Positions 1-64,000 of a stretch of DNA of 64,000 nt are shown one piece after another. The DNA is taken from positions 2,436,001 through 2,500,000 of the forward strand of contig NZ_CP049258.1 in NCBI RefSeq assembly GCF_011046735.1. Direction: 5' to 3'. Position 1 is the first letter of the stretch, and each line of letters opens with the position of its first letter. The notes beneath the pieces are model-generated. The model was not told where the DNA came from and made no database searches. It saw nothing but the letters and a program-made list of their open reading frames with translations. A program made the translations under genes and the position numbers. This DNA is from Nordella sp. HKS 07 (lineage in GTDB: Bacteria > Pseudomonadota > Alphaproteobacteria > Rhizobiales > Aestuariivirgaceae).

Positions 1-153
1 CCCGAAAATCCGATGTCGGCCGACCGGGTGCGTTGGGAACACATCCAGCGCGTCTATGAATTGTGCAACCGCAATGTCTCGGAAACGGCGCGTCGTCTCA
101 ATATGCACCGGCGTACCTTGCAGCGCATCCTCGCCAAGCGTGCTCCTAAGTAA
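1..153 (+). CDS. ActR/RegA-family response regulator, C-terminal fragment
   Basis: The frame is open from base 1 and ends in TAA at 151-153, so only the last 50 codons of a longer gene are inside the window. The residues include WEHIQRVYEL and ETARRLNMHRRTLQRIL, a Fis-type helix-turn-helix. This is the conserved DNA-binding end of the ActR/RegA/PrrA redox response regulators of alphaproteobacteria, which are phosphorylated by ActS/RegB/PrrB and control energy metabolism. The receiver domain lies upstream of the window. Its last bases overlap the end of the convergent mmcB gene. Assignment to the family is firm; which paralogue name applies cannot be decided from the fragment. Confidence 0.85.
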   Translation, partial: PENPMSADRVRWEHIQRVYELCNRNVSETARRLNMHRRTLQRILAKRAPK

Positions 154-616
154 GATTCTCCGGATCATAGAGTCCGTGCAGCCTGAGAGCGGCGGCGCGG
201 GCGAAGCTCAAGGTCATCGCCTTGCGCCGCGAGGCGTGCAGCAAGTGCTCGGCGGGGTTGCGCTGGACCTCCGCGCCCCAGCCATCGGCGATGATCAGTC
301 CGGCTTCCGCCGGCATGATCTCGGGGCTGAGATCGGTCGTGATGGCGAAATAGAGCCTGTCGCAGAAATCGCGGTATTCCGGCCATTTGAGATCGGTGCG
401 GAAATCCTCGAGCGACGATTTGATCTCGACGATCCAGATCTGCCCCGCCGGTGACAGCGCCATGACATCGACGCGCCGGCCCGAGGCGAGTGTGAATTCG
501 CTCAGCGTGGCGAAGCCGGCCGCGCGCAGATAACGGCACACCCCCTTCTGGATGAGGGCGGCGGTCTGGGACTGACGTCCGTCCGGGCGGATCGTGGGGT
601 TAATCGAAGGTAGCAT
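146..616 (-). CDS. mmcB: MmcB family DNA repair protein
   Basis: This 156-residue protein matches the MmcB family (formerly a DUF), a PD-(D/E)XK-like nuclease-fold protein that in Caulobacter is LexA-regulated and linked to mitomycin C resistance. The visible core is a V-D-V-M-A-L strand followed by I-W-I-V-E-I-K-S-S, the D-x(n)-E-x-K arrangement expected of this fold, and then W-P-E-Y-R-D-F-C-D-R-L-Y-F-A. Length fits the family. It runs convergently into the actR/regA tail, overlapping it by 8 bases, a neighbourhood common in Hyphomicrobiales. No LexA box was recognised upstream. Confidence 0.85.
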   Translation of the reverse strand: MLPSINPTIRPDGRQSQTAALIQKGVCRYLRAAGFATLSEFTLASGRRVDVMALSPAGQIWIVEIKSSLEDFRTDLKWPEYRDFCDRLYFAITTDLSPEIMPAEAGLIIADGWGAEVQRNPAEHLLHASRRKAMTLSFARAAALRLHGLYDPENLT

Positions 617-732
617 GAACGGCGCTCAAAACAGGCTTTTGCCTCGCGGGCTTTGCCTCTAATCTTTCGCTCCAAATCACCGACCCGGTCAACCCGGGCG
701 ACAGCGGCGGACGGCACGCTGCTGACAGAAAA

Positions 733-777
733 GGCAAATCCCGACAAAGTTGAAGACTTTGTCGATAAGGATTTGCC
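733..777. promoter_or_regulatory. 45-base nested inverted repeat upstream of the TRAP operon
   Basis: Two inverted arms are stacked: GGCAAATCC (733-741) with GGATTTGCC (769-777), and inside them CGACAAAGT (742-750) with ACTTTGTCG (756-764), giving 18 paired bases with a 5-base loop and a 4-base bulge. It ends only 23 bases before the preferred dctQ start. It could be a regulator's operator or an mRNA leader hairpin; a terminator is unlikely because no T-run follows on the plus strand. Confidence 0.5.
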
Positions 778-800
778 CCAAGATGGGGAAGGATTTCCAG

Positions 801-1349
801 ATGGGCGGACTGCTCGCTCTGAGCCGCGTGATCGATGCGGTCACGGCCTTTATCGGCCGCAACGTCATATGGCTGATTCTCGCGGCCATTATCGTCAGCG
901 CCGGCAATGCGATCATCCGCAAGGCCTTCGACATGAGCTCGAATGCCTGGCTCGAATTGCAGTGGTATCTCTTCGGCGCGGTCTTCATGCTGGCCGCCGC
1001 CTATACGTTGCAAAGAAACGAGCATATCCGGATCGATATTCTTTCCGGCCGCCTGTCGCAGAACGCCCGCAACTGGATCGACATCTTCGGCCATGTGCTG
1101 ATGCTGCTGCCCTTCACCGCGCTGATGATCTATGAGAGCACGCCCTTCGTGCTGCGCGCCTTGTATTCGGGCGAGATGTCGGGCTCGGCCGGCGGCCTCA
1201 TCATCTGGCCGGCGCGCGCCTTTATCCTCGCCGGCTTCTTCCTGCTCTTCCTCCAGGGCATCTCCGAGCTCATCAAGCGCATCGCCGTCATGCGCGGTTT
1301 GATCGCCGACCCCCATGCCGGGCAAGGCCACCACGCGCCGCTTGAATAG
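801..1349 (+). CDS. dctQ: TRAP transporter small permease subunit (DctQ)
   Basis: About 182 residues with four hydrophobic segments, the normal DctQ layout. The family signature region E-L-Q-W-Y-L-F-G-A-V-F-M-L-A-A-A-Y-T-L and the following R-x-D-I are present. DctQ pairs with DctM in the membrane to form the sodium-coupled TRAP importer. The frame is open from 750 with alternative ATG codons at 750 and 783; 801 is preferred because GGGGAAGGA lies about 7 bases before it and because DctQ proteins normally begin close to the first helix. dctM follows after 15 bases, so the two are one transcription unit. Confidence 0.88.
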   Translation: MGGLLALSRVIDAVTAFIGRNVIWLILAAIIVSAGNAIIRKAFDMSSNAWLELQWYLFGAVFMLAAAYTLQRNEHIRIDILSGRLSQNARNWIDIFGHVLMLLPFTALMIYESTPFVLRALYSGEMSGSAGGLIIWPARAFILAGFFLLFLQGISELIKRIAVMRGLIADPHAGQGHHAPLE

Positions 1350-1364
1350 AAGGGCCCTGATCGC

Positions 1365-3299
1365 ATGACCGCCTTCCTCATGGCCAACATGGCGCCGATC
1401 ATGTTCGCCGCCCTGGTCATTTTCCTGCTGCTCGGCTATCCGGTCGCCTTCTCGCTGGCCTTCGTGGGCTTGGGCTTCGGCGCGCTCGGCATCTGGCTCG
1501 GCATGTTCTCGCCGAGTTTTCTGCAAGCCTTGCCCGACCGCGTCTTCGGCATCATGGCGAACGAGACACTGCTCGCCATTCCCTTCTTCACCTTCATGGG
1601 CCTCATTCTCGAGCGATCCGGCATGGCCGAGGAACTGCTCGACACCGCCGGCAAGCTCTTCGGTCCGGTCAGGGGCGGCGTCGCCTATGCGGTCATCTTC
1701 GTCGGCGCTCTTCTCGCCGCCACCACCGGCGTCGTCGCCGCCTCGGTGATCGCCATGGGCCTGATCTCGCTGCCCATCATGCTGCGCTACGGCTATGATC
1801 GCCGCCTCGCCTCGGGCGTCATCGCGGCGTCCGGCACGCTGGCGCAGATCATTCCGCCCAGTCTCGTGCTCATCATCCTCGCCGACCAGCTCGGCCGCTC
1901 GGTAGGCGACATGTACAAGGGCGCCATCATTCCGGGCCTCGTGCTGACCGGGCTCTACATGATCTACGTCTTCATCATGACGATGATCTATCCGAAATCG
2001 GCCCCGGCACTGCCGGCCGAGGCGCGTTCCTTCGGCAAGGGCGCCGACTACCGTCCGGTGATCATCGCCGTCGCCTTCCCGCTCGTCCTCATCATCTGGG
2101 GCATGATCGTGCTCTTCGCGCCGAAGCTCGGCATCGATCTCATCAATGCCTTCCTGCCCGGGGTCAGCGAGTGGATCGAGGCGCGCGTCGTCGCGGAGGG
2201 CCCACGCATGCTGGCGATGCTGGGTCTCTTCGCCGCCCTTTACCTCGTCTATGTCGCCTGCCTGCGCTATATGCCGAAGTTTCTGGCGACGATCGTCGGC
2301 GCCTTGTTCCTCGTGCTGGCGCTGGGCGTGGTGTGGAAGGCGGCCGGCGCTTTCGCCGCCGGCTTCGCGGCCCTTGCGCCGGCGTCGGAGCGCGGCCTCG
2401 ACTTTCTGCTCGATCTCATCGCCTGGATCGCCGGCGAATGGGTCTATTTTGTCGCCTTGCTCGGGCTTGTCGGCGGCGGCGTGTCGCTTCTCAACGCGCC
2501 GTCGCGGCCGATCTCGGCCGCGGTGTGGAAGATCATCGCCGATCTCCTGCCGCCGCTCATTCTCATCTTCCTGGTGCTCGGCACCATATTCCAGGGCATC
2601 GCCACGCCGACCGAAGGCGGCGCCATGGGGGCGGCCGGCGCCCTGCTTCTGGCGCTGGCGCGCCGCAAGCTCAATCTCGGTCTCCTGCGTCAGGCGCTGG
2701 AGCAGACGAGCAATCTCTCCGCCTTCGTGATCTTCATCCTGATCGGCGCCCGCGTCTTCTCGCTCACTTTCTATGGCGTCGACGGTCATAAATGGGTCGA
2801 GCATCTGCTCACCAGCCTGCCGGGCGGCCAGCTCGGTTTTCTCATCTTCGTCAATCTGCTGGTCTTCGTGCTGGCTTTTTTCCTCGACTTCTTCGAGCTC
2901 GCCTTCATCATCGTGCCGTTGCTGGCGGGACCCGCCGAGGTGCTCGGCATAGATCTCATCTGGTTCGGCGTGCTGCTCGGCATCAACATGCAGACGAGCT
3001 TCATGCACCCACCCTTCGGTTTCGCGCTCTTCTATCTGCGCTCGGTGGCGCCGCGAAATCCGTACAAGGACCGCATCACGGGCGCGACGCTGGCGCCCGT
3101 GACCACCGGCCAGATCTATTGGGGCGCCGTACCCTTCGTGGTGATCCAGCTCATCATGGTGGCGCTCGCCATCGCCTTTCCGGCGATGATCATGCATTAC
3201 AAGGGCACCGGCCCGACGGTCGATCCCAATACGATCGAGATCACGGTGCCGACCGACGGCAGCGGCGGCGATCTCACCGGCCCGCCGTCCTTCGATTGA
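1365..3299 (+). CDS. dctM: TRAP transporter large permease subunit (DctM), extended form
   Basis: A 644-residue polytopic membrane protein. The N-terminal half has the DctM signature I-P-F-F-T-F-M-G-L-I-L-E-R-S-G, and the C-terminal half has P-T-E-G-G-A-M-G-A and N-M-Q-T-S-F-M-H-P-P-F-G. It is about 200 residues longer than the usual ~430-residue DctM because of an additional hydrophobic stretch in the middle (roughly residues 210-400). Such long DctM proteins are known to go with TakP-type binding proteins, two of which are encoded just downstream on the other strand. DctM is the transport channel of the sodium-driven uptake system. ATG at 1365 follows dctQ by 15 bases. Confidence 0.88.
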   Translation: MTAFLMANMAPIMFAALVIFLLLGYPVAFSLAFVGLGFGALGIWLGMFSPSFLQALPDRVFGIMANETLLAIPFFTFMGLILERSGMAEELLDTAGKLFGPVRGGVAYAVIFVGALLAATTGVVAASVIAMGLISLPIMLRYGYDRRLASGVIAASGTLAQIIPPSLVLIILADQLGRSVGDMYKGAIIPGLVLTGLYMIYVFIMTMIYPKSAPALPAEARSFGKGADYRPVIIAVAFPLVLIIWGMIVLFAPKLGIDLINAFLPGVSEWIEARVVAEGPRMLAMLGLFAALYLVYVACLRYMPKFLATIVGALFLVLALGVVWKAAGAFAAGFAALAPASERGLDFLLDLIAWIAGEWVYFVALLGLVGGGVSLLNAPSRPISAAVWKIIADLLPPLILIFLVLGTIFQGIATPTEGGAMGAAGALLLALARRKLNLGLLRQALEQTSNLSAFVIFILIGARVFSLTFYGVDGHKWVEHLLTSLPGGQLGFLIFVNLLVFVLAFFLDFFELAFIIVPLLAGPAEVLGIDLIWFGVLLGINMQTSFMHPPFGFALFYLRSVAPRNPYKDRITGATLAPVTTGQIYWGAVPFVVIQLIMVALAIAFPAMIMHYKGTGPTVDPNTIEITVPTDGSGGDLTGPPSFD

Positions 3300-3355
3300 C
3301 CCTTTCGCGGATTGATGCCTAACATTGTCGGGGGCGTTGAGTAGGGAGAGGCCAC

Positions 3356-4396
3356 ATGCCTGACGCCGTGAAACCATCGGAACCGGCCCTTCCGCCAGAC
3401 ATGCAGCTGATCCAGATGGCGAGCGCCTATTGGGTGTCGCGCATCGTCCATGCGGCGGCCGAGCTCGCCCTCGCCGATCATCTGGCGCAAGGTCCGCGCA
3501 GTGCCGCCGAGATCGCCGGCAAGGCGGGGCTCAATGCGCCGGCACTGCACCGGCTGATGCGCAGCCTCGCCGGTCTCGGCATTCTCGATGAAGGCGAGGA
3601 CAAACGGTTTGCTTTGACACCGCTCGGCGAGGCTCTCAAATCAGGCAAGGCCGTCGCGGGTTCGGCCCGCGCCGCCGTTCTCACTCTCGCTTCTCCCTGG
3701 TTCAGCACGGCCATGGACCAACTCACGGAAAGCGTGCGCAGCGGCGGCACCGCCTTCGAGAAGATCAACGGCATGGCGGTCTTCGACTATCTGGGGCGGC
3801 ATCACGAGGCGGCGTCGCTGTTCAGCGAAACCATGGTCGGCATCCATGGCAGCGAGCCGCCGGCCGTCGCCGCGGCCTATGATTTTTCCGGCCTCAAGAC
3901 CGTCGTCGATGTCGGTGGTGCCACCGGCAACATGCTGGCCGCGATCCTGCTTCGCCATAAGGGCTTGCGCGGCATCCTGGCCGACCTGCCGCATGTGGTG
4001 AAGGACGCGCCGGCCTTCCTGTCAGCCAAGGGCGTAAGCGACCGTGTGTCGGTAGCGCCCCACAATTTCTTTGAATCCGTGCCGGAAGGTGGTGACGCCT
4101 ATATCCTCTCGCATGTCCTGCATGACTGGAGCGAGGCGCAGTGCCTGACGATCCTTGGGAATCTGCACAAGGCCATGACGGCCGAGGCGCGCCTTCTCAT
4201 CGTCGAGATGGTGCTGCCCGGCCGCAACGAGCCGCATTTCGGCAAGATCCTTGACATGGTGATGCTGGCCGTGCCGGGCGGCGAGGAGCGTACGGGCGAG
4301 GAGTACGAGGCTCTGCTCGCCAAGGCAGGCTTCAAACTCACCCGTATTGTGCCCACGGCCTCACCCGTCAGCGTCGTCGAGGCGGTGAAGATGTGA
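3356..4396 (+). CDS. SAM-dependent O-methyltransferase with dimerisation domain
   Basis: A 346-residue protein of the plant/bacterial O-methyltransferase family (hydroxyneurosporene/acetylserotonin type). Residues 20-100 form a winged-helix dimerisation domain (L-A-D-H-L, then N-A-P-A-L-H-R-L-M-R-S-L). The SAM site is V-V-D-V-G-G-A-T-G-N-M, and the catalytic region L-S-H-V-L-H-D-W-S matches the family His-Asp motif (HVLHDW). RBS-like GGGAGAGG precedes the ATG. It lies between the TRAP permease genes and the convergent TRAP binding-protein genes, but no functional link is established. The substrate is unknown; a small phenolic or hydroxylated metabolite is typical of the family. Confidence 0.85.
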   Translation: MPDAVKPSEPALPPDMQLIQMASAYWVSRIVHAAAELALADHLAQGPRSAAEIAGKAGLNAPALHRLMRSLAGLGILDEGEDKRFALTPLGEALKSGKAVAGSARAAVLTLASPWFSTAMDQLTESVRSGGTAFEKINGMAVFDYLGRHHEAASLFSETMVGIHGSEPPAVAAAYDFSGLKTVVDVGGATGNMLAAILLRHKGLRGILADLPHVVKDAPAFLSAKGVSDRVSVAPHNFFESVPEGGDAYILSHVLHDWSEAQCLTILGNLHKAMTAEARLLIVEMVLPGRNEPHFGKILDMVMLAVPGGEERTGEEYEALLAKAGFKLTRIVPTASPVSVVEAVKM

Positions 4397-4417
4397 GGGG
4401 GACAAAGTCTTGCCCGG

Positions 4418-4443
4418 CTTCTCCCGCAGGCAGGCGGGAGAAG
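4418..4443. repeat. Hairpin between convergent genes
   Basis: CTTCTCCCGC (4418-4427) pairs with GCGGGAGAAG (4434-4443) across a 6-base loop. It sits between the convergent O-methyltransferase and TRAP binding-protein genes and may act as a bidirectional terminator, although neither strand has a clear T-run. Similar Hyphomicrobiales intergenic elements built on TTCTCCC/GGGAGAA occur elsewhere in the window. Confidence 0.5.
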
Positions 4444-4468
4444 GGACAGTCCTGCCGCTGCGGGAAAA

Positions 4469-5716
<1,248 letters not shown>

Positions 5717-5763
5717 TTATAAGGCGGCCGGTTGCATATTCAATGGGACTCGCCGCCCGGATG

Positions 5764-5797
5764 AAAAAAGCCCCGGAGACGGCGTCTCCGGAGCGGG
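5764..5797 (-). terminator. Rho-independent terminator of the upstream takP-like gene
   Basis: Read on the minus strand, GCCCGCTCCGGAGACG-C-CGTCTCCGGGGC forms a strong GC-rich hairpin (positions 5771-5797) immediately followed by TTTTTT (5764-5769). It lies about 27 bases after the stop of the binding-protein gene ending at 5825, so the two paralogous binding proteins are probably separate transcription units. Confidence 0.85.
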
Positions 5798-5824
5798 CAG
5801 AAATGACCAATTTTTAATGAAATC

Positions 5825-6991
<1,167 letters not shown>

Positions 6992-7239
6992 TTATAGGAG
7001 GCGCCGGAGCGTCTGACCAATACGCCAAAAGACGGTCTCTTTTCGTCCTGTGACGGATGAAATTTTGAGCGGACTGGAACGATAGTTCCAAAGGATTTCA
7101 ACCAGAAAGTCGCTCGCACCTGCAATATCGCGCTTTGCGATCAATTAAATACGCTCAATATTTTGTCCGATTTATTGACATGGCGCTGATGGCTGTTAGC
7201 GTGCCCGTCGATCGATGGGGCAGTTCTTCAATCCACCCC

Positions 7240-7303
7240 AGGAGGCTGGGTTTTGAGCACGTCCTTTTTGCAGGATGCTTCGTGGTTACGCGCGAGCGGA
7301 TGA
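7240..7303 (+). other. Possible leader peptide before the amidohydrolase
   Basis: AGGAGG at 7240-7245, the strongest ribosome-binding sequence in this 390-base gap (6923-7315), stands 7 bases before a TTG at 7253 that opens a 16-codon frame ending in TGA at 7301-7303, 12 bases before the amidohydrolase ATG. A second short frame (ATG 7275) ends in a TGA overlapping the amidohydrolase start. TTGACA at 7175-7180 is a possible -35 element. The rest of the gap shows no gene. Confidence 0.3.
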
Positions 7304-7315
7304 GGTGATTTCGGG

Positions 7316-8962
7316 ATGAATATGATGCAGCAGACGGACTTCGCGCCGGTGATCTATGCCAATTGCCGCGTGCTGACCATGGCGCCGAAGCAGATGCAGG
7401 CCGACGCCTTCGTGGTGATCGGCGACCGTTTCGCCTTTGTCGGCAGCCGCGCCGAGGCGAAGCAGCGTTTTCCGCTGGCCGAGGAGGTCGATCTCGCCGG
7501 CCGGCATGTCATACCGGGGCTGATCGAATCGCATTCGCATCCGGATATGGAAGCCAATCTCATCACCGAATGGGTGTGCTTCTCCTATCCGAAGTTCCGC
7601 AGCAAGGCCGAGGTTCTGGCTTACATCGCCAGCGCGGCGGGCAAGCTGCCGGCCGGCGCTTATGTAAAGGGCTACGGCTATGACGACGTCAAGCTCGGCG
7701 GCTATCCGACGCTCGCCGAGCTCGATGCCGCCGCACCCGCCGCGCCGGTCTTCATCCTGCGCACCGACGGCCATGTCGGGCTCGCCAACAGTCTGGCCCT
7801 GAAGCAGCACAAGCTCTTCGAGCCGGGCAGTGACGATCACCTGAAATTCGGCTCCGTCGATCGCGACGCCAATGGCCGGCCGACCGGGCTTTTGCGCGAG
7901 ACCGCCGCCGAGGCGATCGGCAAACCGCTTCAGGATGCCGTCCCCTATGAGAACCTGAAGCGCGGCCTCACGATGGTGTTCGACGAATATGCGAGCAAGG
8001 GTGTAACCTCGGTCCACAATTCACTGACCACCGAGCTCGCTTATCGCGCCTATCAGGAGATGAGCAGGAAGGGCGATCTGCGTATCCGCGTCGGTGCGAT
8101 ACTGAGCGGCCGCGACGGCGACTTCATCGATCGGGTGATCGCTTCCGGCATGGCCAATTATTTCGGTGACGATTTCATCCGCATCATCGGTGTCGAATGG
8201 TGCCCGGACTGCAGCACCAGCGGCCGCACCGCCGCCTATCACGAGCCCTATGTCGGTACTCCCATCGAAGGCGAGCCGGTGCCGAATTACGGCATGCTGC
8301 TGCATGATGTCGACGAATTCGCGGACTACGTGGCCAAGGCGCACAGAGCCGGCTTCGTGGTCTGCGCCGACGGCGTCGGCGACCGCGGCATCGATTTCGT
8401 ACTCGACGGCTATGAGAAGGCGCTGACGGAGCTGCCCAAGGAGGATCACCGCTTCCGGGTGGAGCATTGCTGCTATGTGACGCCCAAAATCCTCGAACGG
8501 CTGAAGCGGCTCAAGGTCATCGCCTCCTCGGCGACCGGCTTCGCCTATGATCTGGGCGATGCCTATGTCCGCAATCGCGGCGCTGAGGCGATGCAATGGA
8601 TGTGGCCGCACCGTACGCTGAACGACAACGGCGTCGTGGCGCCCGGACATTCCGACGCTCCAATCTGCCAGGTCAATCCGTTCCGCGGCATGTATGCCAT
8701 CGTCGCGCGCAAGACCGACAGCGGCCAGTCGCTTTATGCGGCGGAGGCGGTGTCGAATATCGAAGCGCTCAACTGCTATACCTATCTCGCCGCCTATTCC
8801 GGTCGCGAAGAGCAGGCCAAGGGCACCATCGAGGCGGGCAAGCTCGCCGACTTCGCCGTTATCGATCGCGATCTCGCGACCGCTACGCCTGAGGAGCTTC
8901 TCGGCACGGTGGTGCTCGCGACCTATCTCGGCGGCCGCAGGATCTACGCCGCGGCGGGCTGA
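7316..8962 (+). CDS. Amidohydrolase family protein, YtcJ-like
   Basis: A 548-residue cytoplasmic metal-dependent hydrolase of the amidohydrolase 3 (YtcJ-like) family. The N-terminal metal motif HVIPGLIESHSHPD (residues ~63-76) gives the HxH pair, R-V-E-H-C sits mid-late and G-H-S-D-A-P near residue 445 supplies the late metal Asp. The beta-sandwich start (residues 10-60) and end (G-K-L-A-D-F-A-V-I-D-R-D) are typical. The true substrate is unknown; characterised relatives split N-acyl or amide bonds. The next gene is an XRE-cupin regulator on the same strand after a palindrome-rich gap. Confidence 0.85.
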   Translation: MNMMQQTDFAPVIYANCRVLTMAPKQMQADAFVVIGDRFAFVGSRAEAKQRFPLAEEVDLAGRHVIPGLIESHSHPDMEANLITEWVCFSYPKFRSKAEVLAYIASAAGKLPAGAYVKGYGYDDVKLGGYPTLAELDAAAPAAPVFILRTDGHVGLANSLALKQHKLFEPGSDDHLKFGSVDRDANGRPTGLLRETAAEAIGKPLQDAVPYENLKRGLTMVFDEYASKGVTSVHNSLTTELAYRAYQEMSRKGDLRIRVGAILSGRDGDFIDRVIASGMANYFGDDFIRIIGVEWCPDCSTSGRTAAYHEPYVGTPIEGEPVPNYGMLLHDVDEFADYVAKAHRAGFVVCADGVGDRGIDFVLDGYEKALTELPKEDHRFRVEHCCYVTPKILERLKRLKVIASSATGFAYDLGDAYVRNRGAEAMQWMWPHRTLNDNGVVAPGHSDAPICQVNPFRGMYAIVARKTDSGQSLYAAEAVSNIEALNCYTYLAAYSGREEQAKGTIEAGKLADFAVIDRDLATATPEELLGTVVLATYLGGRRIYAAAG

Positions 8963-9000
8963 CGTTACCTGTCTGGTCCCGGTCGTGCTGCGGAGCGGGA

Positions 9001-9279
9001 CTAGTGTGCTGAACGCGAAGTTCCTGATATCAGGCGGCTTGCACCGACAGGAACTTCGCGTTCAAAAGCACACTAGAATCATTAGGTTTTCTAGCGTGGG
9101 ATGCGAAAAAGTGGGCACCGGTTTTTCGCAAGAATCCCGCGCCAACATATAAGAATCGATCACGTTTATGAGTTTGGATCGATTCGATCCAAACTCATCG
9201 TGATCTAGTGTCCTTCCGAATCCGAAGTTCGCCCAGAAGGTCCCGCTGGCTGTGGCGAACTTCGGATTCGGGACACTAG
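9001..9279. repeat. Block of three stacked palindromic elements
   Basis: Three inverted repeats follow one another in the 346-base gap. IR1 (9001-9076) has 26-base arms beginning CTAGTGTGCTGAACGCG. IR2 (9158-9205) has arms GATCACG...ATGAGTTTGGATCGA. IR3 (9205-9279) has arms beginning CTAGTGTCC and ending GACACTAG. IR1 and IR3 share the CTAGTGT tips. Between IR1 and IR2 (about 9095-9150) is a copy of a dispersed element containing TTTTTCGCAAGAATCCCGCG that recurs in inverse orientation near 21180-21255. These look like REP/MITE-type intergenic elements. Confidence 0.75.
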
Positions 9280-9309
9280 CCCAAAGAGGCGAAGGGAAGG
9301 TCTGAGCAG

Positions 9310-9933
9310 ATGGAACCGTCATTCGATATCGGCGCGCGCCTGAAGGCGATGCGTAGCGCTGCCGGTCTTTCGCAACGCGAGCTGGCCGAACGCGGCGGCG
9401 TCCCGCACGCCCAGATCTCCCATGTCGAACGCAACAAGATCAGCCCGTCGGTCGCCACCTTGCGCAAGATCCTCACCGGGCTCGGCGTCAGCATGGCCGA
9501 TTTCTTCGAGCATGAGCGCCAGCTGCCGGCCGGGCCTTTCTTCGGGCCGGGTGATCTCATCGACCTCACCTCGAAGATCGCCACCCATGCGATCGGCCAC
9601 GGGACGGGTCGCATGTCTTTCCGCCAGATCGGCGATGCCCGAACCCACAATCTGCAAATCCTTCATGAAATTTACGAGCCCGACGCCGATACCGGCTCGA
9701 CATATCTCCAGCACGCTTCCAGCGAAGGCGGCTATATCATCGCAGGCGAGCTCGAAGTGACGGTGGGCGATCAGGTGCGCGTCCTCAAGGCGGGCGAATC
9801 CTATCTGTTCGACAGCCGCATCCCGCACCGGTTCCGCAATGTTTCCGCAGAGAGAACGGTGGCGATTTCTGCCTGCTCACCGCCCTATCTGTGGGCTGGG
9901 GCGGCTAGCATCGTCGGCCATTCCTCTGAATGA
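9310..9933 (+). CDS. XRE-family regulator with C-terminal cupin domain
   Basis: A 207-residue protein. Residues ~8-62 form an XRE/Cro helix-turn-helix (L-K-A-M-R, then S-Q-R-E-L-A-E-R-G-G-V, I-S-H-V-E-R-N-K-I-S-P-S). Residues ~115-195 form a cupin_2 barrel with Y-I-I-A-G-E-L-E-V-T-V-G and S-Y-L-F-D-S-R-I-P-H-R-F-R-N. This PuuR/SutR-like design usually represses catabolic or transport genes and senses a small molecule in the cupin. The likeliest target is the amidohydrolase upstream, by proximity only. The start lies 30 bases beyond the triple palindrome. Confidence 0.88.
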   Translation: MEPSFDIGARLKAMRSAAGLSQRELAERGGVPHAQISHVERNKISPSVATLRKILTGLGVSMADFFEHERQLPAGPFFGPGDLIDLTSKIATHAIGHGTGRMSFRQIGDARTHNLQILHEIYEPDADTGSTYLQHASSEGGYIIAGELEVTVGDQVRVLKAGESYLFDSRIPHRFRNVSAERTVAISACSPPYLWAGAASIVGHSSE

Positions 9934-10126
9934 CATGAACTTTACTTAAGGCAATCGAGGCCGGAACGGGCGGAACCTTTCGCGCGGGATCGCGTTATCG
10001 GCATGTGCTTCGGCAAGGCTCGTTGAGCCGGCCGAAGCCCGGCCCGCCCCTGAAGCTCCGTGGTTTTCCCGGGCGGGCCGACGGCAACTACTAAAAGATC
10101 TGGGATGTTTCCTGCGGGAGGAGTCA

Positions 10127-10351
10127 ATGACCCTGTCGGCACATAAGGTTCTGTTTTCGGTGATCACGCTGGCCGCGCTTCTTGGCTTCGGCTGGGTGCT
10201 GATCGTCTATGTGCTATCTTTCCGCGCCGCCCAATGGGTTGTCGACAGGATTGAAGATGGCATGGTGCCGCGCCGACTGGCGCTGCGGCCGGTACACCCG
10301 GCTCGCGCGCCCTATCGCCCGTCCTATTATCGCGACGTCTATATGCGCTGA
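10127..10351 (+). CDS. Small single-pass membrane protein, unknown function
   Basis: A 74-residue protein with one membrane span (residues ~8-30, I-T-L-A-A-L-L-G-F-G-W-V-L-I-V-Y-V-L) and a basic, Pro/Tyr-rich tail (A-R-A-P-Y-R-P-S-Y-Y-R-D-V-Y-M-R). Support for it being real is a good ribosome-binding site, GGGAGGAGTC, directly before the ATG, and a membrane-plausible sequence. I do not recognise a family. It is convergent with the DUF1772 gene, 12 bases away. The 193 bases before it contain GGCCCGCCC/GGGCGGGCC arms (about 10040-10079) that may terminate the XRE-cupin gene. Confidence 0.6.
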   Translation: MTLSAHKVLFSVITLAALLGFGWVLIVYVLSFRAAQWVVDRIEDGMVPRRLALRPVHPARAPYRPSYYRDVYMR

Positions 10352-10363
10352 TCTGAGGCTCTT

Positions 10364-10858
10364 TCAGACAGCAGAATTTCTCTGCAGCAGCAGTCCGATG
10401 ATGAAGAACGCCATGGCCGCGATCGGAGCCGCCGTGCGCACATGGTTCCAGAACGTCCATTCCGCGAGATAGCGCTGCCATATTAGCGCGCCCTCGCTGC
10501 TGGCGGGCGTGACCGTGGCCAGCGCGTCGTTCAAGGGGACATTGAAGATAATCGTCACCAGGAATGAGCCTGCGACATAAAGAAGAGCGGCGGCGAGAAT
10601 GAGGGCGCTGCCCGAGGAGCTCCAGTTCGTGAGCGCCAGTACGGCCGCGACAGCGCAGAGCAGCGGCGTGCCCAAAAACACCGCCATGAACCACGGATTG
10701 ATCACCGCGACATTGATGGAATTCATCGCCGCGATGCCGTCGGCGGGCGGCAGGCGGGCGAGCGCCGCCATCACGAAAGTCGAGAAGGCATAGAAGATTC
10801 CGGCGGTGAGGCCGGCACCAAGCGCGCAGAGAAAGGTCACCAAGGCAAACAGGCTCAT
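10364..10858 (-). CDS. DUF1772 (anthrone oxygenase-like) membrane protein
   Basis: A 164-residue protein with four predicted membrane spans and the DUF1772 features: G-I-F-Y-A-F-S-T-F-V-M near the start, I-N-P-W-F-M in the middle and N-V-P-L-N-D-A-L plus Y-L-A-E-W-T-F-W-N-H-V-R-T late. Fungal relatives act as anthrone oxygenases, but bacterial members are mostly uncharacterised. It lies 26 bases downstream of the TetR gene on the same strand, the usual pairing for this family, so the TetR protein probably controls it. Confidence 0.85.
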   Translation of the reverse strand: MSLFALVTFLCALGAGLTAGIFYAFSTFVMAALARLPPADGIAAMNSINVAVINPWFMAVFLGTPLLCAVAAVLALTNWSSSGSALILAAALLYVAGSFLVTIIFNVPLNDALATVTPASSEGALIWQRYLAEWTFWNHVRTAAPIAAMAFFIIGLLLQRNSAV

Positions 10859-10884
10859 GCGGATCTTCCTATTATGTCCCGATT

Positions 10885-11484
10885 TCAGGCCTTTTCGATC
10901 ATCCTTTGCAGGCCGCGATAGACTGTTTCCAGGCGCTCGAAGCCTCCTTCGGTGAGCGTGATTGGCGCTGCATTGTCGGCGATCGCCGCCAGGATCAAAG
11001 CCGCGTCGGCGGGCCGCGCATTGTCGGCGAGCTCGCCGCGCGCCGCCGCCGTCGCCAGCGCCGCGGCGAAGATCGCCAACAATTCGCTGCCGAAATGATC
11101 GAGCATCTGCCGGCCCTTGGCGCTGAGGAGGTCGGCATCCTGGCGCAGACGCGAGATGAGGCTCCAGGGCTGCCCGCTTTCACCGGCCGCGTTGAAATGT
11201 TGGAAGCGCTTGCGGCTGACGCCGATCATCGCCTCGATCTTGTCGCCGAGGCTCGAATTCTCCACCGACCAGACCTCCCGCAAGGTGACGAGCGTCACCC
11301 GCACATAGTCATCCAGCACCTCCTCGACGAGGGCTTGCTTGCCGCCGAAATGGTAGTGGATATTGGCGCGCGTGATGCCGAGCTCCTCGGCGATGTGGCC
11401 GAAGCTGGCGCCGCGATAGCCGTTGCGCACGAGAAGCTCGAGGGCGGTGTCCTTGATGGCCTGGTGGGTGTCGATCTCGCTCAT
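10885..11484 (-). CDS. TetR/AcrR-family transcriptional regulator
   Basis: A 199-residue protein with a standard N-terminal TetR helix-turn-helix: A-L-E-L-L-V-R-N-G-Y-R-G-A-S-F-G-H-I-A-E-E-L-G-I then N-I-H-Y-H-F-G-G-K. The C-terminal part is the variable ligand-binding helix bundle. It forms an operon with DUF1772 downstream and is divergent from the triple-RidA operon. A perfect 20-base palindrome in the shared 95-base promoter region is the obvious operator, so it likely represses both its own unit and the RidA/M24/ABC operon, or at least one of them. Confidence 0.9.
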   Translation of the reverse strand: MSEIDTHQAIKDTALELLVRNGYRGASFGHIAEELGITRANIHYHFGGKQALVEEVLDDYVRVTLVTLREVWSVENSSLGDKIEAMIGVSRKRFQHFNAAGESGQPWSLISRLRQDADLLSAKGRQMLDHFGSELLAIFAAALATAAARGELADNARPADAALILAAIADNAAPITLTEGGFERLETVYRGLQRMIEKA

Positions 11485-11530
11485 GGCCTCGTAATAGAGC
11501 GATTTGCCTGATTTACCGAGAGCTCTCCGA

Positions 11531-11559
11531 TTGACAAAATACTTACTTGCAAGTAAGTA
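11531..11559 (+). promoter_or_regulatory. Promoter with TetR-type operator
   Basis: TTGACA at 11531-11536 resembles a -35 element, and TAAGTA at 11554-11559, 17 bases later, a weak -10. Across the spacer and -10 lies a perfect 20-base palindrome, TACTTACTTG/CAAGTAAGTA (11540-11559). A repressor bound here would block transcription of the RidA operon, and its position between divergent genes suits autoregulation by the adjacent TetR protein. Confidence 0.75.
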
Positions 11560-11579
11560 AAGAAAAAAGGGAGCCCCAG

Positions 11580-12776
11580 GTGTATTTGGAGTTTTTCTCC
11601 GCCACGGACGGCGACACGCCGGAGGTCGTACGGGCCGGCAATCTGGTTTTTGTCGGCGGGCTCTACGCCGGCGATGGCGCGACCGATGTGAAGGCCGAGG
11701 CCGGTGCGATCTTCGAGCGCCTGAAAGCGCTTCTCGCCCAGGCCGGCGCCACGCTGGCCGATGTCGTGAAGCACAATATCTATTTCAGCTCATCGCCCGA
11801 CGACCTCTCTATCGCGCACTTCATGGCCGAGCTCGACGAGGTGCGCAGCACCTATTTCACCTATCCCGGCCCCACCACGACCGAGATCAATTGCGGCCTC
11901 GACCGCGCCGTCGCCCGCCTCATGATCGATGCCTGGGCCGTCATCGGGGCCGAGCGCGAGGTGCTCGATCCGCCGGCACATTGGCGCTGGCCAAAGCCTT
12001 CGCCTTTCGTCCACGGCTGGAAGGTCGGCAATATGCTGTTCCTTGGCGGCCAGCGCGCCCTCGACCGCGACGGCCGTCTCCTCGGCCTGGGCGATATCGA
12101 GATCCAGACTGATGAGGCCTTCCGCAATCTCGACACGATGCTGAAGGCGGGCGGCGGCGACCGCCGCAATCTGATGCGCCAGAACACCTATTTCCGGTTC
12201 TTCGGCGAAGGCCGCGCCGTCACCGACTATTGGGAGAAGATGACGGCCGTGCGCCGGCGTTATATGTCGGTGCCCTCGGCCGCCGGCGCCGGCTTGCGCA
12301 TAGAGAGCCTGAGCCTCGCCGACGAGCTCATCCAGGTCGAAGGCATCGGCGTCCTTGGCGACGAAAAGCAGCGCCTGCAGCCCGCCGGTCACTGGGACTG
12401 GAGCATTCCCGGCAACCAGTTCACGCAAGGCTGGAAGATCGGCCGGCTTGCTTTCATCGGCGGCCAGATCTCGGCCGACGCCAGGGCGCGCGCAGTGGGC
12501 CATGACATGGAGACGCAGTCGCGCAATGTCTTCAATTTCATCCGCCGGACGCTCGCCGAAGCGGGCCTCGACGAGACGCATGTCGCCAAGCTCTATATCT
12601 ACTACCACGCCGAGGGCAGCTGGGCTGATATCGCGGCGGAGCGCGAGGTGATCGCCCGCGTGCAGCGCGAATTCTATCCATCGCCCGGTCCGGTGGTGAC
12701 GGCCTTGCGCGTCGCGGGCTTCGCCTTCGAGGATCTCCTGATCGAGATCGAGGCTCTGGCAGTGACACGCGACTGA
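11580..12776 (+). CDS. Protein of three tandem RidA/YjgF-like domains
   Basis: The frame is open from a TTG at 11547, but that codon lies inside the operator palindrome; GTG at 11580, 7 bases after AAGGGAG, is the better start (398 residues). Three consecutive RidA-like units are visible: residues ~1-120 (G-N-L-V-F-V-G-G, then L-L-A-Q-A-G-A-T-L-A-D-V-V-K), ~138-262 (H-W-R-W...G-N-M-L-F-L-G-G-Q) and ~270-395 (H-W-D-W...G-R-L-A-F-I-G-G-Q). Ordinary RidA proteins are single-domain trimers that hydrolyse reactive enamines/imines using an arginine in P-x-R-S. That Arg is absent from all three units, so activity may differ. It overlaps the M24 gene by one base. Confidence 0.75.
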   Translation: MYLEFFSATDGDTPEVVRAGNLVFVGGLYAGDGATDVKAEAGAIFERLKALLAQAGATLADVVKHNIYFSSSPDDLSIAHFMAELDEVRSTYFTYPGPTTTEINCGLDRAVARLMIDAWAVIGAEREVLDPPAHWRWPKPSPFVHGWKVGNMLFLGGQRALDRDGRLLGLGDIEIQTDEAFRNLDTMLKAGGGDRRNLMRQNTYFRFFGEGRAVTDYWEKMTAVRRRYMSVPSAAGAGLRIESLSLADELIQVEGIGVLGDEKQRLQPAGHWDWSIPGNQFTQGWKIGRLAFIGGQISADARARAVGHDMETQSRNVFNFIRRTLAEAGLDETHVAKLYIYYHAEGSWADIAAEREVIARVQREFYPSPGPVVTALRVAGFAFEDLLIEIEALAVTRD

Positions 12777-13930
12777 TGGCCAAGGAGGACTTCACCCTTG
12801 CCGAATTCGCCGACCGACTCGGCCGCGTCAGGGCCCGCATGGCCGAACGTGGCCTTGACTGGCTCATCGCCGTCCATCCGGCCTCCATCCACTGGCTGAC
12901 CGGCAGCGACGCCAAGAGCTATCAGGAATTCCAGTGCCTTCTCATCGGCGCGGCAAGCGAGCCGCTGCGGATATTGACGCGCCACGGCGAGGTGAATGAA
13001 TTCGAGACCTGCTCGCTCGCCGACGAGGTGTTTGGCTTCGGCGGCGGCGAGACAGAGGATCCCATCGCCGCCTTCGCTCGTCTTGCACGCCGGCACGGGC
13101 TCCTGGGCTCGCGCATCGGTCTCGAAGTGCCGGCTTTCTATCTCCATCCCTATCACTATCTGGCGCTGCGCGATCTGTTGGGGCCTGACCGTGTTGTCGA
13201 TGCGAGCGATCTCATCGCCGATCTCAAGCTCGTGAAGTCTGCGGCCGAGCAGGCCTGTATCCGCGAGGCTTCGGCGCTCTGCGATAAGGGGCTCGAACGT
13301 TTTATCGCCGAGCTCAGGCCCGGCGCATCCGAGCTGGCGCTGGCGGGTGCGGTCTACGAAACGCTTCTCAAGCAGGACAGCGGTATCGCCGCGAGCCCGA
13401 TCAATCTCGTGTCCGGCCCACGCTCGGCCTTCAGCCACGGCGCGCCGACCGGGCGCCGCCTGGCGGCCGGTGATTTCGGCAATATCGAATTCGGCGCCAC
13501 CGCCAAACGCTACACCGCGACCATCGGCCGGCAATTTGCGCTGGGTCCGCCGACGCGGCGCATGCGCGAGCTCTATGATACGGTGCGTCGCGCTTCCGAC
13601 GCGATGATCGCCGCGATCCGCGCCGGCGTGCCGGCCAGCGTGCCTCATGAGGCGGCCAAGCGCGTGATCACCGCGGCGGGGCTCGAGCCCTACCGCGTGC
13701 ATCTGTCGGGCTACAGCCTCGGCCCCGGTTTCCCGCCGAGCTGGGCCGAGAGCCTGGCGCTGATCGGCGCGAGCGCCCATCGTCTGGAGGCCGGCATGGT
13801 GGTCACCATCGAGCCGCCGGTCTTCATCGGAAAGGAAGGATTGGGAGCGCGCATCATCGACAATGTGCTGGTGACCGAGACCGGGGCGGAACTTCTCAGC
13901 GGTGTGTCCCGTGATCTCATCATCGTGTAG
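12776..13930 (+). CDS. M24-fold hydrolase, creatinase/ectoine-hydrolase-like
   Basis: A 384-residue protein with the two-domain creatinase/prolidase fold. The N-terminal domain (1-~135) includes H-P-A-S-I-H-W-L-T-G. In the C-terminal pita-bread domain the metal ligands of true M24 aminopeptidases are mostly missing: the first Asp site reads N-I-E-F-G-A, the second Y-T-A-T-I-G-R, and the usual His site H-L-S-G-Y-S-L-G-P-G-F-P-P-S-W; only I-E-P-P keeps Glu. This resembles creatinase and DoeA/EutD ectoine hydrolase, which act without metals on C-N bonds. Context (RidA-like protein, amino-acid ABC importer) suggests hydrolysis of an imported amino-acid-like compatible solute or guanidino compound. 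Confidence 0.8.
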   Translation: MAKEDFTLAEFADRLGRVRARMAERGLDWLIAVHPASIHWLTGSDAKSYQEFQCLLIGAASEPLRILTRHGEVNEFETCSLADEVFGFGGGETEDPIAAFARLARRHGLLGSRIGLEVPAFYLHPYHYLALRDLLGPDRVVDASDLIADLKLVKSAAEQACIREASALCDKGLERFIAELRPGASELALAGAVYETLLKQDSGIAASPINLVSGPRSAFSHGAPTGRRLAAGDFGNIEFGATAKRYTATIGRQFALGPPTRRMRELYDTVRRASDAMIAAIRAGVPASVPHEAAKRVITAAGLEPYRVHLSGYSLGPGFPPSWAESLALIGASAHRLEAGMVVTIEPPVFIGKEGLGARIIDNVLVTETGAELLSGVSRDLIIV

Positions 13931-13974
13931 AAACCTGGAGAAGTCTGCCGCGTCGCAGAAGGGGCTCTGCGCCG

Positions 13975-14646
13975 ATGAACTATAATTTCCGCTTCGAGAT
14001 TCTGCTGCGCTACCAGGACGAGATTATTTCGGGCGTGCTGCTCACGCTCCAGCTTTCTGTCCTCACCATGATCCTCGGCCTGCTCATCGGCCTATGTGTC
14101 GCCATCGCCTCGAACCATCCCGCCAGATCCCTTAATGTTCCGGCGCGCATCTATGTCGAGGCGATACGCAACACGCCGCTGCTGGTGCAGCTCTTCATCG
14201 TCTTCTTCGGCCTTCCCTCGCTTGGCATAAGGCTCAGCGCCGATCTCGCCGCGGTGATCGCCCTCTCGATCAATATGGGCGCCTATGCTGCGGAGATCCT
14301 GCGCGCCGGCTTCGAATCGGTGCGCCGCAGCCAGATCGAGGCCGGCCGCTCGCTCGGTCTCACCGCCGCCCAGACCTTCCGCCATGTCGTGCTGTTCCAG
14401 GCGATGAAGGCGATCTATCCGGCACTCGCCAGCCAGTTCGTGCTCATCATGCTCGCCACCTGCGTCGTTTCCTCCATCGGCGTCACCGAGCTCTTTCACC
14501 AGGCCGCCTTCATCGATTCGCGCACCTATCGCTCCTTCGAGGCCTATACGCTGATTACCCTCTCTTATCTCCTGCTCACCTTGGCCTTCCGCGCCCTCTT
14601 CGCGGCGATCTACTGGCTCGTCTTCGTCAGGAGGCCGGCCCGATGA
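13975..14646 (+). CDS. Polar amino acid ABC transporter permease 1
   Basis: A 223-residue HisM/GlnP-family inner-membrane permease. It shows E-A-I-R-N-T-P-L-L-V-Q-L-F-I-V-F-F-G-L-P and the cytoplasmic EAA loop (Q-I-E-A-G-R-S-L-G-L-T) that docks on the ATPase. Five or so membrane spans fit the family. The stop overlaps the start of the second permease by 4 bases. It belongs to the RidA-M24 operon, so the importer probably brings in the substrate that those enzymes process. Confidence 0.9.
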   Translation: MNYNFRFEILLRYQDEIISGVLLTLQLSVLTMILGLLIGLCVAIASNHPARSLNVPARIYVEAIRNTPLLVQLFIVFFGLPSLGIRLSADLAAVIALSINMGAYAAEILRAGFESVRRSQIEAGRSLGLTAAQTFRHVVLFQAMKAIYPALASQFVLIMLATCVVSSIGVTELFHQAAFIDSRTYRSFEAYTLITLSYLLLTLAFRALFAAIYWLVFVRRPAR

Positions 14647-15293
14647 TCCGCGAATTCGCCGGCGCCGATGTCGTCTACCTGCTGCTCGCGGCGCGCTGGA
14701 CGGTGGCGCTTGCTTTGATCGCCATGCTGGGCGGCGGTCTTCTCGGCCTCGTCATCGCCGCCCTGCGCATCGTGCCTTTCAGGCCCGCCAACTGGCTGGC
14801 ACTTCTCTATATCAATCTCATCCAGGGTACGCCGCTTCTGGGCCAGCTCTTCGTCTTTTTCTTCGGCCTGCCGCTCATCGGCATCCAGGTCGACGCCTGG
14901 ACGGCGGCGGCGATTTCGCTCTCGCTTTATGCCGCCGCTTTCTTCGGCGAGATCTGGCGCGGTGCCCTGCAATCCGTGTCGCCCCGCCAATGGGAGGCGG
15001 GCGCCTCCCTGGGGCTGACCTATGGCCAGCGCCTGTTCTATGTCGTGCTGCCGCAGGCCCTGCGCGTCGCGGTAGCGCCCACCGTCGGGTTCTTGGTGCA
15101 GCTCGTGAAGAACACCTCGCTCACCGCCCTCATCGGCTTCGTCGAATTGACGCGCGCCGGGCAGATCATCTCGGGCGCCACTTTCGCGCCCTTGCGCGTC
15201 TATCTTGTCGTCGCCGCCGTCTATTTCGTCCTGTGCTTCTCGCTGTCGCAAATGAGCCGGCGGCTCGAAAGGAGACTCCATGCTGCTCGTTGA
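14643..15293 (+). CDS. Polar amino acid ABC transporter permease 2
   Basis: A 216-residue HisQ/GlnP-family permease, partner of the preceding one. Signature segments are I-N-L-I-Q-G-T-P-L-L-G-Q-L-F-V-F-F-F-G-L-P and the EAA loop W-E-A-G-A-S-L-G-L-T. It starts at an ATGA overlap with permease 1 and its own end overlaps the ATPase start at 15280, so translation of the three is coupled. The pair forms the heterodimeric membrane channel. Confidence 0.9.
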   Translation: MIREFAGADVVYLLLAARWTVALALIAMLGGGLLGLVIAALRIVPFRPANWLALLYINLIQGTPLLGQLFVFFFGLPLIGIQVDAWTAAAISLSLYAAAFFGEIWRGALQSVSPRQWEAGASLGLTYGQRLFYVVLPQALRVAVAPTVGFLVQLVKNTSLTALIGFVELTRAGQIISGATFAPLRVYLVVAAVYFVLCFSLSQMSRRLERRLHAAR

Positions 15294-16011
15294 GCTCACC
15301 CGGATCCGCAAGGCCTTCGGCCCGGTCGAGGTGCTGAAGGACGTGTCGCTGAACGTCGAGAAGGGCGAGATCGTCGCCATCATCGGCCGTTCGGGCTCCG
15401 GCAAGTCGACGCTCTTGCGCTGCATCAACGGGCTGGAGCAGGTGCAGGCGGGCAAGATCCTCGTCGCCGGCATCGATGTCACCGCCAAGGACGCCGATCT
15501 CAATATGCTGCGCCAGAGGGCCGGCATGGTGTTCCAGAGCTATAATCTGTTTCCCCATCTCGATGTCGAGCGCAATGTCACCCTCGCCTTGAAGCTGGTG
15601 AAGAAGCTCGATCAGGAGAGGGCGCGCGCCATCGCACGCGAGGTCGTGGCGAAGGTCGGCCTCGCCGAGAAGCTCCATGCCTATCCGGACGAATTGTCGG
15701 GCGGCCAGCAGCAGCGCGTCGCCATCGCCCGCTCGCTCGCCATGCAGCCGGCTTTGATGCTGTTCGACGAAATTACTTCCGCACTGGACCCTGAGCTCGT
15801 GGGCGAGGTGCTGCGCGTCCTCGAAGGTGTGGCCAAGGAGGGCATGACCATGATGCTCGTTACCCATGAGATGAACTTTGCCAGGAACGTCGCCGACCGC
15901 GTGATCTTCATGCATGAGGGCCGCATCCATGAGGATGGCCCCGCGCGCGAGATCCTGCAGAAGCCGCGTACGGCGGAACTCGGAAGCTTTCTGAGTGCCG
16001 TGCTTCACTAA
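15280..16011 (+). CDS. Polar amino acid ABC transporter ATP-binding protein
   Basis: A 243-residue ABC ATPase of the GlnQ/HisP type. Visible are Walker A G-R-S-G-S-G-K-S-T-L-L-R-C (residues ~39-51), the Q-loop M-V-F-Q-S-Y-N-L-F-P-H-L, the signature L-S-G-G-Q-Q-Q-R-V-A-I-A-R, Walker B L-M-L-F-D-E-I-T-S-A-L-D-P and the H-switch T-H-E-M. It powers the importer formed by the two preceding permeases and overlaps the second permease gene by 14 bases. Confidence 0.93.
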   Translation: MLLVELTRIRKAFGPVEVLKDVSLNVEKGEIVAIIGRSGSGKSTLLRCINGLEQVQAGKILVAGIDVTAKDADLNMLRQRAGMVFQSYNLFPHLDVERNVTLALKLVKKLDQERARAIAREVVAKVGLAEKLHAYPDELSGGQQQRVAIARSLAMQPALMLFDEITSALDPELVGEVLRVLEGVAKEGMTMMLVTHEMNFARNVADRVIFMHEGRIHEDGPAREILQKPRTAELGSFLSAVLH

Positions 16012-16045
16012 CCAGGAGAATGATATCAAGCCTAGGGAGAATGAC

Positions 16046-16835
16046 ATGAGACATCTGACCAAGTTGATATTCGCCTTACTGCTGGCCGGGCTCTTTGCCG
16101 CTCTGCCGGCCAAAGCCGCCGACCTCCAGCAGATCATCAAGAATGGCGTGGTGCGCATCGGAGTGCCGATCGACGTGCCGCCTTTCGGCTCCGTCGACAA
16201 GAACAACGAGGCGGTCGGCCTCGATGTCGACATGGCGAAGAACATCGCCGGAGCTTTGGGTGTGAAGCTCGAACTGCAGCAGATCACCGGCGCCAACCGC
16301 GTGCCCTATCTCGCCACCGACAAGCTCGACATCGTCATCGCCGCCATGGGCGCCACGCCTGAGCGCGCCCTGCAGATCGCCTTCACCTCGCCCTATGCGG
16401 CGCTCTCCATCGGCGTCTTCGGGCCGGACAGCATCGCGGTGACGAAGCCTTCCGAGCTCACCGACCAGACGATCGCTGTGGCCCGCGGCACGACCCAGGA
16501 TCTCGAGCTCACCAAGGCGGCGCCCAATGCCAAGATCATCCGCTTCGATGATGACGCGACCGCCGCGGCGGCCTTCACCTCGGGCCAGGCGCAGCTTTCT
16601 CGCCACGGCCGACGTCGTCGCCAAGGACATGATGGACAAGGACCCGAAGCTGCAGTTGAAACCCAAATTCATCCTGCAATTCTCGCCCTGCTATATCGGC
16701 ATTCAGCAGGGCAGCCCGGAACTGCTGCGGTGGCTCGACACCTATATCCATCTGGGCCTGCTCGACGGCTCGCTCTCGGCACTGTCCGTGAAATGGATCG
16801 GCACGCCGCTGCCGGCCAATTTCCCGAGCATGTAG
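16046..16835 (+). pseudogene. Polar amino acid ABC transporter binding protein, frameshifted
   Basis: ATG at 16046 follows AGGGAGA and starts a normal periplasmic binding protein: signal peptide (L-L-A-G-L-F-A-A-L-P-A-K-A-A), then G-V-V-R-I-G-V-P and the SBP_bac_3 pattern. At about 16595-16600 (GCAGCTTTCTCGCC) the frame breaks after T-S-G-Q-A-Q-L; the continuation L-A-T-A-D-V-V-A-K-D-M and the rest, ending P-A-N-F-P-S-M at 16835, is in another frame. Removing one T restores a full-length protein of about 262 residues. Either the gene is recently inactivated or this is a single-base sequence error. It is the last gene of the ABC operon. Confidence 0.8.
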
Positions 16836-16853
16836 GGCGGTCCTTTCCAAAAG

Positions 16854-16884
16854 CTTCCCCTCTCCCTTTGCAGGAGAGGGGAAA
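16854..16884. repeat. Hairpin after the ABC operon
   Basis: TTCCCCTCTCC and GGAGAGGGGAA face each other across a 7-base loop (about 16855-16883). It lies just after the broken binding-protein gene and before the CDF gene and could be the operon terminator, though the downstream AATCAATT is not a T-run. The CCCCTCTCC/GGAGAGGGG motif is common in intergenic elements of this order. Confidence 0.55.
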
Positions 16885-16911
16885 TCAATTGCCCCCGCCG
16901 GCCTCGACTGT

Positions 16912-17850
16912 ATGCTCACGCTCATGCTGAGCGAGCGGAGTATTTTGCGCCTGTCCATTGCCGTGACCGTGTTCGTCGCGGCCTTCGGCATCATCATCGG
17001 CCTGCTCTCGGGCTCATTCGCCATCGTCTTCGACGGCATCTATTCCCTGGCCGATGCTGGTATGACCATCGTGGCGCTGCTTGTCGCCAATCTTATCGCG
17101 TCGTCGACCGCTTCCGGATCGCTGCGCACCCGTCTTGTCGAGCATTTCACCATGGGCTTCTGGCATCTCGAGCCCATGGTGCTGTTGCTCAATGGCGTGC
17201 TGCTGATGGGAGCGGCGATCTATGCGCTGATCAACGCCGTCGGCAGCCTGATGACCGGCGGTCGGGCGCTCGAATTCGATATCGCCATTCTCTATGCCGC
17301 GATCACGCTCGTCACCTGTCTCGCCATGGCGATCTTCGACAGGCGCGCCAACCGCCGCATCAAATCCGATTTCCTGAAGCTCGACGAGAAGGCCTGGGTG
17401 ATGTCTGGCGGTATCACCGCCGCGCTGCTCGTCGCCTTCGTCATCGGCTATCTCATCCAGGGCACGTCCTATCAATATCTCTCGCCCTATATCGATCCGC
17501 TGGTCCTGGCGTTGGTCTGCCTTGTCATCATTCCGATGCCCATCGGCACGGTGAGGCAGGCGCTCGCCGATATCCTTCTCGTCACCCCCGCTTCCTTGAA
17601 GCAGCAGGTCGATGAGGTGGCACAGGAGATTGTCGCGCGCTACGGCTTCCTCTCCCATCGCGCCTATGTCGCCAGGGTCGGCCGCGGCCGCCAGATCGAG
17701 CTTTATTTCATCGCGCCCACCGGCTGGCCGGCGCGGAAGATCGAGGAATGGGATGCGTTGCGCGACGAGATCGGCCAGGCGATCGGCGGCGAGGGGCCTG
17801 ATCGCTGGCTGACCATCGCCTTCACCACCGACCGCGAATGGGCGGACTGA
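16912..17850 (+). CDS. Cation diffusion facilitator (CDF) family transporter
   Basis: A 312-residue inner-membrane protein with about six spans. Helix 2 carries the CDF metal-site pattern D-G-I-Y-S-L-A-D-A-G (residues ~43-52). The second half of the classical site, usually H/D-x-x-x-D in helix 5, is not obvious here (A-W-V-M-S-G-G-I-T), so metal preference is uncertain. The cytoplasmic C-terminal domain (~215-312) is present. CDF proteins export divalent cations such as Zn, Mn, Co or Fe in exchange for protons. No ribosome-binding site is clear; ATG at 16924 is an alternative start. Confidence 0.75.
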   Translation: MLTLMLSERSILRLSIAVTVFVAAFGIIIGLLSGSFAIVFDGIYSLADAGMTIVALLVANLIASSTASGSLRTRLVEHFTMGFWHLEPMVLLLNGVLLMGAAIYALINAVGSLMTGGRALEFDIAILYAAITLVTCLAMAIFDRRANRRIKSDFLKLDEKAWVMSGGITAALLVAFVIGYLIQGTSYQYLSPYIDPLVLALVCLVIIPMPIGTVRQALADILLVTPASLKQQVDEVAQEIVARYGFLSHRAYVARVGRGRQIELYFIAPTGWPARKIEEWDALRDEIGQAIGGEGPDRWLTIAFTTDREWAD

Positions 17851-17892
17851 CCATCCTGAAAAATGCAGGCACATAAAGTGGGGGAAAGCCCA

Positions 17893-18627
17893 ATGTCCGA
17901 TCTCGATTTGCTCGATCTCGAGGCCCGAACGCTGTTCGTGCTGACGTCCTGGGACCGCATTGCGCGCGAGAACGACCCCGACCGCTCGGCCGGTCCGAGA
18001 TTCTGGCTCGCCGGCTGCGCGGAAGGCCGTGTCGCAAGGCTGCATCATGAGGTATCCGATGGCGTGGCGGCGGAGATCGCCGCATCTCTCACGCAGGAGC
18101 AGCCGTTCCACGAACCGGGTGCATTGCCGCGTTTCATCGACCGCTACGAGGCGCTGCTCAGGGGAGCCGGCCTTCCGCTCGTGCGCAGCCTCGAGCTCGT
18201 CCATGAGCTCCCGCATGGCCTCGACCATGCGCGGGGCGCACCGCTGATCGCCTCCGGCAGCGCCGAAGGCGACCGCTTCATCGCCGAGGTCGAGCGGGAC
18301 GGCATGCCGCCCCATCTCGTTGATCTCGGCGTGCGCGGGATCGCGGATCTCTGGGCGCCCTGGGTTTTGCTTTTGGAAGCGGGTGAGGTGGCGGCCATGG
18401 CCTTCGCCGCGCGTCTTGGGCGTGACGGCGCCGAGCTCGGCCTCGTTACGGTGCCGAAATTTCGCGGCCGGGGTTTCGCCGCGCGCGTCGCCGCCGCCTG
18501 GACGCACTTGCCGGAGCTCCGATCCCGCCGGCTCTTCTATGGTGCCGATCAGGACAATCTCGCCTCAAAGCGGGTCATCACGAAACTGGGACTGCGCCGC
18601 ATCGGCGTCAGCCTCAGGCTCACCTGA
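17893..18627 (+). CDS. GNAT-type acetyltransferase
   Basis: About 244 residues from ATG 17893, which follows GTGGGGGAAAG; an earlier in-frame ATG at 17863 lacks such a site. The C-terminal part holds the acetyl-CoA site L-V-T-V-P-K-F-R-G-R-G-F-A-A-R-V and the closing N-L-A-S-K-R-V-I-T-K-L-G-L-R-R-I-G typical of FR47-like GNATs. The N-terminal half is a less conserved domain. Substrate unknown. Confidence 0.72.
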   Translation: MSDLDLLDLEARTLFVLTSWDRIARENDPDRSAGPRFWLAGCAEGRVARLHHEVSDGVAAEIAASLTQEQPFHEPGALPRFIDRYEALLRGAGLPLVRSLELVHELPHGLDHARGAPLIASGSAEGDRFIAEVERDGMPPHLVDLGVRGIADLWAPWVLLLEAGEVAAMAFAARLGRDGAELGLVTVPKFRGRGFAARVAAAWTHLPELRSRRLFYGADQDNLASKRVITKLGLRRIGVSLRLT

Positions 18628-18653
18628 GACGACCCCCCGGTGCCTGAGCCGGT

Positions 18654-18917
18654 TCACGCCCGTCTTCGCCGGGCTGGTTTCGCCATCTGCCCGGTCCTGA
18701 TCACAACATTGGGCACCCGGTTCTCCAGGAGCTCGACCTCGACCAGCATCCGGGCGCTCAGCGCGTAGGTCTTACCCGCATGGGTGAAGCGGGCGAATTC
18801 GATGCCGGGCGGCACCGCGATGGTGGCGACGACATCGGCCGCCAGTTTTTCGAGATGATCGGTGTTGCGCACCGAGGCGCGGGCCGCGCGGCCCAGAAAG
18901 ATCTTGGTATGTGACAT
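18654..18917 (-). CDS. Hypothetical protein, 87 residues
   Basis: The ATG at 18915-18917 follows AAAGGGAAAGTC on the minus strand and gives MSHTKIFLGRAARASV..., a compact 87-residue protein with alternating hydrophobic and charged segments and a very basic tail (K-P-A-R-R-R-R-A). An upstream in-frame start would add 28 residues of poor quality. I do not recognise a family. It lies between GNAT and ArsR genes, divergent from the latter, so it may share that control region. Confidence 0.55.
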   Translation of the reverse strand: MSHTKIFLGRAARASVRNTDHLEKLAADVVATIAVPPGIEFARFTHAGKTYALSARMLVEVELLENRVPNVVIRTGQMAKPARRRRA

Positions 18918-19041
18918 GACTTTCCCTTTCAGACGCAATCCGGCTGTCGAATGCCGGTGCGCGGATCGGGAAGGGAAAGATGTCAGGTCATGTGGACTCA
19001 ATAGCTGGGCGCTGTGGCGTCAATGCGGCGCCTAGAGGCAA

Positions 19042-19078
19042 TATATTCCTTGACAGGAATATACTTGTCAGGGAATAT
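19042..19078 (+). promoter_or_regulatory. Promoter and ArsR-type operator
   Basis: TATATTCC (19042-19049) and GGAATATA (19056-19063) form an inverted repeat around TTGACA (19050-19055), a consensus -35. GAATAT at 19073-19078, 17 bases further, can serve as -10. Transcription would then begin at about the ArsR ATG (19085), leaving an almost leaderless mRNA. GGGAATATACG repeats part of the motif at 19071. This is what an autoregulated ArsR gene would be expected to show. Confidence 0.6.
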
Positions 19079-19084
19079 ACGAAT

Positions 19085-19396
19085 ATGCAAACCGATGCCT
19101 TTGCCATTCTGGTGGAGCCGGCGCGGCGCAACCTTCTCGATGCGCTGAGGAACGGCGAGTTGAGCGTCAACGACCTTGTCCGTAAATTGCGCCTCCCACA
19201 GCCCAGCGTCTCCAAGCATTTGAAGGTGCTGCGCGAGGCGGGTTTCGTCAAAAGCCGCAGCGCCGCGCAGCAGCGGCTTTATCGTCTTGAGCCGGCGCGG
19301 CTTCAGGCGATCGATGCCTGGCTTGGCCCCTATCGCGAATTGTGGACGCGCCATCTCGATAAGCTGGAACGGCATCTCGACCGAATGGAGGAGTGA
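19085..19396 (+). CDS. ArsR-family transcriptional regulator (module 1)
   Basis: A 103-residue winged-helix protein: F-A-I-L-V-E-P-A-R-R-N-L-L-D-A-L, then L-P-Q-P-S-V-S-K-H-L-K-V-L-R-E-A-G-F-V, the SdpR/ArsR recognition helix. No cysteine metal site is present in the helix, as in the group that controls SRPBCC genes. ATG 19085 is chosen because the longer in-frame start at 18980 would place coding sequence across the promoter palindrome. The stop is immediately followed by the ATG of the SRPBCC gene. Confidence 0.85.
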   Translation: MQTDAFAILVEPARRNLLDALRNGELSVNDLVRKLRLPQPSVSKHLKVLREAGFVKSRSAAQQRLYRLEPARLQAIDAWLGPYRELWTRHLDKLERHLDRMEE

Positions 19397-19927
19397 ATGA
19401 CGCCTAAGAATTATTCACCGGGTCCGCTGGCCGAAGTCTCGCGTGAATTGGGTGATGGCGAGGCGACACTCGTCTTCATCCGGCGCCTGCGTCATCCACC
19501 CGCCAAGGTCTGGCGCGCCTTGATTGAGCCTGGAGAGCAGCTCGAATGGATGCCTTTCGTCGCGAGCCGCGCCCTCGACCGTGTAGGTCCGTTCAGCTTG
19601 CGCATGACCGACCAGGAAAACGGCCCGGAAAGCGTGGCCGAAGTCACTGTGGTGGAGTCGCAACGGTGTCTCGCCTTTCAATGGGGCGCCGATCTCCTGA
19701 CCTGGGAGCTTGAGCCTGACGGCGACGGCACGCGCCTCACCTTGCGCCACCGGACGAAGACGCCCGATATGATTTCGAGCTTCGCCGCCGGCTGGCATAT
19801 CTGCCTCGATGTCTTGGCGCTATACCTCGACGGCCGTCCGGTCGGCCGCATCGTCGGCAAAGACGCGCTCGACCATGGCTGGCCGGCGCTCAACGACGCC
19901 TATCGGAGGGTCTTCGCCGGACAGTGA
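19397..19927 (+). CDS. SRPBCC/AHSA1-family protein (module 1)
   Basis: A 176-residue protein of the START/Bet v1-like AHSA1 family: R-R-L-R-H-P-P-A-K-V-W-R-A-L-I-E-P at the start, V-V-E-S-Q-R-C-L-A-F-Q-W in the middle, and the helix G-W-H-I-C-L-D-V-L. The fold makes a hydrophobic ligand pocket. It is co-transcribed with ArsR without any gap, the common pairing. Function is not established; such proteins may bind lipids or aid stress responses. Confidence 0.85.
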   Translation: MTPKNYSPGPLAEVSRELGDGEATLVFIRRLRHPPAKVWRALIEPGEQLEWMPFVASRALDRVGPFSLRMTDQENGPESVAEVTVVESQRCLAFQWGADLLTWELEPDGDGTRLTLRHRTKTPDMISSFAAGWHICLDVLALYLDGRPVGRIVGKDALDHGWPALNDAYRRVFAGQ

Positions 19928-20065
19928 AAGGCCTGCGCCGCCCCTGTAACCGCACGATCTGCTGCTCTATCGTGGCGCCATCGCACCTGGGGCTGACGGC
20001 TCGAGCGCTCCCATGAGGATCGGTTCGAGCTGGATTGACGAAAGCCGCAAGATCGGAGGCGAAAA

Positions 20066-21184
20066 GTGAAGAACGCCATAGCCTATGTCCTCGTCTCCGT
20101 GTTGCTCTCGATTCTCACGCTGGCGGTCTTCGAGGGGGGCTATTCCATCGCCGAATGGCGCAAGCCGCATCGCAGCATCCTATATCAGCTGAGCACGCTC
20201 GCCGGCCTTGCCCCCCCTTTTAACAATGCGTCCGCCTACCAGCCCTATTTCGCCGATCCCCGGGAGCTCGCCGAGCTTGTCCCGCTCATCAAGGCGGAGA
20301 ACGTCGGCATCGGCGGCACACCCTACGATGTGCGCTCCACGGATTCGGCCGTCGGCCAGCTCGAGAACGGTTGTCCGGGCCTCAAGCCCAATCTGCGCAT
20401 GACCGCCATCATCCTTCGTTCCTCCGCCTTCGGCCCCTTGGGTTTTCCCACCGCCTTTTTCCAGGTCGACAAAAAGCTCGATCCGCAGCTTAAGGACTTC
20501 TTTCAGCGATATGGCGGGCCGCCAACGACGCTCACGACCAATGCGCAGGGCGAGCGGACTACGGTTCCCGAGGTCACGGCTGATCGCGTCGTGCTGGTGG
20601 CGGGCGATTCCGTCGCCTTCGGCGCTATGATCGACGACGACGCGACCATTGCCTCGCAACTGCAGGCTCGCGATCAGGCGCGCCATTATGTCAATCTCGG
20701 CGTTCCCGGCGCCACGGCAGCGCAGATTCATTGCCGGCTCGAGGCCGCCACCGCGCGCTACAAAGGCCGGATCGATGAGCTCATCTATGTCTATTGCGAG
20801 AATGACTTCGACGAGAAGATTCCCTATGGCACGCCCGGGGAGGTCGTGAACTCGCTCAAGGAAATCGTCGCGCGCGAGAAGATCGGCAAGGTAACCGTGA
20901 TGTTTGCGCCGACGGTCAATATGGTCATGCCCGAAATGACGCGCATCGATGGTTCCGAATGGAGCCCGACGGCGCGGCGCGAGAAACAGCGCGCCGAGCT
21001 CGAGAGCCTGGTCAAGGCGGCGGGCTTTCGCTGGGGCGATATCGGCACCCTGGCGCAGGGCGAGGCGGACGCGAGGAAAAGCAAACTCGCCATCTGGTCA
21101 TATTATGTCGATATGGTCCATTGGTCGGCCTATGGCACGAGCAAGGTGGTGGACTTCCTGACCCGCCGGACTCCAAACTCATAA
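20066..21184 (+). CDS. SGNH/GDSL-like hydrolase, membrane-anchored
   Basis: A 372-residue protein with one N-terminal membrane segment (residues ~5-23, A-Y-V-L-V-S-V-L-L-S-I-L-T-L-A-V-F). The SGNH block I is V-A-G-D-S-V-A-F-G (nucleophile Ser), the Gly and Asn blocks are N-L-G-V-P-G-A and Y-C-E-N-D-F, and the catalytic Asp-His pair is D-M-V-H-W-S-A-Y-G near the end. It is likely an esterase or acyl hydrolase acting at the periplasmic face. The final codons and stop lie within a dispersed repeat (TCCAAACTCATAA). The 138-base gap before it (19928-20065) shows no gene. Confidence 0.75.
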   Translation: MKNAIAYVLVSVLLSILTLAVFEGGYSIAEWRKPHRSILYQLSTLAGLAPPFNNASAYQPYFADPRELAELVPLIKAENVGIGGTPYDVRSTDSAVGQLENGCPGLKPNLRMTAIILRSSAFGPLGFPTAFFQVDKKLDPQLKDFFQRYGGPPTTLTTNAQGERTTVPEVTADRVVLVAGDSVAFGAMIDDDATIASQLQARDQARHYVNLGVPGATAAQIHCRLEAATARYKGRIDELIYVYCENDFDEKIPYGTPGEVVNSLKEIVAREKIGKVTVMFAPTVNMVMPEMTRIDGSEWSPTARREKQRAELESLVKAAGFRWGDIGTLAQGEADARKSKLAIWSYYVDMVHWSAYGTSKVVDFLTRRTPNS

Positions 21185-21260
21185 ACGTGATCGATTGTAG
21201 CACGGGATTCCTGCGAAAAACCGGCGCCGCTTTCTTGCATCCCGCGCTTGTCAGGACGTT
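21170..21260. repeat. Dispersed intergenic element, copy B
   Basis: TCCAAACTCATAAACGTGATCGATT, then CGGGATTCCTGCGAAAAACCGG and CTTGCATCCCGCGC, match in inverse orientation the sequence at about 9095-9195. The stop codon of the SGNH hydrolase is inside this copy. This is a REP-like element of the type widespread in Hyphomicrobiales genomes. Confidence 0.7.
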
Positions 21261-21338
21261 TCGGCTGTTCCTCTCCTTGTGACTGGCCGATGTTCCGGGA
21301 TATCGTGGCGTGGGGGATCGTGATCAAGGGTTTTCGAT

Positions 21339-22640
21339 ATGGCGAAAGTTTCCACGCCCTTGACGGCTGACGCAGGCCAAAGCGATCGAAGGCGCGTGGT
21401 CTGGGCCGGCATCGTCGGCAATGTCATGGAATGGTACGATTTCGCCATTTACGGCTTCTTCGCCCGCACCATCGGCAGCCTCTTTTTTCCAGCCGAGGAT
21501 CCGCTGACCTCCCTGCTGGCCGCCTATGCGGTTTTTGCCGTCGGCTTCTTCATGCGGCCTCTGGGCGCCATTCTCTTTGGCCATATAGGCGACCGTGTCG
21601 GCCGCGGCCCCGCCTTGCTCTGGTCGGTGGTGGCGATGGCGGTCCCGACCCTCCTCATGGGCCTGTTGCCCACCTATGCCCAGATCGGCGTCTGGGCCTC
21701 ACTCCTGATGATCTTGTGCCGCATGATGCAGGGCCTGGCGGTGGGCGGCGAATATACGAGTTCTGCCGTCTTCCTTGCCGAGACCGCGCATCCGGAAAGG
21801 CGCGGTGCGGCGACGGCCTGGGCGGTGTTCGGCGCCACGGGGGGCATCCTGCTCGGCTCGGCCGTGGGCGCGCTCGTTCTCAACGTTCTGCCGCTCGATG
21901 AGGTCGTGGCCTGGGGCTGGCGTGTGCCGTTCCTGTTTGGCGTGCTGGTGGGTGTGGCGGGTTTCCTGCTGCGCCGGCGCATGCCCTTCGACAAGCCCGC
22001 CGCGAAGGGAGGCTCGCCGCTGCTGCGCGCTTTAAGCGAGCACCCTTTGGCGATGCTGCAGGCGGTGGGTATCAGCCTCGTCAATGCTGTCGCCTTCTAT
22101 CTGATCTTCGTCTATCTCGTCAGTTGGCTGAAGCTCGCCGCCGACATGGGCGCGCGCACGGCGCTGTGGATCAACTCGCTCAACATGGTGATCCTGCTCG
22201 GCGTGGTGCTGGTCATGGCGCGCCTCTCCGACCGCATCGGCCGCAGACCGATCCTGGCGGGGGCGGCGATCGGGCTGTTGTTATTCTCCTGGCCGCTGAT
22301 GGTGCTGATGCAGGCAGGCGGCGTCATCAATGTCTTTCTCGGACAGCTCGGCTTCACCTTGCTCATCGGCTCCTATGGCGCGGTCAACGCCATCACGCTC
22401 TGCGAGGTGTTTCCGCGCCATGTGCGCTGCTCGGCGGTGTCGGCGTCCTACAATGTCGCTTTCGGCTTCGTCGGCGGCACGGCGCCGGCGGTCGCCACCT
22501 GGCTCATCGAGACGAGCGGCGACCCGACGATGCCAGCCTTCTACATCATGCTCTGCGCCGCGATCTCGGCGGCGGCGGCTTTGTCGGTGCGCGAGAGCCG
22601 GCACCGGTCGCTGAAGGATGAGGCGACGGCGACTACCTAG
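21339..22640 (+). CDS. MFS transporter of the metabolite:H+ symporter (MHS) family
   Basis: A 433-residue inner-membrane protein with twelve predicted spans. The opening G-N-V-M-E-W-Y-D-F-A-I-Y-G-F-F-A and the loop 2-3 motif F-G-H-I-G-D-R-V-G-R are diagnostic of the MHS group (citrate, proline/betaine, shikimate, alpha-ketoglutarate symporters). A second copy of the motif, R-L-S-D-R-I-G-R-R-P-I, lies between helices 8 and 9. Substrate cannot be named. A single gene, followed by repeats and a convergent gene. Confidence 0.88.
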   Translation: MAKVSTPLTADAGQSDRRRVVWAGIVGNVMEWYDFAIYGFFARTIGSLFFPAEDPLTSLLAAYAVFAVGFFMRPLGAILFGHIGDRVGRGPALLWSVVAMAVPTLLMGLLPTYAQIGVWASLLMILCRMMQGLAVGGEYTSSAVFLAETAHPERRGAATAWAVFGATGGILLGSAVGALVLNVLPLDEVVAWGWRVPFLFGVLVGVAGFLLRRRMPFDKPAAKGGSPLLRALSEHPLAMLQAVGISLVNAVAFYLIFVYLVSWLKLAADMGARTALWINSLNMVILLGVVLVMARLSDRIGRRPILAGAAIGLLLFSWPLMVLMQAGGVINVFLGQLGFTLLIGSYGAVNAITLCEVFPRHVRCSAVSASYNVAFGFVGGTAPAVATWLIETSGDPTMPAFYIMLCAAISAAAALSVRESRHRSLKDEATATT

Positions 22641-22642
22641 TC

Positions 22643-22715
22643 TAGAGCACCGGCGCGAAAAGCTTGTGGTCGGGCTTGCCCCGACCATGCGAAGCGGTTT
22701 TCCGAAACTCGTGTC
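22643..22715. repeat. REP-like element 1 flanking the 2H-phosphoesterase gene
   Basis: TAGAGCACCGGCGCGAAAAGCTTGTGGTCGGGC... continues to CGACCATGCGAAGCGGTTTTCCG. It matches, in the same orientation, the element at 23487-23575 and is related to the classical element at 61580-61627. Internal arms GGTCGGGC/GCCCCGACC form a hairpin. Confidence 0.65.
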
Positions 22716-22720
22716 CCGCC

Positions 22721-23467
22721 TCAGGGCGTCAGCGGCAACACCTTCAGTTCCTTCCGGGCGGTGCCAAAGGTGCCAAGCTGATAGACCGATGCGCCGGTCG
22801 GCGAGAACGTGAACGAGTCGAATGGCTCGGCCAGCATCTTGTTCAAATAGGTTTCCGTTCCGACGCCGATCGTCACATGCGGATTGAAGTGCTTGCCCGC
22901 CGCCATCGTAACGAAGTGGGAGACGTAATCGATCAGCGATTTTTGAATATCGCGTCCGCCATCCTCGCTGAAGAACGCCGCCGGGGTCCCGGTCTTCACG
23001 GTGTAGGGCGCAACCGCCTTGATCAGCTCATCTTGCAGCCGATGCAGGTCTTTAGTCGGTTCGACGACGATCCCGGCGAGGCCCACCGGTGGAGACGGGA
23101 TGTAGTAATATTTGAAAGCCTTCAGCTTCCATGACAAAGGTTTTTCTTTGGCCAGAACCGCATTCGCCGCGGAAAATACCTTATCGAGGTCGGCGGTGTG
23201 GACGAACTGCTGCACTATTGTAACGTGCGGGTGGTGTGTCTCATCCAGAGCAAAACCCTTCGGGAACGACTTGAGCAGGCGAGCGTTGGCGTCCTTCGCG
23301 TGCTGAAGCATCGTCGCGTCGGGTTCGAGCGCGATGTCGATCGCTGTCACAGGATTTTGTTGCGCGACGGCCCCATGGGCGAAGCCAAGCACCAAGGCCA
23401 GCCCGAGGCCGATGGCTGTAAGGACTCGCGCGCATAGACGAATGCTTACCAGAACGGCAGTCTTCAT
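22721..23467 (-). CDS. Exported 2H-phosphoesterase (2'-5' RNA ligase-like fold)
   Basis: A 248-residue protein from the ATG at 23465-23467, preceded by TTAGGGAG; an upstream extension exists in frame but would run through the flanking repeat. The N-terminus is a cleavable signal (L-T-A-I-G-L-G-L-A-L-V-L-G-F-A-H-G-A-V-A-Q). Two H-x-T motifs, P-H-V-T-I-V at ~84 and P-H-V-T-I-G-V at ~206, are the paired catalytic histidines of the 2H phosphoesterase superfamily (LigT, 1'',2'' and 2',3'-cyclic phosphodiesterases). Export to the periplasm or outside is unusual for this fold, which is mostly cytoplasmic. Substrate unknown. Confidence 0.75.
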   Translation of the reverse strand: MKTAVLVSIRLCARVLTAIGLGLALVLGFAHGAVAQQNPVTAIDIALEPDATMLQHAKDANARLLKSFPKGFALDETHHPHVTIVQQFVHTADLDKVFSAANAVLAKEKPLSWKLKAFKYYYIPSPPVGLAGIVVEPTKDLHRLQDELIKAVAPYTVKTGTPAAFFSEDGGRDIQKSLIDYVSHFVTMAAGKHFNPHVTIGVGTETYLNKMLAEPFDSFTFSPTGASVYQLGTFGTARKELKVLPLTP

Positions 23468-23486
23468 CGCTTTACTCCCTAAGTGT

Positions 23487-23575
23487 TTAGAGCATCGAAC
23501 CGGAAAGCTTGTGGTCGGGCCTGACTCGACCACGCGCAGCGGCGTTTCGGACAAGCCGATGCGCAAAGTCAAGGA
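23487..23575. repeat. REP-like element 2 flanking the 2H-phosphoesterase gene
   Basis: TTAGAGCATCGAACCGGAAAGCTTGTGGTCGGGCCTGACTCGACCACGCG... ending CGGACAAGCCGATGCGCAAAG. Same orientation as the copy at 22643-22715, so the phosphoesterase gene is bracketed by direct copies. Confidence 0.65.
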
Positions 23576-23626
23576 GATGGAGCGCCGAGGTGATTCCATG
23601 AGAACGCCCGGCGCTCAAATGAAGCG

Positions 23627-24616
23627 TTATCTAAAGCCACCGTCGATCAGCGTGACCAGGGCGTCGATCGTCTGCGGCGTGACGGTACCGGCGCCGGTAT
23701 TGAGGCTGAGGCCGGGCATTTTGTATTTCGCCGTCATCACGCATTGCACGACCGGCATGAATCCTTGCAGGTAGAGGAGCTGGTCGAGGGTCGCGGAAAC
23801 ATAGCCTGATTTCAGGCCGTCGATTGTCGCGGGCGCAAGATCGATGCCGCCGACGGTGATCTCGCCGGGCTTCTTGCCGGCTTTCTTCAGGATGTCTCCC
23901 ATCTGGCCGGTGATGTTGCCGTGCTGGGTGCCGATGGCCCTCAGGTTGGGATGGGCCTGGATATAGGCGGTGAGCACATTGGTCGCCAGCGAGGCGTCGG
24001 TGTTCACCTCCTGGCTGACCTCGAGCCGGTCGACCTTGAGGCCGGCCTTCTCGAGCGTGTCGGCGAGGCCCTTTTCGGATTGGCCGCGTTCGGCCTGGCT
24101 GAAGACGCCATAGACCATCGCCTCGTCACCGGCCTTCAGGTCCTGCGCGAGCATGGCCTGGGCGGTCAATGTGCCGCCGGCATAGAGGTCGACGCCGGCA
24201 TAACCCATGCCCTTCGTGCCGAATTCGGCCTGCAGGTCGGTCATCGGCGAATTGCCGACGGTGACGATGATGCCCTGGTCGAACGCGCCCTTGACGAGAT
24301 CGTGGAAGGCGGTGCCGCCGGGATGCCCCATGATCTCTATGCAGGTCGGCTTGGCGGCGACGGCCTCCTTGAACTGGTTGATCATCGTCTCCGGCGCCCA
24401 GCCGGAAAACTGCGACTTGAGATCGACGCCGAACGCCGCGGCCGCCTCGGCGGCGCCGGTCTGGCGGGCGAGTGTGGCGCCGTCGCCGGCCGTGCCGCCC
24501 ATCTGCATATACATCGTGATGCCCTTGCCGATCGGCTCCTGGGCCGACGCGGCGCCAGCCGTGATCAGCAGTGCCGCGGCGCTGGCTGCTGCCACGAGGT
24601 GTCCTGACATTCTCAT
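23627..24616 (-). CDS. Sugar ABC transporter substrate-binding protein
   Basis: About 329 residues from the ATG at 24614-24616, which follows AGGGAGAGACGACC. A signal peptide (A-A-S-A-A-A-L-L-I-T-A-G-A-A-S-A-Q) precedes a Peripla_BP_4 (ribose/rhamnose-like) domain: F-S-G-W-A-P-E-T-M-I-N-Q-F-K-E-A-V, I-V-T-V-G-N-S-P, G-D-E-A-M-V-Y-G and G-G-I-D-L-A-P-A-T-I. It delivers a sugar or similar ligand to the permease encoded just downstream in the genome direction and upstream in the operon. Ligand cannot be named. Confidence 0.88.
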   Translation of the reverse strand: MRMSGHLVAAASAAALLITAGAASAQEPIGKGITMYMQMGGTAGDGATLARQTGAAEAAAAFGVDLKSQFSGWAPETMINQFKEAVAAKPTCIEIMGHPGGTAFHDLVKGAFDQGIIVTVGNSPMTDLQAEFGTKGMGYAGVDLYAGGTLTAQAMLAQDLKAGDEAMVYGVFSQAERGQSEKGLADTLEKAGLKVDRLEVSQEVNTDASLATNVLTAYIQAHPNLRAIGTQHGNITGQMGDILKKAGKKPGEITVGGIDLAPATIDGLKSGYVSATLDQLLYLQGFMPVVQCVMTAKYKMPGLSLNTGAGTVTPQTIDALVTLIDGGFR

Positions 24617-24676
24617 GGTCGTCTCTCCCTTCGATGTCCGCGTCGCCTTTCGTCTCCATGACAAAAGTCGCGGCGC

Positions 24677-25819
24677 TCATTCGACCGGACGTATGCGGCC
24701 GAAACCCTGTGTCCTCCGGAAGCGCGCGAAAAAATCGCGGCGGCGGTGAGGTTCCTCGACAAACAGATAGAAGATGATGGCGATCAGGAAGATCAGCCCG
24801 CGCACGGTATTCACCCAGGCGCCGGTAAGGCCGGTGGCGACCAGGCCCGGTTCGACCACGGCGATGATGAAGCAGCCGAACAGGGTGCCGACGATGGTGG
24901 CGCGGCCGCCGAAGATCGATGTGCCGCCGATCAGCACCGAGGCGATGGCGATCAGCAGATAGCCCTGGCCCTGATTGCCGAAATAGTTCTTGTTCTCGAG
25001 CGTCAGAAAAATCGCCGCGAGGGCGGCAAGCGCGCCCATCATGGTGAAGAGCTTGATCTTCTCGCGCTCCACATCGATGCCGACGACGCGCGACACCTCG
25101 TTGGAATCGCCGATGAAGAGCGTGTGCTCCCCAAATCGATGGCGGTTGAGGATGAACCACATCGCCACCACGATGATCGCCGTCCACAGCGCCTGGATGG
25201 GCAACTGCTGGACCCAGTCGATGCTGGAACTGGCGAAGGGCCGGCCGACGAGAATATGCCACACCGAGCTCTCCTCGGCGCCGCGCAGCGCATAGGATTT
25301 GCCGCCGGAGAGGACCGCCGCCATGCCGTACCAGATGAACTGGGTGCCCAGCGTCGCGATGAAGGACGGGATTCCGATCTTGGCGACAAGCACGCCGTTG
25401 ATCAAGCCGACCAAAACGCCCGATGCGATCGCGATCACCACGGCGAGAATGCGGACGATCTCTCCGGCGAGACCGGGCGACAGCCAGCTGGCATCGCTCA
25501 AGCCCAGGTGACTGGCGATCACGGCCGGGCCTTCCTTGAAGATCACGGCGAAGATAAAGCCGGAAAATCCGAGGATCGCCGGGAAGCAGAGATCGATCTC
25601 GCCGGCCCCGATGATGAAGGTGAGGCCGACCGCGAGAAGGATCACAGGCGGGAGCGTCGACAGGAAGGTCGTGTACTGGAAGGGGCGCAGGAAGACATCC
25701 GGTGCCAGATACATGAACAATATGAGGATCAGGGCGAAGACGAGAATGATGGGCAGGCCCTCGACCCGCTGGAAGATCGAGGGTTTCTGGTGCAGCATCT
25801 TGCCCGTTCGATCCGTCAT
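24677..25819 (-). CDS. Sugar ABC transporter permease
   Basis: A 380-residue RbsC/XylH-type permease with around ten membrane spans. The family features G-A-G-E-I-D-L-C-F-P-A, L-V-A-K-I-G-I-P-S-F-I-A-T-L-G and S-V-L-I-G-G-T-S-I-F-G-G are present. Its start overlaps the end of the ATPase gene by 4 bases, so the order of transcription is ATPase, permease, binding protein. Confidence 0.9.
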   Translation of the reverse strand: MTDRTGKMLHQKPSIFQRVEGLPIILVFALILILFMYLAPDVFLRPFQYTTFLSTLPPVILLAVGLTFIIGAGEIDLCFPAILGFSGFIFAVIFKEGPAVIASHLGLSDASWLSPGLAGEIVRILAVVIAIASGVLVGLINGVLVAKIGIPSFIATLGTQFIWYGMAAVLSGGKSYALRGAEESSVWHILVGRPFASSSIDWVQQLPIQALWTAIIVVAMWFILNRHRFGEHTLFIGDSNEVSRVVGIDVEREKIKLFTMMGALAALAAIFLTLENKNYFGNQGQGYLLIAIASVLIGGTSIFGGRATIVGTLFGCFIIAVVEPGLVATGLTGAWVNTVRGLIFLIAIIFYLFVEEPHRRRDFFARFRRTQGFGRIRPVE

Positions 25820-26613
25820 TGCCGGTGCTGGATTTCGATGAGGTATTCGGTGAGCTCCATGACCGACATCTGCTTCGGCGATATTTCGCTGACGATCCGG
25901 CCGCGATCGAGGACGATAAGCCGGTCGGCCACCTCGTGGACATGGGCGAGATTGTGCTCGATATAGATGCAGGCGCGTCCGGAGCTCTTGATGCGGCGGA
26001 CGAAATCGATGACCTTTCGCACTTCGGCGACACCGAGGGCGGCGGTGGGTTCGTCGAGGACGATGAGATCGGCGTTATAGTGCATGGCCCGGCCGATCGC
26101 GATTCCCTGTCTTTCGCCGCCGGAGAGGTTAGATACGGTCGAATCGACCGTGATGCCGACACCGCGGAAGCCGATGGTGCTCTTGAGGATCTGCTCGGCG
26201 ATCCGCTTTTCCTTCTTGATGTCGATGAAGCCGAAGCGGTCGGTGATCTGGCGGCCGACGAAGAAATTCCGCCACAGGGGCTGTTTGTCGGCCAGCGAGC
26301 GATCCTGGTAGACGGTTTCGATCGACAGGTCGTGCGCCATGCGGACCGAGAATTCCGCCAGATTCACCTCGCTGTCGCGGATGAAGATGCGCCCCGATGT
26401 CGGCGCCAGAACGCCGGTCATCACCTTGATGAGGGTGGATTTTCCCGCGCCATTGTCGCCGATAAGGCCGACAATTTCATTGCGCCCGATGGCGAGGTCG
26501 ATGCCACGCAGCGCATGCACAGCGCCGAAGAACTTGTCGACCTTCTCCAGCCGCACGATGAACTGAATGTCCGGCTCCGGGGGAGCTCCGGCGGCGATGA
26601 CGGGGGTGGACAA
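25816..26613 (-). CDS. Sugar ABC transporter ATP-binding protein
   Basis: A 265-residue single-domain ATPase of the short sugar-importer type. Walker A is G-D-N-G-A-G-K-S-T-L-I-K (residues ~53-64), the signature L-S-G-G-E-R-Q-G-I-A-I-G-R, Walker B L-I-V-L-D-E-P-T-A-A-L, and the switch E-H-N. RbsA proteins normally have two such domains; the single-domain form goes with this subgroup of carbohydrate importers. It is the first gene of the three-gene operon. Confidence 0.9.
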   Translation of the reverse strand: MSTPVIAAGAPPEPDIQFIVRLEKVDKFFGAVHALRGIDLAIGRNEIVGLIGDNGAGKSTLIKVMTGVLAPTSGRIFIRDSEVNLAEFSVRMAHDLSIETVYQDRSLADKQPLWRNFFVGRQITDRFGFIDIKKEKRIAEQILKSTIGFRGVGITVDSTVSNLSGGERQGIAIGRAMHYNADLIVLDEPTAALGVAEVRKVIDFVRRIKSSGRACIYIEHNLAHVHEVADRLIVLDRGRIVSEISPKQMSVMELTEYLIEIQHRQ

Positions 26614-27018
26614 GGGCTTCCTCCTTCGAAGACGTCAGGCTGGATGCACGGCCACATCAGCTCTCTCAAAGGACAGGCGAAATTCGGAACTTCTCGAGGC
26701 AATCGGAAACTGCACCGCCCCTGGTAACGCATAAGGTCATCACGGAGGACTTCTCCGCCATCCCCGTTCTCCAGAACCTACCTAGAAGCGACACGTTCCT
26801 GACGTCGGCGATGCCTGGTGCGCGGGCCCACAATGGGAAGACCATAACGCCGCTTTCGCAAATGTCCAAGACGTGCCCAGGGAGCGAGTTTTCCCCCTAG
26901 CCATCCGGTCGATGGTCGTCGTTGAGACGACAGCCTTCGAGCATCCCCCGACTCAAGACTGGGGGTCGTTCTTCAAGGTGAACGAGAGATCGAGCAGGCA
27001 TAACTCAAACGGCTCAGC
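26614..27018. other. Intergenic region, no gene seen
   Basis: About 400 bases upstream of the sugar ABC operon and after the luciferase-like gene. Short open frames here have no coding character or ribosome-binding sites. The part next to 26614 should hold the operon promoter, but no consensus could be picked out. Confidence 0.5.
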
Positions 27019-28041
27019 TCACCGCCAGCCCAAGCCCGGCGCGACATGCTTCAGGATCGACTCGATGACATGCGCATTGTAGTCGACGCCGAGTTGATTG
27101 GGCACGGTGAGGAGCAGCGTGTCGGCCTCAGCGATGGCCTCGTCCTTGGCTAGCTCCTTGACCAGCACATCGGGTTCGGCGGCATAGCTGCGTCCGAAGA
27201 TGGCGCGCGTGTCGGCTTCGATGAAGCCGATCTGTTCGGCGCTCTGATTGCCCTGCCCGAAATAGGCGCGGTCGCGGTCGTCCATCAGCGCGAAGATGCT
27301 GCGGCTGACCGAGACGCGCGGCTCACGCGTATGGCCGGCGGCTTTCCAGGCGGCGCGGAAGGCACGGATCTGCTCGGCCTGCTGGATGTGGAAGGGCTTG
27401 CCGCCTTCGTCGAATTTAAGCGTCGAGCTTTGCAGGTTCATGCCGAGCTTGGCCGCCCATTCGGCGGTGGCGTTGGTGGCCGCTCCCCACCAGATGCGCG
27501 GCCGCAAGGTCTCGGAATGTGGCTCGAGGCGCAGCAACCCCGGCGGATTGGGAAACATGGGACGCGGATTGGGCTCGGCGAAACCCTCACCCTTCAGGAG
27601 TTGGAGGAAGACTTCAGTATGCTGGCGCGCCATGTCGGCGTCGCTCTTTCCTTCCGGCGGACGGAAGCCGAAATAGCGCCAGCCGTCGATGACCTGCTCG
27701 GGCGAGCCGCGGCTCAGGCCCAATTGCAGGCGGCCGCCGGCGATCAAGTCGGCTGAGCCCGCATCCTCGACCATGTAAAAGGGATTTTCATAGCGCATGT
27801 CGATGACCGCGGTGCCGATCTCGATGCGGTTCGTCCGGGCGCCGATGGCTGAGAGCAGCGGAAACGGCGAGGCGAGCTGGCGGGCGAAATGATGGACGCG
27901 GAAATAGGCCCCGTCGGCGCCGAGCTCCTCCGCCGCGACCGCGAGGTCGATGGACTGCAGCAGCGTATCCGCCGCCGAGCGCGTCTGCGAATGGGACGAG
28001 GGCGTCCAATGTCCGAAGGAGAGGAATCCGATTTTCTTCAT
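27019..28041 (-). CDS. Luciferase-like (LLM class) flavin-dependent oxidoreductase
   Basis: A 340-residue TIM-barrel monooxygenase. Typical segments are M-K-K-I-G-F-L-S-F-G-H-W, A-E-E-L-G-A-D-G-A-Y-F-R-V-H-H-F, T-N-R-I-E-I-G-T-A-V-I, E-D-A-G-S-A-D-L-I-A-G-G-R-L-Q-L-G and G-R-S-Y near the end. These enzymes use reduced FMN or F420. Substrate unknown. A lone gene on the minus strand; the 134 bases before it contain no feature. Confidence 0.88.
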   Translation of the reverse strand: MKKIGFLSFGHWTPSSHSQTRSAADTLLQSIDLAVAAEELGADGAYFRVHHFARQLASPFPLLSAIGARTNRIEIGTAVIDMRYENPFYMVEDAGSADLIAGGRLQLGLSRGSPEQVIDGWRYFGFRPPEGKSDADMARQHTEVFLQLLKGEGFAEPNPRPMFPNPPGLLRLEPHSETLRPRIWWGAATNATAEWAAKLGMNLQSSTLKFDEGGKPFHIQQAEQIRAFRAAWKAAGHTREPRVSVSRSIFALMDDRDRAYFGQGNQSAEQIGFIEADTRAIFGRSYAAEPDVLVKELAKDEAIAEADTLLLTVPNQLGVDYNAHVIESILKHVAPGLGWR

Positions 28042-28175
28042 GGGGAGCCCGTTTCTGAAGCGTTTGGTGCGCTTAGGTGGGCCCCAGGCAATCGATCCGC
28101 AAGGGCTTCACGCGAAGGGCAGGGATGCATCGCAAGGGGTGGAAACCGATCAAAACCAATCGCGGACCGGCACCG

Positions 28176-29045
28176 TTACGCCAAGCCGAGATCCGCAAGC
28201 CAGTCCTGGAACAGATCGGCCCACCGGTCGGACGGCAGGTCCTGCTTCGCCAGACCGAAACTGTGACCGCCACGACGGAAGACATGCAGTTCGGCGGAAC
28301 GCTCGGCATCGGTCCAGTCGGCATAGAGGGTTTCGACGAGCCGGCAGACCAGGAGATCGTCCTGCGCCACCACCGCGAATAGCGGCGGCGCATCCTCAGG
28401 GACCGGGCGTCCGCTGTCGCCGCCATAGATGGGTGCCACGAAAGCGAGCGGCGCCGCGCCGGGATCGATGGCAACATCGACCGCGAGGCAGGCGCCGATG
28501 GAGAAGCCGATCATGCCGATCTTGTTCAGATCGACGCCCCATTCCGTCGCCCGTTGGCGCGCGATGGCGAGCGCCCGGCGCCCGTCATCGGCCGCCGCTT
28601 GGCGGGCCTTGCCGGTGGAAGCGGGAAAGAGGTCGCTGATGGTCCGCGGCGCATGGCGCGCCTCCCGCGTCAGATCCATCTGCGCATACAGCTTCTTCAT
28701 ATAAGCGTCGAATTCCGCCGGCGCCGCGGGCGTTGCGCTCACACGGTATTTCAGGAGGAAGACGGTGTAGCCCTGTGTGATCAGCCAGCGCGCGATATCC
28801 GTTCCTTCATGCTGCCAGGTCAGGATGCGCCAGCCGCCCCCAGGGCAGACGATCACGCCGACACCGTTCGGCGTCTGCGGCCGGAACACGCTGAGCGTCG
28901 GATCTGACACATTGCGCAGCAGCACCGTATCCGCCGTAACGCCCACCGGTCCCCGATAGTCGATCTCGGGGCCGACGCCTTCGAGCGTCGTCGGCGGGCC
29001 GTCGGGCCAGAGCCTGATCACGTCGTCTTGCATCGTGTCGGTCAT
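28176..29045 (-). CDS. Alpha/beta hydrolase
   Basis: A 289-residue hydrolase whose ATG (29043-29045) overlaps the stop of the upstream SRPBCC gene as ATGA; a GTG nine bases earlier is less likely. The oxyanion region V-C-P-G-G-G-W, nucleophile elbow G-F-S-I-G-A, acid V-V-A-Q-D-D and catalytic His F-R-R-G-G-H-S-F-G are all present, a BD-FAE/xylan-esterase-like arrangement. There is no signal peptide. Third gene of an ArsR-SRPBCC-hydrolase operon. Confidence 0.85.
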   Translation of the reverse strand: MTDTMQDDVIRLWPDGPPTTLEGVGPEIDYRGPVGVTADTVLLRNVSDPTLSVFRPQTPNGVGVIVCPGGGWRILTWQHEGTDIARWLITQGYTVFLLKYRVSATPAAPAEFDAYMKKLYAQMDLTREARHAPRTISDLFPASTGKARQAAADDGRRALAIARQRATEWGVDLNKIGMIGFSIGACLAVDVAIDPGAAPLAFVAPIYGGDSGRPVPEDAPPLFAVVAQDDLLVCRLVETLYADWTDAERSAELHVFRRGGHSFGLAKQDLPSDRWADLFQDWLADLGLA

Positions 29046-29488
29046 GGTGTGCACCCTCCCTTGTCAGCCGCGCCGGTGAAGATGTTGCCGAATCTGCCGA
29101 AGATGGCGTTCCACCCCTTCTCATGGGCCCGCGCCGGCTCGTCGGCCGGCAGGCCCGAATGCAGGAGAGTCAAAAGCGTGCCGTCTCCTCTGCTCTGGAA
29201 CGTCACCGTGACCATCGTCTCCAGCCCCAAGGTGTTGGGCGACATCCAGGAATGCCGAAGGCGCGCCGGCGCCAAGATTTCGATGAAGCGTCCATAATGC
29301 GGCGTGCCGCCCAGCGATCGCCAGTACCAGAGCCCGCCCGCCTTCGCCGTGACGATCAGCTCTTCATGCTCATGCCAGGGAGAGCCTGGGATATTCGGAT
29401 CGAGCCACGCATCGAAGACCTCGTTCCGCGGCGCCGGTATCGTGCGCTCGATCCTGATCTCGACAGTCCTGGCCGGGACGATCGTCAT
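29042..29488 (-). CDS. SRPBCC/AHSA1-family protein (module 2)
   Basis: A 148-residue AHSA1-type protein: I-R-I-E-R-T-I-P-A-P-R-N-E-V-F-D-A-W, W-H-E-H-E-E-L, Y-G-R-F-I-E-I and V-T-V-T-F-Q-S-R-G-D-G-T-L-L. Start overlaps the ArsR stop (ATGA) and its stop overlaps the hydrolase start, so three genes are translationally coupled. Confidence 0.87.
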   Translation of the reverse strand: MTIVPARTVEIRIERTIPAPRNEVFDAWLDPNIPGSPWHEHEELIVTAKAGGLWYWRSLGGTPHYGRFIEILAPARLRHSWMSPNTLGLETMVTVTFQSRGDGTLLTLLHSGLPADEPARAHEKGWNAIFGRFGNIFTGAADKGGCTP

Positions 29489-29820
29489 TTTCCCTTGGCC
29501 TTCTTCTCGTTTTTGTCCGCGAAATATCGCTCGAAGCGGTCGAGGTGCTGGGTCCAGAAGCGCTCATAGTCCTTCACCCATCCCGCCACCTCGCGCAGCG
29601 GTTCGGGTCGAAACGATATGAAGACTTCGCGGCCCTGTTTCCGGCGTTCGATCAGTCCCGCTCTCTCGAGCAGCTTCAGATGTTTCGTCACCGCGTTCAG
29701 CGCGGTGTCGAAGGGGGCGGCGACATCCGAGAAGCGGGCCGGCCCCTTCGCCAGCTGCCCGATGATGGCGCGTCGCGTCGGATGCGAAATGGCGGTGAGG
29801 ACGTCGCTCAGATGATCCAT
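29485..29820 (-). CDS. ArsR-family transcriptional regulator (module 2)
   Basis: A 111-residue winged-helix regulator starting at ATG 29818-29820: V-L-T-A-I-S-H-P-T-R-R-A-I-I-G-Q-L, then N-A-V-T-K-H-L-K-L-L-E-R-A-G-L-I-E-R-R. No metal-binding cysteines. An in-frame start 20 codons upstream would cross the operator palindrome and is rejected. It is the first gene of its operon and divergent from another ArsR gene at 29931. Confidence 0.87.
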   Translation of the reverse strand: MDHLSDVLTAISHPTRRAIIGQLAKGPARFSDVAAPFDTALNAVTKHLKLLERAGLIERRKQGREVFISFRPEPLREVAGWVKDYERFWTQHLDRFERYFADKNEKKAKGK

Positions 29821-29828
29821 GGATATAT

Positions 29829-29844
29829 TACACCATATGGTGTA
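29829..29844 (-). promoter_or_regulatory. Perfect palindrome upstream of ArsR module 2
   Basis: TACACCATATGGTGTA is a perfect 16-base palindrome ending 8 bases before the ArsR start codon on the minus strand. Position and symmetry suit an autoregulatory ArsR operator overlapping the start of transcription. Confidence 0.7.
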
Positions 29845-29874
29845 GTTTATTTCAAGCCGCTTGGCGCTTGACCC

Positions 29875-29925
29875 ATTCATACCTCTCTGGCTATACGTTC
29901 GATCGATAGCCAGCCAGGTATGAAT
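29875..29925 (+). promoter_or_regulatory. Long inverted repeat upstream of ArsR module 3
   Basis: Twenty-base arms 29875-29894 and 29906-29925 (ATTCATACCT...TGGCTAT facing ATAGCCA...AGGTATGAAT) match at 17 of 20 positions across an 11-base spacer. The repeat ends 5 bases before the TTG start of the next ArsR gene, so it is probably that regulator's operator and differs in sequence from the module 2 palindrome only about 30 bases away. Confidence 0.65.
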
Positions 29926-29930
29926 TCGAC

Positions 29931-30251
29931 TTGACCCCTCAGGACCTGCTTTTTCGCGCCCTTGCCGATCCGACCCGCCGGACCCTGTTCGAAAGGCTGT
30001 GCCGCGAGGGGGAACTGACGGTCGGCGCGCTCACCGCCCGGGCAGGCATTTCCCAGCCTGTCGTCTCGAAACATCTCGGGGTGCTGAAGCAGGCAGGCTT
30101 GGCGCGCGACCGCCCGGAAGGCCGCCTCACTTATTACAGTGCCAAGGTCGAGGCGCTTTGCCCCCTGGTCGACTGGGCCAGGGAGATGGGCGGTTTCTGG
30201 GAGAACCGCTTCGACGATCTCGAAAGCCTTCTGAAAAGGATGGATAAATGA
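29931..30251 (+). CDS. ArsR-family transcriptional regulator (module 3)
   Basis: A 106-residue winged-helix protein: L-F-R-A-L-A-D-P-T-R-R-T-L-F-E-R-L, then G-I-S-Q-P-V-V-S-K-H-L-G-V-L-K-Q-A-G-L. Start is TTG 29931; the nearby ATG at 29920 runs into a stop after four codons in another frame. No ribosome-binding site is evident. Its stop overlaps the next ATG (ATGA). Confidence 0.85.
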   Translation: MTPQDLLFRALADPTRRTLFERLCREGELTVGALTARAGISQPVVSKHLGVLKQAGLARDRPEGRLTYYSAKVEALCPLVDWAREMGGFWENRFDDLESLLKRMDK

Positions 30252-30475
30252 ACTGGAACAAGCTCATCAGGCAGGGGCATCGCTGGCTGTCCCTTATCTT
30301 CACGGTGACGGTGATCGCCAATGTCATCGCGGTGGCGACAGGCCAGACAATGGAATGGCTTTACATGCTGCCGCTGCCACCGCTTCTGGTCATGATGATC
30401 ACCGGCCTTTACATGTTCTTCCTGCCCTATGTCCGGAAGACGCAAGGCCAGCGGCCCAAACCGAGCGAGGTTTGA
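30248..30475 (+). CDS. Small two-span membrane protein
   Basis: A 75-residue protein with two hydrophobic spans (about 15-32 and 40-60: W-L-S-L-I-F-T-V-T-V-I-A-N-V and L-P-P-L-L-V-M-M-I-T-G-L-Y-M-F-F) and a basic end. It overlaps the ArsR stop by 4 bases and precedes a DUF1801 gene by 2 bases, so it is part of the same operon. Proteins like this are commonly found after ArsR and before SRPBCC genes; function unknown. Confidence 0.75.
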   Translation: MNWNKLIRQGHRWLSLIFTVTVIANVIAVATGQTMEWLYMLPLPPLLVMMITGLYMFFLPYVRKTQGQRPKPSEV

Positions 30476-30477
30476 GC

Positions 30478-30948
30478 ATGACGCAGAAGAAGACTGCCGG
30501 CGCGAAGAGCAAGCCGGGCAAAGCACCGCTGAAAAAATCGGCTGACGGCGTCGTCCTGCTCTCGGGTGGCAACCCGCAGATCGCCAAGGCCTATGGCGAC
30601 GCGCCAGTGCAACAGTACATCGCAGCAATGCCGGGATGGAAAAGCGACGTCGGCAGAAGACTCGACAGGCTCATCGTCAAGGCCGTGCCTGCGGTCGAGA
30701 AGGCGGTCAAATGGAATTCGCCCTTCTACGGCACGGAGCAGGGTGTGTGGTTTCTGGGGCTTCATTGCATGACGAAATATGTGAAGGTCGCCTTCTTTCG
30801 CGGCGCGCATTTCAACCCGCAACCGCCCGGCCCGTCCAAGCAGAAGGACGTGCGTTATCTCGATATCTATGAGAACGACGAGATCGACGAGGCGTTGTTC
30901 ATGGACTGGGTGAAGCAGGCAGCCGCGCTGCCGGGCGAGCGCATGTGA
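30478..30948 (+). CDS. DUF1801 domain protein
   Basis: A 156-residue protein whose N-terminal ~25 residues are Lys/Ala-rich and whose remainder matches the DUF1801 (YdhG-like) fold: V-Q-Q-Y-I-A-A-M-P-G-W-K, A-V-E-K-A-V-K-W-N-S-P-F-Y-G and K-Y-V-K-V-A-F-F-R-G. ATG at 30478 is 2 bases after the previous stop. Biochemical role unknown; DUF1801 genes often accompany ArsR and AHSA1 genes, as here. Confidence 0.82.
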   Translation: MTQKKTAGAKSKPGKAPLKKSADGVVLLSGGNPQIAKAYGDAPVQQYIAAMPGWKSDVGRRLDRLIVKAVPAVEKAVKWNSPFYGTEQGVWFLGLHCMTKYVKVAFFRGAHFNPQPPGPSKQKDVRYLDIYENDEIDEALFMDWVKQAAALPGERM

Positions 30949-30975
30949 GAGACGAAGCGGAGCTCAAAACGACCC

Positions 30976-31419
30976 ATGAATGACACATCGACCGGCACGC
31001 GCGCCGTTATTGTCGAGCGCGAGCTGCCTTATCCGCCCGAGAAGATCTGGCGCGCGCTGACAGAGCCGCATCTCATCGCGGAATGGCTGGCGAAGACGGA
31101 CTTCAATGCCGTGACAGGGCATCGCTTCACCGTGAAGATCGACCCGCAGCCCGACAGAAGCTTTGTCTTCGCGTGCGAGGTCACCGCCGTCGAGCCCCAC
31201 AAGGTGCTGACCTATACGTGGAATTCGGTGGGTGACGAGTCAGGCAATGGACTGCGGAGCACCGTGACCTGGCGCCTCACCGCCACGCCAACCGGCACGC
31301 TTTTGCGGATGGAGCAGTCGGGCTTCGCGCCGGATCGGCCGCATTTCTACCACGGCGCCCGCATGGGCTGGCCGCAATTCGTGACGAAGCTCGAAGAGGT
31401 GCTCGCGCGGATCGATTGA
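30976..31419 (+). CDS. SRPBCC/AHSA1-family protein (module 3)
   Basis: A 147-residue AHSA1-type protein: E-R-E-L-P-Y-P-P-E-K-I-W-R-A-L-T-E-P-H-L, L-T-Y-T-W-N-S-V, and the helix G-A-R-M-G-W-P-Q-F-V-T-K-L-E-E-V-L. Last gene of the ArsR-membrane protein-DUF1801-SRPBCC unit and convergent with the histidine kinase. Confidence 0.87.
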   Translation: MNDTSTGTRAVIVERELPYPPEKIWRALTEPHLIAEWLAKTDFNAVTGHRFTVKIDPQPDRSFVFACEVTAVEPHKVLTYTWNSVGDESGNGLRSTVTWRLTATPTGTLLRMEQSGFAPDRPHFYHGARMGWPQFVTKLEEVLARID

Positions 31420-31516
31420 GGTCGAGATCTTGTCCGGTCGGTACTCGACTTGCTTTGCGATGAAGACCTGCCGCGCACGAAGTAATGCCCCACGGCGAGG
31501 ATGGAAATCTAGATAA

Positions 31517-32638
31517 TCAAGCGATGGGCAGCGTCAGATGCAGGATTGTCCCTGCAGAAGCTTTTGACGATGCCCAAAGATCTCCGCCATGCGTCTTGAT
31601 AATCGAGCGGCAGATCGCCAGTCCCATCCCCATCCCCTTTGCCTTGGTCGTGAAAAACGGGTCAAAAATACGGTCCAGATAAGCGGGATCAATTCCGGGA
31701 CCCGTATCCTCCAATGTCAGAAGAACCGCGTCTGGCTCTTGCCGATCCGATTTCACAATCAAGGTTCGTTCGCGATCGGCAACCTCACTCATCGCCTCCA
31801 GCGCATTCAAGACCAGGTTCGAGAGAACCTGCTGCAACTGTATTCGATCGGCGAGGACCTGGGGCAGCTTCTTTGCGAGCGCGGTTTGCAGCGCCACATT
31901 GCCGTTCGTAATGTCGCCGTGGACATGCGAGAGAACCTCACGAATGATTTCATTCGGGTCAACTCTTACTCTTTCGGACGTGTTCTTTCCGAAGAGGCCA
32001 CGGACACTGGCGACAATCGCGCTGGCCCGGTGCCCGTCATTGACGACGCGTTCAAGGCACATCTTCGCCTCGTCCAGGTTGGGCGGCGAGTGCGCCAGCC
32101 AACGCAATCCAGCCGTTGCGTTGGTCACAACGGCGGCCAGGGGTTGATTGATCTCGTGGGCGATTGACGCTGTCATCGCATCCATCGTGGTTTGCCGGGA
32201 GATATTGGCGAACGCCAGTGCGGCTTGCGTTCGTTTCCGATGAGTGATTTCCTCTGCCGCCACGTTGACACCGATGATCGTGCCATCGCCGGCTTTCAGT
32301 GGCTGCCAACTGGTCGTCCAAAAGCGGTCGGTACCCGTTTCATCGGGCCTCTCGCCACTGACCTCGATACCCGTGATCGGTTCGCCCGTGGCAATGACCG
32401 ATTGCACGATGCTCTCAACTTGCTCTGCAAGCCGGGGCAAGGTCTCTCTTACGGATCGACCCAGATGGTCGGCGACCGGAATGCCGCAGATTTCGGTCAT
32501 GCGCTGGTTGATCTGGAGGTAGCGACAGTCGGGCGAAAGAAAAGCGAGACCGATGGGAATTGTATCGTAAATTTGCGCGAGATCGGGGGGCTGGTCTGGG
32601 GGCAGCCTATGGCGGTTCAATGCTTTCCGATTTCCCAT
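31517..32638 (-). CDS. Soluble PAS-domain sensor histidine kinase
   Basis: 373 residues from ATG 32638; a TTG at 32728 would add 30 residues but neither has a clear ribosome-binding site. Order of domains: PAS (~20-130, I-P-I-G-L-A-F-L-S-P-D-C-R-Y), HisKA with S-I-A-H-E-I-N-Q-P-L-A-A-V (phospho-His), then HATPase with N-L-V-L-N-A-L-E-A-M, D-T-G-P-G-I-D and G-M-G-M-G-L-A-I-C. There is no membrane segment, so the signal is cytoplasmic. No response regulator lies beside it, making it an orphan kinase. It is divergent from the autotransporter. Confidence 0.88.
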   Translation of the reverse strand: MGNRKALNRHRLPPDQPPDLAQIYDTIPIGLAFLSPDCRYLQINQRMTEICGIPVADHLGRSVRETLPRLAEQVESIVQSVIATGEPITGIEVSGERPDETGTDRFWTTSWQPLKAGDGTIIGVNVAAEEITHRKRTQAALAFANISRQTTMDAMTASIAHEINQPLAAVVTNATAGLRWLAHSPPNLDEAKMCLERVVNDGHRASAIVASVRGLFGKNTSERVRVDPNEIIREVLSHVHGDITNGNVALQTALAKKLPQVLADRIQLQQVLSNLVLNALEAMSEVADRERTLIVKSDRQEPDAVLLTLEDTGPGIDPAYLDRIFDPFFTTKAKGMGMGLAICRSIIKTHGGDLWASSKASAGTILHLTLPIA

Positions 32639-33115
32639 CTGCACACCCAGATCGCAAAGACAGGCCTTGGAGGTCGAGTCCAGATCATGGCCGTCAAAGG
32701 AGCTGTGAATTTGAACTGGCCAATCCAAGGATCACTTGACGATACCACATGAGGGGGAGTGCCCAAATCACATCCGCTCGGGCTGGTCCGAAGAGAGCTT
32801 GCCTTTCCCTGCTCGAATCAGAACGCTCTAGAGAGTCAAGTGTTGCCAATAAATCACTATGCAACGCAAAATTGCATATAGCCGGCCAATGAAATTGACG
32901 GTTGGGGCTTTTTGGTAGAACATGGAACATCTACGGAAGGGGTTCTACGGCAGCCACTTAGCTAGGTCTGGTTCGCACGTCCTTGGGGAAGGACGCGTAT
33001 GCGCCTATTCGAGGTTCAAACGAAGAACACCTCTACGTGCGCGCATTCGCGACACGGTTGTATTTTGTCTGTATTACTTGAATTCCTGGAGCTGCCGCGC
33101 GGCCGAAGGAGCACA
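32639..33115. other. Divergent control region between kinase and autotransporter
   Basis: No gene seen. CTATGCA...TGCATATAG arms around 32860-32885 form an imperfect palindrome, and the sequence from 32860 to 33000 is locally AT-richer. This region must contain the autotransporter promoter; an unusually long leader is possible. Confidence 0.4.
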
Positions 33116-36100
33116 GTGAAGGGCCGATTGATCAAGGCCGGAACATCTGTGCTTGTCGCGGCCTCTACCCTTGTGTTTTCCTTTATATTTGCTCCGGAAT
33201 CGGCGCAAGCGCAGTGCGCGGGCCCTGCCGATAACACCATCTGCACACAGGGCGGCAACCCTTATGCCGGCGGCATTGACGTCGATACCGGCAACGGCGG
33301 CGGTCCCATCAACATCACGCTTCAACCGGGCGTCAACGTCGTCATTCCCGCACCGGGCATTAATGCCGTCAACGCCGCCAACTGGACGAACACGACTTCG
33401 GCCAGCGCCAACATCTCCATAATTGCAGACGGCGTTGTCATCACCAATACAGCCAATCCCGGTGGCAATAACCAGACCGGACTGCGAATACAGTCCAGTG
33501 GTGACGCCGTTATTAACGCAACGAACACCACGATTGATGTGAACGGCACCGCCAGCGACTGGGCGATATTGGCATTCGCAATGCCAAACACTGCCGGAAC
33601 CCCTCATCTCGCGAGCGTAGTCTGGAGCGGCCCGGGCCTGAGCTCGAGCGGAATTGAATCGGGCGGCATTCAGGTGGACAACCGTGGTAATGGCGACGCC
33701 ATCCTCGAAGCTTCCGGCAATGTCACGATCGTCGACGGGCGCTACGGCCTGCTCGCTCATGACGGTGACCCCTTCCCGACCGGAACCGAAGGATTTGGCA
33801 ACGCAACCGTACTTTACCATAGTGGCACGATCGACATGAGCGTTGGAAACGCGCCCCGCGGCATCCTCGCCTGGGCTGGCGGCGACGGATCGGCGACGGC
33901 CATCACCGATGACGGCACGGTCATCAACACAAGCGGCCCGGTTCGTGGAGGCCCCGGCGTCTATGTCTTCGCAGGCTCGGCCACCGCGGCGAACAATCGA
34001 GCGGTAACCGCGATCGTGGCTTCGAGAATTACGAGCATCGGACCGGCGGACGCCAGCGATCCCCTCAACAGACCGAATGGTATTCGGGCCTTTAGCGCTC
34101 TCGATGCGCCAATAATTGTGGAGTACACAGGCCCAGGCATTACGACACAGGGTGGGAACGGCATCGGTATCGTGGCTCTGTCCGGCGGCGGCGGCATCGA
34201 TGTGACCTCCACTGGTCCCATCACGACGAGCGGCTCTGTCGCCATGGGTATTTTCGCCGAGAGCAATAGCCAGATTGCACGATTCGCGATCGATCCCGAG
34301 TTCGGAACCGTCCCGGTGTTTGCTGGAACGCCCTCGGGCGCGGTCACGGTCAGCGCCACCGCCGCGATCTCCACCAGTGGGGCTGAATCCCATGGCATCT
34401 GGGCCAGCTCGACGAACCTCCCCGTTGAAGTCAATGCGACTCAAATCACCACCAGCGGCGAGTTCAGCGCCGGCATCCAGGCCACCGGCACATCAACGTC
34501 CGTCAACATCGCGGCGGGCGGCTCGGTGATGGGCGGCTGGCAGCCATCGGCGACCGGTGCAGGACCGAGCCCTGACTTCGGCATGCCGGCCGCTGGCGTC
34601 ATGCTGGGCGCGGCCGGCGGCACCGCCACGCTGACGAACAATGGCAGTGTCGGGGCATTGTCCGATCGCGCCGTTGCGTCGGTTGACCCGTATCGGGCTG
34701 GATTTACAGGCGACATTAACATCGTCAACAACGGCACCATCACCGGCTATGTCACGCTCGGTGCCGGCAACGATACATTCCAAAACCTGACCCCGAATTC
34801 CTTCGATATCCGCAACTTCGCCGACACAAACGGTGACGGTAGTGGCGATACCAAAGCCGTGGCTATCTCCGATTTCGGCGCCGGCAACGACCTGTTCCTC
34901 AATGCGGCCAATGGCGTCGTGCGGCTGTTGCCGGTTACCGGGGAGACAACGACGGACGCGACCGGATACTACGTTCCGACCACCGGCATCCCCAGCCGTC
35001 CGCTGGAGGCAAGTTTCTACGACCTCAACCGCGCGGGCGTCGTTCAGGGCCAATTGGTCAATCTTGAGGAGTTCGACAATGCCGGCATCGTGGACCTGCG
35101 GGGTCCGGCCGTGGGCAATACACTGGTCATAACCGCCAACGCGACCGCCGGCGGTGCAGGGGGTAGCGGCCTGTATGTGTCCAATGGCGGCCAGTTGTTG
35201 CTCAATGCTGTGTTCAAAGACGGCATACCACTCGGGGGTCAGACCAATTCCTTCTCGGACATGCTGATCGTCGATGGTACCCAGCTGGGCACAGGTGCGA
35301 CGGTCATCTCGGTAACCAATGTCGGCGGTAGCGGAGCTCTGACCCCGGGCAATGGCATCGAACTTGTGGAGGTGCGCAACAAGGCCGCCTCGGCACCAGG
35401 CGTCTTTGTGCTGAAGGGTGATTTCACGGCCTCGAACGGCCAGCCGGCAATAGTGGTTGGGGCCTTTGCCTATTCGCTGTTCCAAAATGGCGTCGGCGCC
35501 GACAGCGCCGACGGCAACTGGTATCTGCGCTCGCTAGGGCTCGAGCCCACCGTTCAGCCCGCTGTTCCGGTGTATGAGGCTTATCCGCAGAACCTGCTGG
35601 CGCTGAACGGCCTGCCGACGATGCAGCAGCGCGTCGGCAACCGTCAGTGGGCGCGGCCGCCGGAGACGGTGTTCTGCAAGGATCCCGCGCAGGACTTCAA
35701 ATGCCCCGTCACCGACGACGAGGCAAAATATTATGCCGATGGTCAGACCGTTATCGAGGGTGGGGCGATCTGGGGCCGCATCGAGGGCACGCACAGCCAT
35801 ATCGAACCCGGCCTCACCACCACGGATACGGACTATGACACCAACCTCTGGAAGCTTCAGGCCGGTTTCGACGGCCTGCTGCACGAGGCCGATGATGGTA
35901 GCAAGCTGATCGGCGGCATCACCGCGCATTACGGCCAGGCGAAGAGCGACGTGAACTCGCCCGTCGGCGATGGCGACATCACCAGCGACGGCTATGGTTT
36001 CGGCGGCACGCTGACCTGGCTCGACACCAGCGGCTTTTATGTCGATGCCCAGGCCGCGCTGACCTGGTTCGACAGCGATCTTTCCTCCGACAGCCTCGAC

Positions 36101-36598
36101 CCGGAAGTCGACGGTAATGACGGCTTCGGCTATGCGCTCTCCCTCGAGGCTGGCCAGACAGTGGACCTCGACGGGGACTGGGCTCTGACCCCGCAGGCGC
36201 AGCTCATCTATTCGCAGGTCGACTTCGATAGCTTCACCGATGCGTTCGGCACCGAGGTTTCACTTGAGAATGGCGACAGCCTGCGCGGCCGCCTCGGCCT
36301 CTCGGCCGACTGGGAGCAGAGCTGGAAGGACGATGACGGCAAGACACGGCGCAACCATGCCTATGGCATCGCCAATCTCTATTACGAGTTTCTTGACGGC
36401 ACGGAGGTGGACGTGGCCGGCTTGGCGGTCGAGTCCCGCCCCGAGCGGCTGTGGGGCGGGCTGGGGCTTGGCGGTACCCACAATTGGGACGACGACAAAT
36501 ACTCCATCTATGGCGAAGTCTGGGTCGACACCAGCCTGGAGAGTTTCGGCGATAGCTACGCGTTGAATGGTACTGCAGGGTTCCGCGTCCGGTGGTGA
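33116..36598 (+). CDS. Autotransporter with C-terminal outer-membrane beta-barrel
   Basis: 1160 residues from GTG 33116, which follows GAAGGA by 5 bases; the longer in-frame ATG at 32999 would put 39 atypical residues before the signal. The signal peptide is K-A-G-T-S-V-L-V-A-A-S-T-L-V-F-S... ending A-Q-A-Q. The passenger (~35-840) is low in Lys/Cys and rich in Gly, Asn, Thr and Ser with repeating I-T-T-S-G and N-N-G-T-I-T elements, a beta-helix. The translocator barrel (~880-1160) begins near G-A-I-W-G-R-I-E-G and ends with G-F-R-V-R-W, the aromatic terminus recognised by BAM. A surface or secreted adhesin-like role is likely. Confidence 0.9.
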   Translation: MKGRLIKAGTSVLVAASTLVFSFIFAPESAQAQCAGPADNTICTQGGNPYAGGIDVDTGNGGGPINITLQPGVNVVIPAPGINAVNAANWTNTTSASANISIIADGVVITNTANPGGNNQTGLRIQSSGDAVINATNTTIDVNGTASDWAILAFAMPNTAGTPHLASVVWSGPGLSSSGIESGGIQVDNRGNGDAILEASGNVTIVDGRYGLLAHDGDPFPTGTEGFGNATVLYHSGTIDMSVGNAPRGILAWAGGDGSATAITDDGTVINTSGPVRGGPGVYVFAGSATAANNRAVTAIVASRITSIGPADASDPLNRPNGIRAFSALDAPIIVEYTGPGITTQGGNGIGIVALSGGGGIDVTSTGPITTSGSVAMGIFAESNSQIARFAIDPEFGTVPVFAGTPSGAVTVSATAAISTSGAESHGIWASSTNLPVEVNATQITTSGEFSAGIQATGTSTSVNIAAGGSVMGGWQPSATGAGPSPDFGMPAAGVMLGAAGGTATLTNNGSVGALSDRAVASVDPYRAGFTGDINIVNNGTITGYVTLGAGNDTFQNLTPNSFDIRNFADTNGDGSGDTKAVAISDFGAGNDLFLNAANGVVRLLPVTGETTTDATGYYVPTTGIPSRPLEASFYDLNRAGVVQGQLVNLEEFDNAGIVDLRGPAVGNTLVITANATAGGAGGSGLYVSNGGQLLLNAVFKDGIPLGGQTNSFSDMLIVDGTQLGTGATVISVTNVGGSGALTPGNGIELVEVRNKAASAPGVFVLKGDFTASNGQPAIVVGAFAYSLFQNGVGADSADGNWYLRSLGLEPTVQPAVPVYEAYPQNLLALNGLPTMQQRVGNRQWARPPETVFCKDPAQDFKCPVTDDEAKYYADGQTVIEGGAIWGRIEGTHSHIEPGLTTTDTDYDTNLWKLQAGFDGLLHEADDGSKLIGGITAHYGQAKSDVNSPVGDGDITSDGYGFGGTLTWLDTSGFYVDAQAALTWFDSDLSSDSLDPEVDGNDGFGYALSLEAGQTVDLDGDWALTPQAQLIYSQVDFDSFTDAFGTEVSLENGDSLRGRLGLSADWEQSWKDDDGKTRRNHAYGIANLYYEFLDGTEVDVAGLAVESRPERLWGGLGLGGTHNWDDDKYSIYGEVWVDTSLESFGDSYALNGTAGFRVRW

Positions 36599-37091
36599 GC
36601 GGACGCTCCGCCGGCGGAAGGTCGGGCTTCCGACAGCGCTCAGGGCAGCGAAAATCATCATCCCCACAATCCGCTGATAACTCCTGACATTTGGCCGTGG
36701 TAAGGCTGACGTGTAAATCCATATCGGACGATCGCCCAGACACGCACTCCGATCAGCACATCAACCAGTGCTGCCGCCCAGCAAATGTCCGGCGATGCGA
36801 CGCGCCCCGATGTCTCTAGTGGCATAGTAGGGGAACGCGGTGTTGAGCCCCGAAATATGATCGCGAGCGAAGTCAGCCACGTTTCAAGAAATCTCGTGTT
36901 TTGCCTTCAAGTCTTTTGGTGCCGAGCCGATTTATGGACAGTCGCCTCGCAAGGCTATGCCGGCCGTGACGGAAGATCGGAATAATGTGACCCGCGGATA
37001 CGAACTTACCGGCGCCAGTTCTTGAACAGATGCCGTGTGCTTCTACCTGGATCTGCCAGACCGCACTCACGGTAAGAGCAAATCCGTCGCT
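36599..37091. other. Intergenic region at the left edge of the accessory island
   Basis: About 490 bases with no convincing gene. The first ~40 bases contain short GC arms after the autotransporter stop. No copy of the tRNA-Arg 3' end, which would mark the other attachment site of an island, was found by eye. Confidence 0.4.
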
Positions 37092-40000
37092 TTAATAGCA
37101 GGATAGAGTGCGGGCTTTGATGCTGTCTTCGAGGACCTGGATTTCAGGCCCCAAATGCTTGCCACGATAGACAACCGAGGTTTCGTGACGGGCAAATTCG
37201 CCAGTTCGGTGGGCGCTGAACCAATTGAACGAGCCGACCGAAAGCAACGTGTCGTCCGCCCATACCATCTTGCTGTGAAGCTGTTCGACTGCATGGACCT
37301 TCACGCCGATCCCAGCCAATGTTTCTTTGGCTTCTGCGAAAATATCCTGTCCTGGTTTGCTTCGGGCGCGGGTCAAATGGGGATCGGCGTAGATCTCCAC
37401 CTCGACGCCGCGTTTGTGAGCTGCGGTGATGGCGGCAGTGAAGCCCATCTGTTCCATGGTCGCGATGTTGATCCAGGGTGAGACGATGCAAAGCCTGCGC
37501 TGGACGCTCGCGAGTTCCTTCAGCAAGAAGGCGTCATGCTGGGCCGCGTCGCGCAGGGTTTCGATCGCTCGTTTCCCCGGGGCCAGATCAGTTCGTGATG
37601 GCACCTCGAAAGCAATCTCGTTCGCACTATCCTTCCAGAGGAAGCGCGCGAGGACGGATCGCGGGCTGCCTGGCGGTGCGGAAGCCAGCGTATCCATGTC
37701 TCCAAAGACGAGAAAGGCGTCTTTCGCGCGCGAGACTGCCACGTTGAGCATGCTGGGAGAGAGGTCGATAAAACCGCCATCGGCATGCTTCGAATAGACC
37801 GGCGAAAAGATGACCACATCACGCTCGGCGCCCTGCAGCGCATGAACGGTGCCGATGGTCATGCCGTGTCGGCCGATGTCGATGCCTTGGGCGGCACAGG
37901 CATTGCGGATTTCGCGGACTTGACGGCCGAAGGGCGTGACGATTCCGACGATGTCTTCCAGACGCTTGCCATAGTGCGCCTTCAGCTCGTCGGCATTGGC
38001 GGCGAGCCAGGCAGCGATGGTTTGCGCCTCGAGCGAATTGAATCGGCTGCCGCCCGCTGACATCGCCATGCCGTTGACATGAAGATAGCCCATCGGACGT
38101 AACCCGCCATCCTTGACCGGGCCGCGCATGGGTTGCAGTGTTCCCTTGTAGCAAAGGTCGTTGCAGAAGCCGATGATTTCGTCACGGCAGCGCCGGTGCT
38201 CGAAGAGATAGAGGCCCCGTTCCAGCTCTGGATGGGGATAGAAGCGGCAGGCTGACTGCGCGAGCCGCATCGTGCTTCCGCTGCGCGATGTAAGACCGAC
38301 CATACTAAGCGCCTGTAAAGCTTCTCGTCCTCCTTCGGGGGGCAGAAGCCCCGCCTCGATCAAGTTGCCGGTGTCGACGGCGGCGGTCAGCACGGAGATA
38401 GGTTCGATCTGCTGGATATCCCCGATCACCAATGCCCGTTTTGCCAGAGCGAAGGATGGTCCCGCGACTTCCGGCAGCACCTGGCCGGCCTCGTCCACGA
38501 TCAGAAGATCGATGTGATTGAACAGGTATTCCGTGCGATAGCTGCCCGAAGCGTTGTCACGGCAAGTCATTTTCCTCGGGAGGGTCGCAAAGGTAGATAC
38601 GGCACACGGCGTCAGCATCATCCGGCGGGACCACATCGGCACGACCATGCTGCGATCGTTGCCGCCGCGGCCGCTTTGCTGCACCCGGTGGAGTGCCGGC
38701 AACGCCTTCTCCATTGCCAGCAGCCAGCGGCCTTCCCAGTAATGGGTGGCGAGTAAGAAGAGACGGAATCGCACGAAACGATCGGCCGCGCGGTCGAACT
38801 CCAGCAGATCGGTGCCATCCTCTGCGTTCGCGAGCAGCGTCCTGGCCAGCGTGCGCCATTCCTCTTCCCGTGCCTTTTGCTCGGCAACGGCTCGTTCGGC
38901 CTGGTTATAGGCTTCCGTAGCCTCTTTTACCCGCTCCGCGGTATCGCGCGAATGCTTCTTCAGTCGGTCGTCGATTGCCCCGACACGTTCGGCTACCGAA
39001 AGCGCATTAGGTGCACCCGCGTCGCGCAGAAACACTCGCGCCCGCAGGACTCGCTTGCGTGCCACCGGCGGCAGGAAACCGAATAGCGAATACAGCATCG
39101 GCTCAGCCGCAAGCCAATCTTCCCATTTGTGCAGAAGTGCGTCGACTTCGGCCTTTTCGGCTGTGTTGCGCTCCATCGCGTCGCGGCATCTGGCAAACGC
39201 GGCTTCCGGATTATCCCCCAGAATCCGCCGGACAGCATTTTCCGCCTCGCGGCATCTTGCGTGAACCTCATCGGCCCGCTTGAGCAATCCGCTTTCCTCT
39301 TGCAGATGCTGATGCAGTTCAGCAACAACCGCTGCCACATTCGTCTGCGTCAGGTCCGGGAAAGCTCTCCGAGCAGCCTCCAGATAGGTCGCACGTGCGT
39401 GGCTCAGATATTCCGGTGTTTCGAGTTTCTGGAAAAAGCGTTCGGTCTGGTATTTCGTCGAAGCATCCGCCTCTTTGCTGACTGCGGCGAGGAACAAGCC
39501 GAAGCTTTTGATCTCCGGCAGCCAGCGCCCCGCAAAGGGGCCTTCACCTTGCCCGAAGTCCTTTCCGAAGGCGTCGATGATATTCGTGACGGCCTGATTG
39601 TTGGTGGATGCCGCGACGATCAACGGTGGATTGGCCTGCTCTAACGCGGCACGCACCCATAGCCCGGCGATCGCCGACAGGAGCATCGTCGTCTTGCCGG
39701 TGCCGGGTGGACCGTTCACAGCAAGAATCTCGCCGTCACGCGCCGCAGCCAGATGTGCAAGGACTTCGCGCTGACGATCGGCGACGGGGAATTCATCGTT
39801 GGAATGACCGAGGCGCTCCGCCAATGGGAAGGGGGCTTGGCGCCCGGGTTCGATGTTGCACGGAGCCCTGCGTGCGAAATTCGCCAGAAGCGGGCTCTCC
39901 GGCTGTTCGTGGATCAAGGTATCGCTCAGGGCGAGGATCTGTTTCACCGTCTCTGCCGCCTCGGTCGCAGATCGAATTAGCCCGTGGCCGACGATTTGGT

Positions 40001-40538
40001 ATTCTGGGTCCGAGGCTGGCCAGTTGCCGCCGACTTCATCCATCAATTTCCGCCAATGGTCCTCATGGCGTTGCCAAAGATCCGGGTCTTCTTCTTTGAC
40101 CGAAAAGGGCTGGGCCGTCAGAAAGCTGTCGAGATCCGCGGCGCGGCCGATGGAGAAGGCGCCGCGCGCGAGCGGATCGAGGATGTCTCGTGCAATTACG
40201 CTGTGACTGGGCAGGATTCGGCCCTCGCGCGTGACCTGTGCTTCGGTCACGACCGGGGTGACTTCGAGCGGAAGGCCGTCACGACGCGATTGGCTATGCC
40301 GGCTCTGCCGTCGAACATGGAGCGGACGGTAGCTGACCGCGATACGCCACACATGCTCCCGCACCTTGTCAAAGAGAAAATCGACGGCCTCTTGTCTAAG
40401 AATACCGGTCTCGACTTCCTCACGGGACAGGCTGTGAAACTCCTTGAGCATCTTGCCGTTCAGGCAGGCATCTCCGATCGCGCTATCGGCGACTGCCGAG
40501 CGCCAGTAATTCAGAATGGCGGCATCCGTCTTGGCCAT
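37092..40538 (-). CDS. SF1 helicase fused to PLD-family nuclease, MkoC-like (type II Mokosh)
   Basis: A 1148-residue protein. Walker A N-G-P-P-G-T-G-K-T-T-M at ~275-285, Walker B L-L-I-V-D-E-A-G-Q at ~678, V-I-G-D-I-Q-Q-I-E-P at ~710 and the late motif N-V-A-V-S-R-A-K at ~935 define a COG1112/Upf1-like SF1 helicase, with a long charged helical insertion (~390-610). The C-terminal ~160 residues form a phospholipase-D domain with one HKD motif, L-H-S-K-M-V-W-A-D-D...G-S-F-N-W at ~1085. Known type II Mokosh phage defence consists of a single protein of exactly this architecture. It sits in an island with vsr and DUF3644 remnants, which supports a defence role. Other helicase-PLD proteins cannot be excluded. 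Confidence 0.75.
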   Translation of the reverse strand: MAKTDAAILNYWRSAVADSAIGDACLNGKMLKEFHSLSREEVETGILRQEAVDFLFDKVREHVWRIAVSYRPLHVRRQSRHSQSRRDGLPLEVTPVVTEAQVTREGRILPSHSVIARDILDPLARGAFSIGRAADLDSFLTAQPFSVKEEDPDLWQRHEDHWRKLMDEVGGNWPASDPEYQIVGHGLIRSATEAAETVKQILALSDTLIHEQPESPLLANFARRAPCNIEPGRQAPFPLAERLGHSNDEFPVADRQREVLAHLAAARDGEILAVNGPPGTGKTTMLLSAIAGLWVRAALEQANPPLIVAASTNNQAVTNIIDAFGKDFGQGEGPFAGRWLPEIKSFGLFLAAVSKEADASTKYQTERFFQKLETPEYLSHARATYLEAARRAFPDLTQTNVAAVVAELHQHLQEESGLLKRADEVHARCREAENAVRRILGDNPEAAFARCRDAMERNTAEKAEVDALLHKWEDWLAAEPMLYSLFGFLPPVARKRVLRARVFLRDAGAPNALSVAERVGAIDDRLKKHSRDTAERVKEATEAYNQAERAVAEQKAREEEWRTLARTLLANAEDGTDLLEFDRAADRFVRFRLFLLATHYWEGRWLLAMEKALPALHRVQQSGRGGNDRSMVVPMWSRRMMLTPCAVSTFATLPRKMTCRDNASGSYRTEYLFNHIDLLIVDEAGQVLPEVAGPSFALAKRALVIGDIQQIEPISVLTAAVDTGNLIEAGLLPPEGGREALQALSMVGLTSRSGSTMRLAQSACRFYPHPELERGLYLFEHRRCRDEIIGFCNDLCYKGTLQPMRGPVKDGGLRPMGYLHVNGMAMSAGGSRFNSLEAQTIAAWLAANADELKAHYGKRLEDIVGIVTPFGRQVREIRNACAAQGIDIGRHGMTIGTVHALQGAERDVVIFSPVYSKHADGGFIDLSPSMLNVAVSRAKDAFLVFGDMDTLASAPPGSPRSVLARFLWKDSANEIAFEVPSRTDLAPGKRAIETLRDAAQHDAFLLKELASVQRRLCIVSPWINIATMEQMGFTAAITAAHKRGVEVEIYADPHLTRARSKPGQDIFAEAKETLAGIGVKVHAVEQLHSKMVWADDTLLSVGSFNWFSAHRTGEFARHETSVVYRGKHLGPEIQVLEDSIKARTLSCY

Positions 40539-40640
40539 TATTCACCCAGGGTAAATTCGTTTACTTATCTCTCATACGGTTAGTAAGGATTCAACACGTG
40601 ATGCCGGACTCAGCTTGCTGCAGGGCGCAGGTTTGTTATT

Positions 40641-41394
40641 CGACAATGCGTGCGTCACGAGTCCGCAGAACATGTTGTGGCTATCGCGGCCGCGCGGCGC
40701 CGGGGCGTTACCGTCTACGCCGAGACCTGCCCGCAATATATCGCACTCGATTCGACCGATCTCGACAGGCCGGGCCTCGAGGGTGCCAAGGCGCTGTGCA
40801 GTCCGCCGCCCCGCTGGCCCGGCAGCGACGCCGCCATCTGGCAGGGGCTCGAGGACGGCTTCTTCAATGTTTTCTCCTCCGATCACAGCCCCTACCGCTT
40901 CGACAAATCCGGCAAATTCCCGCATGGCGGCGACGTGCCGTTCAACCGCATCTCGAGCGGCGTGCCGGGCATCGAGACACGCTCCCCTATCCTGTTCTCG
41001 GAAGGCGTTTCCACGGGGCGGATCGACATCAACCGCTTCGTGGCGCTCAATTCACCAATGCGGCCAAGATTTACGGCCTCTATCCGCGCAAGGGCACCAT
41101 CGCGGTCGGGTCCGATGCCGATATCTGCATCTGGGACGACCAGTATGAGACGACGATCGACAATGGCGGTCTTCATCACGCGGTCGATTATACCCCCTGT
41201 CAGGGGATGGGCATAATGGGCTGGCCGGCGATCACCCTGTTGCGGGGGAAGTCATTGCGGAATACCAGTCGTTCTGCGGGTCTGCGGGCCACGGCCGCTA
41301 TGTTCCCGCCGACAAGCGCATCCCGACCAGGACGACAATGACACCGACTCACACCGAGCTGTCGAAGCTGGGAGTGTCGTCCCTTTTCGGATGA
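40641..41394 (+). pseudogene. Hydantoinase/dihydropyrimidinase remnant
   Basis: The C-terminal half of a D-hydantoinase/dihydropyrimidinase can be read in three successive frames: H-E-S-A-E-H-V-V-A-I-A...V-Y-A-E-T-C-P-Q-Y and S-S-D-H-S-P-Y-R from ~40650; then N-A-A-K-I-Y-G-L-Y-P-R-K-G-T-I-A-V-G-S-D-A-D after a one-base loss near 41050; then I-A-E-Y-Q-S-F-C-G after a one-base loss in the G-run at ~41243-41248, ending at 41394. The N-terminal half with the HxH metal site is missing. The intact enzyme opens cyclic amides in pyrimidine or hydantoin breakdown. The abrupt 5' loss marks a rearrangement junction close to the helicase-PLD gene start. Confidence 0.85.
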
Positions 41395-41505
41395 AAGCCG
41401 CCCTGGCGTCACAAGTGGAGGCTGAGGAACATCGTCGCGAAATCGAAGCACCGCTGACAAAGTCAGCCGATCGGGTCGGTGTCTTGTTAATATTGAACCG
41501 ATACG

Positions 41506-41978
41506 TTAGCGCACTCGTTTGGAAACTGAAGCACCTGTAAACTCTGTTGAGTACCCTAACTCCCGTAACCAAATGGCGGTGTCTTGCAGGATATGATAGA
41601 TGCTTGGTGCATTCTTGCCACGAAGGCAATACTCCCAAATTACGAGACTGCGCCAGCCAAGTGCGGCTATGGCTTGAGTATTCTATTTTCTCGCTCCTTG
41701 GTTCGCGCAATCTTCGGATGCCAGTACGACTCGTTTGATGACGGCAGCCTCGCTGCTGCGCAATCATGACCATTCCAGTAGCATCCGTGAATCCATATCA
41801 CAGCCATAAACTTTGGCATGACTAAATAAGGGCGCCCGGGGAAACAATTGTTATGGAGCAAATAGCGAAAACCCATTGCGTGCAGGCGTCGCCTAACTGC
41901 AATTTCCGGGCGAGTGTCGCGATCCCGAATAGAAGCCATAATATGGCTGCGGACCGCAGGAGACACAGTATCGATCAT
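41506..41978 (-). pseudogene. vsr: vsr, very short patch repair endonuclease, decayed
   Basis: From ATG 41978 the frame reads as Vsr: V-S-P-A-V-R-S-H-I-M-A-S-I-R-D-R-D-T-R-P-E, then G-R-P-Y-L-V-M-P-K and W-I-H-G-C-Y-W-N-G-H-D-C. It stops at 41667 after R-I-L-K-P; from 41667 another frame continues A-A-L-G-W-R-S-L-V-I-W-E-Y-C-L-R-G-K to a stop at 41506, giving the full ~156-residue length. The catalytic Asp of P-D-L-V is Tyr here and the H of W-H-G-H is Asn, so activity was lost beyond the frameshift. Vsr repairs T:G mismatches created by a cytosine methylase; no methylase gene is nearby. Confidence 0.85.
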
Positions 41979-42060
41979 AGCCAGCTATGCTCGCACACCC
42001 CGCAGGGAGTCACGGAATGATTGAAGTCGGCTCGAGGCCGCTTTTGTAAGGGAGTAGTGA

Positions 42061-43155
42061 ATGCGATTAATTCGAGATACTCGGACGCTCAGCAATAAGG
42101 CCATCTCATCCCTTCGCATGGCTATGACCACCTTTAATTCTTATGAAGATGAGGGCCGTATATGCTCGGTCCTATTGCACCTACAGCATGCTTGCGAGAT
42201 GCTATTGAAAGCCGTCTTGGTGCAACATCGGGTCAAAGTGTTCGACAAAGCGAGCGGCATGAGCATAGGATTCGATAGATGTCTTCATCTCTGTCGTCAG
42301 GATCACGGGCTGACCGAATCTGAGGCAGGAACAATGCGCGCAATTGATGCACTAAGAGACGCAGAGCAGCATTGGATTGTGATAGTCGAAGAAGACCTTC
42401 TTTATATGCACTCACGGGCAGTAATTACGGCCTTTGATTCCTATCTGAAACGCGCTCTTGATTTCGATCTTAATTCGCGAATCCCGCAGAGAGTGTTGCC
42501 GGTTTCCACTATGCCGTCTGGCGATTTTGAATACTTGGTAGACCGCGAATTTCAATTGGTTTCAAAATTGCTCAAGCCTGGTAATCGCAAGCGCGACGAA
42601 GCCCGCGCACGCATTCGATCTCTGCTTGCCATGGAAGCGCTTGTTGCGGAGGAGGTGAAGATTTCGGAAAAGGACATAAGTCGTATCGAACGAGCAATAA
42701 AGAACCGGATTGAACTTGGCAAAGTGTTCCCTCGCTTGAATACGATTGATAGTGCGATCAGTGGTGGAGGGCCGACTCTCACCGTTCACTTCTCAAAGAA
42801 GCAGGGTGCTCCAGTAAGGTTTGTTGGTGGCGATGATCCTGAGGGTGCGGCGGCTGTTCGACAAGTCGATCTGCAGAAGAAGTATTACTTGAGTGCCCAA
42901 ATGCTCGCGGAGTCGACGAAACTGAGTGCCCCGAAGTCGCTTGCGCTTCGCCGGCATCTTGGGATCGATAATGATCCAAACTGCAGGCACACATTTGAGT
43001 TTGGAAAGTCAAAGTTCGATCGGTTCTCCGACAACGCGCTCGCAAAAATGAAAACAGCAATCAGCGATGGAGTCGACATGAACGAGATTTGGGAATTATG
43101 CGGTCGAGGAGGCAGGGGAGCAAAGCGGATTACTGCTCCTGCAAAATTGGCGTAA
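42061..43155 (+). CDS. DUF3644 protein with HEPN-like RX4H motif
   Basis: A 364-residue protein starting at ATG 42061 after AGGGAG. Residues ~10-130 resemble the DUF3644 helical domain: H-L-Q-H-A-C-E-M-L-L-K-A-V-L-V, then D-A-L-R-D-A-E-Q-H-W with R99 and H104 spaced as in the R-X4-6-H motif of HEPN ribonucleases. The C-terminal half has charged segments and a D/G-rich tail, with no recognised domain. Codon usage is less GC-rich than in the surrounding chromosome, consistent with acquisition. DUF3644 genes are often found in defence islands. An RNase-based antiviral or toxin role is an inference. Confidence 0.72.
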   Translation: MRLIRDTRTLSNKAISSLRMAMTTFNSYEDEGRICSVLLHLQHACEMLLKAVLVQHRVKVFDKASGMSIGFDRCLHLCRQDHGLTESEAGTMRAIDALRDAEQHWIVIVEEDLLYMHSRAVITAFDSYLKRALDFDLNSRIPQRVLPVSTMPSGDFEYLVDREFQLVSKLLKPGNRKRDEARARIRSLLAMEALVAEEVKISEKDISRIERAIKNRIELGKVFPRLNTIDSAISGGGPTLTVHFSKKQGAPVRFVGGDDPEGAAAVRQVDLQKKYYLSAQMLAESTKLSAPKSLALRRHLGIDNDPNCRHTFEFGKSKFDRFSDNALAKMKTAISDGVDMNEIWELCGRGGRGAKRITAPAKLA

Positions 43156-43280
43156 TGCTCCATCACATCGACCTTCAACGGCTCTTGCTGCCAAAGATGA
43201 TGATCCCGCCAAAATACCGCTTGTCATCGCGTCAGCGAGCAAAAGCTGTTCGCTGGTTCACTTATCGTTTCTGTCCTACT

Positions 43281-43578
43281 CGGGACATAGGTAACAGGTG
43301 ATGCCGGAGAATAGGTTACGCTTTTCGGCGGCGACGGGATATCTGAGCTTTGCCAGGAGCTCCCAAGATTATGGAGCTGCCAGGCGCTATGCGGACGTCC
43401 ATACACCGCAATTCTCAGCGAAGTCTTTGCCGACCAGAAGATTGGCATCAAGCAGGCCACAGGGCGCATCTGGCTCGTCACCTTCATCGACTATGATCTC
43501 GGATACTTCGATGATACGGAATGCCGGATAGAACCACTGGAGAACCCATTCGGCCCAAAGGTGTTACCTATGTCTCCG
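43281..43578 (+). mobile_element. IS481-like insertion sequence remnant
   Basis: CGGGACATAGGTAACA at 43281-43296 faces TGTTACCTATGTCTCCG at 43562-43578 as imperfect terminal inverted repeats. Between them the plus strand still encodes the tail typical of IS481 transposases: G-R-I-W-L-V-T-F-I-D-Y-D-L-G-Y-F-D...E-P-L-E-N-P-F-G-P-K-V-L-P-M-S, with an adjacent A-D-Q-K-I-G-I-K. The DDE core is gone, so this is an internally deleted, immobile copy about 300 bases long. A second CCATGTCTCCGG follows at 43592. It sits between DUF3644 and the tRNA gene. Confidence 0.8.
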
Positions 43579-43622
43579 GAATAATCCGTGACCCATGTCT
43601 CCGGTATAGACCCCGATGAAAA

Positions 43623-43699
43623 TGGCGCACCCGACAGGATTCGAACCTGTGACCTCTGCCTTCGGAGGGCAGCACTCTATCCAGCTGAGCTACGGGTGC
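43623..43699 (-). tRNA. tRNA-Arg (CCG)
   Basis: On the minus strand GCACCCG (5' acceptor, 43699-43693) pairs with CGGGTGC, followed by discriminator G and an encoded CCA (43625-43623). The D-arm TAGCTCAGCTGGATAGAG, anticodon arm CTGCC-CTCCGAA-GGCAG and T-arm GGTTCGAATCC are standard; the anticodon at the middle of the loop is CCG, reading CGG arginine codons. The 3' end of the gene faces the accessory island, the usual geometry for integration at a tRNA. Confidence 0.95.
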
Positions 43700-44315
43700 A
43701 TCTGAAGAGTGGGCGACATATAGCCGAAGCCGGAGGCGCGCCGCAACCTGTCCACGTACGATTCCAGCGAGAGCTCGGCGCGCGCGTCCAGGAAGAGATC
43801 TGACGCTGCCTCCGCCCATCGGCAGATGGCAGTCGGCATATCCGCAGTCCGGCTGCCTCATTGCCCTTGTATTCGTGGGCTGGACCGCAGGATACCAGCG
43901 TCGGTGAACCGGCGCCGGAGAGGCAAGCATGTCGAATTTAAGTATTCCCCGTTCTTCGTATCGGCAAATTCCCTGCTCCGCCCCGATCTTTGGCGTTAAT
44001 CCATTGATATTGTTGGGCCTAAAGAATTTTTTTGCGAAAATACCCTGCAAATGCCTGCAAATCCCTGCTCTTTCCCAGGTCATCCGGAACGCCGGAGGAT
44101 GGGCGCGCCGGCGGCAAAAACGAAGCCCCGACAGGCCTGCGCGGTCGGAGCCGCAGCCGATGCCGCAGCCGCCTGACAAGCGGCCCCGTCGACCCGAGCC
44201 GGATTTCGGGGCGAACAAGACCCCCGCCCCTGTCACCTCATACATATCCCTGATTGAGGGTTCCCCTTCCCGCATCCGGTGCTACCTTACGCCCAAGATA
44301 GTGTTTGGGGATCCG
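43700..44315. other. Intergenic region with short tandem repeats
   Basis: About 600 bases between the tRNA and the cyclase gene. No separate gene is supported, although the cyclase frame stays open back to 43929. Around 44038-44070 CCTGCAAAT is tandemly repeated (CCCTGCAAATGCCTGCAAATCCCTGC), a type of intergenic sequence met in Hyphomicrobiales. The tRNA promoter should lie just right of 43700 on the minus strand. Confidence 0.4.
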
Positions 44316-47300
44316 ATGGCGGCTAGACCATCTAAACCAGGACCGGCCGCGCAAGCGCGGTCGGGCAAGGCGGATTTGGCCTCCGCCGGCGAACGCCGGC
44401 AGGTCACCGCTTTGTGCTACGACCTCGTCCAGTCCACCGACCTCATGCGCCGCCTCGATCTCGAGGACTATCAGGACCTGATGACCGCCTTCCACGCCGC
44501 CGCGGCCGAGGCGGTCACCCGCAACCGCGGCGTCATCGCCGATACCTATGGCGATGGCGGCATGGCGATCTTCGCCTCGCCCACCGACCCCAAGGACACC
44601 GCTTCCCTCGCTGTCGAAGCCGGCCTCGCTTTCATCGAAGCCTGCCAGAAGCGCTCGGCCGGGCGCGGCGCCATCCCCCTCGAAGTGCGCATTGGCGTCG
44701 CCACCTCGATGGCCATCATCGCCCAGGCCCCGGCCGGCCAGGGCAGCCTCACGCCGGAAAGAGTCACCGGCGTCGCCCCGGCACTGGCCGCCAGGCTGCA
44801 GACGGTAGCGCGGCCCAACGCTGTCGTCGTCTCGCAGCTCACCCGCCAGCTGGCGGGGCGCTCCTTCTCCTTCCGCTTCCTCGGCAAGCAGACGCTGAAA
44901 GGCTTCGAGCCGGAAAGCGCCTGGCAGGCGCTGCGCCATAAAATCCAGCTCGACCGCTTCTTCGCCTTCGGCAAGCTCAGGGCCCGCATCGTCGGGCGCG
45001 ACCGCGAATTCGCGCAGTCGCTCGCCTGCTGGGAAAAAGCGCTGGCCGGCCACGGCAATGTCCTCCTCCTCGAAGGCGAGGCCGGCATCGGCAAGTCCCG
45101 CCTCCTGCATGAGATCCGCAAGGCCGCCCGCCCGACAAGGCGCCGCCTGCTCCTCTTCCAATGCGCGCCGGGCGGCGTGAATGAGACCTTGCATCCGCTG
45201 CTCCAGGCCTTGACCCAGAATGCCGGCCAGGCCGGGCGCCGCATCACGGCCGCCCGCGTCGAGGCGCTGTTTCGTCGCCAGGGCATCACCGACCGTGAGG
45301 TGACGGCCCTGTTCTCCTTTCTCTTAGGTGCTGAGGATGCCGGCGATCTGGGCCTCAAGGGCGCCTCGCCGGAAGCCATCCGCGAGAAGGTGATCGAGGC
45401 CGCCGAATACTGCCTCGCCAAGCTCGCCGCCGACGGCCCGCTCCTCATCGCCATCGAAGACGCCCATTGGATCGACCCGACATCATCGATGATCCTGGCG
45501 GCGCTGGCGCGGCGCGTGGCCAACCATCCCGTGCTGCTCATTGTCACCTCACGTAAATTCGATCCCCAGCTGCGCCCCGGTAATGGCGAGACCAGCCTCA
45601 TCGCGCTCACAGCGCTTGACCGCGAGGCGACGCGCCAGGCCTTGGAGCAGAGCTGGCCGGAAGCCGCACAACTCCTGCCCAAGGCGCTGCTTGAGCCCAT
45701 CCATGATCTCACCAACGGCAATCCGCTCTTCGTCGAGGAGCTCAGCCAGTGGATGAGCGAGAATCAGGGCACGGTGACCGAAACCCTGACCAGGAGCACC
45801 ACCATGGCGCGCGGTGCCGCGCTGGAGAGCATCCTGGCGGCCAGGCTCGCCAATCTCGGCCCCGCGGCGGATATCGCGCGTTATGCAGCGGTCGCCGGCC
45901 GCGATGTCGATTTCTCGCTGCTCTGCGGCGTCCTGCCGGACCTCGATACCGGCATCATCCTCGATTCGCTGAAGGCCTTGGGCGATGCCGGCATCCTGTT
46001 GCGCAACCGCATCCCCGGCTACCCGTCCTATTCCTTCCGCCATGCCTTGATCCAGGACACGATCTACAACAGCCTCCTGCGCAAGACGCGCCAGGCCGTG
46101 CATGGCCGCATCTTCCATCTCGTCACCGACAACCGCGATCTCGCCCCCTGGATCGGCTCCTCGGCGCTCGCCGACCATGCCGAGCGCGCCGGCTTCATCG
46201 ACGAGGCGATCGGCGCCTATGTCGAGGCCGGCAAGGAGAACTCCGCCCATTCGGCGCTGGCCGAGGCGAAGCAGCTGCTCGACCATGCTTTGGCGCTGGT
46301 GGACGCCGCCGAGCCTGAGGACCAGGACCGGCTCAAGCTCGCGGTCATCGCGGCGCTGTGTCCGGTGCTCACCGGCATCGAGGGCAAGAAGTCGCCGCGC
46401 GCCGCTGAGCTTTACGAGCAAGGCGTGGCGCTGGCGCGGCGCCAGCGGCCGGAGGATCAACCCAAGCTCTTCCCGGTTTATTGGGGCTGGTGGTTCACCG
46501 CACCCGATTTCACCGCCTGGCTCGGCCGCACCCGCGCCATCTTCGCCGATCTCAAGGATGTCGACGATGCCGAGGTCCAGCTGCAGACGCGCCATTGCGT
46601 CTGGGCCATCGATTTTAATGTCGGCCACCACGAGACCTGCATCGAGGCCGTTGATGCCGGCATGGCGATTTATGACGAAGGCCGGGGAGCGGAGAATTTC
46701 ACGCTGTTCGGCGGCCATGACGCCAAGGTCTGCGGCCTCGGCCAGCGCGGCTTGTCGCTGTGGATGACCGGGCAGGGCAGTGAAGCCGTGGACTCGGTGG
46801 AGCAATCGGTCGCCTGGGCTGAAAAGATCAGCCATCTCGGCAGCTTGGCGCATGCCTATGACATCGCCGCCATGCTGCATCGCTACCGGCGCGATTTCGA
46901 GGCGCTCGCCGTCATCATGGCGCGTATGCGCGAACTCGCCGAACGGCATGGCCTGCCGGCGCTCCTGGCGAAGACCATGATCTTCGACGGCTGGAGCCTC
47001 GGCGTCACCGCGGATCCGCGCGCCGGCCGCGTCATGATGGAAGAGGGGCTCGCCCTTCAGGCCAAGGTCGACACGCCCGAGGATCTACCCGTCTATAACG
47101 AGATGCTGGCCGAGGTGCTGGGCCTCGCCGGTGATGCCGAGGAAGGCTTGCGGCACGTCGCCGCCGCGGTCGCCGCGGTCGAGGAAAGCGGCCATACCTA
47201 CTGGCTGGCGCAACTGCATCACCGCCGCTTGCGGCTTCTGGCGCAGATCGGGGCGGCACCCGAACTCCTGATGGACGCCGCCGAGAGCGCCTTGCGCATC

Positions 47301-47480
47301 GCGCTCGAGCAGAAAGCCGTCACCTTGCTGATCAGCACCTATCGCACCGTCGTGGCCCTGGGCTTCTCGCAGGAGCTTCTGGAACGCTACCGCCCGCATG
47401 TCCACGAGGCGGAAAAGATGGTGGAGCCGGACAGCATTCTCTTCGCCCATCCCGAACCACCGCCCGATGCATCGAGGTGA
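44316..47480 (+). CDS. Class III nucleotide cyclase-AAA ATPase-TPR signalling protein
   Basis: About 1054 residues from ATG 44316; an open extension to 43929 is rejected because it has the character of intergenic repeat sequence. N-terminal cyclase domain (~25-210): L-C-Y-D-L-V-Q-S-T-D-L with a metal Asp and Y-G-D-G-G-M-A-I-F with the second, as in active class III cyclases. ATPase domain (~235-560): Walker A L-E-G-E-A-G-I-G-K-S-R-L, Walker B L-L-I-A-I-E-D-A-H-W-I-D. The rest is helical, TPR-like. Such proteins couple cyclic nucleotide synthesis or signal-gated assembly to regulation. The next gene starts inside its last codons, linking it to the YcaO-TfuA block. Confidence 0.85.
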   Translation: MAARPSKPGPAAQARSGKADLASAGERRQVTALCYDLVQSTDLMRRLDLEDYQDLMTAFHAAAAEAVTRNRGVIADTYGDGGMAIFASPTDPKDTASLAVEAGLAFIEACQKRSAGRGAIPLEVRIGVATSMAIIAQAPAGQGSLTPERVTGVAPALAARLQTVARPNAVVVSQLTRQLAGRSFSFRFLGKQTLKGFEPESAWQALRHKIQLDRFFAFGKLRARIVGRDREFAQSLACWEKALAGHGNVLLLEGEAGIGKSRLLHEIRKAARPTRRRLLLFQCAPGGVNETLHPLLQALTQNAGQAGRRITAARVEALFRRQGITDREVTALFSFLLGAEDAGDLGLKGASPEAIREKVIEAAEYCLAKLAADGPLLIAIEDAHWIDPTSSMILAALARRVANHPVLLIVTSRKFDPQLRPGNGETSLIALTALDREATRQALEQSWPEAAQLLPKALLEPIHDLTNGNPLFVEELSQWMSENQGTVTETLTRSTTMARGAALESILAARLANLGPAADIARYAAVAGRDVDFSLLCGVLPDLDTGIILDSLKALGDAGILLRNRIPGYPSYSFRHALIQDTIYNSLLRKTRQAVHGRIFHLVTDNRDLAPWIGSSALADHAERAGFIDEAIGAYVEAGKENSAHSALAEAKQLLDHALALVDAAEPEDQDRLKLAVIAALCPVLTGIEGKKSPRAAELYEQGVALARRQRPEDQPKLFPVYWGWWFTAPDFTAWLGRTRAIFADLKDVDDAEVQLQTRHCVWAIDFNVGHHETCIEAVDAGMAIYDEGRGAENFTLFGGHDAKVCGLGQRGLSLWMTGQGSEAVDSVEQSVAWAEKISHLGSLAHAYDIAAMLHRYRRDFEALAVIMARMRELAERHGLPALLAKTMIFDGWSLGVTADPRAGRVMMEEGLALQAKVDTPEDLPVYNEMLAEVLGLAGDAEEGLRHVAAAVAAVEESGHTYWLAQLHHRRLRLLAQIGAAPELLMDAAESALRIALEQKAVTLLISTYRTVVALGFSQELLERYRPHVHEAEKMVEPDSILFAHPEPPPDASR

Positions 47481-48606
47481 CCGCGACGGCCGCATCGGGC
47501 CTGCGGCGCCGGAGTTATTGCGCAGCCTTCTGCAGCGCCTCGGAGACTTGGGAATCACGCGGCTCGGCGACATCACCGGCCTCGACCGCATCGGCATTCC
47601 CGTCATGCAGGCGGCGCGGCCGCTGTCGCTGTCCAATTCCGTGAGCCAGGGCAAGGGCGCCACGGTGGAAGTCGCCGCCCTTTCGGCCATTCTCGAAGCG
47701 GCGGAATGTTTCTTCGCCGAACGCGTCGCGCATTTCACGGCGACGACCGCCGCGGCGGAGGCTCTCGCCGTCGCTCCCGCCACATTCGCGCGCCATCTGA
47801 CGGAAGACTGCCCGCCATCCTGGCAAGGCCAGAACATCGCCTGGGTCGACGCCGAGGACCTGGTCTCCTCTTCGAAGGCGTACATTCCGATGGGCCTCGT
47901 CCACACCGCCTATGTCCACCCGCCCGACCGGCAGGATGCCTGGTTCAAGGCCTCAACCAGCGGCCTTGCGGTGGCGGGCACACGTCACGACGCGGTGCTG
48001 CATGGCCTGCTCGAATGTTTCGAGCGCGACGCGCTGTCACGCGCGCAAGCGACCCACGGCTTCTTCCAGCGCCGCCGTATCGATCCCGCCACCATCGCGG
48101 ACCGGGATCTCAACGATCTTTTGGAGAAGGTGGAGGGCGCCGGCCTTCTGGCCGGGCTCTGGCAGGCTGAAGCATTTGGCGGCGTCCCGGTCATCTGGTG
48201 CCATCTGCTCGAAGCGGATTCGCAGAGCGGCACGCTCATTCCCTTTCCCGCCGAAGGCTCCGCCGCCGGCCTCGATCCAGCCAGGGCGGCCTGCCGCGCC
48301 ATCAGGGAAGCGGCGCAGGCGCGCCTTGCCGCGATATCGGGGGCGCGCGAGGACATCACGCGGCTTTCCTATCCGCGCTATCCCGACTGGGACATGATCG
48401 AGGCGCATCGCCGGTTGCTGCGCGACGGCCCGCGCCCGATGCGCTTCGAGTCCCTCTTCACCGGGACAGGGGAGGACTGGCTCGCCCGTCTCCTGGAGCT
48501 GGGACTTTCATCCATCCTCGTCGTCGATCTCGAGACCGCGCCCTTTGCCGATCTCGCGGCCGTCAAGGTTCTCGTTCCCGATCTCGCCCCTTTGGACGAG
48601 GCGTGA
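47467..48606 (+). CDS. YcaO-family ATP-dependent cyclodehydratase/thioamidation protein
   Basis: 379 residues from ATG 47467, overlapping the cyclase gene by 14 bases. YcaO marks: S-N-S-V-S-Q-G-K-G-A-T-V-E-V-A-A-L-S-A-I-L-E-A-A-E near ~58-80, and G-L-L-E-C-F-E-R-D-A-L-S near ~180, which form the ATP/Mg site, followed by G-V-P-V-I-W-C. YcaO enzymes activate peptide backbone amides with ATP, forming azolines or, together with TfuA, thioamides. The TfuA gene follows 4 bases later, so backbone thioamidation is the expected chemistry. The C-terminus lacks the proline-rich end of azoline-forming TOMM YcaOs, which agrees. Confidence 0.88.
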   Translation: MHRGDRDGRIGPAAPELLRSLLQRLGDLGITRLGDITGLDRIGIPVMQAARPLSLSNSVSQGKGATVEVAALSAILEAAECFFAERVAHFTATTAAAEALAVAPATFARHLTEDCPPSWQGQNIAWVDAEDLVSSSKAYIPMGLVHTAYVHPPDRQDAWFKASTSGLAVAGTRHDAVLHGLLECFERDALSRAQATHGFFQRRRIDPATIADRDLNDLLEKVEGAGLLAGLWQAEAFGGVPVIWCHLLEADSQSGTLIPFPAEGSAAGLDPARAACRAIREAAQARLAAISGAREDITRLSYPRYPDWDMIEAHRRLLRDGPRPMRFESLFTGTGEDWLARLLELGLSSILVVDLETAPFADLAAVKVLVPDLAPLDEA

Positions 48607-48610
48607 TCGC

Positions 48611-49366
48611 ATGACAGCGCCGTTGCCGGTCGTCTTTCTAGGTCCGACGCTTTCGGTGGCGGAGGCAAGTAATATCGCCGATGCCGTCTATCTTCCACCC
48701 GCCACGCAAGGCGCGATCTTGACCGCGGTGCGCCGCCACGATGCCAGCGCCATCCTGATCATCGACGGTGTGTTCCAGTCCGAACCGGCCGTCCGGCACA
48801 AGGAAATCCTGTGGGCGCTCGACCGGGGCATCGCGGTTCTGGGGGCCGCGAGCATGGGCGCGCTCAGGGCGGCCGAGCTCGATCGCTTCGGCATGGTCGG
48901 TGTCGGCCTCATCTATCGCTGGTACCGGCGCTGGCCGGGCGCCCCCGATGATGCTGTTGCGGTAGTGCACACGCCACCGGAGCTCGGAGCCCAGGCGCTC
49001 ACCGTCGCTCTGATCGACCTTCTGATGACGATCAGGCGCGGCAGCCGGTTGGGGGTCATCGACGCCGGCCAGCGATCCCTGCTGGAGAAGCAGGCGCGCG
49101 CGCTCAATTTCCGCGACCGCACCTTGGCCAATGTCGCCGCCGCGGGCCGGCTCGAGGCGGGCCGGCTGGCGGCCTGTCTTGTCGAACAGAAGAAACAGGA
49201 CGCCGTCGCGGCACTGCGCCATCTCGGCAAGGTCAACCCGCCGCCGCGCCGGAACAAGTTCGTGTGGACGACCAATTTCGTGCGCGACCTCGAGCATGCG
49301 AAAATCCCGCTGCCGGACGATGCCACATTCCCAACCGACTTTCCCCATGGTAGGTTTGTGCCATGA
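48611..49366 (+). CDS. TfuA-like protein, YcaO partner
   Basis: 251 residues from ATG 48611. It shows the TfuA core P-V-V-F-L-G-P-T-L near the start, I-I-D-G-V-F-Q-S-E-P-A-V-R-H-K-E-I-L-W-A-L and G-A-A-S-M-G-A-L-R-A-A-E-L, the family's hallmark. TfuA (named from the trifolitoxin cluster of Rhizobium) works with YcaO to install thioamides, in methanogen methyl-CoM reductase and in peptides such as thiovarsolins; it is thought to recruit or deliver sulfur. Overlaps the metallopeptidase start by 4 bases. Confidence 0.9.
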   Translation: MTAPLPVVFLGPTLSVAEASNIADAVYLPPATQGAILTAVRRHDASAILIIDGVFQSEPAVRHKEILWALDRGIAVLGAASMGALRAAELDRFGMVGVGLIYRWYRRWPGAPDDAVAVVHTPPELGAQALTVALIDLLMTIRRGSRLGVIDAGQRSLLEKQARALNFRDRTLANVAAAGRLEAGRLAACLVEQKKQDAVAALRHLGKVNPPPRRNKFVWTTNFVRDLEHAKIPLPDDATFPTDFPHGRFVP

Positions 49367-50562
49367 GGCGCCAGAACGGAGATTTGTCGGTCACCGAAGA
49401 GGATGGGGCGTCCTCCGGGCTCGGCTGCCGTTTCCTCCTTTATCCGCAAGCCCCCTATCTGTCGGGTTATGACAAGCCCGAGCCGGTCTGGATCTCGACG
49501 CCGCCCGACCGGCTGCAACCCGGCCCCGCCAACCGGCGCATGTATGTGCGCGACCCGCTCCTGGAGAAGGAGCCTTACGAATTTCCCTATCTTCCCCCTT
49601 TTGTTGGCGCGACGCATCCGCCGGCCGAGGCCGGGCCCGACGGCCATTTCGATCAGCTTCAGCCCGGCAGCCGGCAATTCATCGCGGCGCATGCCTTCGC
49701 CTCGGCGCAGCGCGTCCTCGATATCTTCGAGAGTTTTCTCGGCCGCGAGATCTCGTGGTATTTCGCCGACACCTATGAGCGGCTCGAGATCATCCCCTGG
49801 GTCGAATGGCGCAACGCCCAGTCGGGCTTCGGCTTCCTCGAGCTCGGCGTCGACCGCGACGGCAATGGCGAGGCTTCGCCCTTCGCCCTCAATTTCGATG
49901 TCATCGCCCATGAGGTCGGCCACGCCATCCTGTTCTCGCTTTACGGCGTGGCGGAGAGCGGCTTCGGCGATGGCGATTTCGGCGCCTTCCACGAGGCCAA
50001 TGCCGATCTGATCTCGCTCATCTCCTTCATGCATTTCGATTCCGGCCTGGACCGTCTGCTGCGCCATTGCCAGGGCAATCTTCTCGTCCTCAACGAGCTC
50101 AACCGCATCGCCGAGCTGACCGGCGACCGCCAGATCCGTCTCGCCAGCAATGCCCGTCGCCTGAGCGAGGTGACGGGCGAGATCCATGACCGCTCGCGGC
50201 CCTTCACCGGCGCCGTCTTCGACACCATCGTCGACGGCTTCCACTGGCGCCTTGCCGAACGCGGCCTCGCCGACGAGGCGCTGGTCGAGATCGACATCCG
50301 CGAGGTCGACGCAGCCCAGATGCGGTCCATCTCGCAATTCACCGCCGAGGCCTTCCGGGCCAGGCCCTATCTGTTCAAGACGGCGCTCATCGAAGCGCGT
50401 GACGAGGTGGCGCTGGCTTTGGCACAGACCTGGCCGCGCCTCGACCCGAACGCGCTCAGCTTCATGGGGGCCGCCGACATTCTATGCGATCGCGGCGCCG
50501 CGCAATCGGCGGCGCTGGCTCAGCGCTTCGAGACCAATTTCCGCTGGCGAGAGATTTTGTGA
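49363..50562 (+). CDS. Gluzincin-type zinc metallopeptidase
   Basis: 399 residues, ATGA-coupled to tfuA. H-E-V-G-H (183-187) and E-A-N-A-D (211-215) reproduce the thermolysin-clan zinc site: two His ligands, catalytic Glu, third ligand Glu in E-x-x-x-D. There is no signal peptide, so it acts in the cytoplasm. The N-terminal ~100 residues (rich in Pro, with R-M-Y-V-R-D-P-L) and the helical C-terminus have no named domain that I recognise. Gene order suggests that it processes the YcaO/TfuA product, as leader-cutting proteases do in RiPP pathways; this is inference. Confidence 0.8.
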   Translation: MRRQNGDLSVTEEDGASSGLGCRFLLYPQAPYLSGYDKPEPVWISTPPDRLQPGPANRRMYVRDPLLEKEPYEFPYLPPFVGATHPPAEAGPDGHFDQLQPGSRQFIAAHAFASAQRVLDIFESFLGREISWYFADTYERLEIIPWVEWRNAQSGFGFLELGVDRDGNGEASPFALNFDVIAHEVGHAILFSLYGVAESGFGDGDFGAFHEANADLISLISFMHFDSGLDRLLRHCQGNLLVLNELNRIAELTGDRQIRLASNARRLSEVTGEIHDRSRPFTGAVFDTIVDGFHWRLAERGLADEALVEIDIREVDAAQMRSISQFTAEAFRARPYLFKTALIEARDEVALALAQTWPRLDPNALSFMGAADILCDRGAAQSAALAQRFETNFRWREIL

Positions 50563-50584
50563 GGGCAGTTTCAGGGAGAAGGCC

Positions 50585-51301
50585 ATGAGTGACGACTATC
50601 ACAGACCGACCTATACTTCGGCGAATGCCACGAACGAGCCGACCAATGCCGACGGCCACTATAACCCGACGCAGGTCCGCCTCTACGGCATTCCCGGCAA
50701 GCCGGGGCTTGTCTTCAGTGGACCGAAGGCGGCCATTTCGTCTTTCGACGGCGCGGCGAATATCCGTATTGATCTCAGCGAGCCCGACAAAGCCAGGCAG
50801 GACATCGATCATGTGATCGAGGTCCTGAAGGCCTTGCGGAAGGATCCGAAACGCCAGACCCTCGAAGCCCGCGCGGCGTGGCCCGGACCGATCGTCATCC
50901 CGGTCGGCAGTACCTACCAGCTGGGATTGACCATGAAGCTGTTCGGCACCGTCTATCTGGGCTCCGAATCGAAGGGTGAGAGCACGCTCTCCTCCGGCAT
51001 CATGTTCGGCTATGCCTATGAAGGGCATACTTATGAATTCCCCAAGCCGAAGATCATGCTCGTGCCGTCACAGCCGCTGGTCGGCCGCATCCCCGATGAC
51101 GATTCGGGCTATGACGCCAAATATGACGAAGGCTATCGCGTCTGGCTGGTCGACAAGCTCGATCAATGCGTCGAGGTCGAGATCAACCAGGGCTTCGTCG
51201 ACGAGATCGTGCTTGAAGCGAACATGCCCGGCAAACGCTCGCCGACCGCCTATCGGGCGGCGATGTCGCTCTCTCATCGCGGCGGCAGGCTTTCCGAATA
51301 G
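50585..51301 (+). CDS. Unrecognised 238-residue protein in the YcaO-TfuA operon
   Basis: ATG 50585 follows AGGGAGAAGG, 22 bases after the peptidase stop. The first ~30 residues are Asn/Thr/Tyr-rich (Y-T-S-A-N-A-T-N-E-P-T-N-A-D-G-H-Y-N-P-T-Q) and probably flexible; the rest alternates short strands (L-Y-G-I-P-G-K-P-G-L-V-F, W-P-G-P-I-V-I-P-V-G-S-T-Y) with one helix, and contains only one Cys. No signal peptide or membrane segment. It may be the protein that the YcaO-TfuA pair modifies, or a scaffold; I do not recognise a family. Its end overlaps the convergent GNAT gene by 28 bases. Confidence 0.7.
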   Translation: MSDDYHRPTYTSANATNEPTNADGHYNPTQVRLYGIPGKPGLVFSGPKAAISSFDGAANIRIDLSEPDKARQDIDHVIEVLKALRKDPKRQTLEARAAWPGPIVIPVGSTYQLGLTMKLFGTVYLGSESKGESTLSSGIMFGYAYEGHTYEFPKPKIMLVPSQPLVGRIPDDDSGYDAKYDEGYRVWLVDKLDQCVEVEINQGFVDEIVLEANMPGKRSPTAYRAAMSLSHRGGRLSE

Positions 51302-51813
51302 AGCAGGCTGGATTTCATCTCGATGGCCGGGAGCGTCACGTCCGCGGTCAGCTGCAGGCTCATCTCCCGGCTGCGGGCGAAGCCGAGCGCCCGGTAGAAG
51401 CCTTCGGCATTCAGGCTCGCATGGCACTCGAATGCCGTCATCCCGGCGGCGCGAGCGGCGTCTTCGCACCATGCGTAAAGCCGGCGCCCCAGTCCGTGCC
51501 GGACTCTCTCGGGATGGACAGCGAAATGCCTTATATGGGCGAGGCCCGGCATCACCTCGTGTGAGCCGGGCCGATCGACGCTCCAGCCGCCACAGGCGAC
51601 GAGCCGGCCTGTTTCCTCCTCGATCACCGCATAACGCCCCGACGCGAGAAGGGTGAGATTGGCCTTCGTGATCGAGGGCAGAGCTCGCACCAGAAGGTCG
51701 GCCGGATAGGCCTCCGCCATCAGCGCCGCGTAGGAGAGGCCCAGCAATTCGCTCACTTTCGCCCGGTCTTCCGGTGTCGCCACCCGCAACTGGTCCATGC
51801 CGCATCTGAGCAT
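51274..51813 (-). CDS. GNAT-type acetyltransferase
   Basis: About 179 residues from ATG 51813 (an ATG at 51798 is equally possible; no strong ribosome-binding site decides). The acetyl-CoA site H-I-R-H-F-A-V-H-P-E-R-V-R-H-G-L-G-R-R-L is typical, with C-H-A-S-L-N-A-E-G-F-Y-R-A-L-G-F as the closing part. The frame stays open much further upstream through an intergenic repeat, which is not coding. Substrate unknown. Confidence 0.83.
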   Translation of the reverse strand: MLRCGMDQLRVATPEDRAKVSELLGLSYAALMAEAYPADLLVRALPSITKANLTLLASGRYAVIEEETGRLVACGGWSVDRPGSHEVMPGLAHIRHFAVHPERVRHGLGRRLYAWCEDAARAAGMTAFECHASLNAEGFYRALGFARSREMSLQLTADVTLPAIEMKSSLLYSESLPPR

Positions 51814-51829
51814 GCCAATGCGCCGGCCG

Positions 51830-51930
51830 CCAGCTTTCCCCTTCGCCTGTTGCGAAGCAATGGGAGAAGGTGGCCGAAGGCCGGATGAGGGCTCTTTATC
51901 GGAGGGGAGAGGAGGGAGAATTGGAGAGGC
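51830..51930. repeat. Intergenic repeat-type sequence
   Basis: CAGCTTTCCCCTTCGCCTGTTGCGAAGCAATGGGAGAAGG followed by GGCCGAAGGCCGGATGAGGG and GGAGGGGAGAGGAGGG. CTTCGC/GCGAAG and CCTTCGGCC-like arms are the hallmarks of the GGATGAGGG-type dispersed repeats of alphaproteobacteria. It occupies most of the gap between the GNAT and acyltransferase genes. Confidence 0.5.
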
Positions 51931-52060
51931 AACTCCCGGTTGGAAAACTGCGCATGCGATAGTCCAACCACCAGCAGGGGCATTGGTTAAGGCCCTTCGG
52001 CATAGACTTTGCGAGGACAGGGCAAAGTCCGTGCCGCGGTGGCACAGGGAGAGAGGCGAC

Positions 52061-53125
52061 ATGTTGACGGGGGCTACTTCATCGGCGGCAACGCGGATCG
52101 ACTGGGTCGATTACGCCAAGGGCATCTGTATCATTCTGGTCGTCATGATGCATTCGACGCTCGGCGTCGAAAAGGCGGCCGGCGAGCTGTCATGGCTCAA
52201 CGGCTTCATCGAATGGGCGAGGCCCTTCCGCATGCCGGACTTCTTCCTGATTTCGGGCCTGTTTCTCGCCGCCCGCATCGACCGCCCCTGGCGCACCTAT
52301 CTCGACACCAAGCTGTTGCACTTCGCCTATTTCTACATCCTGTGGATGACCATCCAATACGGCATGAAGAGCTGGGGCATCATCCAGGCGGAGGGACCGC
52401 TCGCCGCCCTTCAGGCCTATGGCCTGGGCTTCGTCCAACCCTTCGGCACCTTGTGGTTCATCTATCTGCTCGCCATCTTCTTCGTCGCCGCCAAGGCCCT
52501 GCGCCGCTTTCCCCCGCTTCTCGTCTTCGCGGTGGCCGCTGTGCTCGAAATGGCGCCGATCGAGACCGGCTGGCTCGTTATCGACGAATTCGCCGGCCGC
52601 TTCGTCTATTTCTTCGCCGGCTACTGGCTGGCGCCGCACATCTTCGCTTTCGCCCGCGAGGTCGGCGGCCTCAACCCGCTCGCCATCCTGGCCGGCCTCC
52701 TCGCCTGGGGCGCCATCAATGGCATATTGGTGGTTAGGGGCTGGTCGCATCTGCCGGGCATCGGCCTCGCCTTGGGCTTCATCGGCGCCAGCGCCGTCAT
52801 CTCGGCGAGCGTTCTCCTGGCGCGCGTCAAGCTCGCCGGCGTCATCCGCTATTGCGGCCAGCAATCCATCGTCATCTATCTCGCCTTCTTCATGTTCATG
52901 GCCGCCACCCGCACCGTGCTGCTCAAGACCGGCCTCGTCGACGATCTGGCCCTCGTCTCGCTCATCGTCACCCTGGCGGGCGTCGCGGGGCCGGTGCTCC
53001 TCTATCTCGCGGTGCGCAAGACACCTCTGAGCTTCCTCTTCATCCGCCCGCAATGGGCGCGCCTGCCTGCGACCCTGCGTAAGTCAGAACTTGTCAGCAG
53101 TCAGCCGGGAAGACTGGAAGCGTAA
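52061..53125 (+). CDS. Acyltransferase family membrane protein
   Basis: 354 residues from ATG 52061, which follows AGGGAGAGAG. About ten membrane spans with the acyltransferase 3/OpgC-like start R-I-D-W-V-D-Y-A-K-G-I-C-I-I-L-V-V-M-M-H-S-T-L-G and R-M-P-D-F-F-L-I-S-G-L-F-L. Such proteins move acyl groups onto periplasmic sugars, glucans or polysaccharides. The His in V-V-M-M-H-S and Arg-Asp early on are the expected catalytic-site residues. Substrate unknown. Confidence 0.83.
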   Translation: MLTGATSSAATRIDWVDYAKGICIILVVMMHSTLGVEKAAGELSWLNGFIEWARPFRMPDFFLISGLFLAARIDRPWRTYLDTKLLHFAYFYILWMTIQYGMKSWGIIQAEGPLAALQAYGLGFVQPFGTLWFIYLLAIFFVAAKALRRFPPLLVFAVAAVLEMAPIETGWLVIDEFAGRFVYFFAGYWLAPHIFAFAREVGGLNPLAILAGLLAWGAINGILVVRGWSHLPGIGLALGFIGASAVISASVLLARVKLAGVIRYCGQQSIVIYLAFFMFMAATRTVLLKTGLVDDLALVSLIVTLAGVAGPVLLYLAVRKTPLSFLFIRPQWARLPATLRKSELVSSQPGRLEA

Positions 53126-53148
53126 GAGAGAGGGTGGCATTATGGGGC

Positions 53149-56088
53149 ATGTCCCAACATCGCCCCCTCAAATCCGGCGATCATGTCTATCTGATCGACG
53201 GCTCCGGTTATATTTTTCGCGCCTATCATGCCTTGCCGCCCTTGACGCGCAAGAGCGACGGCCTGCCTGTCGGCGCCGTCCAGGGCTTCTGCAACATGCT
53301 GTGGAAGCTGCTCAAGGACATGAAGGCGGGCGAAAAGCCCACGCACCTCGCGGTCATCTTCGACAAGTCGGAACAGACCTTCCGCAAGCGCATCTATCCC
53401 GACTACAAGGCGCACCGGCCCGATCCGCCGGCCGACCTCATCCCGCAATTCGGCCTCATCCGCCAGGCCACCCGCGCCTTCAACGTCGCCTGCGTCGAGC
53501 AGGATGATTTCGAGGCCGACGATCTCATCGCCACCTATGCGCGCCAAGCCGCCGAGGTCGGCGCCACGGTGCGCATCGTCTCCTCCGACAAGGACCTCAT
53601 GCAGCTCGTGCGCAAGGGCGTGGCGCTCTATGACACGATGAAGGATAAGGAACTCGGCGAGGCCGAGGTGCTGGAGAAGTTCGGCGTGGCGCCCGACAAG
53701 GTCATCGACGTCCAGGCGCTTGCCGGCGATTCGGTCGACAACGTGCCGGGCGTGCCGGGCATCGGGGTCAAGACCGGCGCCCAGCTCATCACCGAATATG
53801 GCTCGCTCGAGGATCTCCTGGCGCGCGCCGCCGAGATCAAGCAGCCGAAGCGGCGCGAAAGCCTCATCCAATATGCCGACCAGGCGCGCATCTCCAAGCA
53901 GCTCGTGACGCTCGAGCAGAATGTGCCGGTCGATCACAAGCTCGATACGTTCCTCGTCGACGAGCCCCGTGCCGCCGATCTGATCGGCTTTTGCAAGACG
54001 ATGGAATTCTCCTCGCTCATGCGTCGTGTCGCCGCCGATCTCGAGGCCGATGCGGCGGCGATCGAGGCCATCGCGGTCGAGATCAAGGGCTGGCCGCCCG
54101 AAGGCGTCGAGGGAGCGCCACCGCCCGCACCTGCTGCCGCGAGGCCTGCGGCCAAGGCGGAAAAGGCGAAGCCAGCCGCGGCTGCGCCTGCTGATGTGAA
54201 GCCCGTGCCCGGCGCCCTGGCGGAAAGGCTCCGCGCGCTCGCGGTCAAATATGATGACTATAAGACGGTCACGAGCAAGGATGCGCTCGAGCGCTGGGTC
54301 GAGCGCATCCGTGCGCAAGGTTACGTGGCGCTCGACACCCAGACGACCTCGCTCGATCCGATGCAGGCCAATGTCGCCGGCATCTCGCTCAGCGTCGATG
54401 CCGGCCAGGCCTGCTACATCCCGGTGGGCCACCGCACCAGCGACGGGCTCGATTTTTCAGGCAACGAGATCACGCAATTGGCGATCGCCGATGCCGTCTC
54501 GCTGCTCAAGCCGGTGCTGGAGGATCCGTCCATCCTCAAGATCGGTCAGAACCTGAAATACGATCTCCTGATCTTCCGCCGCCTCGGCATCGAGGTGGCC
54601 TCGATCGAGGACACGATGCTGATGTCCTATGCGCTCGAAAGCGGCCTCAACGGCCATGGCATGGAGGAATTGTCGGAGAAGCATCTCGGCCATAAGCCGA
54701 TCGCCTATAAGGAGGTCGCAGGGAGCGGCAAGAGTGGCGTCACCTTCGACAAGGTGCCGCTCGACCGCGCCACCCATTACGCCGCCGAGGATGCCGACAT
54801 CACCTTGCGCCTGTGGATGCTGTTCAAGGAGCGCCTGGCGCGCGAGCACAAGACCACCGTCTATCAGACGCTGGAGCGTCCGCTTGTTCCCGTGCTCGCC
54901 AATATGGAGCGCGAGGGCATTCTGGTCGACCGCGCCGTGCTGGCGCGCCTGTCGGGGGAATTCGCCGCTTCAGGCGCCGACATCGAGAAGCAGGTCTATG
55001 AGCTCGCCGGCGAGCGCTTCAATATCGGCTCGCCCAAGCAATTGGGCGACATCCTGTTTGGCCGCATGGGCCTGCCGGGCGGGCGCAAGACCGCGACGGG
55101 CGCCTGGAGCACCGATTCGGATGTGCTCGAGGATCTCGCTACGCAGGGCATCGAATTCGCCCGCAAGGTGCTCGATTGGCGGCAGCTCGCCAAACTGCGC
55201 TCGACCTATACGGATGCGTTGCCGAGCTTCATCAATCCCGACACGGGGCGCGTCCACACATCCTACGCGATGGCCGCGACCTCGACCGGGCGGCTCGCCT
55301 CGACTGATCCTAATCTGCAGAACATTCCGGTGCGCACCGAGGAGGGGCGGCGTATCCGCGCCGCCTTCATCGCGCCTAAAGGCGCCAAGCTTATCAGCGC
55401 CGATTACAGCCAGATCGAATTGCGCGTGCTGGCGCATGTCGCCGACATTCCGCAATTGCGAAAGGCTTTCGCCGACCGGCTCGACATCCATGCCATGACG
55501 GCATCGGAAATGTTCGGCGTGCCGGTGAAGGGCATGGATCCTCTGGTGCGCCGCCAGGCCAAGGCCATCAATTTCGGCATCATCTACGGCATCTCGGCCT
55601 TCGGCCTCGCCAACCAGCTCTCCATCTCGCGCGAGGAGGCGGGAAACTACATCAAGACCTATTTCCAGCGTTTCCCCGGCATCCGTGATTACATGGAGGA
55701 GACAAAGAAGCGGGCGCGCGAAAAAGGCTATGTCGAGACGATCTTCGGCCGGCGCTGCCATTTCCCGCGCATCACGTCGCCAAACGCTTCCGAACGTTCT
55801 TTCATGGAGCGCGCCTCGATCAACGCGCCGATCCAGGGGGCGGCGGCCGACATCATCCGCCGAGCCATGATCCGCATGCCGGCGGCTCTCGCCAAGGCCG
55901 GTCTCGGCGCCCGCATGCTGCTGCAGGTGCATGACGAGCTCATCTTCGAGGCGGTCGATGCCGAGATCGAGGCGGTGAAGGAGTTGGTGCGCGACGTGAT
56001 GGAGAAGGCGCCGGAACCGGCCGTCAAGCTCGCCGTGCCCCTGCAGGTCGATGCCCGCGCCGCCGACAACTGGGAAGCGGCGCATTGA
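53149..56088 (+). CDS. polA: DNA polymerase I
   Basis: 979 residues from ATG 53149 (a GTG at 53134 with a GAGAGAG site is an alternative). 5'-3' flap nuclease (~1-290, V-Y-L-I-D-G-S-G-Y-I-F-R-A-Y-H), a linker rich in Ala/Pro/Lys (~325-355), 3'-5' exonuclease domain (~375-560) and polymerase (~570-979) with motif A D-Y-S-Q-I-E-L-R, motif B R-R-Q-A-K-A-I-N-F-G and motif C Q-V-H-D-E-L. In the exonuclease, motif I is A-L-D-T-Q-T-T-S-L-D, with Gln in place of the catalytic Glu; N-L-K-Y-D and Y-A-A-E-D-A-D are intact. It acts in repair and Okazaki fragment processing. Confidence 0.95.
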   Translation: MSQHRPLKSGDHVYLIDGSGYIFRAYHALPPLTRKSDGLPVGAVQGFCNMLWKLLKDMKAGEKPTHLAVIFDKSEQTFRKRIYPDYKAHRPDPPADLIPQFGLIRQATRAFNVACVEQDDFEADDLIATYARQAAEVGATVRIVSSDKDLMQLVRKGVALYDTMKDKELGEAEVLEKFGVAPDKVIDVQALAGDSVDNVPGVPGIGVKTGAQLITEYGSLEDLLARAAEIKQPKRRESLIQYADQARISKQLVTLEQNVPVDHKLDTFLVDEPRAADLIGFCKTMEFSSLMRRVAADLEADAAAIEAIAVEIKGWPPEGVEGAPPPAPAAARPAAKAEKAKPAAAAPADVKPVPGALAERLRALAVKYDDYKTVTSKDALERWVERIRAQGYVALDTQTTSLDPMQANVAGISLSVDAGQACYIPVGHRTSDGLDFSGNEITQLAIADAVSLLKPVLEDPSILKIGQNLKYDLLIFRRLGIEVASIEDTMLMSYALESGLNGHGMEELSEKHLGHKPIAYKEVAGSGKSGVTFDKVPLDRATHYAAEDADITLRLWMLFKERLAREHKTTVYQTLERPLVPVLANMEREGILVDRAVLARLSGEFAASGADIEKQVYELAGERFNIGSPKQLGDILFGRMGLPGGRKTATGAWSTDSDVLEDLATQGIEFARKVLDWRQLAKLRSTYTDALPSFINPDTGRVHTSYAMAATSTGRLASTDPNLQNIPVRTEEGRRIRAAFIAPKGAKLISADYSQIELRVLAHVADIPQLRKAFADRLDIHAMTASEMFGVPVKGMDPLVRRQAKAINFGIIYGISAFGLANQLSISREEAGNYIKTYFQRFPGIRDYMEETKKRAREKGYVETIFGRRCHFPRITSPNASERSFMERASINAPIQGAAADIIRRAMIRMPAALAKAGLGARMLLQVHDELIFEAVDAEIEAVKELVRDVMEKAPEPAVKLAVPLQVDARAADNWEAAH

Positions 56089-56098
56089 AGGTAATTAC

Positions 56099-56121
56099 CC
56101 TCCCTACAAGGGGGAGGGAAC
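56099..56121. repeat. Hairpin after polA
   Basis: CCCTCCCT and GGGGGAGGG arms around ACAA, ten bases after the polA stop; possible terminator between convergent polA and the DinB-like gene, and similar to dispersed CCCTCC/GGAGGG elements. Confidence 0.5.
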
Positions 56122-56157
56122 TCGGTCATGCAAATTCGCGAGAATGATCGTCACCCT

Positions 56158-56724
56158 TCACCTTGCCCCCCATCTCTGACCCCTCTTCGCAAGGGAGTGA
56201 TGCACCATCTCCTCCAATCCCGGCAGGCCGAGAATATCGGTCACGCCCACATCCTCGCCGGCCTGCGTCAGAAGCGTCGTGACCTGGCCGCGATGATGGA
56301 TCTGGTGGTTGAACATCTGGATCACCAGGAGGGCGGCGGGGAAGGTGAACTCGACATCGCCCTTCAGCGTCTTGAAGGTGAAAGGCCGCGCCAGCCATTC
56401 CTCCTCGAGCGTATTCGCCCAGTTGACGATCTCGAGATCGAGCGCATCGCGCGACTGGCGCAGGTTGGCGAGATCCTCATGCAACAGGACGTTGCTCTCG
56501 CCGCTGACGCGCGACCGGCCGTCCTTGAAGCGGCCCAGCCAGACCAGATCGGCGAATAGAAGATGATTGAGCGTGCCGAGAATCGATTTGAAGAAGGCGC
56601 CGCGGTCGCGCGCGATCTCTTCCCTCGGCAGACGCGCCGCGGCGTCATAGACCTTGCCGTTCATCCAGCCATTATAGCCGGCCATGCTCACGAGATAGGG
56701 ATGTGTGATCGGCGCGATGGTCAT
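56158..56724 (-). CDS. DinB-family putative metal-dependent protein
   Basis: 188 residues from ATG 56722-56724. DinB four-helix fold: N-G-K-V-Y-D-A-A-A-R-L, I-L-G-T-L-N-H-L-L-F-A-D-L-V-W (first His ligand), and M-F-N-H-Q-I-H-H-R-G-Q-V-T-T-L-L (two His ligands), giving the usual three-His metal site. DinB-like proteins include thiol-dependent hydrolases and transferases; exact function unknown. Divergent from the SDR gene. Confidence 0.87.
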   Translation of the reverse strand: MTIAPITHPYLVSMAGYNGWMNGKVYDAAARLPREEIARDRGAFFKSILGTLNHLLFADLVWLGRFKDGRSRVSGESNVLLHEDLANLRQSRDALDLEIVNWANTLEEEWLARPFTFKTLKGDVEFTFPAALLVIQMFNHQIHHRGQVTTLLTQAGEDVGVTDILGLPGLEEMVHHSLAKRGQRWGAR

Positions 56725-56818
56725 GTCGGGTCGTCCTCCCGGATGAAGCTTGCCATGACGGCGGCTTTCGCTGTAACCAACGGACCCCCCACTATACATC
56801 ATACAATTGGGAGCAGTC

Positions 56819-57571
56819 ATGACAGCGGCTATCTATCCGAGCCTCAAGGGCAAGACCGTCTTCATCACCGGCGGCGCCATGGGCATCGGCGCGGCCTTCG
56901 TCGAGGAATTTGCCAAGCAGGGCGCGAAAGTGGCCTTTGTCGACATCGCGAGCGAGCCGGGCGAGGCGTTGAAAGCGCGGCTCACCGGCGAGGTCTGGTT
57001 CGGCCAATGCGACGTCACCGACATCAAGGCGTTGCAAGCGGCGATCGCCGAAGCCGCGCGCGTGCTGGGGCCAATCACTATCCTCATCAACAATGCCGCT
57101 CACGACGAGCGCCATGCCTGGGACAAGATGACACCAGACTACTGGGACCAGCGCATTGCCATCAACATCAAGCATCAGTTCTTCGCCGCCCAGGCCATAA
57201 TACCGATGATGCAGAAGGCGGGCGGCGGCTCGATCATCAATCTCGGCTCCACCTCGTGGAAGATCGGCCAGGGCGGCATGGCCGCCTATACGGCGTCGAA
57301 ATCGGGCGTCACCGGCCTGACCCGGTCGCTGGCGCGCGATCTCGGTCCCGACAACATTCGCGTCAACACCATCTCACCCGGCTGGATCATGACTGAGCGC
57401 CAGTTGAAACTCTGGGTCACGCCCGAGGGCGAGAAGGAGATCATGAAACACCAGTGCCTCAAGCGGAAACTCTATCCGATCGACATCGCCCGCATGGCGC
57501 TGTTCCTCGCTTCCGACGAGGCGTCGGGCTGCACCAATCAGGATTTCACCGTCGACGGCGGGTGGGTGTAG
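56819..57571 (+). CDS. Short-chain dehydrogenase/reductase (SDR)
   Basis: 250 residues from ATG 56819; an upstream in-frame TTG is less likely. Cofactor site T-G-G-A-M-G-I-G, N-N-A-A, catalytic Ser in L-G-S-T-S-W, and Y-T-A-S-K. S-P-G-W-I-M-T-E and D-G-G-W-V are typical. Because an aldose epimerase and a sugar-acid dehydratase lie just downstream on the other strand, it probably oxidises an aldose to its lactone, but the substrate is an inference. Confidence 0.88.
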   Translation: MTAAIYPSLKGKTVFITGGAMGIGAAFVEEFAKQGAKVAFVDIASEPGEALKARLTGEVWFGQCDVTDIKALQAAIAEAARVLGPITILINNAAHDERHAWDKMTPDYWDQRIAINIKHQFFAAQAIIPMMQKAGGGSIINLGSTSWKIGQGGMAAYTASKSGVTGLTRSLARDLGPDNIRVNTISPGWIMTERQLKLWVTPEGEKEIMKHQCLKRKLYPIDIARMALFLASDEASGCTNQDFTVDGGWV

Positions 57572-57619
57572 CAAACACGCTGAAGCTGGAGCTGCAAGTG
57601 TAGACTGCGCAGCCACTCC

Positions 57620-57727
57620 ACTCCGTCATGGCCGGGCTTGACCCGGCCATCCAGGCTTAACGTCGTTCGGCCGTTAGACGGATAGGCTGGATCGCCGCCT
57701 CGAGGGCGGCCATAACGGGCGGAGAGG
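57620..57727. repeat. Dispersed palindromic intergenic element
   Basis: CTCCGTCATGGCCGGG...CCCGGCCATCC near 57621-57652 forms a strong hairpin (ATGGCCGGG/CCCGGCCAT), and GGCCATAACGGGCGGAG at the far end mirrors the start. This is the CTCCGTCATGGCCGG-type element that is widespread in Hyphomicrobiales and occupies the space between convergent genes, where it may also terminate transcription. Confidence 0.7.
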
Positions 57728-58729
57728 TCACCCCACCCTGAACCGCCACTCGATGCGGTGGCGATAGGTCTCGCCGGGTGCGAGCAGGGCTGCGGGGAAG
57801 GACGGCTGATTAGGCGCATCCGGCCAGTTCTGCGGCTCGAGCGCGACCGAGCCAAAACGCCGCAAAGACTGGCCCTTTTTGCCCTTGAAGCCCGGCCCGT
57901 GATGGCCGGCCGTATAGAGCTGCAACCCGGGCTCGGTGGTGAAGAGGTCGAAAGCGCGACCCGCGGCCGACAAGGTTGCGGCGTGATGCAGCGTGTGACG
58001 CTCGCCTTCCAGGCAGAAATTGCTGTCAAAGCCGGTGCCGTCGGCCAAAGCCTCTTCGAGCAATGTCGGCTCGCGGAAATCGTAATTTGTACCGGAGACG
58101 AAACTGATGGCGCCCGTCGGGATCAGCTCCGCATTGGTCGGCGTCCAGGTCTGGGCTGATAGCTCCAGATAGTGGTCGGCCACCGTCTCCGCCCCCGACA
58201 GATTCCAGTAGGCGTGATTGGTGAGATTGACGATGGTGGCTTCGCTGGTCGTCGCCTCGAGCTCGCAGATGAGCGTCGGCCCGTCGAAGCGATAGACGCA
58301 GCGCACGCTCAGTTCGCCCGGATAGCCTTCATCGCCATCGGGCGACGCCAGCGAGAAGACGAGCGTATCCTCGACGATCTCCGCCGCCCAGTTCCTGCGG
58401 TGGAACGCCATCGTCCCGCCATGCAGATGATTGGGCGGCTCGTTGACGGTCAGCTGATGCGTCTTGCCGGCGATGACGGCATGTCCCTTCCTGATGCGAT
58501 TGGCGAAGCGTCCGCAGATGGCCCCGGCATATACTTCGCTCTCGAGTATGTCCTCGATGCGCTCAGGCCCCGCCACGGCATCGAAGCCATCCGGGAATTC
58601 GAGTGCCAACAGCCGTGCACCCACCGCGTTGAATGTCGCGCGGAAGCCGGCATCGCTGACGCTCTCGAAATTGCGCGCCGCCTCGCCCGCGAAGCTCCCC
58701 GGCTCGAGCTCGGCGAGGCGGGCCGGCAT
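57728..58729 (-). CDS. Aldose 1-epimerase (mutarotase)
   Basis: 333 residues; the ATG (58727-58729) overlaps the dehydratase stop as ATGA. GalM-type marks: A-I-C-G-R-F-A-N-R-I, N-H-L-H-G-G, catalytic His in L-T-N-H-A-Y-W-N-L and catalytic Glu in V-A-L-E-P-Q-N-W-P-D. It interconverts sugar anomers so that a pyranose dehydrogenase gets its preferred form. Second gene of the dehydratase operon. Confidence 0.9.
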   Translation of the reverse strand: MPARLAELEPGSFAGEAARNFESVSDAGFRATFNAVGARLLALEFPDGFDAVAGPERIEDILESEVYAGAICGRFANRIRKGHAVIAGKTHQLTVNEPPNHLHGGTMAFHRRNWAAEIVEDTLVFSLASPDGDEGYPGELSVRCVYRFDGPTLICELEATTSEATIVNLTNHAYWNLSGAETVADHYLELSAQTWTPTNAELIPTGAISFVSGTNYDFREPTLLEEALADGTGFDSNFCLEGERHTLHHAATLSAAGRAFDLFTTEPGLQLYTAGHHGPGFKGKKGQSLRRFGSVALEPQNWPDAPNQPSFPAALLAPGETYRHRIEWRFRVG

Positions 58730-60525
58730 CAGTGATTGTCGCGCGGCAGGCCCTTGGACTGCGCGATCTTCTGATATTTGACGGCCGGCTTCAGCACCAT
58801 GCCTTCCGACAGTTGCTCGACATTGGCGCGGAAGATCTCCTGCCAGGGCGTCTGACTTTCGGGAATCTTGGTGTAGCCGCCATTGGCCTTGAGCGCGGCG
58901 CGCCGCTTCTCCAGCTCCTCCTTCGAGATCAGGATGTCGGCAGTGCCCTTGTTGAGATCGATGCGCACCCGGTCGCCGTCCTTGAGCAGCGCCAGACCGC
59001 CGCCCGCCGCTGCCTCGGGCGAGGCATTGAGGATCGAAGGCGAGCCCGACGTGCCGGACTGCCGCCCGTCGCCGACGCAAGGCAGCGAATGCACGCCCTT
59101 CTTTAGAAGCGCGCCAGGCGCCCGCATATTGACGACTTCCGCCGCACCCGGATAGCCGAGCGGCCCGGTGCCGCGCATGAACAGGATCGTGTGCTCATCG
59201 ATGCCGAGTTTCGGATCGTCGATGCGCTTGTGATAGTCCTCAGGCCCGTCGAAAACGATCGCCTTGGCCTCGAAGGCATTGGGATCCTTGGGGTCGGAGA
59301 GATAGCGCTCGCGGAATTCGTCCGAGATCACGCTCGTCTTCATGATCGCCGCGTCGAAGAGATTGCCTTTCAGCATCTTGAAGCCGGCATGCTTCTTGAT
59401 CGGCGCGTCATACGCTTTGATCACGTCGCGGTTCGAGGAGAATTTGCCCGTGCAGTTCTCACCGATCGTCTTGCCATTGACGGTGAGCGCGTCCGCATGA
59501 ATGCGCTTCGCCTTGATGAGCTCGGCGACGACGGCGGGCACACCGCCGGCGCGATGATAGTCCTCGCCCAGATATTCGCCGGCCGGCTGCAGATTGACGA
59601 GCAGCGGAATGTCATAGCCGTGCTTTTCCCAGTCGGCTACATTGAGCTCGACGCCGATATGGCGGGCGATGGCGTTGAGGTGGATCGGGCAGTTGGTCGA
59701 GCCGCCGATCGCCGAATTGACCGCGATGGCGTTCTCGAACGCCTTGCGGGTGAGAATCTTGGCGGGTGTCAGGTCTTCGCGCACCATGTCGACGATGCGC
59801 CGGCCGGTATGATAGGCGATCTGGCCGCGCTCGCGATAGGGCGCCGGGATCGCGGCATTCCCGGGCAGCGTCATGCCGAGCGCTTCGGCGAGCGAGTTCA
59901 TCGAGGTCGCCGTGCCCATCGTGTTGCAGAAGCCGGTCGAGGGCGCGGAGGAGGCGACGAGTTCGACGAAACCTTCGTGGTCGATGTCGCCGGTGGCGAG
60001 AAGCTCGCGCGCCTTCCACATGATCGTGCCCGAGCCGGTGCGCTGTCCGTTGTACCAGCCATTGAGCATGGGGCCGGAAGACAGCGCGATGGCCGGGATA
60101 TTGACGGTCGCCGCCGCCATGAGCGCCGCCGGTGTCGTCTTGTCGCAACCGATGGTCAGCACCACGCCGTCGATCGGATAGCCGAACAGGACCTCGACCA
60201 GGCTCAGATAGGAGAGGTTGCGGTCGAGCATCGCGGTCGGCCGCTTCAGCGTCTCTTGGATCGGATGGATCGGGAATTCCAGCGGCACGCCGCCCGCCGC
60301 GGTGATGCCGTCGCGCACGCGCTTGGCGAGCTCGAGATGCGCCCGGTTGCAGGGCGCGATATCGGATCCCGTCTGCGAGATGCCGATGATCGGCTTGCCG
60401 GACTGCAACTCCTCGCGGGTGAAGCCGAAATTGAGCTGGCGCTCGAGATAGAGCGCCGTCATGTCGATATTGTCGGGATTGTCGAACCAGGCCTGGGACC
60501 TGAGGCGGAGCGGTGATTTTTTCAT
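58729..60525 (-). CDS. IlvD/Edd-family sugar-acid dehydratase (arabonate/xylonate type)
   Basis: 598 residues from ATG 60523-60525. Three cysteines for the iron-sulfur cluster are seen: [21 protein letters not shown] and [13 protein letters not shown]. The G-T-S-G-S-P-S-I region holds the catalytic Ser. The start S-Q-A-W-F-D-N-P is that of pentonate dehydratases such as L-arabonate or D-xylonate dehydratase rather than IlvD itself. It converts an aldonate to a 2-keto-3-deoxy acid in a non-phosphorylating pathway. First gene of its operon. Confidence 0.88.
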
Positions 60526-60672
60526 GTCATACAAATAGCACGATCCCCCCGGCCGGATGCAAGCAGGGAAATATCCCGCAAGCGCGTCTTCAGGGCGCAG
60601 GGGCACGGCGGTGCGCGCGCCAGGTGTGGTCCCCCTTGGCGCGGCCGAGCGGGCCCGCTATGCACTGGTCCC

Positions 60673-61581
60673 ATGAAAAACTTCGCCGACGAACTCTTCA
60701 CCTTGCGCGACCTGCTGCGCTTCGCCGTCAGCCGTTTCAACGAGGCGGGCCTGGCCTTCGGCCAGGGCACCACCGGAGCGGTCGATGAGGCGGCCTTCCT
60801 CATCCTCGAAAGCCTGCATTTGCCGGTCGACGACATCAATCCGTGGGCCGAGGCCCGTCTCACGCTCCCTGAGCGCGAACTGCTCCTGACGCGCATCGAG
60901 GAGCGCGTGGCGCGGCGCATGCCGTCCGCCTATCTCACCGGCAAGGCCTATATCCAGGGCGTGCCGTTCCACGTCGATGAACGCGTCATCGTGCCGCGCT
61001 CCTTCATCGGCGAGCTGCTGTTCTCCGACCTCTTCGGCGGCGACGGATTCACCCTGGTGCCCGACACCTCCGCGGTGGGGCGTGTGCTCGATCTGTGCAC
61101 CGGGTCCGGCTGCCTCGCCATCCTGGCGGCGCGGGTTTTCCCCAATGCCGAGGTCGATGCGGTCGAATTGTCGCCGCAGGCCATAGAGGTGGCGCGCCAG
61201 AATATCGAGGAGTCCGGCTTCGCCGACCGCCTCAATCTCTTCCAGGGCGACCTGTTCCAGCCGGTGGCCGAGGAGCGCTACGACCTCATCATCACCAACC
61301 CACCCTATGTCGACGCCGAGGCGATGGATGAGCTGCCGCCGGAATTCCGCCATGAGCCGGCCATGGCGCTCGACGGTGGCGAGGACGGGCTCGACATCGT
61401 GCGCCGCATCCTGGCCGAGGCGCCACGCCATCTCAATCCCAGCGGCGGGCTTCTCTGCGAGATCGGCCGCGGCCGCGAGATCCTGGAAGACGACTATCCC
61501 GAACTCGAATTCTTCTGGCTAGACACCGAGGAAAGCGAAGGCGAGGTCTTCTGGCTCACCGCCGACAAGTTCGGTCGCTAG
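60673..61581 (+). CDS. prmB: 50S ribosomal protein L3 glutamine methyltransferase
   Basis: 302 residues. PrmB marks: V-P-R-S-F-I-G-E-L-L (the PrmB-specific variant of the PrmC V-P-R-x-x-T motif), SAM site V-L-D-L-C-T-G-S-G-C-L-A, and the glutamine-modifying N-P-P-Y-V-D. It methylates a glutamine of ribosomal protein L3. Divergent from the dehydratase with a 147-base gap that should hold both promoters; stop TAG lies at the edge of a REP-like element. Confidence 0.92.
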   Translation: MKNFADELFTLRDLLRFAVSRFNEAGLAFGQGTTGAVDEAAFLILESLHLPVDDINPWAEARLTLPERELLLTRIEERVARRMPSAYLTGKAYIQGVPFHVDERVIVPRSFIGELLFSDLFGGDGFTLVPDTSAVGRVLDLCTGSGCLAILAARVFPNAEVDAVELSPQAIEVARQNIEESGFADRLNLFQGDLFQPVAEERYDLIITNPPYVDAEAMDELPPEFRHEPAMALDGGEDGLDIVRRILAEAPRHLNPSGGLLCEIGRGREILEDDYPELEFFWLDTEESEGEVFWLTADKFGR

Positions 61582-61627
61582 AGCATCGGACCGAAAAGTG
61601 CGCAGCGGTTTTCGGATAATCCGATGC
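61580..61627. repeat. REP-like element after prmB
   Basis: GCATCGGA (61583-61590) pairs with TCCGATGC (61620-61627), and inside CCGAAAA (61591-61597) with TTTTCGG (61609-61615). This is the canonical form of the AGAGCATCGGACCGAAAAG element known from many Hyphomicrobiales, related to the two copies around 22.7 and 23.5 kb. It separates convergent genes. Confidence 0.85.
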
Positions 61628-61655
61628 GCCAATCAAGAATGAGCGTGAGGTCTGA

Positions 61656-62531
61656 TCAGACCGCCTTGCGCAAGCCACGTCCACTCGGCGTTTTGCCGAA
61701 GCTCTGTCGATAGCGTCGCGCGAAATGCGACCGTGAGGCATAGCCTGCGGCTTCGGCCGCGCCAAGGCTCGATGCGCCGGCCGCAAGCGCCGCCTGTCCG
61801 GCCCGAAGGCGTTCCTGGCGGAGGATGGCTCGGAACGAACTGCCCTCTTGTGCAAGCCTGCGGCGCAAGGTCGAGGCGCCGAGACCGACCTCGCGGGCCA
61901 TGCGCGCGACGGACCATTCTTGCGACGGCGAGCTGCTGATCAACCACGCCACCTCCTCGTGAAGCGGTGCGCTGAACAAAGACCGCGCTGAGGGCAACGG
62001 GCGCAGCAGCGTCAGCACCTCTCTAAGGCGCAGCGCCTGCACCGCCTCGCTCATCTCTTCGGCGCGGATCGTCGTGGCGGCGTGGCTCAGCGCCTCGACC
62101 AGATCGTCCGTCAGCGTGACGCCGAAAGCGCGCGATACAGCCTCGCGACGGAGCCTTTCGGCCAGCGTCAGGGGTGGCACCCCTTCGGGCAGTTTCGGCA
62201 CTTCGAGGATGAGCGATTCATAGACGCCGCCATCGCCCGGAATGTTCACGACATCCATCGGCACATCGCGCGGCAGGACGATCACTGAGCCCGGTTGAAA
62301 TGCCTGGCTCACATCGCCGAGCCACACTTCCTTCCGCCCCCTGAGCACGATGCCGATCAGCGGATGCGGCAGTTTGATCGCGGCGAGCCTTTCGCGCTTG
62401 AGCGCGCAATAAGAGAAAAGATTGCGGGCATGGCTGTGGACGCCGGAAGCGGCAGGCGCCCGGAAATCTTCGAGGCGTGCCAGCAGGCGCCGGCGCAGAC
62501 GGTCGCCCGGCGAGGTTTGATGGATGTTCAT
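61656..62531 (-). CDS. AraC-family transcriptional regulator
   Basis: 291 residues: an N-terminal cupin-like AraC_N domain (~30-170, I-V-L-R-G-R-K-E-V-W-L-G and I-V-L-P-R-D-V-P) and a C-terminal double helix-turn-helix (~190-290, A-R-E-V-G-L-G-A-S-T-L-R-R-R-L, then G-Y-A-S-R-S-H-F-A-R-R-Y-R-Q-S-F-G-K-T-P). It is divergent from the metallo-hydrolase gene, a frequent arrangement in which AraC activates the neighbour. Confidence 0.9.
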   Translation of the reverse strand: MNIHQTSPGDRLRRRLLARLEDFRAPAASGVHSHARNLFSYCALKRERLAAIKLPHPLIGIVLRGRKEVWLGDVSQAFQPGSVIVLPRDVPMDVVNIPGDGGVYESLILEVPKLPEGVPPLTLAERLRREAVSRAFGVTLTDDLVEALSHAATTIRAEEMSEAVQALRLREVLTLLRPLPSARSLFSAPLHEEVAWLISSSPSQEWSVARMAREVGLGASTLRRRLAQEGSSFRAILRQERLRAGQAALAAGASSLGAAEAAGYASRSHFARRYRQSFGKTPSGRGLRKAV

Positions 62532-62666
62532 GGGCGGATGTTAGCGCGGAGCGCCGCCGCGAAAAACCGGGCAAGTGAGCGTTTCGGGCTCGTCCTTTGG
62601 CGTTTCGGGGCCACCCGGGAGGCCCTTTGCCGTCAGACTGCCGGCGACGTTCCAGAGGAGATCCTG

Positions 62667-63503
62667 ATGAAATTCCTGATCTTGATGCTGATGGCTTGTG
62701 TCTCTGCGCTGCCCTTCACCAATACCGCCCGCGCCGCCGATGTCGAACTGTGGCGCCTCGATTGCGGCCGCATCGAGGTGCGCGATTTGTCCTTCTTCTC
62801 TGATAGTTTTGCCTACGGCGGAAAGAAACGGAGCCTGACGGACAGCTGCTATCTCGTTCGGCACGATACGCAATATATGCTGTGGGACGCTGGGCTGCCC
62901 GCGAGCCTCATCGGCGCCAAGCCGGACGAAAAATCGGCCGTTGCTCCCTCGCTGAGTGTCGATATTTCGAGTCAGCTCGCGCGCATCGGCGTTAAGCCCG
63001 ACCAGATCGCGTTGATCGGCATCAGCCACAATCACTTCGATCATGTCGGGCAGGCAAATTCGTTTCCCGGCGCGCGGCTGTTGATCGGCAAGGCGGATTT
63101 CGACGCGCTCAAGACGTCGCCGCCGCCCTTCGGTGTCGAGCCGACTCTTCTATCATCCTGGCTCGAAGGCAAAGCGGAGGTCACGCCTGTCACCGCCGAT
63201 TACGATGTCTTTGGCGACGGCAGCGTGACGATGCTGAAGATGCCCGGCCACACGCCAGGCGAGACGAGCCTGCTGGTCCGTCTCCCGAAGACCGGCCCCG
63301 TCATCCTGTCGGGCGATGTCGTGCATTTTCACGAGCAGTTCGCACGGCGCGGCGTGCCGCCCTTCAATGCGGATAGAAGCGACAGCCTGGCCTCGATGGA
63401 CCGTCTCTCTGCGATCGCCGTCGAGCTTGGCGCGCGCATCATCATTCAGCACGACGAGACGAATATCGGGAAGCTCCCCGCTTTTTCCAAGAGTGCGCGC
63501 TGA
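62667..63503 (+). CDS. Exported MBL-fold metallo-hydrolase
   Basis: 278 residues from ATG 62667, which follows GAGGAG. Signal peptide L-M-L-M-A-C-V-S-A-L-P-F-T-N-T-A-R-A-A. Zinc motif S-H-N-H-F-D-H-V-G, then G-H-T-P-G-E, bridging Asp in S-G-D-V-V-H-F and the late H-D-E-T. It resembles N-acyl-homoserine lactonase-like enzymes, but a lactonase role is a guess. Controlled presumably by the divergent AraC protein. Confidence 0.88.
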   Translation: MKFLILMLMACVSALPFTNTARAADVELWRLDCGRIEVRDLSFFSDSFAYGGKKRSLTDSCYLVRHDTQYMLWDAGLPASLIGAKPDEKSAVAPSLSVDISSQLARIGVKPDQIALIGISHNHFDHVGQANSFPGARLLIGKADFDALKTSPPPFGVEPTLLSSWLEGKAEVTPVTADYDVFGDGSVTMLKMPGHTPGETSLLVRLPKTGPVILSGDVVHFHEQFARRGVPPFNADRSDSLASMDRLSAIAVELGARIIIQHDETNIGKLPAFSKSAR

Positions 63504-63549
63504 ATCTGGAGTGCTGTGTCAGCGTCGCGCTCCGGTACGGCCGTACATT

Positions 63550-64000
63550 CTATTTGAGCTTCACCGAATAGACCTTACCCTCATAGGGGGCGCCGGCCTT
63601 GTTATCGACGGCCATGACATACATGGTCTTGCCGTCCGCGCTGAAGGTGAGATTGGGCGAGGCGGCTGACGGCACGGTGTATTTCGTCGCGAGCTTGCCG
63701 TCCGGCGTCACCACCAGGATGTTTCCGGCGCTGTATTCCCCGACATAAAAATTGCCGTCGGGCCCGAGCTTGATGCCGTCCGGATAGGCATCCGCCGGCT
63801 CACCCAGCGCATAGAGTCGGACGAACAGACGGCGGTCGGACAATCCGCCATCGGCAGCGACGGCGAAGGAAATGATGCGCCCCGCTTCGGATTCATTCAC
63901 ATAGAGGCGCTTGTCGGGACCGAAAGTGATGCCATTGGCATAATGCAGGTCATCGGCCGCCTCGCTGAGCTTGCCATCGGCGGTCAGATGGATCACGCGC
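63550..64000 (-). CDS. SMP-30/gluconolactonase-like protein, C-terminal part
   Basis: The frame is open to the window end, so the N-terminus lies beyond 64000. Repeated beta-propeller blades A-N-G-I-T-F-G-P-D-K-R-L-Y-V-N-E-S and P-D-G-I-K-L-G-P-D-G-N-F-Y-V-G-E-Y, then P-N-L-T-F-S-A-D-G-K-T-M-Y-V, match the SMP-30/LRE family of calcium-dependent lactonases. The Asn and Asp in A-N-G-I and P-D-G-I are metal-site candidates. It could supply a lactonase step to nearby sugar oxidation genes. Confidence 0.87.
   Translation of the reverse strand, partial: RVIHLTADGKLSEAADDLHYANGITFGPDKRLYVNESEAGRIISFAVAADGGLSDRRLFVRLYALGEPADAYPDGIKLGPDGNFYVGEYSAGNILVVTPDGKLATKYTVPSAASPNLTFSADGKTMYVMAVDNKAGAPYEGKVYSVKLK

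Follow-up and report, generated by a model that had tools for sequence, protein, structure and literature searches.

A five-gene locus of Nordella sp. HKS 07 probably encodes a RiPP-like pathway (probability roughly 0.62), in which a 238-residue precursor with a folded leader carries a C-terminal core that would be modified by YcaO and TfuA and released by a peptidase; this reading was drawn from sequence comparison. The folded N-terminal domain would serve as an oversized leader docking on the enzymes and the C-terminal tail, judged by the comparative evidence, as the core. Within the tail, YcaO and TfuA would swap a backbone amide oxygen for sulfur, with a conserved glycine (Gly216 or Gly234) as the likeliest site, after which the cytoplasmic thermolysin-fold peptidase would free the tail, with one cut here and many cuts in homologues with tandem-repeat tails. 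Switching of the pathway on and off by a STAND-like ATPase with a cyclase-homology domain may be added as its weakest step.

The window, i.e. the whole stretch of 64,000 nucleotides that was analysed, holds the five genes on the plus strand at 44316-51301 (Table 1). The gene calls were confirmed, and the junctions in gene order are a 14-base overlap, a 4-base gap, a 4-base overlap and a 22-base gap. Coordinates and junctions agree with the original prediction of five same-strand genes, the first four overlapping or nearly touching.

Table 1. Positions of the five genes and their main features in the window
Feature	Position	Strand	Remarks
Gene 1, sensor/switch protein	44316..47480	+	1054 aa; cyclase-homology domain and AAA_16 (STAND-like) ATPase
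Gene 1 cyclase-homology domain, residues 27-198	44394..44909	+	Pfam PF00211, 2.7e-8
Gene 2, YcaO amide-activating enzyme	47467..48606	+	379 aa; PF02624, 2.6e-54
Gene 3, TfuA, presumed sulfur-delivery partner	48611..49366	+	251 aa; PF07812, 7e-40
Gene 4, zinc peptidase, thermolysin-fold (M4/M36-like)	49363..50562	+	399 aa
Peptidase zinc-binding motif HEVGH	49909..49923	+	
Gene 5, proposed precursor protein	50585..51301	+	238 aa; present in 80/80 named loci (best 80 of 244)
Precursor folded beta-rich 'leader' domain (predicted), residues 12-212	50618..51220	+	AF2 model
Precursor C-terminal tail, proposed core peptide NMPGKRSPTAYRAAMSLSHRGGRLSE, residues 213-238	51221..51298	+	Conservation, low pLDDT, repeats in sister branch

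Relatives were collected with a peptidase-based scan from which the best 80 of 244 were kept, a sample that leans to the window's type. All five families were found in each of these 80 named relatives (best 80 of 244), and the gene set is therefore more than a chance association; a lack of conservation with YcaO-TfuA, which the original prediction had named as evidence against itself, did not occur. At the DNA level the window resembles its two nearest relatives (L027 and L028), which carry the unit at the same chromosomal site, over 44222-51302 and 44220-51303; the similarity starts just before gene 1 and ends at the gene 5 stop codon. In an order-level sample, from which weak peptidase matches (≤65 bits) in 10 further genomes were dropped, all 23 strong peptidase loci adjoin TfuA and 21 adjoin the precursor gene, and the remaining two end less than 400 bases from a contig edge. 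By these comparisons the five genes are one conserved unit. A separate short precursor was considered and rejected as not conserved: no other neighbour family, defined among ORFs of at least 40 aa linked at 60 bits (a scope that a tiny ORF falls outside), occurred in more than 12 of the 80 loci (best 80 of 244), and the two families that reached 12 lie at varying positions and on both strands. An exporter conserved beside the unit was not found either; with neither partner there, the product would probably act inside the cell or leave by a general route.

The YcaO protein aligns with the solved relative 6pe3 over residues 19-298 and TfuA with 6xp8 (1.1e-26), and the two are encoded by adjacent genes, a mark of thioamidated RiPPs; both families are present at every named locus (80/80, best 80 of 244). 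The peptidase stays under the cut-off of Pfam Peptidase_M4 (0.055), and its HExxH motif and downstream Glu were confirmed in a thermolysin fold, as in clan MA (M4/M36); no hydrophobic signal-like stretch is present.

For the 238-residue protein no Pfam model reached its cut-off. Weak Pfam matches, Imm1 (0.056) among them, were spread over seven families, each in one or two of 71 members, and were rejected. NHLP and Nif11 models of Pfam and NCBIfam matched neither this protein nor the wider family (71 members in Pfam, 13 repeat-type domains in NCBIfam). Residues 12-212 are predicted by AF2 to form a beta-rich folded domain, for which no PDB entry was matched at E ≤ 0.001. The protein had originally been called an orphan; it is instead a conserved member, found in all 80 kept loci (best 80 of 244), and turned out to be the most informative of the five. 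Across 71 sequences its tail (213-238) has a mean information of 2.92 bits per residue versus 1.84 for residues 1-210, with Gly216 conserved at 96% and Gly234 at 92%. In the comparison of the window with the two nearest relatives, the dN/dS of the tail (0.22-0.27) against that of the domain core (0.10-0.13) shows it to be no more constrained. AF2 confidence in the tail is low (block pLDDT 65, 53 and 52); a helix is predicted at residues 220-233, so the tail may not be fully disordered. Two plasmid records that carry all five genes differ in their annotation: the precursor appears as 'hypothetical protein' in one and has no gene listed in the other, whose gene table is incomplete.

In a sister branch, which includes a second locus of the window's own genome, the single tail is replaced by 3-12 tandem 4-7-mers at the C-terminus (YSGGKA, SGAKV, SVRGA and others). 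Such units end 33 of 130 precursor ORFs (duplicates counted; 20 distinct loci), and hhalign shows the domains of the two types to be homologous (98.9%, E 1e-17), in a comparison that tests the domain only, the repeat-type rows having been trimmed ahead of their tails. Summed over 16 distinct genome loci, pairwise codon differences between units number 1099 synonymous versus 288 non-synonymous, the latter lowered by the choice of repeats by amino-acid similarity; by these counts the units are kept at the amino-acid level despite many synonymous changes. The unit SRAVMA is mostly without Gly, which counts against glycine as a universal site of modification. A thermolysin-type cut in each repeat was also considered: every unit holds Val, Leu, Met or Tyr, most random 5-6-mers hold a bulky hydrophobic residue too, and the observation was given no weight.

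Tail type also follows the peptidase: one branch of the peptidase tree (support 99/93) parts 83 single-tail from 17 repeat-tail rows. Duplicate loci and L100, with an interrupted peptidase frame, were excluded, and L126, on a contig that stops shortly past the peptidase gene, was assigned to no tail group; labels were set by hand, and the 'single tail' group takes in seven loci with an altered end. This agreement may reflect joint inheritance only. The original prediction had left three candidate substrates, the 238-residue protein, a precursor elsewhere or a host protein; conservation, the sister-branch repeats and the peptidase-clade split together point to the first, through its tail.

Two other readings bear on the tail. 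The 238-residue protein could be a docking scaffold, with YcaO and TfuA modifying another cellular protein or an unlinked precursor, as YcaO enzymes with protein substrates are described in the available text on McrA (PMC5589413) and uL16 (PMC13063428) and as the YcaO of genome G627 lies unlinked on a different contig. We consider this quite unlikely: it leaves the tandem, synonymously diverged C-terminal repeats and the agreement of tail type with peptidase clade unexplained, and the neighbour count given above (ORFs ≥40 aa, best 80 of 244) offers no other recurrent partner. Alternatively, tail and repeats could be modules that bind nucleic acid, a membrane or the partner enzymes in a protein that is neither thioamidated nor cut, for which the Gly- and Lys/Arg-rich composition of many repeat units and the plain Arg-rich tails without repeats at two loci could be cited. 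The constant presence of YcaO, TfuA and peptidase as neighbours (80/80 kept loci, best 80 of 244) makes this very unlikely.

Gene 1 matches AAA_16 (3e-20) and Guanylate_cyc (2.7e-8) in Pfam, and its long C-terminal part has no Pfam match; the TPR repeats originally assigned to it were not recovered, with no Pfam TPR model matching at E ≤ 1. Against the NCBIfam model TIGR03903, 'TOMM system kinase/cyclase fusion protein', it scored 3.2e-104 and 350 bits versus a cut-off of 706, aligned to model positions 271-1246 of 1267. Falling below the cut-off and without the N-terminal kinase part, it is, on this alignment, a kinase-less relative of TIGR03903 rather than a member. An active class III nucleotide cyclase has two metal-binding Asp, an Arg and a transition-state Asn, the last being catalytic; gene 1 keeps both Asp and the Arg and has Ala at the Asn position. 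The Asn is absent in 68 of 82 aligned cyclase-domain sequences, the window's included, and present in 14. The catalytic motifs, at first described as intact, are so in the peptidase and not in the cyclase domain. Likewise, of the predicted modify-and-cut pathway under a nucleotide cyclase, a conserved unit apparently able to modify and cut is retained, and the regulatory part is weakened by the lack of conservation of the catalytic Asn; a role of gene 1 as nucleotide-cyclase regulator is doubtful.

Related pairs were also found away from YcaO and TfuA. Four Rhizobium plasmid records carry the peptidase and a repeat-tailed precursor (seen in these four copies, the ones checked) without YcaO or TfuA on the record, and an annotated cyclase gene lies just upstream in three of them, TPR-bearing in the one scanned. 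Of 148 genomes of a single genus (taken as Rhizobium), 25 encode a related peptidase; on its contig no YcaO lies closer than 100 kb in any of them, which argues against strict coupling. YcaO and TfuA do occur elsewhere in each of these 25 genomes. A dedicated YcaO-TfuA acting in trans on these pairs was rejected as not specific, TfuA being present in 18 of 20 peptidase-less genomes scanned for it as controls.

These plasmid pairs with their upstream cyclase genes, the AAA_16 switch of gene 1 and a weak likeness of its cyclase domain to the Pycsar cyclase PycC (1.1e-11, PADLOC) would fit a regulated, immune-like conflict system, in which a STAND-like ATPase senses a threat and sets off the peptidase, the peptidase cuts a toxic or signalling tail from the 238-residue protein, and the thioamide serves as a mark for stability or is incidental. 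Such a system is unlikely, as the other four proteins gave no PADLOC match at E ≤ 0.01, the tails of the single-tail branch are conserved instead of diversifying, and the chromosomal site is unchanged in near relatives. Nor does the unit form a Pycsar defence, i.e. a PycC cyclase with a dedicated effector, since no effector model matched at E ≤ 0.01.

More broadly, and with slightly less than even odds, the RiPP-like reading may extend to a whole class of thioamide peptides, widespread in Alphaproteobacteria, with folded-domain precursors, interchangeable tails (in one branch a single conserved tail of some 26 residues, in the other multi-copy products of 4 to 7 residues), in-cell release by a dedicated thermolysin-fold peptidase and a STAND-type switch. 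If true, it would supply substrates for many proteobacterial YcaO-TfuA pairs with unknown products, add a peptidase type to RiPP maturation and yield short peptides, open to direct testing, in rhizobia and marine Alphaproteobacteria. Genome mining mostly targets short precursors, and a precursor of 150-250 residues would therefore be missed. In a literature search at the level of listings, abstracts and selected passages, no paper was recognised that deals with such a precursor or peptidase. The tables of a large survey, as far as its available text indicates, may include some of these loci (PMC8120280). Maturation by metalloproteases is common in RiPPs, with M1, M16, M50, M61, M79 and M103 named in the available text of a review (PMC10885120), in whose main text the word 'thermolysin' is absent.

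Among known systems, NHLP-leader azole RiPPs such as MprE/MprC have a YcaO enzyme that engages a folded leader (available text of PMC12455567), as proposed for the unit, but combine an NHLP leader with azoline chemistry, and the unit has no NHLP or Nif11 match. The best NCBIfam relatives of both unit enzymes are those of McrA glycine thioamidation, the methanogen YcaO-TfuA system, each under its cut-off (YcaO versus TIGR03266, 146 of 365 bits; TfuA versus NF033432, 163 of 235 bits). In that system a large enzyme is the protein modified, and a peptidase is not known to take part. The Burkholderia TOMM clusters with a kinase/cyclase fusion (TIGR03903) have a relative in gene 1, which lacks the kinase part and reaches half the cut-off score, and differ from the unit in that TfuA is present in the latter. 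The thiovarsolin leader is short, versus a folded domain of about 200 residues in the unit. The unit does not belong to the thiovarsolin family with its VarA-type precursor, the APR/GPR core being absent from the window tail and from the listed repeat units. According to the available text of PMC6511847, thiovarsolin (VarA/VarY/VarT, Streptomyces varsoviensis) resembles the unit in its YcaO and TfuA and offers a precedent for a variable tail, as the precursors that accompany one such pair have anywhere between zero and five repeats; it is made in Actinobacteria by a cluster without a specific protease, whereas the unit has a neighbouring thermolysin-fold peptidase.

The five same-strand genes of the original prediction were borne out with their coordinates and overlaps (table below) on a genome assembled as one contig of 7.18 Mb. 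Genes 1 and 2 overlap by 14 bases and genes 3 and 4 by 4 bases; gaps of 4 and 22 bases separate genes 2 and 3 and genes 4 and 5, respectively. Pfam agreed with the AAA_16 ATPase, YcaO and TfuA calls but showed none of the TPR repeats claimed for gene 1, and neither the peptidase nor the 238-residue protein attained a Pfam cut-off. Since strongly hydrophobic stretches were absent from all five proteins (maximum 19-residue Kyte-Doolittle mean 1.51), a cytoplasmic site would fit them. Elsewhere in the window, a 1148-aa helicase-like protein with a phospholipase-D-like C-terminal part (37092-40538) and a Vsr-like endonuclease fragment (41667-41978), both named by eye, are perhaps the remains of a defence island.

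Genes of the five-gene locus and second locus of the same genome (G000:C1, contig of the window's genome; L016, the same place under its locus number)
Feature	Position	Strand	Pfam result or content
Gene 1 (AAA_16 + weak cyclase domain)	44316-47480	+	Pfam
YcaO gene	47467-48606	+	Pfam
TfuA gene	48611-49366	+	Pfam
Peptidase gene	49363-50562	+	below Pfam cut-off
238-residue protein gene	50585-51301	+	below Pfam cut-off
Second locus	G000:C1:1716001-1735000 (L016:9152-14379)		YcaO-TfuA-peptidase-precursor, (YSGGKA)n tail

Named genomes were scanned with a peptidase alignment, which gave 244 relatives. Co-occurrence of the five families, the check proposed with the prediction, was found at 80/80 loci among the best 80 of the 244, all from Alphaproteobacteria by name except two ('Proteobacteria bacterium' and 'Bacterium'). 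At four Microvirga loci (L088, L099, L101, L102) the peptidase gene was opposed to the other four and still adjoined the proposed precursor, the homologue of the 238-residue protein. In the order sample (Rhizobiales), the precursor was found in 11/297 genomes (E <= 0.001) and the peptidase profile matched 31/397 (E <= 1e-10), 21 of them (23 loci) with at least 440 bits and 10 with at most 65 bits. Among the strong loci (at least 440 bits), every one of the 23 had TfuA next to the peptidase and 21 also had the precursor there, the other two having a contig end less than 400 bases from the peptidase. With E <= 1e-30, the profile matched 8/385 genomes of the class sample and 7/398 of the phylum sample, every one of the latter in the same class. 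Matches in the plasmid collection (124/72,556 records) included 115 from Rhizobium and one from Nostoc, the sole match outside alphaproteobacterial genera.

DNA similarity of about 80% to the nearest relatives, loci L027 and L028, started at 44222 or 44220 and ended at 51302 or 51303, spanning from just upstream of gene 1 to the gene 5 stop. The upstream tRNA-Arg and the next downstream gene (an acetyltransferase by eye) are common to all three, so the unit occupies an old site. On comparison of sequences, the five-gene unit is conserved. The tRNA is tRNA-Arg(CCG), just 5' of the unit at 43623-43699, and the same stretch is conserved before the unit in both relatives. Between the unit and the acetyltransferase gene, L027 (8943-13550) and likewise L028 carry about 4.6 kb missing in the window, with genes that by eye code for an MFS-type exporter and for cysteine-desulfurase-like and CoA-ligase-like proteins, plus a number of tandem ORFs of about 21 aa (MKLKLIRKKPV...); possibly it is a separate small-peptide cluster. 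Small branch-specific genes, differing by branch, lie 3' of the precursor (L021:8929-9606, minus strand; L022, L024; L047-L051 and L100).

The model of the 238-residue protein comprised a beta-rich domain and a lower-confidence C-terminal stretch (mean 75.9; final three blocks 65, 53 and 52), with a helix drawn at residues 220-233. Over 71 relatives, information per position was 2.92 bits in the tail (residues 213-238) versus 1.84 in residues 1-210, and Asn213, Pro215, Gly216, Arg218, Tyr223, His231, Arg232 and Gly234 were at least 90% conserved; domain residues 136-160 were equally conserved (2.93 bits). The HRGGRL end was missing, with the first half of the tail kept, at seven Rhizobium/Sinorhizobium loci (L062, L063, L066, L070, L074, L078, L150). 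Against the two closest relatives, dN/dS was 0.22-0.27 for the tail and 0.10-0.13 for the domain core; by this measure the tail is under purifying selection no stronger than that on the core, so it is the wide comparison, and not the closest-relative pair, that argues for the tail.

Homologues of the 238-residue protein in a sister branch have other tails. One of them, encoded at a second YcaO-TfuA-peptidase locus in this genome (near 1,725,000), has (YSGGKA)n at its end. The TfuA there is long (446 aa); a DeoR-type regulator lies upstream of the locus and a 163-aa gene downstream. Other tail units of the branch were SGANLG, GRSMM-T, GAKVS, GSKVS, RVSGA, SVRGA, SRVSG, GGKVG, SDLVGR, GMNV, SRAVMA and SRSGG-containing ones. 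Arrays of 3-12 tandem units were present in 33/130 precursor ORFs examined, which include some places twice, the 33 being 20 distinct loci (16 genome, 4 plasmid); at two loci (L127/L170, L140/L161) the tails were Arg-rich, with repeats absent. Pairwise codon differences between units, summed over the 16 genome loci, were 1099 synonymous and 288 non-synonymous, counts that are non-independent and come from arrays selected for amino-acid similarity; the many synonymous differences disfavour recent slippage and show conservation at the level of the peptide unit. When single-tail proteins were compared by profile with repeat-tail domains, the latter trimmed before their tails so that the domain alone was tested, the probability was 98.9% (E 1e-17). 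This homology across tail types shows tail swapping, a common domain bearing different tails.

Counter-evidence came from four Rhizobium plasmids, on which peptidase and repeat-tailed precursor were paired with no YcaO or TfuA within 6 kb or elsewhere on the record; an adenylate/guanylate cyclase gene was listed just 5' of the pair on three of the four, and the one scanned carried TPR repeats. The plasmid-type peptidase was found in 25/148 genomes of the plasmids' genus (E <= 1e-258). By coordinates, none of the 25 had a YcaO less than 100 kb away on the peptidase's contig, and YcaO and TfuA were located elsewhere in all 25. TfuA was also present in 18/20 control genomes without any peptidase match and in 20/20 whose peptidase was more distant and presumably of the five-gene type, with three or four matches per genome in the latter versus at most two in the 20 without peptidase; among the 25, one had three (one partial) and the others at most two. 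From these pairs and counts, peptidase and precursor may together form the older core, which YcaO-TfuA may serve in trans or for which they may be dispensable.

Gene 1 is a TIGR03903 relative without the kinase. Both metal Asp residues and the Arg of its cyclase domain were kept in 81/82 sequences, and the Asn, which is required for full activity, in just 14/82, the window having Ala. Because this Asn is mostly missing, the predicted regulation by a nucleotide cyclase, and with it second-messenger control, is doubted, and the domain is read as a nucleotide-sensing or remnant domain.

YcaO aligned with M. jannaschii MJ1094 (6pe3; 3.7e-13) and TfuA with 6xp8 (1.1e-26). According to PMC13063428, it is by tertiary structure that YcaO of E. 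coli recognises uL16, its protein substrate, which makes a folded leader on the precursor plausible; engagement of a folded NHLP leader by a YcaO enzyme is described in PMC12455567. Comparison of relatives gives the family of the 238-residue protein a precursor-like anatomy and the peptidase a predicted thermolysin fold; we infer the tail as core peptide, the thioamide, the cleavage and the switch. Precursor class and peptidase match none of the described families found in the literature, and the locus, which would work like thioamidated RiPP pathways of the thiovarsolin kind, is by analogy a putative member of the thioamidated RiPPs.
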